Below are positions 1 to 36,092 of a stretch of 36,092 nt of DNA, one piece after another. Source of the stretch: Myxococcales bacterium (GTDB taxonomy: Bacteria; Myxococcota_A; UBA9042). The position numbers were made by a program, and so were the translations under genes. Every line of letters begins with the position of its first letter. Position 1 is the first letter of the stretch. The stretch lies in the NCBI GenBank assembly GCA_023954815.1, contig JAGSHB010000050.1:1-36092 (forward strand). Direction: 5' to 3'. Under the pieces are notes generated by a model. The model searched no databases. It saw only the letters and a list, made by a program, of their open reading frames with translations, and had not been told where the DNA came from.

Positions 1-2
1 AA

Positions 3-737
3 TACTCCCGCACCTACAAAAACAACCAGCCAGAAGGCGCGTGGGCGAGTTGGTATCCGTCCGGCAACAAGCAGAGCTGGGGCGAGTACAAGAACAACAA
101 GCGAGAGGGTGTCTGGTCGAATTGGTTCGACAACAAGAACCTGCAGAGCACCACCAGCTACCACCTCGGCCTGCGCGATGGGCCACAGACGACATACAAC
201 CCAAACGGGCAGAAGCTCGTTCAGATCCCTTGGGTGCAGAACAAGCGCCACGGCACCGAGAAACGCTGGTTTGCAACCGGTCAGCTGTGGTGGGAGCTCA
301 CGTGGGTCAACAACTATAAGACCGGAATTGAGCGCCGTTTCGCCGAAAATGGCACCAAAATCGTCGAGGGCACCTGGGCGTTCAACAAGCGCGATGGCGA
401 CTGGAAGAACTGGTACGACAGCGGCAAGCCGATGAACGAGGCCACCTGGATCGGCGACATGCTCGAGGGCAAGTTTGTGGCCTGGTACGAGAGCGGCACA
501 AAGGCCATGGCCCACGTCTATTGGCACAACAAATACGATGGCAACCGGCAGGCTTGGTACGCCAACGGCCAACTCGCTCGTGAGGAAGGCTGGAAAAAGG
601 GCAGCAAGCACGGCCTGCACACCCTCTGGCAGCACACGGGCGACTGGTACGAAGGTGTTTGCTACATCAACAACCAGACGTCCTGGAAGGCCAACTCAGA
701 GGCTGATGCCAAGACCAAGACCTGCGACGTGGATTGA
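3..737 (+). CDS. MORN_2-like repeat protein (5'-truncated)
   Basis: The reading frame is open from base 3 to a TGA at 735-737, so this is the last 244 residues of a gene that begins outside the window. The ATG-like codon at 234 lies inside the repeats and is not the true start. The protein is a chain of about nine degenerate repeats of 22-24 residues with the pattern Gly-x-Trp-x-x-Trp-Tyr-x-x-Gly followed by a charged turn (for example DGDWKNWYDSG, EGKFVAWYESG, DGNRQAWYANG). This is the MORN_2 / YwqK-family repeat. Such proteins form beta-rich solenoids and many are secreted or lipoproteins; the N-terminus that would show this is missing. The gene converges on dapB with a 44-bp gap. The family is fairly secure; the function is unknown. 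Confidence 0.75.
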   Translation, partial: YSRTYKNNQPEGAWASWYPSGNKQSWGEYKNNKREGVWSNWFDNKNLQSTTSYHLGLRDGPQTTYNPNGQKLVQIPWVQNKRHGTEKRWFATGQLWWELTWVNNYKTGIERRFAENGTKIVEGTWAFNKRDGDWKNWYDSGKPMNEATWIGDMLEGKFVAWYESGTKAMAHVYWHNKYDGNRQAWYANGQLAREEGWKKGSKHGLHTLWQHTGDWYEGVCYINNQTSWKANSEADAKTKTCDVD

Positions 738-781
738 TCCGAGCAGGCTTCCAAGGGCAACCCAATGATGCCCGCGCCCGC

Positions 782-1567
782 TCAGCTCGCGGCGAGCAGA
801 TCCCCCATCGAACGCTTGCCGTGGGCTGAGCCCAGCTGCGCACACCACATCGCCGCACGAATCGCACCGTGAGCGAAGACGCGGCGATCCCGGGCCTCGT
901 GGGTCAACACCACCGACTCGTTACCCCAGCCAAAATGCAGCTCGTGCTTGCCAACCACGTCGGCTAACCGCACAGCGTGCATGCCGATCTGCCCCTGCGG
1001 GCGCTCGCCGACAAGACCGTCGCGGCCGTTGGCGATGACGTCTGGTAGGTGCTGCCCGCGCGCTTCAGCCACCGCCTCGGCGAGGCTCAGCGCTGTGCCG
1101 CTGGGGGCGTCACGCTTGAAGTGGTGGTGCGTTTCGACAAGCTCAACGTCCGCTTTCAGCCCCAAAACACGGGCCGCACGCGCTGCGAGGTCTGTGAGCA
1201 GCGCGACACCGAGCGAGAAGTTGCTGGCCTGAAAGACGATGACCTTGGCCGCTGCCGCGTCGATGGCCGCGTTGTCCTCTGCGGTCAATCCGGTGGTGCC
1301 TAGGACCCAAGCGATGCCGTGGGCCGCGCACCACGCCGCGTGCGCTTGTGCCGCTTCCCGGTGACTGAAATCGATGAGCACGTCCACCTGGCTCGGGTCC
1401 ACATCAGCCAACAAGACGCCGCCCTGTTCGCCCAGCGGGATCACCTTAGCGGTGACCTCCGCGCCCGGCTCGGCCTCGCCCAACGCGACGAGCGCTGCCC
1501 CCATGCGACCGTTGGGTCCGACGATGGCAAGCCGAGTCGGGGCAACTGTCTGCGAACGGCTACTCAT
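782..1567 (-). CDS. dapB: 4-hydroxy-tetrahydrodipicolinate reductase DapB
   Basis: Cytoplasmic NAD(P)H-dependent reductase of the diaminopimelate/lysine pathway. The N-terminal Rossmann motif is GPNGRMG at about residues 17-23 (the family usually has GxxGRMG). The signature ETHHHFKRDAPSGTA lies at about 145-159 and contains the catalytic His-His and Lys and the substrate-binding GT. GTTG and SNFSLGV are also present. I chose the ATG at 1567, giving 261 residues, because TTGGAGACCAGC puts a GGAG just upstream; an in-frame TTG at 1579 would be the longer alternative. The ATG overlaps the end of the upstream rlmM-like gene by 8 bp, so the two are probably translationally coupled in one operon with the aminotransferase. 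The length is normal for the family. Confidence 0.93.
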   Translation of the reverse strand: MSSRSQTVAPTRLAIVGPNGRMGAALVALGEAEPGAEVTAKVIPLGEQGGVLLADVDPSQVDVLIDFSHREAAQAHAAWCAAHGIAWVLGTTGLTAEDNAAIDAAAAKVIVFQASNFSLGVALLTDLAARAARVLGLKADVELVETHHHFKRDAPSGTALSLAEAVAEARGQHLPDVIANGRDGLVGERPQGQIGMHAVRLADVVGKHELHFGWGNESVVLTHEARDRRVFAHGAIRAAMWCAQLGSAHGKRSMGDLLAAS

Positions 1568-2657
1568 GCTGGTCTCCAATGGATGAGTGAACGGCCATCA
1601 GCGTGACTTCGTTCTTGTCGTTGAAGAAGTGGCGCACGCGGGCGCCGTAGCCAGCAGCGCGCAATCGGGCCATGCCGTCGGCGATTTTGCTGTGATCGGG
1701 CTCGCCGCGGAACTTCATCTGCACCACGATTCGGGTGGCCAAGCGCTCGCCAGCCCAGGTGTCGATCAGCTCCAAGATTCGGTCCGGATAGGCCACGACA
1801 TCGCTGACCAACCAATCCACCGGCCGCTCTGGCCGCCACGTAAACGCATCGGCCTTGGTGAAGCGGATCTTGCGATCCCGCATCAAGTGCTTGGCCACCG
1901 GTTGCCGGTCGATGGCGTCCACGCGCGCACCGTTACGCCGCATCACGCGTGTCCAACCGCCGGGGCAGGCGCCAAGATCGACCGCAGTCTCACCGGGCGA
2001 TGGCCAATGCTGCATACACGCCAACGCCTCTTCCAGCTTGCGATAAGAGCTCGCCGGCGCACCATCATCGTCGGCCACATCCGCGTGTCCGGCAGGAAAA
2101 CCGACTGGCCAAGTACCACCGATGGCCGTCGCCTCTGTCTTTACGCAGGACACCCAGCAGGTCTGCTCATTGAGCAGTAACACCTGCACAAGCCGCACGG
2201 GCTTGCCACAACCGGTCTGTAGCCTCTTTGCCGCACGACGACGCACGCCACTGAGTCGCTCGATGACCGCCTCGCGCAACAGCCCGGCGCGGCGCGCCAT
2301 GGGTGGCTTTGGGTTGCCGCGAAGCTGGGCCGGCAGCAAGACGTGTAAGTCCCACGGTCCGTCGACGCCATCGATAGGCTCAGCGATCACATCAACGATG
2401 GCCCGCGCGAGCCCACGAACCGAGGCGTGCTCGACCTTGTGACAGTCAGGCATCACCTGCAGGGCGTAGCTCGGATCGAGATGCGAGGCCGGCAGCCCGG
2501 GCTCCAAGCCCTCGACCGCCAACAAACCACTCAACACACGGCTGACTTTGGCCGTGGTCAGCGATTGAAGCTGGCCCGCCAACACGTCTTCAAAATTGTG
2601 GCGACAGGTCAACAGCCAAATGGGCCCCGACTCGGGCCAGGCGTCAGTCAACTGCAC
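1560..2657 (-). CDS. rlmM: RlmM-like 23S rRNA 2'-O-ribose methyltransferase
   Basis: SAM-dependent FtsJ-fold methyltransferase of 365 residues, essentially the length of E. coli RlmM (YgdE), which methylates C2498 of 23S rRNA. After an N-terminal THUMP-like region comes the SAM motif VDLGACPGGWT, then the family K-D-K-E tetrad: Lys in YRKLEEA, Asp in WLVSDVV, Lys in VVQMKFRG and Glu in NEVTLMA. The start is a GTG at 2657, only 9 bp after the stop of the upstream aminotransferase; its ribosome binding site (GGGTATC) is weak, which suggests coupling. The 3' end overlaps dapB. The methyltransferase family is clear. The exact rRNA target is inferred from length and motif similarity, and another FtsJ-type RNA methyltransferase is possible. 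Confidence 0.8.
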   Translation of the reverse strand: MQLTDAWPESGPIWLLTCRHNFEDVLAGQLQSLTTAKVSRVLSGLLAVEGLEPGLPASHLDPSYALQVMPDCHKVEHASVRGLARAIVDVIAEPIDGVDGPWDLHVLLPAQLRGNPKPPMARRAGLLREAVIERLSGVRRRAAKRLQTGCGKPVRLVQVLLLNEQTCWVSCVKTEATAIGGTWPVGFPAGHADVADDDGAPASSYRKLEEALACMQHWPSPGETAVDLGACPGGWTRVMRRNGARVDAIDRQPVAKHLMRDRKIRFTKADAFTWRPERPVDWLVSDVVAYPDRILELIDTWAGERLATRIVVQMKFRGEPDHSKIADGMARLRAAGYGARVRHFFNDKNEVTLMAVHSSIGDQHE

Positions 2658-2666
2658 AACGATACC

Positions 2667-3968
2667 CTATGCCGCCGGGCGCAGGGCCCGGACTGCGGTC
2701 TCGATGCGATCGAGGGCCGCGCTGAGCTGCGCGACGCTGACCGATCCCACACTGAGACGGTACCAATCTGGCGCATGCCCAGCACCGAAGGCGATAAAGG
2801 GCACGACAGCGACGCCAGCGGCATCGAGTAGGTAGCGGCGCACATCATCCGGCGTGTTCAACGAAATGAGCGGTCCATCGCCTTTTCCGCCGGTTTCATA
2901 GCCTGTCAGCGCCAATTCAACGCTGAGGTAGATGGCGCCCTCGGGCTCCAATGCCCGCACGGGATAGTCCGCAGCCAGGGCCGTCATCCGCTGGTGAATC
3001 AGCTCCAAGCGCTCTTTGGCCGCACCGCGAATCCACGTGAGATAGTCTTCCATCTCCTCGGGATTGTTGAGCAGGGCTATCGTTCCAAGCTGACCGGGAC
3101 GCGGCGCCCAGGCTCCCACGTGACCAAGTACACGGTTCATCGCCTTACAGATCGGGGCGGGCGAGATGCCAAAACCGATGCGCAGACCGGTCGCAGCGAA
3201 GGCCTTCGAGATGCCGTCGACGTAGATGGCATAGTCCTTCATCCGTGGCTCGACCCCGATCGGATCGGCGTGCGGCACATCGCCCAGGGTCAGCATCCAG
3301 TAGATCTGGTCGTAGAGCAGGAAGAGCGGCTTCTCACCAGCCTCTTTGCGACGGTCGTTCTCGGCCACAATCGACTGGCAGAGCTCCTTGAGCACCTCCG
3401 GGCGAATGAGGGTGCCCGATGGGTTCAGTGGGCTGTTGAGAACGAAGAGGCGCGCGTCTTTGAGGTGCTCGGCAAATTGGTCCGCGCGGGGGAAGAAGTT
3501 GTCCTCCGGGCCGACTTTGATCTGCACGACGTTGGCGCCGAGCATCGATGCGTAGTGGTTGTTGTTCCACGACGGCGCGGCGTAGACGACCTTGTCCCCG
3601 GGAGAGACCACGGCGCGGTAGCAGGCGTACAGCAGCGGCCGGGCGCCGGAGCACACCGTCACGTGGGCTGGATCGATGTCGATGCCCAACTTGCGCTGGT
3701 ACATGGCCGACACAGCCTCCCGCAGCGCAGGCAAGCCGTTGCTGGGCGGGTAGTTGGTCTGGCTATCGTCGAGCGCGCTCTTGATGCCGTCACGCAAGAT
3801 GGTCGGAACCGGAAACTCGCTCGGATTGAAGTCCCCGATCGTCAGGTTGCAAACATCACGGCCGCTGGCGATCAACTCGCGCACCTGCCCTGCAATAACC
3901 AGAATCGATGAGCCCTTGAGCTGTGCAGCCATGGGCGACAAACCGCTTGCGATCCACGCGTCAGACAT
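2667..3968 (-). CDS. Class I/II PLP-dependent aminotransferase (aspartate aminotransferase-like)
   Basis: Fold-type I pyridoxal-phosphate aminotransferase of 433 residues. Visible motifs include NLTIGDFNPSEF near the N-terminus, TNYPPSNGLPALREAV, SWNNNHYAS, NSPLNPSGT, LLYDQIYW and the PLP Schiff-base lysine in DGISKAFAATGLRIGF. The start at ATG 3968 has GGAGAAATGG immediately upstream; the open frame extends further (to 4115) but without a ribosome binding site. It resembles the aspartate aminotransferase-like subgroup common in Bacteroidetes and deltaproteobacteria. It is first in a run with rlmM and dapB. The link to dapB makes an amino-acid (aspartate or diaminopimelate family) role plausible, but the substrate cannot be read from the sequence. 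Confidence 0.87.
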   Translation of the reverse strand: MSDAWIASGLSPMAAQLKGSSILVIAGQVRELIASGRDVCNLTIGDFNPSEFPVPTILRDGIKSALDDSQTNYPPSNGLPALREAVSAMYQRKLGIDIDPAHVTVCSGARPLLYACYRAVVSPGDKVVYAAPSWNNNHYASMLGANVVQIKVGPEDNFFPRADQFAEHLKDARLFVLNSPLNPSGTLIRPEVLKELCQSIVAENDRRKEAGEKPLFLLYDQIYWMLTLGDVPHADPIGVEPRMKDYAIYVDGISKAFAATGLRIGFGISPAPICKAMNRVLGHVGAWAPRPGQLGTIALLNNPEEMEDYLTWIRGAAKERLELIHQRMTALAADYPVRALEPEGAIYLSVELALTGYETGGKGDGPLISLNTPDDVRRYLLDAAGVAVVPFIAFGAGHAPDWYRLSVGSVSVAQLSAALDRIETAVRALRPAA

Positions 3969-4104
3969 CCATTTCTCCTTTGCCGCTAAGGTGATGTGCC
4001 GCTCGACAGCGCGAGGGCGCGCGAGAGTGTGCCACAACCCCCATCGCCTTGCATCACGGCGCCGCACGCAGCCCAAAATCAAAGTTGGTCGCCAGCTTTC
4101 GCCG

Positions 4105-4155
4105 CCAAAAATCAAGCCGCCGCGCTGTCTTGGCGATGCAAGTCAGCGCGGCGGC
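4105..4155 (-). terminator. Rho-independent terminator of ahcY
   Basis: A perfect 12-bp inverted repeat (GCCGCCGCGCTG at 4116-4127, CAGCGCGGCGGC at 4144-4155) continues inward, after one T-T mismatch, into CTTG/CAAG around a 6-nt GCGATG loop. Read on the minus strand this hairpin starts 19 bp after the ahcY stop and is followed by TTGATTTTTGG. This is a textbook intrinsic terminator and separates ahcY from the aminotransferase operon. Confidence 0.88.
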
Positions 4156-4174
4156 GAGATCGATTCAGACCGAC

Positions 4175-5506
4175 TTAGTAGCGGTAGTGCTCCGGCTTGA
4201 ACGGGCCCTCTTTCGGAATACCGAGGTAGGAGGACTGCTCATCGCTCAGGGTCGTGAGCTTCACGCCGAGCTTGTCGAGGTGCAGACGGGCGACTTCCTC
4301 GTCGAGCAGCTTCGGCAGCACGTGAACACCCAACTCGTAGTCGTCCTGCCAGAGGGCGATCTGTGCCAGCGTCTGGTTGGTGAACGAGTTGCTCATCACG
4401 AAGCTCGGGTGGCCAGTGGCGCAACCGAGGTTCACCAGACGGCCGCGTGCGAGCACCACGAGGGTCTTGCCGCTAGCGAAGTGGAAGCGGTCGACCTGCG
4501 GCTTGATGTTCTCCTCGCGGATGTCGTCGTTGTTCTCGAGCCACGCGATGTCGATCTCGGTGTCGAAGTGACCGATGTTGCACAAGATCGCTTGATCCTT
4601 CATGGCGGTCATGTGGGCGCCGGTGACGACGTTCTTGCAGCCTGTGGCAGTCACGATGATGTCAGCGCGCCCGGCGGCCTCCTCCATCGTGACGACCTCG
4701 TAGCCCTCCATGGCGGCTTGCAGTGCGCAGATGGGGTCGATCTCGGTGACGAGCACGCGGGCGCCGAGGCCACGCAGCGACTGAGCCGAGCCTTTGCCCA
4801 CATCGCCGTAGCCGCAGACCACAGCGACCTTGCCAGCGACCATGACGTCGGTGGCGCGCTTGATGCCGTCAGCCAGGGACTCGCGGCAGCCGTAGAGGTT
4901 GTCGAATTTGCTCTTGGTGACCGAGTCGTTGACGTTGATGGCCGGGACCTTGAGCGTGCCCTTGTCGAAGGCCTCGTACAGGCGGTGAACGCCCGTGGTG
5001 GTCTCTTCGGACAAGCCGCGGATGTCGTCGAGCAGGGCCGGGTACTTGTCGTGGATGTACCACGTGAGGTCACCACCATCGTCGAGGATGAGGTTCGGGC
5101 CCTTGCGGCCGTCGAAGGCGTAGATCTGCTGCTCGAGGCACCAGTCGTACTCTTCGTCGGTCTCGCCCTTCCAAGCGAAGACCGGCACGCCGCTCACTGC
5201 GATGGCCGCGGCAGCGTGATCCTGCGTCGAGTAGATGTTGCAGCTGGTCCACGTGACCTCGGCGCCGAGGGCCGTCAGGGTCTCGATGAGCACTGCTGTC
5301 TGCACGGTCATGTGCAGGCAGCCGGCGATGCGGGCGCCCTTGAGCGGCTGGTCGGCACCGTGCTTTTCGCGCAGGGCCATGAGACCAGGCATCTCTTTTT
5401 CAGCCATCTCGATCTCGAGGCGGCCGAAGTCAGCCAGCGTGATGTCGGCGACTTTGTAGGTCTTGGTGTGATTGCTAGCGAGTTGTGTGACTGCGGCGAC
5501 GGTCAT
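4175..5506 (-). CDS. ahcY: Adenosylhomocysteinase (S-adenosyl-L-homocysteine hydrolase)
   Basis: Cytoplasmic NAD-dependent enzyme that splits S-adenosylhomocysteine into homocysteine and adenosine, relieving product inhibition of methyltransferases. It has 443 residues from ATG 5506, which follows CGGAGATTCGATC. Motifs: [16 protein letters not shown] near residues 62-77, STQDHAAAA at about 93, the catalytic stretch [11 protein letters not shown] at about 193-203, the NAD motif [11 protein letters not shown] at about 232-242, GHFDTEIDI, and the C-terminal KPEHYRY whose Lys and Tyr contact NAD of the neighbouring subunit. Length and motifs are all normal. It appears to be a single-gene unit with its own terminator; I saw no convincing SAH riboswitch in the 314 bp upstream. 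Confidence 0.96.
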
Positions 5507-5820
5507 GATCGAATCTCCGTTCGGGTGTGGCCACGGCGCACATTGTGCAAGCGGGCCGAGGCGGCGGAAGAATAGGGATAGTGTTTGGGCATGTCGAGGC
5601 AAAAAATGCGTACCGGAGTCGAAGGGGCGAACATTGTCGTGATCAGCCCCGGCGTACATGGTCAGTCTGGCATTTCGCGGCGCCGAATAGCGTCGCTGCA
5701 ACCAGCAGGTTTCGCGCTGTCACCGCGATTTGCCGGCTGTATTTCTAGCGTTCCAGCTTGCCACTTGCGTCAGATCGCCCCCATCTCGTAGGGTTCCGGC
5801 GACTTCCTCAGGAGCCTGTG
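5507..5820. promoter_or_regulatory. Divergent intergenic region between ahcY and the lipoprotein esterase gene
   Basis: These 314 bp hold no credible gene and must carry promoters for both flanking genes. On the plus strand TTGCGT (5765-5770) and TAGGGT (5789-5794), 18 bp apart, could serve the esterase gene, and AGGAGCCTGTG precedes its ATG. On the minus strand I found no strong consensus. I looked for the conserved core of the SAH riboswitch upstream of ahcY and did not recognise it. Confidence 0.4.
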
Positions 5821-7161
5821 ATGAGACTTATGCGCCGTTCTATTTTGCTGTTGGTCCTGGCCTTAGCCGCTTGCGTGGCAACGGGTTGTGAGACCGACGA
5901 CGCTGGCCCCACCAAGACCAATACCCTGCTGCCCGACGGCGAGTACTTCGTCGGCATCAAGCTCACCCTTGCCGGTACGCAGCTCCGGATGAAAGGCAAG
6001 GTCTCCGCCGAGGGCACCAAAGAAGACGGCGGCAAGCTGCTCAAATTCGACATGTATGCGCTCGGTGAGGATTGGGTCAGCCCGACTGCGGTCGGTTCCG
6101 CATCAGACGTTGAGGTCAAGTCCGACGGCACGTTCACCATCGACTTCGGCCTCGTCACCGTGCCCGCCAAGGCCTCCCCGACCGGTTCCCCGGTCGATGC
6201 CAATCTCACGCTCGCCGGCTCGATCGACTCCGCTGCGGGCACGTTCTGCGGCACCTTGACCGGCGATATCCCAGCGTTCAAAGCCGACCTCAAGGGCTCG
6301 ACCTTCAAGGGTGTGGCGTTCGGCAAAGAGGCCGACCCGTACGAGGTGAGCTGCGGCGCGGAAGTGAAGCTCTACAAGCCCATCACGACCTGCCCAACGC
6401 TGAAAGCTGGCGCCAACGAGATGACCAGCGCCGAGCACAAGCGCACGTTCATCGTGAACCTCCCCGCGGAGGCGACGGGCACCAAGAAACTACCCGTGGT
6501 GTTCGTCTATCACGGCAATACGGGTAACGCTGCGGACATCCTCAAGGCGCTGGGCTGGCCCACGATCCAAACGGACGCCAAGGCTGACCCGTTCATCCTC
6601 GTCGCCGCAGATACCACCGCCGACGTGGGCGGCAGCAAGCCCGTGTTGGACTGGCGCTTCGGCGAGAAGGTCTTTGATATGGACAACCGCGAGCTGGTCT
6701 TTTTCGACGACATGCTCAAGTGCGTCAGCGAGCAGTACAGCGTCGACAGCGACCGCATCTACGTCAACGGGATGAGCGCTGGCGCCATGATGACCACCTT
6801 TCTGACCCTGCACCGCGGCAAGAAGCTCGCAGCAACAGCCCCGTTTTCTGGCGGCTACCTCCACGACTGGCCCAAAGACGCGCCCAAAGTGCCGATGCTG
6901 GTGACGTGGGGCGGCGACGAGGACTTCGCCTACAAGCAGAACTTCGACACGCTGGCGAAGGCCCTGATGGGTAATCTCGACGCCAACGGTTGGTTCTATG
7001 GCCTGTGCAACCACGGCACCGGTCACAAGGCACCGGGGGCGGTGGTCAAGGCGGCGTGGAGCTTCCTAAAAGCCCACAAACTCGGGGAAAAAGCGTCGCC
7101 GTTCGCCGCTGGCTTGCCTAAGGATTTCCCCGACTACTGCAAGTTGCCAGCGAAGAAGTAG
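5821..7161 (+). CDS. Lipoprotein with polyhydroxybutyrate-depolymerase/CE1-type esterase domain
   Basis: 446-residue predicted lipoprotein. The N-terminus has two Arg-containing positions, a hydrophobic run and a lipobox ending at Cys18 (LAAC) or Cys23 (ATGC). Residues about 40-200 form an uncharacterised beta-rich region. From about 205 an alpha/beta-hydrolase follows, with VVFVYHGNTGN (oxyanion region, about 226-236), the nucleophile elbow GMSAG with Ser319, an acidic GGDED near 365-369 and a His in GTGHKAP at about 402. This arrangement matches PHB depolymerase/LpqC/feruloyl-esterase-like (CE1) enzymes. The start at ATG 5821 follows AGGAG. It converges on the lytic transglycosylase gene with a 28-bp gap. 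The ester substrate is unknown; the protein probably sits on the outer membrane or in the periplasm. Confidence 0.82.
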   Translation: MRLMRRSILLLVLALAACVATGCETDDAGPTKTNTLLPDGEYFVGIKLTLAGTQLRMKGKVSAEGTKEDGGKLLKFDMYALGEDWVSPTAVGSASDVEVKSDGTFTIDFGLVTVPAKASPTGSPVDANLTLAGSIDSAAGTFCGTLTGDIPAFKADLKGSTFKGVAFGKEADPYEVSCGAEVKLYKPITTCPTLKAGANEMTSAEHKRTFIVNLPAEATGTKKLPVVFVYHGNTGNAADILKALGWPTIQTDAKADPFILVAADTTADVGGSKPVLDWRFGEKVFDMDNRELVFFDDMLKCVSEQYSVDSDRIYVNGMSAGAMMTTFLTLHRGKKLAATAPFSGGYLHDWPKDAPKVPMLVTWGGDEDFAYKQNFDTLAKALMGNLDANGWFYGLCNHGTGHKAPGAVVKAAWSFLKAHKLGEKASPFAAGLPKDFPDYCKLPAKK

Positions 7162-7189
7162 TCCTGCCCGGCAGCACAAACCCAGCCGC

Positions 7190-9442
7190 TCAATAGTCTG
7201 GGTCTTTGAGCCACTCCGCTTTCCAAGTACGCAGCAGCAACTGCTCACGTAGCTCCGCGGCGCGTTTGGGCTTTTCGTAGATAGCGAGATAGCGCAGGAA
7301 GTGACCGATCACCATGCGCACGTAGTTGCGCGCCTGATGTGTGCTCAGGTCGTCGATCATGACGTCGTAATCCTGGCCCTTGGTCTGCCGCATGTGGTGC
7401 TCCAGGAGCATCGGGCCGCCGTTGTAGCTGCAAATGGCGAACGGCAGCTGCCCGTGAAACTTGCGATACAACGCGCCGAGATACTGCGTGCCCCACTGGA
7501 TGTTGTAGCTCGGCCGCATGAGCATCCACAGTTGGTAGTCGTCCTTTTTCTCCGCCGCCAGCCGCCGAGCGGTCCGGTCGAGCAGCTCCAGCAAGCCATA
7601 AGCCGGCGCATTACTGATCATCCACGGCTTGTAGCGGCTCTCTTGCAGCATGTGGGCGTAGACCATCCACTCGGGTGCACCGTATTTCTTGGCCCAGTAG
7701 GTCACGTGGGTGTGGTAGGCGCGTGGGTAGATACCCCGCCACTTGTGCACCGTCGCCTTGGTTGGCCATTTGCGCAGATCTTTTCGCCACTTGTAGTAGG
7801 AGCGGCCGCGATCGGTCCAAAAGTCCTCGAGCTCATCGGACAGATCGCTGATCAGCTGCTTGGTGCGCTCCTTGCCCAGCTGCCGATGGAGACGGGGCTG
7901 CTGGGCCTTCAGCACCTCGCGCAACGTGTCGTACTCGCCCATGTGGGCGGCCAGTCGCAATCGAGCGACGGCCCCCTTCTTGGGCAGACCACGAAAAGGC
8001 GCCCGGGCGCGGAACGGCACACGGGACAGATCCGGCATCTTCGGCAGTTTGCGAGCCAGCCCCATCTTGCGCAGGTGCTGCTCGGCCATGCCTGAGTAGT
8101 AGTTCAGCGGCTGGTCCCAGACGAGCTTGCGCCACACCTCTGCGGCCTGCTTCTTGCGACCGAGCTTCTCCAGGGCCTTACCCGTCCAGTAGCGGGCTTT
8201 GCCACCGACCAGGGGGTTCCACGAACGCATCAGCGGCTTGAACAGCTTGATGGACTCTTCGTACTTGCCACCCAGGTACGTCCAATAACCGACGAACCAC
8301 CAGTACTTGCCCCAGTCGTAGCCCTTGCGATGGCGCTCCAAGAAGGGTTTGTACTCCTCAGCCGCCCGCAGCGGTTTCCCCCAGGCACGAATGGCCCGGC
8401 AGCGGTCGTACATCGCCTCGTTGACCCGCCGCATCTTCTGGCCCTTGTAGCGCTTGAGCCACAGATCGAAGGCCTTGATGCCGTCGGCGTGACGCCCCAC
8501 TTTGGCGAGCGCGATGCCATAGCTCGACAGGGCAAACATCGCGTACGGCGCCCCCTCGACGATGGCCGCTTCGAAGTACTTCACGGAGTTCGGGTAGTCG
8601 TCGCGCAGGCGCTCAGAGCCGATTTTTCCGAGGAAATAGCCCACATCCCTCTTATGCAGCCCCTTGTTCCAGAGGTAGAGCGACTCCACCCGACAGCGTT
8701 CGTAGTCCCGCTTCGCAAAGAGCACTTCCGCCCGCTTGAGACGCTCGGCATCGGACAAACTCGACAGCTTGACGTGGGCCAGGGCTTGGTCGATGAGCGC
8801 GCTCTCCGGGTGCACCATCAGCAGCTTCTTCCACAAGGCGTGAGCGCGTTTGTTGTCGCCGACCTTGCGTAAGAGGCGAGCGGCACGCGCCAGCAGCTCA
8901 TCTTGCGGCAGATGCAGTCGACTCTTGCCGTAGAGCTGCAAACACGCCTCGGCAGCGGCACGCGGCGGCCCGACCTGCTCATACAAACGGGCCCAGACGA
9001 TGTCCGCCTGCGCCCAGCGGAACTTCGGCGCCGCCTTCCGAAGCGCGGTGAGCTTCTTGAACGCGGCGGCTTTCTTGCCCTCGGCCAACAGCACCTCGAC
9101 CTCGGCAAATCGCCAGGCAGGCCCGTAGACGCCCTTCACCTTGGCGGCGAGCTTGAGGGCCTTTCGTGCGCCTGGGCCGTCTTTCAGGGCAGCACGCGCC
9201 CGCGCCAGCACATACGCGGCGGGTGCGCGGGCGGATTTGCCGACCCGCTGCTTTCCTTCAACCAGCGGCGTCAACGCGTCAGCAGCCTCCTGCCATGCGC
9301 TGACGCGAAACAGCTGAACACCGCTCCGCACGCGCTGCCAATCTCCCGCCTGGGCGGGCACGATCGCAGCCATGAGCCCCCCGACCACGAGCAGTCGGAT
9401 GAGCGGGAGAAGACGAAGGGTCTGAACATGGATAGCCAGCAC
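7190..9442 (-). CDS. Slt70-like soluble lytic murein transglycosylase
   Basis: Periplasmic peptidoglycan lytic transglycosylase of 750 residues. I chose the GTG at 9442, which has CCGGAGCACCC upstream and begins a signal peptide with a hydrophobic run ending in VPAQA before GDWQ; the frame stays open further upstream without a start signal. The large N-terminal part is a helical superhelix of TPR/HAT-like repeats, as in the U-domain of Slt70. The C-terminal SLT domain shows the catalytic Glu in HMLQESRY, the helix AYGLLEL (most relatives have GLMQ), CSYNGGP and RNYVRMV. The enzyme cleaves glycan strands with 1,6-anhydro-MurNAc formation. The substitution in the GLMQ-type motif is mild. The gene is single and divergent from the MC1 gene. 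Confidence 0.9.
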   Translation of the reverse strand: MLAIHVQTLRLLPLIRLLVVGGLMAAIVPAQAGDWQRVRSGVQLFRVSAWQEAADALTPLVEGKQRVGKSARAPAAYVLARARAALKDGPGARKALKLAAKVKGVYGPAWRFAEVEVLLAEGKKAAAFKKLTALRKAAPKFRWAQADIVWARLYEQVGPPRAAAEACLQLYGKSRLHLPQDELLARAARLLRKVGDNKRAHALWKKLLMVHPESALIDQALAHVKLSSLSDAERLKRAEVLFAKRDYERCRVESLYLWNKGLHKRDVGYFLGKIGSERLRDDYPNSVKYFEAAIVEGAPYAMFALSSYGIALAKVGRHADGIKAFDLWLKRYKGQKMRRVNEAMYDRCRAIRAWGKPLRAAEEYKPFLERHRKGYDWGKYWWFVGYWTYLGGKYEESIKLFKPLMRSWNPLVGGKARYWTGKALEKLGRKKQAAEVWRKLVWDQPLNYYSGMAEQHLRKMGLARKLPKMPDLSRVPFRARAPFRGLPKKGAVARLRLAAHMGEYDTLREVLKAQQPRLHRQLGKERTKQLISDLSDELEDFWTDRGRSYYKWRKDLRKWPTKATVHKWRGIYPRAYHTHVTYWAKKYGAPEWMVYAHMLQESRYKPWMISNAPAYGLLELLDRTARRLAAEKKDDYQLWMLMRPSYNIQWGTQYLGALYRKFHGQLPFAICSYNGGPMLLEHHMRQTKGQDYDVMIDDLSTHQARNYVRMVIGHFLRYLAIYEKPKRAAELREQLLLRTWKAEWLKDPDY

Positions 9443-9878
9443 GGGTGCTCCGGGGCAGGTAAGAGTTGAGAGCCTACCACCGCCTCCCAGACCCTCCAGA
9501 AAGGCGCAAAGTCGGCCACTGAGCCCAAGTTTGATCCCCAAAGGGCCCAGGTTTGATCCCGAAAAATGCGCATCGGGACGAATATTTTTCAAGACGCGCC
9601 AAACCTCCTTGATATTCAAAGGGTTGTTTGAGATTTCAATGTTTTCGGACAGTTACAAGTCAAGCCCTGCCAAAACGAACCGGCAAGTACCCATGCTCGT
9701 TTCACTTTTTCGACGCAGTTGCGCGTTTTTGGCGCATTAGAAACTTGCATCCAGCCCAAAAGGGTCGCATACACAATATAACTACGTTCGGAAAGGCACC
9801 TGCGCCGCCTTACACCCGCCCCGGGAGGGCGTCGCTGGTGAATTGTGCGACTTATTGTCGCGAAGGGAGAGCATTGTC
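9443..9878. promoter_or_regulatory. AT-richer divergent intergenic region upstream of the MC1-like gene
   Basis: This 436-bp region lies between divergent genes, is visibly richer in A and T than its surroundings and has no convincing ORF. It contains a pair of 20-bp direct repeats (9523-9542 and 9545-9564), a -10-like TATAAC at 9777-9782 without a clear -35 element, and a small GCGAC/GTCGC hairpin (9847-9861) just before the GGGAGA ribosome binding site of the MC1-like gene. It probably carries the control elements of the MC1-like gene and of the transglycosylase gene. Confidence 0.5.
9523..9564. repeat. Pair of 20-bp direct repeats with 22-bp period
   Basis: Two copies of GCCCAAGTTTGATCCCCAAA / GCCCAGGTTTGATCCCGAAA match at 18 of 20 positions, start to start 22 bp apart, about two helical turns. 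Two in-phase copies are typical of tandem operator sites for one regulator. They lie 80 bp upstream of the lytic transglycosylase start and about 315 bp upstream of the MC1-like gene. Confidence 0.7.
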
Positions 9879-10151
9879 ATGGCAGATCGTCCAAAGAAAA
9901 ATTTTGTGCTGATGCAGGACGGCAAAGACACCGACATCGTCTTCGCCAATCGCCAACCTCGTGGTGCTGCACTCAAGGCAGCGAGCCGCGGCCACACCGA
10001 GATCCGTCTGCGTGAGCGCGGCACCAAGCGCGTGCATGTGTTCAAGGGATGGCGTGAGCATGTGGACGCCCCAGCGAAGCGCCCCTCCTGGCTCCCGGAC
10101 AAAGTCTGGAAGGCCAAGGTCAAGAAGCAGGGTGTCGAGCACCTCAGCTAG
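9879..10151 (+). CDS. MC1-type (archaeal-like) chromosomal architectural protein
   Basis: A 90-residue basic protein that aligns almost end to end with archaeal non-histone chromosomal protein MC1 (Methanosarcina, haloarchaea), a monomer that bends DNA sharply. Shared blocks, compared from memory, are KNFVLMQDG (8-15), RQPRGAALKAASRG (25-38), IRLRERGTKRVHVFKGW (42-58), VDAPAKRPSWLPDK (62-75) and a Lys-rich tail. The two Trp (58 and 71) correspond to the conserved MC1 tryptophans, one of which lies in the DNA-contacting arm. The loop after residue 38 is several residues shorter than in Methanosarcina MC1. The start at ATG 9879 follows GGGAGA. It is monocistronic, with a strong terminator 22 bp downstream, as expected for an abundant DNA-binding protein. 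MC1 in bacteria is unusual and transfer from archaea is a reasonable inference. Confidence 0.88.
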   Translation: MADRPKKNFVLMQDGKDTDIVFANRQPRGAALKAASRGHTEIRLRERGTKRVHVFKGWREHVDAPAKRPSWLPDKVWKAKVKKQGVEHLS

Positions 10152-10172
10152 GCCTCTCCCCGCAAGCAACCC

Positions 10173-10211
10173 GAAGCCCCCATTGCGCAGCGATGGGGGC
10201 TTCGTCGTTTT
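10173..10211 (+). terminator. Rho-independent terminator of the MC1-like gene
   Basis: A perfect 11-bp stem (GAAGCCCCCAT at 10173-10183 pairing with ATGGGGGCTTC at 10193-10203) around a 9-nt loop is followed by GTCGTTTTGG. It begins 22 bp after the MC1-like stop codon and isolates that gene from lepA. Confidence 0.88.
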
Positions 10212-10253
10212 GGCTGACAGAATCGAGTTTTGGCGCGCAGAATCGATGACCGA

Positions 10254-10282
10254 TTGACACGGACCTGCCCCTTCGCCACCTT
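10254..10282 (+). promoter_or_regulatory. Candidate sigma-70-type promoter of lepA
   Basis: A perfect -35 hexamer TTGACA (10254-10259) is followed, after exactly 17 bp, by CACCTT (10277-10282), a poor -10. It sits just after the MC1 terminator and about 43 bp before the lepA ATG. The -35 and spacing support it; the -10 is the weak point. Confidence 0.4.
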
Positions 10283-10324
10283 CGCGGATTCGCGCGGGCG
10301 TTTACCCCGTCGGGGGACCGTTGA

Positions 10325-12121
10325 ATGCAGGCCGACAAAATCCGTAATTTCTGCATCATCGCGCACATCGACCATGGCAAGTCGACGATCGCTGATCGCA
10401 TTCTGGAAGTGACAGGCGCGGTGCAAGCCCGCGAGATGCAAGCGCAGTATCTCGACTCCATGGAGCTTGAGCGCGAGCGCGGCATCACGATTAAGAGCCA
10501 GGCCGTGCGCCTGAGCTACACCGCAGACGACGGTGAGACCTACCAGCTGCACCTCATCGACACCCCCGGCCACGTCGACTTTGGCTACGAGGTGTCCCGC
10601 TCACTGGCCGCCTGCGAAGGCGCGCTGTTGGTTGTGGACGCCGCTCAGGGAGTCGAGGCGCAGACGCTGGCCAACGTCTATCTCGCGATCGACGCTGATC
10701 TGTCGTTGATCCCCGTGCTCAACAAGATCGACCTGCCCGCCGCCCGTCCCGTGGAGGTGTGCGCTGAGATCGAAGACGGCATCGGCATCGACACCACCAA
10801 CGCCATCCCTGCATCGGCCAAGAACGGCATCGGGATCAAGGAGATTCTCGAGGCTGTCGTCAAAGAGATTCCCCCGCCGACGGGTGATCCAGACGCACCG
10901 CTACGGGCGATGATCTTCGACAGCAGCTACGATGCCTACCGCGGCGTGCTCATCCAGGTGCGGGTTGTCGACGGCACCATGCGCAAGGGCGACAAGCTGC
11001 GGTTCATGCAGGCTGAGCAGGACTACGAACTCCTCGAGATTCGGGTGCATACGCCAAAGATCGAGACGGTCAATGAGCTGCATCAGGGCCAAGTGGGCGT
11101 GCTGGTCTGCGGGATCAAGCAGATTCAGGACGTCAAAGTCGGCGACACGATCACCCACACCAAGCGCCTCGCCAAGGAGATGCTCGACGGCTTCAAGGAA
11201 GTGCAGCAGATGGTCTTCTGCGGCATCTTTCCGGTCGATAGCGTCGACTACTCATCCCTGCGGGACGCCCTCGGCAAACTTGCGCTGAACGACGCCTCCT
11301 TTTCATGGGAGCCCGAGACCTCCGCGGCGCTGGGATTCGGCTTTCGGTGCGGATTCCTGGGCCTTTTGCACATGGAAGTCATTCAGGAACGGCTGGAGCG
11401 CGAGTACGGTCTGGACCTGATCACGACGGCGCCAAGCGTGGTGTACCGCTGTGAAATGACCGACGGCAGCGAGTTCGAGCTCTCCAATCCCGGTGACCTG
11501 CCCGAGTCCGACAAGCGCCTCAGCGTGTCCGAGCCCTACGTGCGCTGTACGGTGCACACGCCGGCTCAGTTCATCGGTCCCATCGTGAAGTTGTGCACGG
11601 AGCGGCGCGGCATCCAGACGGATCTGCGCTACCTCAGCGAATCGCGCGTGGTCATCGAGTACGAATTGCCCCTCGCTGAGATCATTTACGATTTCTTCGA
11701 CCGGTTGAAGACCGTGACCCGCGGCTACGGCAGCCTCGATTACGAGATGATCGACTTCCGCTCTGGCTCCCTCGTCAAGCTCGACATCCTGGTCAACTCG
11801 GAGCCGGTCGACGCGCTGAGTCTCATCGTCCACGCCGACAGCGCCTACGACCGCGGTCGGGACCTGGTGCAGAAGCTGCGCAAGCTCATCCCTCGGCAGC
11901 AGTTCGACGTGCCGATTCAGGCTGCGCTGGGCCGGAAGATCATCTCTCGAGAGACCATCAAGGCGCTCCGCAAGGACGTGACGGCGAAGTGCTATGGCGG
12001 CGACATCAGCCGTAAGCGCAAGCTCCTCGAGAAGCAGAAACGCGGCAAAAAGCGCATGAAACAGGTCGGTAATGTGGAAATTCCGCAATCTGCCTTTCTC
12101 GCTGTACTGTCGACCGACTGA
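10325..12121 (+). CDS. lepA: Elongation factor 4 (LepA) GTPase
   Basis: Ribosome-associated translational GTPase of 598 residues, the usual length for LepA/EF4, which back-translocates or remodels stalled ribosomes. G1 is AHIDHGKST (13-21), the switch region contains [11 protein letters not shown]3 is DTPGHVDF, G4 NKID and G5 SAKNG. The LepA-specific C-terminus is present, including [11 protein letters not shown] and the basic end [19 protein letters not shown]. The ATG at 10325 lies after a G-rich GGGGGACC. The antiporter gene starts 36 bp downstream, so they may be cotranscribed. Nothing unusual was seen. Confidence 0.97.
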
Positions 12122-12157
12122 TTCGCACTGCGTCCCCCGAGGCGCCGGAGACTCGTC

Positions 12158-13270
12158 TTGGATATCGCGGCACACCTCGTTGTTTTTGTCGCTGGTCTCG
12201 CCGCGCTGATCGTTGGCGGTGATGGGCTTGTGCGCGGCGCAGCGGCCATTGCGCGGACCCTCGGCATCTCACCGCTAGTCGTTGGGCTCACGGTCGTGGC
12301 TTTTGGCACGTCGGCGCCCGAGCTGGCGGTCAGCCTCACCAGTGGGCTGTCGGACTATGCGGACCTCGCGCTCGGCAATGTGGTCGGTTCGAACATCTTC
12401 AACATCCTGCTCATTTTGGGTATCGCCGCCCTGCTCAACCCGCTCAAGGTCGAGCGGCAGCTGGTTCGTTTCGACATCCCGGTGATGATCGCCTCGGCCA
12501 TCTTGCTGACGGTGCTCTCGCTCGACGGCGTCATCTCCCGCGTGGAGGGCGCTATCTTGGCCGCGCTGCTCGTTGGCTACATCACGACGACGGTGATCAC
12601 GGCCCGTAAAGCCAAGCAGAACGGAGCCACGCGCGAGGCTGAGGAAGCTGAAGAGGCCGCCTTGGAGCGCATGGATTGGATGCTCAGCGGTGTGGCCTTT
12701 GTGCTGACCGGTGTGGCGCTCGCTGCCGAGCGTTTGGACATGGGCATAGGCCTGGCGTTGGCGGGTTCGCTCGTCGCCTATCTCGTGGCCGCAACGACCG
12801 CCGGCAAGCGTCCGGGCCACCTGCCGCTCAACGGCGCGATGCTGGTTTTTGCCATTGGCGCAGTGGCCCTCTCCGCCCGTTGCATGGTCGAAGGTGCAGT
12901 GGGAATCGCGCGGATGTTCGATATCTCAGAAGCCGTCATTGGCCTGACGGTCGTGGCGGCGGGGACGTCCTTGCCTGAAGCCGTCACCACAGTGGCTGCG
13001 GGTCGCCAAGGCGAGTCGGACATCGCGATCGGCAACGTCGTCGGCTCGAACATCTTCAACGTGCTGTGCATCGTCGGCGTGACCGGATCTGTGGTTGCCC
13101 TGCCTGTGTCCGACGACCTGCTGCGCTTTGATTATGCGGTCATGGTCGCAGTGATGCTGGGGCTCTGGCCGCTGTTGTGGCTACGCAAGCGGGTCGGAGT
13201 GCCGGACGGCATCCTGATGCTGGTGGTCTTCGCCGGCTACATGGCCGTGCAGCTCGCCCGCGTGATGTAG
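12158..13270 (+). CDS. CaCA-family sodium/calcium antiporter (YrbG-like)
   Basis: Inner-membrane cation exchanger of 370 residues with about ten hydrophobic segments. It shows the internal duplication of the family: alpha-1 with AFGTSAPELAVS and GNVVGSNIFNILL, and alpha-2 with AAGTSLPEAVTT and GNVVGSNIFNVLC. The acidic residues in these motifs bind the cation. A charged cytoplasmic loop (REAEEAEEAALER) separates the halves. The start is a TTG at 12158 preceded by GGAGACTCGTC, which gives a good GGAG spacing. It likely follows lepA in the same transcript. Ca2+/Na+ exchange is the family norm; the true ion is not certain. Confidence 0.9.
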   Translation: MDIAAHLVVFVAGLAALIVGGDGLVRGAAAIARTLGISPLVVGLTVVAFGTSAPELAVSLTSGLSDYADLALGNVVGSNIFNILLILGIAALLNPLKVERQLVRFDIPVMIASAILLTVLSLDGVISRVEGAILAALLVGYITTTVITARKAKQNGATREAEEAEEAALERMDWMLSGVAFVLTGVALAAERLDMGIGLALAGSLVAYLVAATTAGKRPGHLPLNGAMLVFAIGAVALSARCMVEGAVGIARMFDISEAVIGLTVVAAGTSLPEAVTTVAAGRQGESDIAIGNVVGSNIFNVLCIVGVTGSVVALPVSDDLLRFDYAVMVAVMLGLWPLLWLRKRVGVPDGILMLVVFAGYMAVQLARVM

Positions 13271-13346
13271 GTCCGGTCAAGATCTGGGTACGGCAGCGAC
13301 GTCATTGCGGTGAATCATCGCGTTGAGCGCCGACCTGAATTGAAGG

Positions 13347-14171
13347 CTACGCAGAGTCTCCGCGAGCGCGCCGGGCAGCTTCCCGCGCGGCAGCTTCGCG
13401 TTTCTTCTTCTCATCGTCGTCGTCATCACCGCCGTGGGCTGGACCCGCCGTGCGTTGGTAGGCCGCCGCGTACGATGCCAACGCTTGATCGTAGCTAATC
13501 GCCCCGTATCCCGGGCCTGCTCGCAGCTCAGCGACTTGCGCCCAGTCCTCAGACCCAAGGGCCGAACAGAGGGCATCATCGCTGCCGATGAGCGTCACCA
13601 GCCCTTCAAGTTGTGCGGCCTCATCACCTTGCATGGCGGAGAGCATGGCGCTCGGATCGTCGAACCCGGCGGCTTCTGCCTCGCTGCCAGCGACCTGCCC
13701 AAGGCCAACGCGAACGCTGGCGTGGGCGGCGTCGGGATCGACTGAGCGGGCTTGCTCAAACGCCGCGTACTCAGCCCTTTGGTCCTTGTGGGTAGCGACG
13801 ACCCACTGCCCCGTGCGCTGGTAGAACGCGTAGGGCTCAAAACGCAGCGCAACCTGCTCGGATGCGGCGCCAACTTGATCGGATTCGGCTAGCACGACCG
13901 CAGCTACCGCGCTCTCCGGCACGCCGGCACGCTGGCCGCCATCGCGAATCGTCTCGCCGTGGCGGGCATGCAGATCGGCGGCGGCCTGTGCCACGGAGCT
14001 GACGGTGTCGCGGCCTGTCACCCCGCCTTCATGGTCAGCTGAACGAAGCGCGGCTCCTGTTTGGTAGCGACGGCCCACCATGGCGGGATCGCGCACACCA
14101 CGGGCGGCTTCAGGGCGTTGCGTAACCCCCCTTTTTTGCGCCTGACTACCTTTGGGTCCTTCGTGCTTCAC
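13347..14171 (-). CDS. N-acetylmuramidase-like (DUF3380-type) protein
   Basis: About 274 residues from a GTG at 14171 that has GGAGCGCGT directly upstream; an ATG at 14081 is the main alternative. The middle of the protein matches the DUF3380 N-acetylmuramidase fold known from endolysins: LAESDQ (equivalent to the catalytic VESG-type Glu), RFEPYAFYQR (FERH-like), ASVRVGLGQVAG, a segment about Met-Leu-Ser-Ala-Met, and RAGPGYGAISYDQALASYAAAY. No signal peptide is seen, and the C-terminus is a run of Asp followed by alternating Lys/Arg/Glu/Ala. A muramidase without a leader is typical of phage lysins or substrates of a dedicated export apparatus, but no phage genes flank it. It converges on the antiporter gene. 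Divergence of the catalytic region leaves activity uncertain. Confidence 0.6.
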   Translation of the reverse strand: MKHEGPKGSQAQKRGVTQRPEAARGVRDPAMVGRRYQTGAALRSADHEGGVTGRDTVSSVAQAAADLHARHGETIRDGGQRAGVPESAVAAVVLAESDQVGAASEQVALRFEPYAFYQRTGQWVVATHKDQRAEYAAFEQARSVDPDAAHASVRVGLGQVAGSEAEAAGFDDPSAMLSAMQGDEAAQLEGLVTLIGSDDALCSALGSEDWAQVAELRAGPGYGAISYDQALASYAAAYQRTAGPAHGGDDDDDEKKKREAAAREAARRARGDSA

Positions 14172-14341
14172 ACGCGCTCCGAATGCACACGTACTGTCGG
14201 CGGTGCCATGTCCACGGTGCCATGCCCTCGCACCTCGGACAAGCGACGACACGTAGCCGCGAAGTCGTAAAGGGCGTATCGTCCCCATAGAGGCTGGCGC
14301 ATCGCACCCACGCGAAAGACCGGCGCAGCAACGAGGGCGAC

Positions 14342-16183
14342 ATGGGCACGCGCAGCCGACAGCGCAATTTCGATATGAGCCAGACCGGCGAATTCTTCGA
14401 GCGTATGTTCGAACGCAGTCCGCGTTTAGGCCAGGTTCTAAGCATCGCCAACCTGCTCTCCGCGCCGCTGTCGTCAGATGAACTGCTGGAGCTGCTGATG
14501 GGTGGTCTCAGCGAGCTCCTCGATGCGGAGCGCTCCACCCTCTTCTTGCTCAGTGACGACGGGGATCATCTGTGGAGTCAGGTGGTTCAGGGCAATGAAG
14601 TCATCAACATTCAGGTCAATCTCGGTGAAGGGCTGGCAGGTTGGGTCGCCAAGACGGGCCGGCCGGTCAACATCAAGGACGTCTATCAAGACCCCCGCTT
14701 CGACGCGACCTGGGACAAACGCAACGGTTTTCGCACTGGCTCGATGCTCTGCCAGCCGCTGAAAAATCGGGATGGAAACATCATCGGCGTGGCGCAATCC
14801 ATCAACAAACGCGGCGGCTATTTCACGGTCGACGACGAGATGATGATGCGCACCATCATGGCGATGGCGGCGATTTCCGTGGTCAACGGTCAGCTGTATC
14901 GCTCCCTGCTCTCCCGCAACTTCGAGCTGCGCCAGACCCAGGAGCATCTGCAGGAAAAACTCCGTGAAATCGACCTACTGTACGCCATCGAGCGTCGGGT
15001 CGCGTTGGAGACAGATGTCGAAGGTGCCATCGCGACGCTGTTGATGGCGATGCGAACTGCCGTGCCGTGTGCGGTGCTGCAGGTGTCGTTGAAAGCGGAA
15101 GATGGCGCCATGCTGGTCCATCGCGTGCGAACGGAAGGCGCGACGGTCGAGGTGCTGCGTTTTGAACGCTGGCTTGGATTTGCGGGCCGGACCATGCGGG
15201 CGGGGCGCGTCTTGGATGTGGCGGAGCTCAAGGCCAATCACCAGCTGGTGCTCTGTGAGGAGGAGGGGCTGGGGGTCGAGCCGGACCATGGCCTCTGTGT
15301 GCCCCTCATCGCCCAGGAAGAAGTCTTGGGGGCGCTGTGCTTGTTCGAGCGCGTCTCCCACGGCGGCGGATTTGACGAGCACGACCGCAAGCTCATCGAG
15401 TTGGTCAGCGGTCAGACGGCGGCGATCGTGGCGCGTCTGCAAGCCCGCGAAAAAGCCGAGAGAGAGGACCGACTGGCAGCGCTGGGCGGCGCACTGTCCG
15501 GCATTTTGCATGACTTCAAGACGCCGATGACCATCGCCTCAGGCTACGCACAGATGATGGCCCGCACCGAAGACGCCGACAAACGGGCTGAAATGGCGAA
15601 TGTCGTCTTGAAGCAACTGAGCCGAGTCACCGAGATGTCGAAGGACGTGCTTGGCTTTGCGCGAGGTACGCAGGACCTCTTTGTGCAGAATGTGCACCTC
15701 AATGACTTTGCGGAGGAGGCGCGCGAGCTGGTGGCGCAAATCTTCCAGACGACCCCCGCCGTGACGGCCTCAGTCGTCGCTCACTACCGAGGCAGCGCGC
15801 GCTTCGACAAGCTCAAAGCGATGCGTGTGGTCCAGAATCTCGCGCGAAACTCGCGAGACGCGCTGATGGATCCGGCCTTAGCGGCGCGACCTGAACTCAG
15901 CTTTACGCTGGTGATCGACCGAGAGGACGAAGAGCTGGTGCTGACCTTTGTGGATACCGGCCCGGGCGTCTCTCCTGAGTTTCGGCATCGCATGTTCGAA
16001 GCGTTCGCGACCCAAGGAAAGAAGGACGGCACCGGTCTCGGGCTGGCCATGGTCAAGCGCTTTGCCCAAGCCCACGGCGGTGATGTGCAGTACGTCGACA
16101 CCCCAGGCGGTGGCGCGACGTTCGAGGTCCGCATCGCTATCACCACATTGACCCCGTCGCACGCGCTAGCTGTGAATCCATAA
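14342..16183 (+). CDS. GAF-GAF sensor histidine kinase
   Basis: 613-residue soluble histidine kinase. Residues about 40-190 form a GAF domain (LLDAERSTLFLL, LAGWVAKTGRPVNIKD, SMLCQPL). A coiled linker follows at about 190-215, and a second, weaker GAF domain at about 215-365. HisKA has the phospho-acceptor His390 in SGILHDFKTPM. The HATPase domain shows the N box NLARNSRDA (499-507), G1 DTGPGV (538-543), the F box FEAFAT and G2 GTGLGLAMVK (563-572). No transmembrane segments are visible, so it senses an internal signal, possibly a cyclic nucleotide or small ligand through GAF. No response regulator is adjacent, so it is an orphan kinase. The start at ATG 14342 follows GAGGGCGAC; ATG 14375 is an alternative. 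Confidence 0.88.
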   Translation: MGTRSRQRNFDMSQTGEFFERMFERSPRLGQVLSIANLLSAPLSSDELLELLMGGLSELLDAERSTLFLLSDDGDHLWSQVVQGNEVINIQVNLGEGLAGWVAKTGRPVNIKDVYQDPRFDATWDKRNGFRTGSMLCQPLKNRDGNIIGVAQSINKRGGYFTVDDEMMMRTIMAMAAISVVNGQLYRSLLSRNFELRQTQEHLQEKLREIDLLYAIERRVALETDVEGAIATLLMAMRTAVPCAVLQVSLKAEDGAMLVHRVRTEGATVEVLRFERWLGFAGRTMRAGRVLDVAELKANHQLVLCEEEGLGVEPDHGLCVPLIAQEEVLGALCLFERVSHGGGFDEHDRKLIELVSGQTAAIVARLQAREKAEREDRLAALGGALSGILHDFKTPMTIASGYAQMMARTEDADKRAEMANVVLKQLSRVTEMSKDVLGFARGTQDLFVQNVHLNDFAEEARELVAQIFQTTPAVTASVVAHYRGSARFDKLKAMRVVQNLARNSRDALMDPALAARPELSFTLVIDREDEELVLTFVDTGPGVSPEFRHRMFEAFATQGKKDGTGLGLAMVKRFAQAHGGDVQYVDTPGGGATFEVRIAITTLTPSHALAVNP

Positions 16184-16248
16184 GCGTAAAAAAGTGGACG
16201 GTGGGCTTTTCTGAGGCACTTTCGGGGCAACTCGTTCGGAAGTGTACG

Positions 16249-16704
16249 ATGCGCCGATTTTCCCAACAGAACCCGACTCCTCGCAATCGTCGTGTGGCCA
16301 AGAGCGCAGGACGTCAGCTGGCGGAGCGTTTGCTCGCCGCCATGGCTCCCAAGACGCTGTGGAACAAGCTCGCGCCCAGCGGGCTGCGCACTGGCATCTC
16401 TTGGGGCATGAATCAGCGGGTCGCAGCACGGACGGCAGCGACGACGCTGGTCGCTGGGTGGATGGTCTTTACGGTCATCGGGCTGGTTCGTGCGTGGTCC
16501 CTGGAAGGCCCCTATCAGGATCGTGCCAAGGAGCTGCGGGGGGTGGAGTCCCAGCTGCAAGAGGCGCGGGCCCGGACGATGCTCCTACAATCGCAGCTCA
16601 AAGCCATTGATAAGCGGGCTGAAGTTCGCATGGCTGTCATTCGCCAGGAGCTCGGCATGGTGCGCCCAAACGAGCGCGTCGTGCGTTTTCGTGGTAGTCA
16701 CTGA
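16249..16704 (+). CDS. ftsB: FtsB/DivIC-like septum formation protein
   Basis: 151-residue protein with a basic N-terminal cytoplasmic region, one transmembrane segment (about TLVAGWMVFTVIGLVRAW) and a coiled coil (LRGVESQLQEARARTMLLQSQL). It ends with the characteristic IRQELGMVRPNERVVRF, comparable to the RNELSMTRPGE end of FtsB. This topology is that of the divisome protein FtsB/DivIC, which bridges FtsL and FtsQ. The start at ATG 16249 has GGAAGTGTACG upstream; a GTG at 16201 would add 16 residues but lacks a ribosome binding site. The N-terminal tail of about 60 residues is longer than in E. coli FtsB. Identification rests on topology and the C-terminal motif. Confidence 0.65.
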   Translation: MRRFSQQNPTPRNRRVAKSAGRQLAERLLAAMAPKTLWNKLAPSGLRTGISWGMNQRVAARTAATTLVAGWMVFTVIGLVRAWSLEGPYQDRAKELRGVESQLQEARARTMLLQSQLKAIDKRAEVRMAVIRQELGMVRPNERVVRFRGSH

Positions 16705-16752
16705 CCTCATCGTCGTCGGGTAAATGATAGACTGCCGCGCCGAGTAGACGCT

Positions 16753-16782
16753 TGAGAAACAGGCGCATGAGAAACGGGCGCA
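16753..16782 (+). repeat. Tandem 15-bp repeat before the hypothetical gene at 16793
   Basis: TGAGAAACAGGCGCA is followed directly by TGAGAAACGGGCGCA, 14 of 15 identical. The repeat sits just before the GAGG ribosome binding site and GTG start of the next gene, so it is part of that gene's 5' leader. Confidence 0.6.
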
Positions 16783-16792
16783 CGAGGTCAAT

Positions 16793-17251
16793 GTGAGTCG
16801 AAACGCCGGTCAAATCGTCATCGCAGCAGTGAGATGGGTCGACGCGGTCAACGCCCCCTCGGAAGTGGCCCGCTTGCACGCTGCCTGCGCGCCCGTCATG
16901 ACGGTCGAGCGGATGGGTGTTTTCGACAAAAAAGGCCGTCTGGCGGAGACTTTTGTTGGGATTGAGCAAGTCACCGAGTGGCTGCAACGTCTACCGGAAG
17001 GGATCTTCTTTGAGCTGTCCGGCGCACCTGAGCCCGCTCCGAAAGTGGGCGCTGACGTGTGGCAAATCCGCTACCTCTACCGGATTCCGAGTCTGCAATT
17101 CACCAACGGTGGCACGTGGCATCTGCGGCTCGACGCTGCCGGGCAGGTGAGTTGGCTGCGGCATGACCCAGATCCGCTCCCCGATGAGCTGGCAGCGGGC
17201 GGCCAAGACCGCGGTGGCGAGCCTGAGCACAGTCACGACGACGTGCACTGA
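16793..17251 (+). CDS. Hypothetical protein, possible SnoaL/NTF2-like fold
   Basis: 152 residues from a GTG at 16793 preceded by ACGAGGTCAAT. I do not recognise the family firmly. The order of an N-terminal helix pair (VARLHAACAPVMTVERMG), a glycine turn, a WLQRLPEG helix and then paired beta strands (VWQIRYLYRI, GTWHLRLDAAGQVSWLRHD) suggests an NTF2/SnoaL-like cone fold, which can be an enzyme or a binding module. The end is acidic and His-rich (GGEPEHSHDDVH). No signal peptide. It lies 88 bp downstream of the FtsB-like gene. Confidence 0.6.
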   Translation: MSRNAGQIVIAAVRWVDAVNAPSEVARLHAACAPVMTVERMGVFDKKGRLAETFVGIEQVTEWLQRLPEGIFFELSGAPEPAPKVGADVWQIRYLYRIPSLQFTNGGTWHLRLDAAGQVSWLRHDPDPLPDELAAGGQDRGGEPEHSHDDVH

Positions 17252-17284
17252 CCCCATCGCCCTGGGCACCAGCGTACGCCACGC

Positions 17285-17313
17285 TTGCATCGACACGCCC
17301 CCTCCTCTATGAC
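17285..17313 (+). promoter_or_regulatory. Candidate promoter of the thiolase gene
   Basis: TTGCAT (17285-17290) and TATGAC (17308-17313) are separated by 17 bp, with four of six matches to each sigma-70 hexamer. It is positioned about 90 bp before the thiolase ATG, in the gap after the upstream hypothetical gene. It would drive the thiolase, RNase J, engB, rimI run. Confidence 0.4.
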
Positions 17314-17405
17314 CTCCGCGTCGATCGTACCGCGACCACAGCGGCGGCTGCGAACTCGCGTCAGTCGATCGCAGCGCTGCTATCCCAAACGACCCAGGAG
17401 CACCC

Positions 17406-18599
17406 ATGGCACGTCTGAACAAAGATATCGTCCTCGTCGCTGGCAAACGCACGCCGTTTGGCGGGTTTGGCGGATCGTTGAAAGGCATGACTGCGACCGA
17501 CCTCGCTGTGCACGCGGCCAAAGCCACACTGAGCGAAATCGGCGCTGATCCAAGCGCCGTCGATGCGGTCTTCTTCGGCAACGTGCTGCAGACCAGCGTG
17601 GACGCCATCTACCTCGCTCGTCACGTGGGCCTGCGCAGCGGCACGCCACAAGCGACCCCCGCGCTGACACTCAACCGTCTCTGCGGCTCGGGTTTCGAAG
17701 CCATCGCTCAGGCAGCAGCCGCCATCGAGATGGGGGACGCGACCGTCGCCCTGGCCGGCGGCACCGAGAGCATGAGTCAGGCGCCGCATATCGTACGCGA
17801 CGCACGCTGGGGCACCCGTTTCGGCAAGCCGACCGAGTTTGAAGACAGCCTGTGGGCCTGCCTGACCGACACCTTCACCGGCATGGCCATGGCCAACACC
17901 GCAGAGAAGCTCTCTCGCACCCACGAGATCAGCCGTCAGGCGTGCGACGACTACGCCCTCGAGAGCCAGCAGCGCTACGAAGCCGCTCGCGCCGCCGGCG
18001 TTTTCGAAGCTGAAATCGCGCCAATCACCCTGAAGTCCCGGCGTGGAGACAAGGTGATCGGCTCGGATGAGCACGCGCGCCCGCAGACCACGGCTGAAGG
18101 CCTCGGCAAGCTGCGCGCCGTCTTTGAAAAGGATGGCGTGGTCACCGCTGGCAACGCTTCGGGCATCGTCGACGGCGCGGCTGCGGTGTTGGTGACGACC
18201 CGCGAGCGCGCAGAAGCTGAAGGCTGGCCGGTGCTAGCGCGCGTCGTGAGCTACGCCTCGACGGGCTGCGATCCGACGGTCATGGGCATCGGCCCAGTGC
18301 CGGCTTCCAAGAAAGCGCTCGCCGATGCGGGCAAGACTGTGGCCGATATGGACATCGTCGAGGTCAACGAAGCGTTCGCGCCGCAGTACCTCGCAGTCGA
18401 AAAGGACCTCGGACTCGACCGGTCCAAAACGAACACCAATGGCGGTGCCATCGCGCTGGGTCACCCCCTGGGCGCCACCGGCACACGCATTATGCTGCAC
18501 CTCGCCCATGAACTGGGCCGCAACGACCAGCAGTGGGCCCTTGGCACCGCTTGCATCGGCGGCGGTCAGGGCATCGCGATTGTGTTGCAACGGGGATAG
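17406..18599 (+). CDS. Acetyl-CoA acetyltransferase (thiolase)
   Basis: 397-residue thiolase, the normal length for the biosynthetic/degradative acetyl-CoA C-acetyltransferase family. The acyl-accepting Cys93 lies in NRLCGSGFEAI, followed by GGTESMSQAPH, the NEAFA motif (321-325), His353 in GGAIALGHPLGATG and the second catalytic Cys383 in GTACIGGGQG. It condenses two acetyl-CoA or cleaves acetoacetyl-CoA. The ATG at 17406 follows AGGAGCACCC. The RNase J gene begins 6 bp after its stop. A role in polyhydroxyalkanoate or fatty-acid metabolism is possible, but no phaB or phaC is nearby. Confidence 0.93.
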   Translation: MARLNKDIVLVAGKRTPFGGFGGSLKGMTATDLAVHAAKATLSEIGADPSAVDAVFFGNVLQTSVDAIYLARHVGLRSGTPQATPALTLNRLCGSGFEAIAQAAAAIEMGDATVALAGGTESMSQAPHIVRDARWGTRFGKPTEFEDSLWACLTDTFTGMAMANTAEKLSRTHEISRQACDDYALESQQRYEAARAAGVFEAEIAPITLKSRRGDKVIGSDEHARPQTTAEGLGKLRAVFEKDGVVTAGNASGIVDGAAAVLVTTRERAEAEGWPVLARVVSYASTGCDPTVMGIGPVPASKKALADAGKTVADMDIVEVNEAFAPQYLAVEKDLGLDRSKTNTNGGAIALGHPLGATGTRIMLHLAHELGRNDQQWALGTACIGGGQGIAIVLQRG

Positions 18600-18605
18600 A
18601 CTTCT

Positions 18606-20270
18606 ATGGCCAGAGCACTGGAAACCCTTTCAAAGCCGATCGTGGCGCCAGCGGACAAGATCACGCTGCTGCCCTTGGGTGGCGTCGGCAAGATCGGCAT
18701 GAACAACATGCTGATCGGCTGTGATGGCCATTGGATCTTGCTCGACTCCGGCGTCATGTTCCCCGATCAGCGCGCCCCAGGAATCGACCTGGTGCTGCCC
18801 TGTCTGGAGGTCATTGACCGCCTTGAGGGCACCTTTCACGGCGTCGTGCTGACCCACGGCCACGAGGACCACATCGGCTCGTTGCCATTTGTGCGCATGC
18901 GGCATGACGTCAAGGTCTGGGGGACACGCTTTACCCTGGGGCTGGTGCGCGCGCGCTTCGCTGAGCATCACCTCAGCACCGACTGCCTCAACTTGGTCAC
19001 GCCAGGGGAACGCCTACAACTCGGCGTGTTCGACATCGGCTTCCTGCGGGTCACCCACTCGATTCCAGATTGCGTGAGCCTGGCCATTCGCACGCCGGTC
19101 GGCAATGTGCTGTTCACCGGTGACTTCAAGATCGATCCAGGGCTGCCCTGCGGTACGCGTTTCGACGAAGCTGGCTACCGCGCATTTGGGCAAGAGGGTG
19201 TCTTGGCGCTGATGGCCGACTCGACCAACATCCAGCGTCCGGGTCGCACGGTATCGGAGGCCACGGTCGCCGAAGGGTTGAAAGCTGCCATCGGCGAGGC
19301 GCCTGGCCGGGTGTTCATCGGCTTGTTTTCGTCGAACTTGTATCGACTGCACAGCGTTTTGGCCGCGGCGAGGGCGACCAACCGGAAGGTCTGCCTGCTC
19401 GGTCGCTCGCTGCACAAGTACCTACAGGTCGCCAAGGAATGGGGCTGAAACCTTGATTTCTCGGGGCCGCTGGTCAGTGAGTCGGCGCTCAGTTCCTACG
19501 AAGACCATGAGTTGGTGTTGGTCTGCACGGGTACGCAGGGCGAATCGCGAGCAGCGCTCGGCAGGATCGCGGCAGGCAACCACCGGGTGAAGATTCACGA
19601 GGACGACACCCTGCTGCTGTCCTCGCGTGCCATCCCCGGAAACCTCCGTGAAATCCACGACATGATCGATGGCTTCACCCGCGAGGGCGCCCACGTCTTT
19701 CATGGCCGTACGCCTTGGCCGATTCACGCCTCCGGTCACGCTGCCCACGACGAACTGGCCGATGTACTGAGTTGGGTTCGGCCGAAGATCTTCATCCCCG
19801 TGCACGGCACGCGCTCCTTCTTGGAAGATCACGCCGACCTAGCGGAAGACACCGGCATTGAGCGGGTCTGTGTTATCGAGAGCGGCGATCGTGTGCAGAT
19901 CAGTGCGAGCGGCGCCAAAGTGGTCGACCAGCTGGATCTTGAGACTTGGTATTACGACGGCATGCACGTCGGTAACCGGGAGACGCTCGGGGTTCGTCAG
20001 CGGGTGGACCTCGGCTGGCAGGGCGCCATCGCCGTCAGCGTGATGGTCAGCGATGACCCCACGGAGGTGCGGCTCGACACACGCGGCGTCTTCACCGACA
20101 GCGGCAAGCTGGTCGCCGAGGTGAAGGAAGCGCTCGGTAAATACGTAGACCGGCTCGACCTGCTAGAAGATGATGCCCTGCAAGAAGAAGTGCGGCTCTT
20201 CACGCGGCGGTTCTTTAAGCGTCATACCGGCAAGAAACCCCAGGTCATGGCGAGTCTCTTTCGCAGCTAG
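18606..20270 (+). pseudogene. rnj: Ribonuclease J interrupted by an in-frame TGA
   Basis: If read through, this is a 554-residue RNase J, the usual length, with one TGA at 19446-19448 in the middle. The first part (280 residues) has the metallo-beta-lactamase motifs LPLGGVGKIGMNNM, THGHEDHIGSLPF, a His in THSIPD and FTGDFKIDPG, then the beta-CASP core ending GRSLHKYLQVAKEWG. The second part resumes in the same frame with NLDFSGPL, VLVCTGTQGE, the motif PVHGTRSFLEDH and the C-terminal dimerisation domain. Alignment from memory places the TGA at a position usually held by Tyr in LGYL, with no gap. The simplest explanations are a TGG-to-TGA change or a sequence error; readthrough is possible. 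The ORF downstream of the stop could also restart at TTG 19512. RNase J is a 5'-3' exo- and endoribonuclease for mRNA decay and rRNA maturation. Confidence 0.85.
19446..19448 (+). other. In-frame TGA codon within RNase J
   Basis: The codon order around it is GAA TGG GGC TGA AAC CTT GAT. The downstream frame stays open for 273 codons and continues the RNase J homology without insertion or deletion, so this is a single-codon event and not a frameshift. Confidence 0.9.
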
Positions 20271-20278
20271 GTGACGGC

Positions 20279-21181
20279 ATGAGTGGACGTTCAAAGACCG
20301 GTGGCGGCCGCGGTAGCTCACGCAAGCCGGGTGGGCAATCAGGCCGGAAATCCGGGGGAAAAGCTGCAGGCAAGCCAGGCGGACGCGCAACAGCACGGGC
20401 TGGTGGCGGAAAGTCATCGGGTCGTGGAACAGCTGCGCGGGCAGGCGCGCGCGGAGCGGCCCCAACAGGCAAGCCCGGCGGCAGGATAAAGCCCGGTCAC
20501 AAGACGCGCTCCGGGGCCAAAGCGCGGTCCGGAAACAAGGCACACCCCAGCCCCGCACCACGAAAGTCGGGTGGCCGCGCAGCCGCGCAACAAGGCGGCG
20601 CCCAGTTCATCGATTCGGTAGTGGACGCGGATGCGGTCCCTGAGGGGCCGCCCGAGTTCGCCTTTGTCGGTCGGTCCAATGTCGGCAAATCGTCGCTCCT
20701 CAACGCGTTGAGCAAGCACGGCAGCCTGGCCCGCACCAGCAAGACGCCAGGCAGAACCCAGCGCGTGAACCTCTTCGACGTGCCCCTGCGCGGCGGCATG
20801 GTCCTGCGCTTTGCTGATCTCCCCGGCTATGGTCACGCCAAGGTCCCAGGCGCTATCCGTAAGAGCTTCGGGCCGATGATCGAAGGCTACTTGCTGCAGC
20901 GTCGGTCGATCCTCGCGGTGTGCGTGCTGGTGGACGCCCGCCGCGACCCAGACGATGACGCCATCAACTTTGTGCTGTGGCTACAAGAAAACGAGATCCG
21001 GGTGGAGTTGGTGGTGACCAAGCTCGATAAGGTCCCGAAAACCCAGCATTTCAACGTGCTAGAACGCCTGCGCAAGGCTCACATGATGCGCCGCCGCCCC
21101 TGGGCGACCAGCACCCTGTCTGGCGACGGTGTCGATGAACTCCGAGAGCACATGCGCAGGCTGGCGGTGGCAGCCCGGTGA
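20279..21181 (+). CDS. engB: Ribosome biogenesis GTPase EngB (YihA/YsxC) with long basic N-terminal extension
   Basis: 300 residues, against about 200 for typical EngB. Residues 1 to about 107 are a low-complexity Gly/Lys/Arg/Ala/Ser region. The GTPase domain follows: G1 GRSNVGKSS (131-139), G2 TPGRTQ (156-161), G3 DLPGYG (180-185), G4 TKLDK (247-251). EngB binds the large-subunit precursor and is needed for its maturation. The basic tail is likely a disordered RNA-binding arm. The ATG at 20279 follows AGGTGACGGC, 8 bp after the RNase J stop, and its TGA overlaps the GTG of rimI, so translation is coupled. Confidence 0.92.
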   Translation: MSGRSKTGGGRGSSRKPGGQSGRKSGGKAAGKPGGRATARAGGGKSSGRGTAARAGARGAAPTGKPGGRIKPGHKTRSGAKARSGNKAHPSPAPRKSGGRAAAQQGGAQFIDSVVDADAVPEGPPEFAFVGRSNVGKSSLLNALSKHGSLARTSKTPGRTQRVNLFDVPLRGGMVLRFADLPGYGHAKVPGAIRKSFGPMIEGYLLQRRSILAVCVLVDARRDPDDDAINFVLWLQENEIRVELVVTKLDKVPKTQHFNVLERLRKAHMMRRRPWATSTLSGDGVDELREHMRRLAVAAR

Positions 21182-21621
21182 CCACCGTCACGCTCCGGCG
21201 GATCGAGGCCCGCGACTTGGACGACTGGTTCGCGCTCCAAGACCAGGCGATGGCCGACCCCTTCACCCGCGACGGCCTGGCGGCTGAGTTCGACAATCAT
21301 CTCTCCCGACCGACGGGACTGTTCAGGAAGGGCGAGCTGATCGCCGCTTTTCTCGGATGGTTGGTGGTCGATGAGCTACAGATATTCCAGGTGGCGACCA
21401 GCGCAAACCACCGGCGGCAGGGGCTCGGTCGCCAGCTGCTCACCCACGTACTGCGGCGGGCACGCGCTGGTGGCGCGACGACGGCCACCCTTGAAGTCCG
21501 CACATCCAACGCGGCGGCCATCGCCCTCTATGTGAATCTCGGCTTCGTCATCGATGGTGAACGCAAGGGATTTTACCCCGACGGCGAGGACGCCTTGCTC
21601 ATGCGCGCGACCTTGGTATGA
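21178..21621 (+). CDS. rimI: RimI-type GNAT N-acetyltransferase
   Basis: 147-residue GNAT acetyltransferase. The acetyl-CoA pyrophosphate motif is NHRRQGLGRQLL, followed by ATLEVRTSNAAAIALYVNLGF and the RimI-type end RKGFYPDGEDALLM. RimI acetylates the N-terminal Ala of ribosomal protein S18 in E. coli, and related enzymes have wider protein targets. It starts with a GTG at 21178 that overlaps the engB stop (GTGA), so the two are coupled. The position beside engB fits a role in ribosome biogenesis. The target is inferred from family resemblance. Confidence 0.82.
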   Translation: MTTVTLRRIEARDLDDWFALQDQAMADPFTRDGLAAEFDNHLSRPTGLFRKGELIAAFLGWLVVDELQIFQVATSANHRRQGLGRQLLTHVLRRARAGGATTATLEVRTSNAAAIALYVNLGFVIDGERKGFYPDGEDALLMRATLV

Positions 21622-21693
21622 AGGTTGCGGCGCCTGTGTGTTGCCGCCACCATGCCCGAGCGCGACCGCTCGCGTAGTTGAAGGACCTGCCTC

Positions 21694-22401
21694 ATGCCGC
21701 CAGCCATTCGTCAGGGTGTGTACGCGATCTTGGATCTTGACCGGATCGCTCCTCTGCTACCCGAAGCGCCGGGCGCAGAACGCGCGATGTTGCATGCGTA
21801 CGCGGAAGCCGCGGCAGACGGCGGCGCGTGTGTGCTGCAGATTCGCTCGAAATCAAGCCCCGCGAGCAGCCTGTACCTCAGCCGTCTCTACGGTGAATTG
21901 CTTGAAAAATGGGGTGATAAGCTAACTGTGGTCATCAATGATCACCCTCAAGCAGCCCGAGCCTTCGCAGGCCGGCCAGGGATTGGCGCTCACCTCGGTC
22001 AGGACGATGGTTCTCCGGTGACTGCACGTCACCAACTCGGCGACAAAGCGGTGATCGGGTGGTCGACTCACAACCTCAGCCAAGTCGCTGATGCGGCCAA
22101 CGTGCCGGTCGACTACATCGGTTACGGCCCGGTTCTGGCCACGACCAGCAAGAAGCTGCCCGACGACGTTGTGGGGTTTGATGGCCTCGCGGCTGCCTGC
22201 GCGGCGAGTACGGTGCCGGTGGTCGCGATAGGCGGGTTGACCCTCGATGACATCGAGCAGGTACGCCAGGCGCGCGCCCATGCTATCGCGGTGATTTCTG
22301 CCTGGCTTGGCCCAGCGGATGACCCGTGGCCGCCGCAACAAGCGGGCGTGGCGATCAGCATGCTGACGGCGACTTGGTTGGCGCTACGCCCCGAATCCTA
22401 G
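21694..22401 (+). CDS. thiE: Thiamine phosphate synthase-like protein
   Basis: 235-residue TIM-barrel protein of the ThiE/TenI family, which joins hydroxymethylpyrimidine pyrophosphate with thiazole phosphate. Visible motifs are CVLQIRSKS (YxQxR-like), VVINDHPQAARA, GAHLGQDDGS, IGWSTHNLSQVADA, VDYIGYGPVLATTSKK and VVAIGGLTLDDIEQV, in the correct order. The ATG at 21694 is 72 bp after rimI. No other thi gene is adjacent, so the pathway assignment rests on the motifs alone. A TenI-like relative is a minor alternative. Confidence 0.83.
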   Translation: MPPAIRQGVYAILDLDRIAPLLPEAPGAERAMLHAYAEAAADGGACVLQIRSKSSPASSLYLSRLYGELLEKWGDKLTVVINDHPQAARAFAGRPGIGAHLGQDDGSPVTARHQLGDKAVIGWSTHNLSQVADAANVPVDYIGYGPVLATTSKKLPDDVVGFDGLAAACAASTVPVVAIGGLTLDDIEQVRQARAHAIAVISAWLGPADDPWPPQQAGVAISMLTATWLALRPES

Positions 22402-22501
22402 GCCCGAACAACCCCACATGCGCCCACTCTCGCTGCCTTCGCTCCCTTCGCTCCCGCGTCATTTGGGGCGCAGCGTCTCTCTCCCAACTCTCTGAGGCCC
22501 C

Positions 22502-23413
22502 ATGTCGACGCCCAATTGGACCATCAAGCGCATGCTCGATTGGTCTGACACCTTCCTGCGCAAGTACGGCTCGGAGTCGCCGCGCCTCGACGCCGAACTG
22601 CTGCTCTGTGAGACGTTGGGGCTGCAGCGCATGGACCTCTATGTCCAGTTCGACCGGCCCATCGAAGCGGGTGAGCTGAGCGCCTACAAGGGCCTCATCA
22701 AGCGCCGGGCCGCGCACGAGCCAGTCGCTTATATCCTAGGAAATAAGGGTTTTCACGCGATTGACCTCGATGTGGGTCCCGGGATTTTGGTGCCGCGACC
22801 GGAGACGGAGCATCTGGTGGACGTTGCCCTGTCTTTCTTGGCCGAGGAAGCCTGCCCGGTGGGGCCCGTGGTGGATGTGGGGACGGGCAGCGGCGCTATC
22901 GCACTCGCCGTCGCAACCGGGCTGCCGCAAACTGACAAGCGCAAGATCTTCGCCAGCGACACGTCGCCGGTTGCCGTCGACTTCGCGACCCGCAACACAG
23001 CCCGCCTGCAGCTCGCTGAGCGTGTGACGGTCCTGCAGGGCGACCTGCTGACACCAGCCGTACCCCACGGTCCCTTCGCTGCGATTGTGTCGAACCCACC
23101 GTACATCCGCAGCGACGCCATGGCCGGATTGGAGCGCACGGTCCGTGACCACGAACCTCATCTGGCACTCGATGGGGGCGAGGCTGGGCTCGAAATTTTG
23201 CGCCGACTGGTCGATCAGTCAGTGCCAGCGCTGTTGCCCGGAGGCCTGTTCGCTGTGGAGCTTGGAAGCCGGCAACAGGGGCAGATAGTTGCGCAATGGC
23301 TTACCGGCGCCGGCATGAAAGACGCCGCTTACGAGCCGATTGGGCCAGGGCCGACGGGTATCGTGAGCGCTAGGGCAGCCCGGCACAGCGACCGGCGACA
23401 CACTTCGCGCTGA
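22502..23413 (+). CDS. prmC: Peptide chain release factor N5-glutamine methyltransferase PrmC
   Basis: 303 residues. An N-terminal helical domain (1 to about 85) binds the release factor. The SAM domain has VPRPETEHLVD (98-108), VVDVGTGSGAIALAVA (123-138) and the glutamine-methylation signature NPPYI (198-202). PrmC methylates the Gln of the GGQ motif of RF1 and RF2. The C-terminus continues about ten residues (RHSDRRHTSR) beyond where the homology normally ends. This tail makes its coding end overlap the convergent lipoprotein gene by 44 bp. The ATG at 22502 has only a weak AG-rich signal before it (CTCTGAGGCCCC). Confidence 0.93.
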   Translation: MSTPNWTIKRMLDWSDTFLRKYGSESPRLDAELLLCETLGLQRMDLYVQFDRPIEAGELSAYKGLIKRRAAHEPVAYILGNKGFHAIDLDVGPGILVPRPETEHLVDVALSFLAEEACPVGPVVDVGTGSGAIALAVATGLPQTDKRKIFASDTSPVAVDFATRNTARLQLAERVTVLQGDLLTPAVPHGPFAAIVSNPPYIRSDAMAGLERTVRDHEPHLALDGGEAGLEILRRLVDQSVPALLPGGLFAVELGSRQQGQIVAQWLTGAGMKDAAYEPIGPGPTGIVSARAARHSDRRHTSR

Positions 23414-23753
23414 TGGGTGCCATTTTTCGCAAAGCGCGGGCCGCGTTGATGTAGTTTGCCCGCCGGTTGCAGTCTGCGTCGACGCTGCACGTGCAAAATG
23501 CGCTGCGCACATCGTCGAAACACAGCCAGCCGGCCGCGCAGATGCGGTCGTCTGCCGTGCCACACAGGTCGCGGGCTTTGACGGTATCTTCGCACACGGC
23601 GCCGTTGCCAAAAACGGGCACTGTCAGGCAGGCGGCGGGTGCGCGCGCGGCGTCCAAGTCGACGTCCGCTTTGGTGTCGCAGCCTGCGGTAAGCGCGACT
23701 GCGACCAGCCACCCGCATAGATGGGGTACGGAGGCGCGGCGGGCGGTGCCCAT
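23370..23753 (-). CDS. Cysteine-rich lipoprotein
   Basis: 127-residue predicted lipoprotein: a short basic start, a hydrophobic run and the lipobox LTAGC at about residues 21-25. The mature part has about eleven cysteines in patterns such as CAAGWLCFD, CTCSVDADC and CVAGRC, reminiscent of the small disulphide-rich modules common in myxobacterial surface proteins. Disulphides are likely in the periplasm or outside. The ATG at 23753 shares its first base region with the TAA of the upstream lipoprotein gene (TAATG), so translation is coupled. The 3' end overlaps prmC on the other strand. The function is unknown. Confidence 0.72.
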   Translation of the reverse strand: MGTARRASVPHLCGWLVAVALTAGCDTKADVDLDAARAPAACLTVPVFGNGAVCEDTVKARDLCGTADDRICAAGWLCFDDVRSAFCTCSVDADCNRRANYINAARALRKMAPISAKCVAGRCAGLP

Positions 23754-24934
23754 TATGGCTGCATCCCGTAGCGATAAAGCTTGTAGTTGGTCAACACACA
23801 GCGCTCGTCTGCGGTGTGGGCTGCGAGAGCCACAACATCGCTCGATGGCTGCGGAAAGCCGCCGACCGTGCCGACCGGGGGCGCGATCACATCGACGCTC
23901 CAGGCCTTTCCGTCCCAAGTGCGGACCTGGCCTTTCAAGGCACCAGCCCACACCAAGTCGGTCGAGATACCCATCACCGCTCGAAAGCCCAACGACCACT
24001 TCACGTCGCCCGCGGCCTTGAACGCCTTGCCGTCCCAAGTCGCGACATACTCGGAGGTGGTCCCGCCCACAACGACCACGCCGCCCGACTTTGAAGCGTC
24101 GGTTTTGTGTGCCCAGAGACCGCGCGGGGCCTGCAGTGTGCCGTGGCCCGTCCACGCCTTGCCGTCGGCGCTCTGGAGCACGAGTCCGGGGCTTTTCGCC
24201 CCCTGGTCAGCTGCGACCCATACCGCGCCCGCTTCGGTCACCTGCACGCCGACGAAGTCCGCGCCATCGCCGATGCCCTCACCCGATGTCGCGGTCACGC
24301 TGGCTGCGGCCCAGACCGCGCCGTCTTTCACGTAGGCCGTGGCGCCCTCCCCGACCGCCCAAATCAGCCCTTTGGCGTTGCCAGCAATCGCGCGAAAGAC
24401 CACTGGCGGCGTCGGCGGAACCGAACCAGCGACCTGCCAACCGGTGCCGTCGTAGGTGACCAACATGGAGCCTTCACCTGCAGCCACGATGGTGCCGTCG
24501 GCAGCGGCCCACACGGCATTGAGACGCACCGCGCCGATGGTCGTCGGCGAGATGTCCGTGAACTCCCCGTCCTGAAACAGCAGGACTGTCGCCTTGTCGC
24601 CGACGATGACGTACGAACCGGTCTTGCCGGGAAGCACCGCCATCGCATTCATCTTGGCCGTTGTCTCCGGCTGCAGCTCGGCCCACTTCTGGGTCAGCTT
24701 CACGCCAGCGTCCACGGTCGTTTCGGCGCCGGTATCGACCGCCACGTCCTCTGCGGCATCGGCAGCATCTGCGGTCGCGTCGGGCTTGTCTGGCTCGGTC
24801 CCGCAGCCCAGCGCAAGCGACAACAACAACGTCAGGGCCCCAGCCACACTGGCGCGAACGGCTCGGGAATTCAGGCGATGAGCGAAATTTCGGCCTGTCT
24901 GAGACGCGGCTCTCCGCGACCGATGAAGCAACAT
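23753..24934 (-). CDS. Lipoprotein with WD/YCF48-like beta-propeller repeats
   Basis: 393-residue predicted lipoprotein from ATG 24934, which follows CAGGAGACACGT. A signal peptide ends in the lipobox SLALGC, then a low-complexity acidic linker (repeated Asp-Ala-Ala and Thr) leads to a region of repeated strands. Motifs such as AVWAAADGTIVAAGEGS, LIWAVGEGA, AVWVAADQGA and VVVVGGTT recur about every 45-50 residues and look like a beta-propeller of the Ycf48/BNR type. It was probably acquired for binding at the outer surface. It is coupled to the Cys-rich lipoprotein downstream, and the two may act as a pair. The function is unknown. Confidence 0.75.
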   Translation of the reverse strand: MLLHRSRRAASQTGRNFAHRLNSRAVRASVAGALTLLLSLALGCGTEPDKPDATADAADAAEDVAVDTGAETTVDAGVKLTQKWAELQPETTAKMNAMAVLPGKTGSYVIVGDKATVLLFQDGEFTDISPTTIGAVRLNAVWAAADGTIVAAGEGSMLVTYDGTGWQVAGSVPPTPPVVFRAIAGNAKGLIWAVGEGATAYVKDGAVWAAASVTATSGEGIGDGADFVGVQVTEAGAVWVAADQGAKSPGLVLQSADGKAWTGHGTLQAPRGLWAHKTDASKSGGVVVVGGTTSEYVATWDGKAFKAAGDVKWSLGFRAVMGISTDLVWAGALKGQVRTWDGKAWSVDVIAPPVGTVGGFPQPSSDVVALAAHTADERCVLTNYKLYRYGMQP

Positions 24935-25112
24935 ACGTGTCTCCTGTGACGTTCGATATCGGACCATTGTCGTCGCGGTGTGCACAGCGATCGGGTCATC
25001 TCAGCGCAGGCTAGCGGACAATGCCTGAGCGTGCGAGTTCGGGGGGCGTTCGGGGGATAACTGCGGCGGGGTATTTTCGCCCCACGGCAGCGGCAGCGTG
25101 CAAGCTGCGGAC

Positions 25113-25145
25113 TTGAGTCCAAAGGGGCCGCTGCTACCCTGGGTA
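25113..25145 (+). promoter_or_regulatory. Candidate promoter of the calpain-like gene with nested palindromes
   Basis: TTGAGT (25113-25118) and TACCCT (25135-25140) are 16 bp apart. The first lies inside GGACTTGAGTCC (25109-25120), whose halves GGACT and AGTCC are inverted copies, and the second in TACCCTGGGTA (25135-25145), also palindromic. The position, 60 bp before the ATG and downstream of the divergent lipoprotein gene, is right for a promoter, but the -10 match is weak. Confidence 0.3.
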
Positions 25146-25205
25146 TGAGGTTGAGAGCGACCTCCGCCACGCTCAGCCATCTCTGGCCACATTGAGGAGC
25201 CCGCC

Positions 25206-26081
25206 ATGCCGGATCTCACTACCAAACCGCAGCAGAAAAAGAAGAAGAAGGCCGATCCGCGTGATCTGGCCGATCCGCGTCTGCGCGAAAAACACGACAA
25301 CGACAGCTACGGCTACACCAGCGCTGGCACCGACGAACGCAACAAGCTGTTTTACTACGGCGTGAAGCCGACCGACGTCATTCAGGGCGCCATCGCGGAC
25401 TGCTACTTCGTCGCGGCGCTGTCAGCGGTAGCGGCTGAATCGCCTGATCTGATCAAGAATGGCATCGTCGACAACGGCGACAACACGTACAAAGTTCGGT
25501 TCTTCCGCAAAGCCAACTACTACTCGTCGCGCTACACAGAGACGTGGGTGACGGTCGATGGCGACCTGCCGACGCGCGCCGGTCGTGAATCTCCGATGTA
25601 CGCCAAGGGCCAGAAGACCCGGACCGGCGGTCGGGAGCTCTGGCCTGCGCTGTTCGAGAAGGGCTTTGCGCAGTTCAAGGGCGGATACGACAAGATGGGC
25701 GAGGGCGGGTCGACCGCTGGCGCACTCGAAGCCTTGTCGGGCAAGCGCGTGGCATACGCCAGCACGGACTCCACCCCTGAAGACGTCATGTGGATGAAGT
25801 TGCGCAAAGCGACGATTAACGACCAGGCCATGGCGGCGGGCACTCGCGGCAAAGAGGACGAAAACCTCTACAAAGGCACGCGCTTGTATGCATGGCACGC
25901 CTATACGGTGCTGGGTGCCTACGAAAAGGGCCGCGGCAAGAACAAGAAGCGCATCGTCAAGTTGCGCAATCCCTGGGGCCAGACCGAACCGGGCCAGGAC
26001 GGAAAGGACGACGGCATCTTCGAGTTGACCCTGGAGGACTTCATGAAGTTCTACGGCAGCGTCAACATCACGAACCTGTAA
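25206..26081 (+). CDS. Calpain-family (C2) cysteine protease
   Basis: 291 residues that contain the calpain catalytic core: oxyanion Gln60 and nucleophile Cys66 in QGAIADCYFVAAL (calpains: QGxLGDCW), His231 in LYAWHAYTVLGAY and Asn255 in KLRNPWGQ, in the proper order. Most of the protein is this single protease core, with no C2-like or EF-hand domain and no signal peptide. The N-terminus has a Lys-rich stretch (QQKKKKKADPRD). Calpains are Ca2+-dependent in animals; bacterial ones are scattered, and their targets and Ca2+ need are not established here. The ATG at 25206 follows GAGGAGCCCGCC. It is divergent from the lipoprotein pair. Catalytic competence is inferred from the intact triad. Confidence 0.9.
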   Translation: MPDLTTKPQQKKKKKADPRDLADPRLREKHDNDSYGYTSAGTDERNKLFYYGVKPTDVIQGAIADCYFVAALSAVAAESPDLIKNGIVDNGDNTYKVRFFRKANYYSSRYTETWVTVDGDLPTRAGRESPMYAKGQKTRTGGRELWPALFEKGFAQFKGGYDKMGEGGSTAGALEALSGKRVAYASTDSTPEDVMWMKLRKATINDQAMAAGTRGKEDENLYKGTRLYAWHAYTVLGAYEKGRGKNKKRIVKLRNPWGQTEPGQDGKDDGIFELTLEDFMKFYGSVNITNL

Positions 26082-26099
26082 AACCAGCGACGTCCGGCG

Positions 26100-26129
26100 T
26101 TCCCAGTTCCGGCATTCCCAGTCCCGGCG
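26100..26129 (+). repeat. Tandem 15-bp repeat downstream of the calpain gene
   Basis: TTCCCAGTTCCGGCA is followed directly by TTCCCAGTCCCGGCG, 13 of 15 identical. It lies in the 155-bp gap before the beta-helix gene. It shows no stem-loop and no known role. Confidence 0.5.
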
Positions 26130-26236
26130 TCCAGTGCTTTGGCGCGTGCCTGATTGCTCCTGCTGCGAAAAAGCAGCCAACCAGAGCGGCCAGCAGCTCC
26201 ACACTCCCACCGTGACTGCCGACCGAAGGGGTTTGT

Positions 26237-27223
26237 GTGCATCCTCCCTCAGACCTTCCGCCGGGCCCCGACGACTTCGCCCCCGAAGCCTTTGGGCCTG
26301 TCGTTACGTTTTCACCCGAAGATGGCTCGCTCGGTGATGCGCTGTGGCGCTTTCCCGCAGGAGCCCACGTCATGCTCGCTCCCGGCATGTACCGCGGAGC
26401 CAACGTGCTGCCCGAGGACATTCGGCTCGAAGCTGCGAAAGGGCTCGGCAGTGTGACCCTCATCGGAGGGCGCGGTGCGACCCTGTCGGCCGAAGGCGCG
26501 TCGCGTGTTCACCTGGTGAATTTGGTCATCAAGGGCCCAGGGCAAGGCTTTGGCGCGGCTGTGCAAGTCTATCAACAGTGCGACGTGCTCATCAGCGGCT
26601 GTGTCATCACGGCTGGGCGCGGGCGTGGTGAAGGCGGCGGCGGCGTCGATTTACAAGCCGGTCGTGTGCGGCTTCGGCGGTGTCGGCTGACCCACAACGT
26701 CGCGCTACAAGGTGGCGCCGTTCGCGCGTCGGGCGTGGTTCGTCTCGAAGCCAACAACTGCGTATTCGCCGACAATCGGGTCGAGGGCAAAGGGGGCGGC
26801 GCGATCTTCGCCGCGGCCGGCGCCAGCGCCAGCTTGCTCGGGTGCACATTTGCGGGCAATCGCGGCGCCATCGGCAGCGCGGTATTAGCGGCCGGCCGTA
26901 TGGGTGCGGAGGTCGCCATGGCGTGCTGCCTGGTGGCCGATAGCGAAGGTGGGCTCAGTATCGCGACGTTAGATGAGGGCCAGGTCGCCATTCGCAATTC
27001 GGTGCTGCCTCAGCTCGCGGCCAAGGTGAGTGCCGGCATCGATGTGGACGCGTCTGTGCGACTGCGCGGCGTCGGTGTACAGCGCAGCGGAAAGAGCCCT
27101 TTTGCCCCGAGTTTTCCGGTCATTTTACGCGGAATTGGCCAGCCGGAGTCGTTTCCAGACGGTGACCAAGCCGATCTCTACGGGCGTTCCCGAGCAGAGG
27201 TGTGGGTCGGAGCGGTCGCGTGA
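26237..27223 (+). CDS. Right-handed parallel beta-helix repeat protein
   Basis: 328 residues from a GTG at 26237 preceded by AAGGGG. The N-terminal 70 residues lead into a turn-rich region of short repeats with G-G-A-V/I and Asn/Asp-containing turns (GGGGVDLQAG, LQGGAVRASG, KGGGAIFAAAG, NRGAIGSAV). The beginning, GSLGDALWRFPAGAHVMLAPGMYRG, resembles the start of pectate-lyase-like beta-helices. No signal peptide is seen. Such folds bind or cut polysaccharides, or act as structural spikes. Its tail overlaps the convergent Clp gene by 46 bp. No catalytic residues could be assigned. Confidence 0.78.
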   Translation: MHPPSDLPPGPDDFAPEAFGPVVTFSPEDGSLGDALWRFPAGAHVMLAPGMYRGANVLPEDIRLEAAKGLGSVTLIGGRGATLSAEGASRVHLVNLVIKGPGQGFGAAVQVYQQCDVLISGCVITAGRGRGEGGGGVDLQAGRVRLRRCRLTHNVALQGGAVRASGVVRLEANNCVFADNRVEGKGGGAIFAAAGASASLLGCTFAGNRGAIGSAVLAAGRMGAEVAMACCLVADSEGGLSIATLDEGQVAIRNSVLPQLAAKVSAGIDVDASVRLRGVGVQRSGKSPFAPSFPVILRGIGQPESFPDGDQADLYGRSRAEVWVGAVA

Positions 27224-30021
27224 GATAGACCGACCATGGTTTGGGCGTGCTCTGGGTCGGAACGCAACGCCCCGCTGCTGACAGCCTGCTCCCCCGCGTT
27301 CTCTGCATTGTCGGCGGTGAGGCGCGCGACGGCCGCCATCAGGGTCAACTTCCCATCAGAGACCTCAAGCCGCATCTCTGAACCCGGTTGCAGCTGTCCT
27401 TCCAGGACACAATCAGCGAGAAAAGCCTCGACGAGCGATTCCACGCGGGCGCGCAAGGGGCGAACCCCCAGTTCTGCATCGACGCCGCCGCTATCGAGCA
27501 CGAGATCGATGACGGTGCTGCCGACATGGACCCGCACAAGGCGCGACTCGTACAGACGCTGGAGACTGGCCTCGATGGTCCGCGTGGTGACGAGGCGCAG
27601 CGTCGAGGTAGACAGGGGCCGGAACAGCACCTTGTCGTCGACGCGACCCCAGAGCTCCGGGCCCAGCTCCTTTCGCACACGGTCGAGCACAATCTCGTCA
27701 GAGACATCTTCCTTTGCCGCCGCGGTAAACCCGATACCGGGCCGCGATGATGCCTGCAGTGTCGACACACCAACGGTGCTCGTCATGATGACGATGGCAT
27801 TGCGTAAATCGAGCACCTGCCCCTGGTTGTCCGTGATACGCCCGGTGTCCACGATTTGTAGCAGCAACGCCACGATCTCACTCGCGGCGCGGTCGACATC
27901 ATCGAAGAGCAGCACACGATAGGGTCGTTTGTGCATCGCCTGGGAGAGCAGCCCCGGTTGCTGATGGCCGACGTAGCCGGGCGGCGACCCGATAAGCCGG
28001 GAGATGCTGTGGCTGTCGGTGTACTCGTTCATGTCGAAGCGCACCAAGGCGTCGTCGACGAGAAATAGGGTCTCGGCCAGGGCGGCAGCAGCGGCGGTTT
28101 TACCGGTGCCCGGCGTGCCCACCAGCAGAAACGACGCAAGCGGCCTGTCACCAGCAAAACCGGCGTAATTGCGCTTCACTCGGCGGGCCATGGCCGTCAG
28201 CGCGGCGTCATGACCAAAGATGCGCGCCTTGAGTTGCTCACCCAGATCACGGATGCGACTGCGTTCATCGGCGAGCAGGCGATCGAGGGGCACCTGGGTG
28301 AGTTGATGTACAGCCCGGGAGACATCGTCCGCCTCCACACGCGTCTTGCCGCGACGGCGTGCCTGAGCTCCAGCGCGATCGAGCACGGCGATGGCCTTGT
28401 CGGGCAGACAACGGTCCGTGATGAAGCGCTTAGAGAGCTGTACGGAGCTCACCACCGCATCATGGGAGTAGGACAGCCCGTGGTGGCTGGCATAGATGGG
28501 GGCTACGCCGCCCAAGATGGTGATGGCTTCTTCGACCGACGGCTCTGGCACCGACACCACCTGAAAACGGCGCTCCATCGCAGGGTCTTTTTCAACGTGC
28601 CGACGGTACTCAGCGATCGTCGTGGCGCCGATGAGCGGAAAGCGCCCGCGTGACAGCGCGGTCTTCAAGTCGTTGGCCGCATCGAGAGGACCATCGCCCG
28701 CGCCTGCGCCCATGATGGTGTGGATCTCGTCCATGAAGACGATGACCCGCCCGTCGGCCTTGGCGACCTCGTCCCGAAGGGCCTTCATGCGTTGGGAAAA
28801 GGCACCGCGAAAGGATGTGCCAGCGAGGAGCCCCGACACGGAGATCTCGATGATGACCGCTTCGCCCAGTCGTCCATAGGCAGACGAGTTGCCGGCGAGT
28901 CGGCGTGCGAGCCCCTCGACGATGGCCGTCTTGCCGACACCCGCCTCACCAACGAGGCAGGGGTTGTTGACCTGCCGCATCATCAGCACATCGATGATCG
29001 CGTCGACGAGATCATGGCGACCGATGAGCGGCTGAATCTCGCCGTCGAGCGCCGCATGCGTGAGGTTCCGACCGAGCTCTGAGAGCACGGGATAGTGCGC
29101 GGGATCGACGTCAAACACCCCGCGATGGGGCGGGCGCCTAGGTAGCTTTGAGGCTGAATCTCCGGGCTTTTCGGAGGATGGTGGTGCCACAGCCGTCGAC
29201 TTCGGAGGCGTCACCGCTGTGTCGCCTGGCTGCCCCACGGGTGGGGACGGTATGCGCGAGACGGGCGTCTCCAAATTGGAGGAGGCCGAACCGGTCGGCG
29301 GGCGAACAGTGGCTTGATTTGGCGATGTGACGCGGCCGCCATCATGAGCCGGTCGCACCGGACGTGCATTTTGCCGTGAGGCACGGCGCCCAGCACGATG
29401 ACTCAGGAGGGCTCCGGGTGCCTGCACGTCGGCGGGCGCATCGGGACTCCAACGCGCCCGGCGACGGGGCGTACCAGCCTCACGAGCTTCAACGGCACGT
29501 ACCAACCCGGTGGGCAGTGGCAAGGCGCGCGGGGTCGGCCGCGCGGGTGCTGGGTCGTGGTCTGGCGTGCGGCTCGGAGCTCTCGTACGGCCGCGGCGGC
29601 TTCCTGCACGATCCAAGTCCAGGGTGAGATGACCGATGACGCGGGCGCGCAGGTGCGTCACATCGATGCCGGCCTCGCGCATCACCCGGGCCGCAAGCGC
29701 GCGCCGAACGCGCAGCAATCCAGCCAGCAGGCACGCTGAGTCGACTTGATGCGCACCACTGCTATCGCCGAGACCGTCGGCGCTCACCCAGACCTGCTGC
29801 AGGACATGCGCCGGCTCATCGCGCACCGTCAAACGTCTGTAGCTATCGAGCACGGAACCGTGGTGGGCACCCACCTCAGCCAACAAGTCGCGGGCAGCAC
29901 AAGGGGTGACAAACATCGCCAGAAGCAGATGGACAGAACTGACCGGCCGCCCCGCACCACGGGCCAAATCCATGGCCGCTGCAGAGATCCGCTGCACATC
30001 ATCTGCCTGATGGAGGACCAT
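27178..30021 (-). CDS. ClpA/ClpC-like AAA+ unfoldase with long linker and altered D2
   Basis: 947 residues from ATG 30021 (GGGGAGCGCGACA upstream). A Clp N-domain (1 to about 135) is followed by a low-complexity Arg/Pro/Ala linker of about 165 residues (about 135-300). D1 carries Walker A GEAGVGKT (358-365), pore loop GTSFRG, Walker B VIVFMDE (426-432), sensor GATT and arginine finger ERRFQ. D2 has Walker A GTPGTGKT (635-642), pore loop GYVG, but Walker B ends LLFDD (703-708) instead of DE, and sensor 1 reads MTSTVG instead of the usual Asn form. A GIGF loop (about 762-765) resembles the ClpP-binding tripeptide. There is no long ClpB/ClpV M-domain. D1 looks active; D2 hydrolysis may be slow. 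No ClpP gene is adjacent, and the substrates are unknown. Confidence 0.87.
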   Translation of the reverse strand: MVLHQADDVQRISAAAMDLARGAGRPVSSVHLLLAMFVTPCAARDLLAEVGAHHGSVLDSYRRLTVRDEPAHVLQQVWVSADGLGDSSGAHQVDSACLLAGLLRVRRALAARVMREAGIDVTHLRARVIGHLTLDLDRAGSRRGRTRAPSRTPDHDPAPARPTPRALPLPTGLVRAVEAREAGTPRRRARWSPDAPADVQAPGALLSHRAGRRASRQNARPVRPAHDGGRVTSPNQATVRPPTGSASSNLETPVSRIPSPPVGQPGDTAVTPPKSTAVAPPSSEKPGDSASKLPRRPPHRGVFDVDPAHYPVLSELGRNLTHAALDGEIQPLIGRHDLVDAIIDVLMMRQVNNPCLVGEAGVGKTAIVEGLARRLAGNSSAYGRLGEAVIIEISVSGLLAGTSFRGAFSQRMKALRDEVAKADGRVIVFMDEIHTIMGAGAGDGPLDAANDLKTALSRGRFPLIGATTIAEYRRHVEKDPAMERRFQVVSVPEPSVEEAITILGGVAPIYASHHGLSYSHDAVVSSVQLSKRFITDRCLPDKAIAVLDRAGAQARRRGKTRVEADDVSRAVHQLTQVPLDRLLADERSRIRDLGEQLKARIFGHDAALTAMARRVKRNYAGFAGDRPLASFLLVGTPGTGKTAAAAALAETLFLVDDALVRFDMNEYTDSHSISRLIGSPPGYVGHQQPGLLSQAMHKRPYRVLLFDDVDRAASEIVALLLQIVDTGRITDNQGQVLDLRNAIVIMTSTVGVSTLQASSRPGIGFTAAAKEDVSDEIVLDRVRKELGPELWGRVDDKVLFRPLSTSTLRLVTTRTIEASLQRLYESRLVRVHVGSTVIDLVLDSGGVDAELGVRPLRARVESLVEAFLADCVLEGQLQPGSEMRLEVSDGKLTLMAAVARLTADNAENAGEQAVSSGALRSDPEHAQTMVGLSHATAPTHTSARERP

Positions 30022-30260
30022 TGTCGCGCTCCCCGACGATAAGTCGGTGTCAACCAGTGTAGGGCGATAGCCGCGAGAAGCCAGAAATCTGACGTTCTTT
30101 GTCGCCTGCTGCTCGGGGGACTGCTCCCCGCTTGTCAGGCGTGACGGCGGGACTTGCGCCCACTCCCGAAAAGCGGCTGGGGCTACCAATCAATGCGAGC
30201 CATTCAAGACAAGCGCACAAGGTGCCATCGCCGCAAGATCCGCGGCACCAAAAGCAGGAG

Positions 30261-30286
30261 CGCCGGTGACCCAACGGTCACCGGCG
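30261..30286. repeat. Perfect 11-bp inverted repeat with CAAC loop
   Basis: CGCCGGTGACC (30261-30271) and GGTCACCGGCG (30276-30286) are exact inverse complements separated by CAAC. It makes a very stable hairpin. Read on the minus strand it is followed by CTCCTGCTTTTGG, a weak T-tract, so it could end a minus-strand transcript from the intergenic region or lie in the 5' leader of the Clp mRNA. Confidence 0.8.
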
Positions 30287-30360
30287 ACGTCCTGTGAGTG
30301 AGAGATGTTCGAGGCAGGGGCCGTGGGTCGATGCGATACCACCCTTTTCAGGGGGACACG

Positions 30361-30385
30361 ATGCACACTCCCTAACGATGTGCAT
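30361..30385. repeat. 7-bp inverted repeat ATGCACA/TGTGCAT
   Basis: ATGCACA (30361-30367) and TGTGCAT (30379-30385) flank an 11-nt spacer. The centre-to-centre spacing of 18 bp is typical of a dimeric regulator site. Similar GTGCA cores recur at about 30405, 30521 and 30585. Confidence 0.55.
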
Positions 30386-30610
30386 GTGCCGATGTAGCGC
30401 TAGACGTGCACGGCCAAATGACGCAATACGAAACAAAAGCCGCACTGCGATCTGGGAGGACAAAGGATGAGGGGAGGGTTGGATTCCATAGGGATACTGC
30501 TCACTCGGTTGCTGCAATTTTGTGCAATGACTGTGCCAAACACCTCAGGCGGCTTTGATTCACTAGCTAATCGCATGACTAGACAGTGCAAATATGAGAC
30601 ACAACGACGA

Positions 30611-30629
30611 CTGATCCATTTCGGATCAG
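30611..30629. repeat. 7-bp inverted repeat with 5-nt loop
   Basis: CTGATCC (30611-30617) pairs with GGATCAG (30623-30629) around ATTTC. It is a compact hairpin without a T-tract on the plus side. Confidence 0.6.
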
Positions 30630-30963
30630 AAACTCAGTTTGCGACATAATTCGATCTACTTTGGTCGTACACTGACAGCAGTGTTCGATATTTGCTCAAC
30701 AACAACCATGGGAATCGTTTATCTTCGGATGGTTATTGAGCTTGAGCCGCAAGTGAAACATGTATCATTTCGAGACACCGTGAGCGCCCGGTTTCGTTCG
30801 GTCCGTTCGTCTGCCGGTACCATCTCTCATCTGGATCGCGCGTCGGTGGTCGACCCACTCCATCGCCACCATCGTCTGTCGCCGCAGCGAGTGTACTTCA
30901 CGCTTGTGCCTGGGGGCTTTCAGGACCTGAACGCGCATCGCGCGAGACAACCGCGCTCACGCT

Positions 30964-31923
30964 TCAGGGTTGCGCGCCGTCCGACTGCGGCATACTGCGC
31001 CAAACAAGCATGCGGACGTAGCCGTGTTGCACAACTCGGACCGTCTCGTGTGGCGGGATGGTGATGAGCTCTCCGTCGACGGCAACGATGTCTGGACGCG
31101 CATCGTTGCGCCACGACAATTCGTGGTGTCGTCCGAAGTGCAACTGAGCGCCAAGCGGTCGATGCCCGCGGACAATGGCAGGCAGGCTCGCCTGGGTTGT
31201 CGTCACGCCCAGCCCCGACAAGACGACGTGAATTCCTTCAGCTGAGACCGCGCGGACGCCGGGAAATGGGCGTATGCCGACGAAAAAACCAGGCAGTGGG
31301 CTCAAAATACCCGCCGTGACGCGCGGAAGAGGCACCGGCGCCCCGTCGAGCAGCACCTGACCGCCCAGGGCCCGAAAACGAGAGCGAGGCAGCTGCTGCA
31401 CCGCAAACCGGGCCAACACCTCGGCGACGCCGAGAGGACCATTGGCGAACGCACGGTCGTAGTCTTCGTGGGTCCGCGCGACTGCGCCGACGCTCACGGT
31501 CACGCCGACACGAGAGACGTGGCCGCCGATCTCCAGCCGTTGCACGGGCACACGCCGAAGTCGACGAACGCCCCGCCCCCAGGCGCGCAGGATGCGTTCA
31601 GCCAGAACGGCCGGGCGACGCGCACCAACGATGGCACGGGCCGTCGTATTTATCTGACCAGCCGGAAGGACCAGCAGCGGCGGAACCGCATCCCACTGAC
31701 CAGCCTGCTCGAACCGCGTCAGCACGTTGAGTAGGGTTCCATCGCCACCGACGACGATGAGCAGCTCGGGCCGCGCGGCCACAGACATCTCGACGACCGC
31801 ATCCACATCTTCAGGCCGATCGCTCATCACCAGACGGAGCTTCGGCGCCGCAGTCATTAGTGCGTTTGCGATCTCCGGCGCGCGCTGTTGACAGGCCGCT
31901 GGGTTGACGATGGCGATAATCAT
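30964..31923 (-). CDS. Diacylglycerol kinase-type lipid kinase
   Basis: 319 residues. The catalytic-domain signature VVGGDGTLLNVL (the GGDGT nucleotide loop) lies near residue 58, with IAIVNPAA at the start and LPAGQINTTARA (the NT..R.. equivalent of the DAGK/YegS/BmrU family) near 90-100. The C-terminal beta-rich half with DGELITIPP matches the DAGK accessory domain (usually DGE). Such enzymes phosphorylate diacylglycerol or related lipids with ATP at the inner membrane. The start at ATG 31923 has CGGAGCGTTC upstream; the frame is open further. The exact lipid substrate is unknown. Confidence 0.86.
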   Translation of the reverse strand: MIIAIVNPAACQQRAPEIANALMTAAPKLRLVMSDRPEDVDAVVEMSVAARPELLIVVGGDGTLLNVLTRFEQAGQWDAVPPLLVLPAGQINTTARAIVGARRPAVLAERILRAWGRGVRRLRRVPVQRLEIGGHVSRVGVTVSVGAVARTHEDYDRAFANGPLGVAEVLARFAVQQLPRSRFRALGGQVLLDGAPVPLPRVTAGILSPLPGFFVGIRPFPGVRAVSAEGIHVVLSGLGVTTTQASLPAIVRGHRPLGAQLHFGRHHELSWRNDARPDIVAVDGELITIPPHETVRVVQHGYVRMLVWRSMPQSDGAQP

Positions 31924-32094
31924 GAACGCTCCGACACGCCGCTGGCGATTGTGCCAAGCGGAATCCGACTCCAACAGATCTGGGCTGCAAATCCCAGGGT
32001 GAGATGCCACATCCCGATCTTGCCGCACAAGACGCACGATGCGACGCTAGATACGCACCACTTTTACTGCACGTGCAGCGGAGAATAGCCACCG

Positions 32095-32535
32095 ATGGAC
32101 GAGTTCGAATTTCTCGGCGGCGATCCGACGGCGCTGCCACTTGCGGACCGGCTCGATGAACGGCGCGGTGATGTGGTCGTCTGGGCAGCAGCGACCGTCG
32201 TGACGCGCTACCCGCAGTTCGCCAGATTCCGAGGTACCAAGGGACGCCGGGCTTGGGAGCAAGACTTTGACTTCCTGTTGCGGCGGCTCCACGGCGCTGT
32301 TGTTGGGGGAGCGGCGGGGCTCGGCGCATCGACCGAATGGTTGACAAACACCCTGGTGAGTCGCGGGATCGTCGCCCCCGCGTTGGCGGCAGCATTGGGT
32401 ATTTTACAGGAGGCGCTTTTGCGCTTTCTGGGCACAAATTCGGGCGGATCTCTCGCGAGACGACTTCAGATCTCGCTCCAATGCGCTGCGAATCAGCACA
32501 CTCGGCGCTGGCTAGGTGTAACCGGTGATCGGTAG
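32095..32535 (+). CDS. Hypothetical helical protein
   Basis: 146 residues from ATG 32095 with a distant GGAG (CGGAGAATAGCCACCG). I do not recognise it with confidence. It is mainly helical: an acidic start, a helix WAAATVVTRYPQF, an aromatic/basic RRAWEQDFDFLLRRLHGAVVGG and a long amphipathic segment SRGIVAPALAAALGILQEALLRFLG. The pattern recalls small all-helical domains of about 130 residues common in deltaproteobacteria. It is divergent from the lipid kinase gene. The function is unknown. Confidence 0.55.
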   Translation: MDEFEFLGGDPTALPLADRLDERRGDVVVWAAATVVTRYPQFARFRGTKGRRAWEQDFDFLLRRLHGAVVGGAAGLGASTEWLTNTLVSRGIVAPALAAALGILQEALLRFLGTNSGGSLARRLQISLQCAANQHTRRWLGVTGDR

Positions 32536-32787
32536 TGGGCGGCTATACCTGCCGCAGATAATGCACATTTCCACCGAATTTAAGCGCTCTGGGGATCGAA
32601 GCGGGCGGCCGTGCGTCTAGCTATTCACGGGCACGACCTGACACGGCGCCCTGCTACCGTTGGGTCTTTGCAGTTGGTACGTCGCCTGTACGACCGGTGA
32701 TTGGAATACGAGATTGCAAGGGAGTTGATTTTGCGCTAGTTTCTCGGCCCTTTTCCGCCCACCGACCCTTCGTTTCGAGGATCGCAG

Positions 32788-35118
32788 ATGAAGATTTCTT
32801 GCCCCGCATGCAATGCCAAGTACCGGATACCCGACGAGCGGGTCCGGGGAAAGAACCGCGTTTTTCGGATCAAATGCAAAAAGTGCACGTCTGAGATCCG
32901 GGTTCGCGGCATTGCGACCGAGCAAGATGTTGGTCGTACGACCATGCCGTTCAATCTTGAAATGCCCGACACCGCACCGGCCACCCCGCAGCGGGTCTGG
33001 TTCGCTGGCATTGAGGGGAAACAGGTCGGCCCGCTGACAGAGCAGGAAGTCCTCGACCACATCGCCGCTGGGCGTCTATCCGGCGATGATCTGGTCTGGC
33101 GCAAGGGGTTCGGCGCGTGGACGGCGGTGAGAGAGGTCTCGCCATTCCAAGCCAAAGTCAATGAGACGGGCGCAACTGACGGTGAGCCCACACGTTCTCC
33201 TCGTCGGGCCCAGACGCTGGAACTCAGCGCGGCGATGATTGAGTTGTTGGTCAAACTCGACGCAGCTCAGGGAGCAGAAGGTGGCGACGGGCAAGCAACC
33301 CCGGATGCCGCGCCGCCGTCGTTGCCCTCCGCTGAGCCACCGGCCGCTGAGCCAGCGACCGCAGAGCCAGCGGCCGCTACGGAACAACCAGCGTTGCCTC
33401 CGGCGATTCCGGCCGCAGACCCCACGGGAGAGCGCCCCGTCGCGATGACCCTGAAAGGACCGGCGGTACCGCCGGCCGCTGCGGCATCTGACGCCGCGCC
33501 AGCGCTTCCGGAAGTGGAGCCGGCCCCCGCCGCCACGACTAGGAAAGACACCAAGACAGCTCCGAAACCCGCGGGGCAGACGGCTGCCAAAACCGCACAA
33601 TCCGGGGCTCAGAGCGGAGAACCCGCTGAGTCAAAGACCGCCGCCGCTCCTGAAGACGACACAAAGCGCGCTGCTGGCAAACCCTCGATCGTGGTCAAGC
33701 CAGCGACGCCCGCTGCGGCGGCCAAACCAGGCGGCGGACGTCGCAAAGGCAGAGGCCGGTCCTCCCAAAAGGGCGACCGCAAGCGGGTAACATCAAGCGC
33801 AAAGGTTGTTCTGCCTACGCAGACAGCTGGCGGAGATGCATCAGAAGCGGAGACGAAGGTCACCACGGTGCCGACCGCAACGGCGAGCAAGCCAATTGCC
33901 AGCAAGAAGGCGGCACAGGCCAAGACCGGGAAAAAGGCGACTCCGACGAAACCCGGGAGTCGCAAGGCTGCCGCGAAGAAGGCGCGCCCAGCAAGCGGCA
34001 AGGCTGCTGCGACGGCTCAGGCGGCGAGCAAAACTGCCGCCGGGAAGAAACCTGCTGCTGCCCAGAAGAAGAAGAAGGATGAAGGGGGCGGCTTTGGGTG
34101 GCTGATCGCGGTCGTTCTCGTTCTTGGACTCGCTGGTGCGGGTGTGGCGATTATGCGCGCCAAGAGCGGCGAGAAGATCAAGAAGCCAGCTGAACCGACA
34201 CAAGTCGCCAAAGCCGCGAAGCCTGCTGTCGAGGCGCCTGCCAAAGAGGCCGCCGCTCCGACGCCGCCGACCCCAGAGCCGGCCGCCGAGGTAAAGGTGC
34301 CTGCGCCGATTGGTGCAGACGCTGGAACGACCGGTGAGGACGCCGGTCAGTCATCTGACGCCGGGACGGCACCCACCGCCCCCGCAGCTGCGCCGGACGC
34401 GGACAAGAAGGCGGACAAGAAGGCTGGCGAAGGAGTCACGGGCGCGTCGACAGCCCAGAACGCTGGCGACAAACCCAGCAAGCGTTCGGGTAGCAAGCGT
34501 CGGGAGCGCAAGAGTGGCGACAAAGCGAAGCCTCCAACCGACGCGGTCGCACAGCCGACAAAAGCCGAAAAGCAGGGTGAGGACGAAATCGACGCGTTGC
34601 TTCGGAAGAACCGGGAGAAGACGCGGCCAGTCGCTGCAGCACCGAAGGCGACGCCTGCCCCCAAGCCGGTGGCAAAGCCGGCGCCGAAGACCGCAGCGAA
34701 GGACAGCATCGACATTCTGCTGGAAGAAAATCGCCGGAAAGCAGCGGCAAAGCAGAAAGAAGAGGCCCGCAAACGTGCGCTGGCGGCCAAGCGTGCGCAG
34801 CCAGCCCCTCCCGCTGTTGGTCCAACGGGTCCCGGCGGCAAGCTGACGCAGAAGCAGGTCAACAAGATCGCCCTGGCGGCTAAGGGCCGGATCATGGACT
34901 GCTACATGGACCATGGCGACGTCGACGGCGGTCGGGTGACGTTCAAGGTCCGCGTCTACGTGACGGCGAGCGGCTCTGTCCACAACGCCCGCGTGACCGG
35001 CAATAATGGTTCCGGCGGACTGGGCGCGTGCATCGTGAAAACGGTGAAGTCCCTGCGCTTTCCTCAGTCCAACGGCGGCACAAAGAAGTACCTCGTGCGC
35101 TACACCGTCGGTAGCTGA
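32788..35118 (+). CDS. Zinc-ribbon/GYF-domain transmembrane protein with AgmX-like C-terminus
   Basis: 776 residues with a modular layout. Residues 1-40 are an MJ0042-type zinc ribbon (Cys5, Cys8, Cys30, Cys33). About 69-118 is a GYF_2 domain (WFAGIEGKQVGPLTEQEV, LVWRKGFGAWTAV). A long Lys/Ala/Pro-rich region follows, then one transmembrane helix (about 434-457, FGWLIAVVLVLGLAGAGVAIM). A second Ala/Lys/Pro stretch has two related helices (EIDALLRKNREK, SIDILLEENRRK). The C-terminal domain (about 685-776) matches the AgmX/PglI-type, TonB-like end of myxobacterial proteins (IMDCYMDHG, LRFPQSNGG). It suggests a cytoplasmic sensor linked across the inner membrane to the envelope, as in gliding or polarity complexes. 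ATG 32788 has GAGGATCGCAG upstream. Confidence 0.8.
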   Translation: MKISCPACNAKYRIPDERVRGKNRVFRIKCKKCTSEIRVRGIATEQDVGRTTMPFNLEMPDTAPATPQRVWFAGIEGKQVGPLTEQEVLDHIAAGRLSGDDLVWRKGFGAWTAVREVSPFQAKVNETGATDGEPTRSPRRAQTLELSAAMIELLVKLDAAQGAEGGDGQATPDAAPPSLPSAEPPAAEPATAEPAAATEQPALPPAIPAADPTGERPVAMTLKGPAVPPAAAASDAAPALPEVEPAPAATTRKDTKTAPKPAGQTAAKTAQSGAQSGEPAESKTAAAPEDDTKRAAGKPSIVVKPATPAAAAKPGGGRRKGRGRSSQKGDRKRVTSSAKVVLPTQTAGGDASEAETKVTTVPTATASKPIASKKAAQAKTGKKATPTKPGSRKAAAKKARPASGKAAATAQAASKTAAGKKPAAAQKKKKDEGGGFGWLIAVVLVLGLAGAGVAIMRAKSGEKIKKPAEPTQVAKAAKPAVEAPAKEAAAPTPPTPEPAAEVKVPAPIGADAGTTGEDAGQSSDAGTAPTAPAAAPDADKKADKKAGEGVTGASTAQNAGDKPSKRSGSKRRERKSGDKAKPPTDAVAQPTKAEKQGEDEIDALLRKNREKTRPVAAAPKATPAPKPVAKPAPKTAAKDSIDILLEENRRKAAAKQKEEARKRALAAKRAQPAPPAVGPTGPGGKLTQKQVNKIALAAKGRIMDCYMDHGDVDGGRVTFKVRVYVTASGSVHNARVTGNNGSGGLGACIVKTVKSLRFPQSNGGTKKYLVRYTVGS

Positions 35119-35125
35119 GCCGATC

Positions 35126-35593
35126 ATGAGTGACACAACAGTTACGGCAAAGTTGGCTCTTCGCGTCGGGGCGGATCTCGCCGATGAGCCATGGGACGGC
35201 CACGATCTAGCCACCACGTGGGAGATCGCGACGGACCTCGGTGGGGTTGATGGCGGCTTGTTCCTGGCGGCTCCGGGCCGTGCCCCGGCTTGCCGAACCG
35301 ACCTGTGGGATCAACTCGACGGGCTCTTGCTGGCGTGGCTGACGGCCCTCGACGAGATCGCCGATGGCGCATCGGAAGCGATTGTGCACTTCCCTGACAC
35401 ACGGATTGAGGCGCTGCTCACCGCGGGCGACGAGGTGACGGTGCAATACGAGGACATCGATACGACCTTGCCACTCGATGCCACTAGGGCTGCGATCTTG
35501 TCCGCAGCCCGCCGCTTGGTGGCGCAGTCCGCTGCGAAAACCGAAGCCCTCCGCGCGCTACAACGGCGAATTTCAGGGCCGTTCGACGCCTAG
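35126..35593 (+). CDS. Hypothetical protein
   Basis: 155 residues from ATG 35126, 7 bp after the stop of the zinc-ribbon/AgmX-like gene, so it is almost surely cotranscribed. It is acidic and predicted alpha/beta: strand AKLALRVGADL, then TTWEIATDLGG, a helix DQLDGLLLAWLTALDEIADG, strand EAIVHFPDTRIEALLTAGDEVTVQYEDIDT-like region and a C-terminal helix AILSAARRLVAQSAAKTEAL. No signal peptide or recognised motif. Its position suggests a role tied to the neighbouring envelope protein. Confidence 0.6.
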   Translation: MSDTTVTAKLALRVGADLADEPWDGHDLATTWEIATDLGGVDGGLFLAAPGRAPACRTDLWDQLDGLLLAWLTALDEIADGASEAIVHFPDTRIEALLTAGDEVTVQYEDIDTTLPLDATRAAILSAARRLVAQSAAKTEALRALQRRISGPFDA

Positions 35594-35699
35594 CAGCGTG
35601 CGGCGCCGCTAGAGTTACTGCCCGCGCCCACTGCTCCGCCGACCCAGCCTGCCGCGCGAGCGCCCCCGCGACGGCTGCACCACTCTCATAGGAACAGTC

Positions 35700-36092
35700 A
35701 TGACAAAGACCATCGCGTCCCCGAATCTCGACAATCTCTTCATCGGCATCGCAGGCATGATCGGCGCAGGAAAGACCACGCTTGCCAGCGCGCTCGGTCG
35801 CCACATGGAGCTCGACGTCTACTACGAGCCCGTGGAAGACAATGAGTACCTGGCTGACTTTTACCGAGACACAGCCCGCTATAGCTTCGCAACTCAGATC
35901 TACCTCCTCAACCGCCGCTTTCAGCAGCACCAAGAGATCATCTGGCTCGGCCGACCGGCCATCCAGGATCGCACCATCTACGAAGACGCGATCTTCGCGA
36001 AGATGCTCGCCGGGCAGGGCTTGCTCGACGAACGGGACTACCGCACCTACCTCGGCCTGTTTCGTCACATGAGTAACTTCATGTGTCGGCCC
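35700..36092 (+). CDS. Deoxynucleoside kinase (3'-truncated by the window end)
   Basis: The first 131 residues of a dNK-family kinase run from ATG 35700 (ATAGGAACAGTC upstream) to the last base without a stop. The P-loop is GMIGAGKTTLA near residues 19-29. EPVEDNEYL (the base-contacting Glu region) is at about 45, YLLNRRFQQHQ follows, and the DRT lid/catalytic motif is in QDRTIYED. Such kinases phosphorylate deoxyadenosine, deoxyguanosine or related nucleosides for dNTP salvage. This resembles the bacterial dAK/dGK type; the exact substrate is not decidable from this part. It follows the upstream gene with a 106-bp gap. Confidence 0.88.
   Translation, partial: MTKTIASPNLDNLFIGIAGMIGAGKTTLASALGRHMELDVYYEPVEDNEYLADFYRDTARYSFATQIYLLNRRFQQHQEIIWLGRPAIQDRTIYEDAIFAKMLAGQGLLDERDYRTYLGLFRHMSNFMCRP

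Follow-up and report, generated by a model that had tools for sequence, protein, structure and literature searches.

The small DNA-bending chromatin protein MC1, so far known from archaea and some giant viruses, is treated as archaeal, with viral homologues, in several papers (PMC5671483, PMC12550674, PMC7613761, PMC8999374), and one survey found the MC1 superfamily to be common only to archaea and eukaryotic viruses (PMC5671483). According to a mutational study, binding depends on Arg25 (more than 100-fold), Ile89, Gln23 and Trp74, with Pro72 and Arg71 weighing less, and the residues involved in bending are Arg25, Pro72, Trp74 and Ile89 (PMC3928310). The structure of an MC1-DNA complex adds Lys81 and Lys86 as contacts, and the sequence specificity of the MC1 proteins known so far is described as low (PMC6776556). 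The loop LP3 is absent from the DNA-contact regions named in the accessible parts of both papers (PMC3928310, PMC6776556). In marine group II (MG-II) archaea, MC1 has been noted as a probable horizontal acquisition, no source being given in the available excerpt (PMC7613761), and high transcript levels have been reported for it in an MG-IIa genome (PMC9723583). We found no report of a bacterial MC1 in a literature search that had subscription papers and database annotations outside its range, and an earlier mention may exist.

The stretch of DNA analysed here, hereafter the window, is a 36,092-nucleotide contig of a Myxococcales bacterium. Its forward strand carries an ORF at 9,879 to 10,151 (ATG at 9,879, TAG at 10,149 to 10,151) whose 90-amino acid product has a predicted pI of 10.81, and is therefore strongly basic and of the length expected of MC1. 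The original prediction that this ORF encodes MC1 is borne out by a match to PF05854 with E=4e-30 and 104.4 bits, against a gathering cut-off of 23 bits, spanning profile positions 2 to 95 of 96. Residues 4 to 92 of the MC1 structure PDB 1t23 also match (E=3.7e-24), and NCBIfam gave no match for the protein. The 6.44 Mb source genome, which is 97% complete, contains this single MC1 copy. Judged from its sequence, the ORF is a genuine MC1 protein, and it belongs to a new bacterial branch of the known family.

An AlphaFold model of the window protein (pLDDT 91) has the element order of MC1, beta1-beta2-alpha-beta3-beta4-beta5, with predicted strands at residues 7-13, 16-24, 41-46, 51-63 and 75-88 and a helix at 27-36, in a pseudo-barrel fold with a long beta4-beta5 arm. 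The top Foldseek match of this model in the PDB is 1t23 (probability 1.00, 53% identity), and the remaining matches listed all have probabilities of 0.23 or below. The TM-score against the 1t23 NMR model is modest, at 0.49, but rank and probability are still unambiguous. On the predicted structure, MC1 is the sole convincing PDB match.

The residues on which MC1 function depends are largely in place. By alignment, Arg25, Ile89, Gln23, Trp74, Pro72, Arg71, Lys81 and Lys86 of MC1 correspond to R28, V86, Q26, W71, P69, R68, K78 and K83 of the window protein, respectively. Across 16 bacterial and archaeal sequences Q26, R28, P69, W71 and K83 are invariant, and these include the equivalents of the bending residues Arg25, Pro72 and Trp74; K78 is nearly invariant. 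MC1 Ile89 is replaced by Val, and two further DNA-contacting residues of MC1, Gln26 and Arg88, are both Gly. Both tryptophans had been described as conserved, and this holds for W71, the counterpart of the intercalating Trp74, but not for W58, which is Gly or Lys in several relatives. The segment RQPRGAALKAA had been taken for an archaeal MC1 block; however, Methanosarcina reads QPRQAALKxA, and the G marks a subfamily shared by Myxococcota and MG-II archaea, such that the QPRG signature is not a bacterial hallmark. The shortened loop of the window protein is LP3 (Gly35 to Pro42 in MC1), which has six residues fewer. Its proposed role as the mark of a bacterial subfamily does not survive comparison, since the short loop is common to MG-II archaea and several Halobacteriota lineages.

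MC1 is a resident of the chromosomes of a family of uncultured Myxococcota-like bacteria, is old there, and is under constraint. A single-copy MC1 gene is present in 19 of the 22 genomes of the family, and the three genomes that lack it are 67 to 89% complete. The gene slt adjoins MC1 in 18 of the 19 carriers, the exception (L122) having MC1 at a contig end, and lepA lies 3' of MC1 in 12 of the 19. Near family-wide presence and conserved synteny place the acquisition of MC1 before the radiation of the family. Within-genus and within-family pairs give dN/dS values of 0.016 to 0.20, indicating strong purifying selection, although ratios for pairs with dS above 1 are rough. All genomes with named records are metagenome-assembled genomes (MAGs) and MC1 is elsewhere an archaeal hallmark, so one might suspect an assembly chimera or archaeal contamination. 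This suspicion is refuted by the slt-MC1 synteny, which recurs in many independent MAGs and on contigs of up to 371 kb. Also against it, bacterial genes flank MC1 on both sides, and the window protein is 66 to 96% identical to other bacterial copies versus 52 to 56% to those of Methanosarcinaceae. We therefore consider an artefact to have almost no chance of being correct, and the predicted location in a bacterial chromosome stands. One of our searches for relatives used exact peptide patterns of the window protein, and thus reaches close relatives only. Carriage by mobile elements was also considered and set aside: IMG/VR yielded no relative with either the single protein or an alignment, none was present among 50,697 phage records, and plasmid relatives were only haloarchaeal.

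The neighbouring genes in the window are bacterial, as had been claimed. A lytic transglycosylase gene (SLT, PF01464, with TPR; 7,190 to 9,619, reverse strand) is divergent from MC1 and is kept as its neighbour family-wide. On the forward strand, MC1 is followed by lepA (EF4; PF06421; 10,325 to 12,121) and, beyond it, a Na/Ca exchanger gene (12,158 to 13,270). A 467-amino acid ORF at 5,758 to 7,161 has no Pfam match at 1e-5 and occurs near slt in several family members; by eye, its GMSAG motif suggests an esterase/depolymerase-like alpha/beta hydrolase.

The region upstream of MC1 is AT-rich, with a GC content of 0.42 to 0.49 versus about 0.62, and includes a candidate sigma70-like promoter, TTGCAT-N17-CATACA, at 9,745 to 9,773 (forward strand). 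This element is conserved in the window and in L122 and L123, the loci of the other two MC1-carrying species of the genus; the match to the promoter consensus was judged by eye on the upstream alignment of these three, and was missed by an automatic scan. The aligned sequences read TTGC(A/G)T-N17-CATACA, and the second hexamer of the third species differs only in its flank. Automatic promoter predictions were set aside because they overlap the start codon or fall 3' of the MC1 gene. The candidate promoter would give a 5' UTR of about 100 nucleotides. In a second genus, a similar conserved block, ACTTGCGC ... GGTACATA, is found upstream of MC1. Between the promoter and the putative Shine-Dalgarno sequence (AGGGAG, 9,864 to 9,869, forward strand, 9 nucleotides 5' of the ATG; a GGGAG-like motif precedes MC1 in most relatives) is an inverted repeat, GCGAC-N5-GTCGC, at 9,847 to 9,861 (forward strand), which may be an operator or a 5'-UTR hairpin for translational control. 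Its stem is identical and its loop variable across three species of the genus, with weak single-sequence shuffle results (p = 0.21, 0.03 and 0.11). Hairpins of differing sequence occur upstream of MC1 in many relatives. We do not claim a family-wide conserved 5' hairpin, as these hairpins differ in where they lie and how strong they are, and most of the single-sequence shuffle tests fall short of significance.

Downstream of MC1, a predicted intrinsic terminator at 10,172 to 10,204 (forward strand) consists of a 15-bp stem followed by TCGTTTT, and a GC-rich hairpin with a T-run was seen by eye 3' of MC1 in L122, L123, L139 and L140 also. Because of its candidate promoter and terminator, MC1 probably forms its own transcription unit, which agrees with the proposal of a monocistronic gene with its own AT-rich control region and strong terminator.

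HU-family genes are present in all 53 genomes searched, including the source genome, which has four matches. MC1 had been suggested to replace or supplement HU; replacement is ruled out by these genes, and supplementation is supported by them. An abundant nucleoid protein had also been proposed, but codon usage gives no positive support. With ribosomal and elongation-factor genes of the source genome as reference, the codon adaptation index (CAI) of MC1 is 0.661, versus 0.78 to 0.82 for three HU-family genes and 0.58 to 0.68 for neighbouring genes. This value is inside the 5-95% ranges of both ribosomal-gene (0.647 to 0.800) and neighbour (0.550 to 0.731) subsamples, and since 90 codons give a noisy CAI, high expression is neither proven nor excluded.

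MC1 is very probably an auxiliary nucleoid-associated, DNA-bending protein that works beside HU in the Myxococcota-like family. What we observed is homology to MC1, a matching predicted fold, conserved residues, purifying selection, shared synteny, co-occurrence with HU and the signs of a separate transcription unit; that bacterial MC1 bends DNA in the living cell, binds across the chromosome, is abundant or plays this physiological role would follow only by inference. Weighing against the reading are the two Gly substitutions at DNA-contacting positions, a codon adaptation like that of ordinary neighbours, and the modest TM-score. In the proposed mechanism, the small basic monomer would bind DNA with little sequence specificity, with R28 (MC1 R25) and Q26 serving to neutralise the groove as it closes. 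Insertion or intercalation in the minor groove would fall to two residues on the beta4-beta5 arm, P69 and W71 (MC1 P72 and W74), and K78, K82/K83 and V86 (MC1 K81, K85/K86 and I89) would make a second contact. The DNA would in this way be bent into a V-turn, and MC1 would serve alongside HU as an architectural or DNA-protecting protein. It is also conceivable, although rather unlikely, that this homologue was kept for a local or conditional role, at a few promoters or in protecting the DNA of resting cells. Its single copy, its modest codon adaptation, the several HU-family genes already in the genome and the genus-conserved inverted repeat, which could mean tight control, are consistent with such specialization. 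However, a local role fits poorly with the low sequence specificity reported for known MC1 proteins (PMC6776556), and with a DNA-contact surface that is kept nearly whole rather than in one part.

Contrary to what surveys imply, MC1 is not confined to archaea among cellular organisms, as it was detected in 23 of the 52 genomes belonging to the bacterial class; this bears on the taxonomic range of the family and not on what defines its fold. In a sample of the phylum, MC1 was detected in 31 of 379 genomes, spread over six family codes; there were 32 matches, one of which was spurious (G233, E=8.8e-5, a low-complexity Arg/Pro-rich stretch). Although the locus is conserved within the family, the gene has a patchy distribution in the rest of the phylum, where it lies at unrelated loci, and no common neighbour gene was found close to MC1 between families. 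This pattern is consistent with MC1 having moved between families as a single gene and then been inherited vertically, and gene-order decay could contribute. Among L156-L170, some Halobacteriota genomes of ~3 Mb encode two or three paralogous short-loop MC1 proteins that are extended at the C terminus, and a different extended form occurs in several genomes of ~1 Mb.

In a tree of 101 sequences, Myxococcota and MG-II proteins form one clade (99/95), separate from Methanosarcinaceae, haloarchaea and other short-loop Halobacteriota. Halobacteriota commonly carry MC1, with 82 of 197 genomes positive, so a recent transfer into the family from a methanogen or haloarchaeon might be imagined, but this is highly improbable given that clade's separation from both groups and the occurrence of MC1, with conserved synteny, through most of the family. 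In a pruned tree, MG-II sequences are monophyletic (97/84) and join a bacterial subset whose proteins start with KKYFV (98/93). When rooted on other archaea, MG-II MC1 is nested inside bacterial diversity, and therefore may come from bacteria. The MG-II copies are truly archaeal, since one is on a 2.06 Mb contig. The Poseidoniales MAG UWMA-0350 has two near-identical MC1 genes on two contigs (L030, 6,007 to 6,270, and L031, from 6,007, whose ORF runs off the contig), in both of which LRER is followed by an unusual GGGG stretch; the pair may come from different strains that were binned together. Forcing bacterial monophyly lowers the log-likelihood by 7 to 8 units, and the AU test does not reject it (p 0.32 and 0.20). 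With this result and an alignment of 91 columns, any direction of transfer is tentative. The archaea-to-bacteria direction that the original prediction implied is thus not established, and for the link between MG-II and Myxococcota the tree leans the opposite way. Tentatively, MC1, archaeal in its earlier history, may have passed to MG-II from Myxococcota-like bacteria, moving between families and domains as a single gene that then became fixed.

Among known systems, Mimivirus gp275 is reported to be an MC1-like DNA-condensing protein outside archaea (cited in PMC12550674), but it is viral, and is likened here by description, not by sequence. Bacterial HU/IHF proteins are functional analogues, described in PMC6776556 as small basic minor-groove benders acting on the concave side. 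They share neither fold nor sequence with MC1, HU forms a dimer, and HU is present in all the genomes searched; the bacterial MC1 branch offers a natural test of whether two unrelated DNA benders split the work within one nucleoid. MC1 of Methanosarcina thermophila CHTI55 (PDB 1t23, 2khl, 2nbj) resembles the window protein in predicted fold, length class and basic pI, and its Q23, R25, K30, R71, P72, W74, K81, K85 and K86 are all retained. The window protein differs in its LP3, six residues shorter, in the changes of Q26 and R88 to Gly, I89 to Val and M75 to Leu (~53% identity overall), and in having as host a bacterium that also has HU. MG-II (Poseidoniia) MC1 shares with the window protein its short loop, QPRG, ~62-70% identity and clade, but differs in its archaeal host, its KKYFVLM start and its genomic locus. 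This close link with MG-II archaea is the most interesting point, and the bacterial branch supplies the missing relatives of MG-II MC1.
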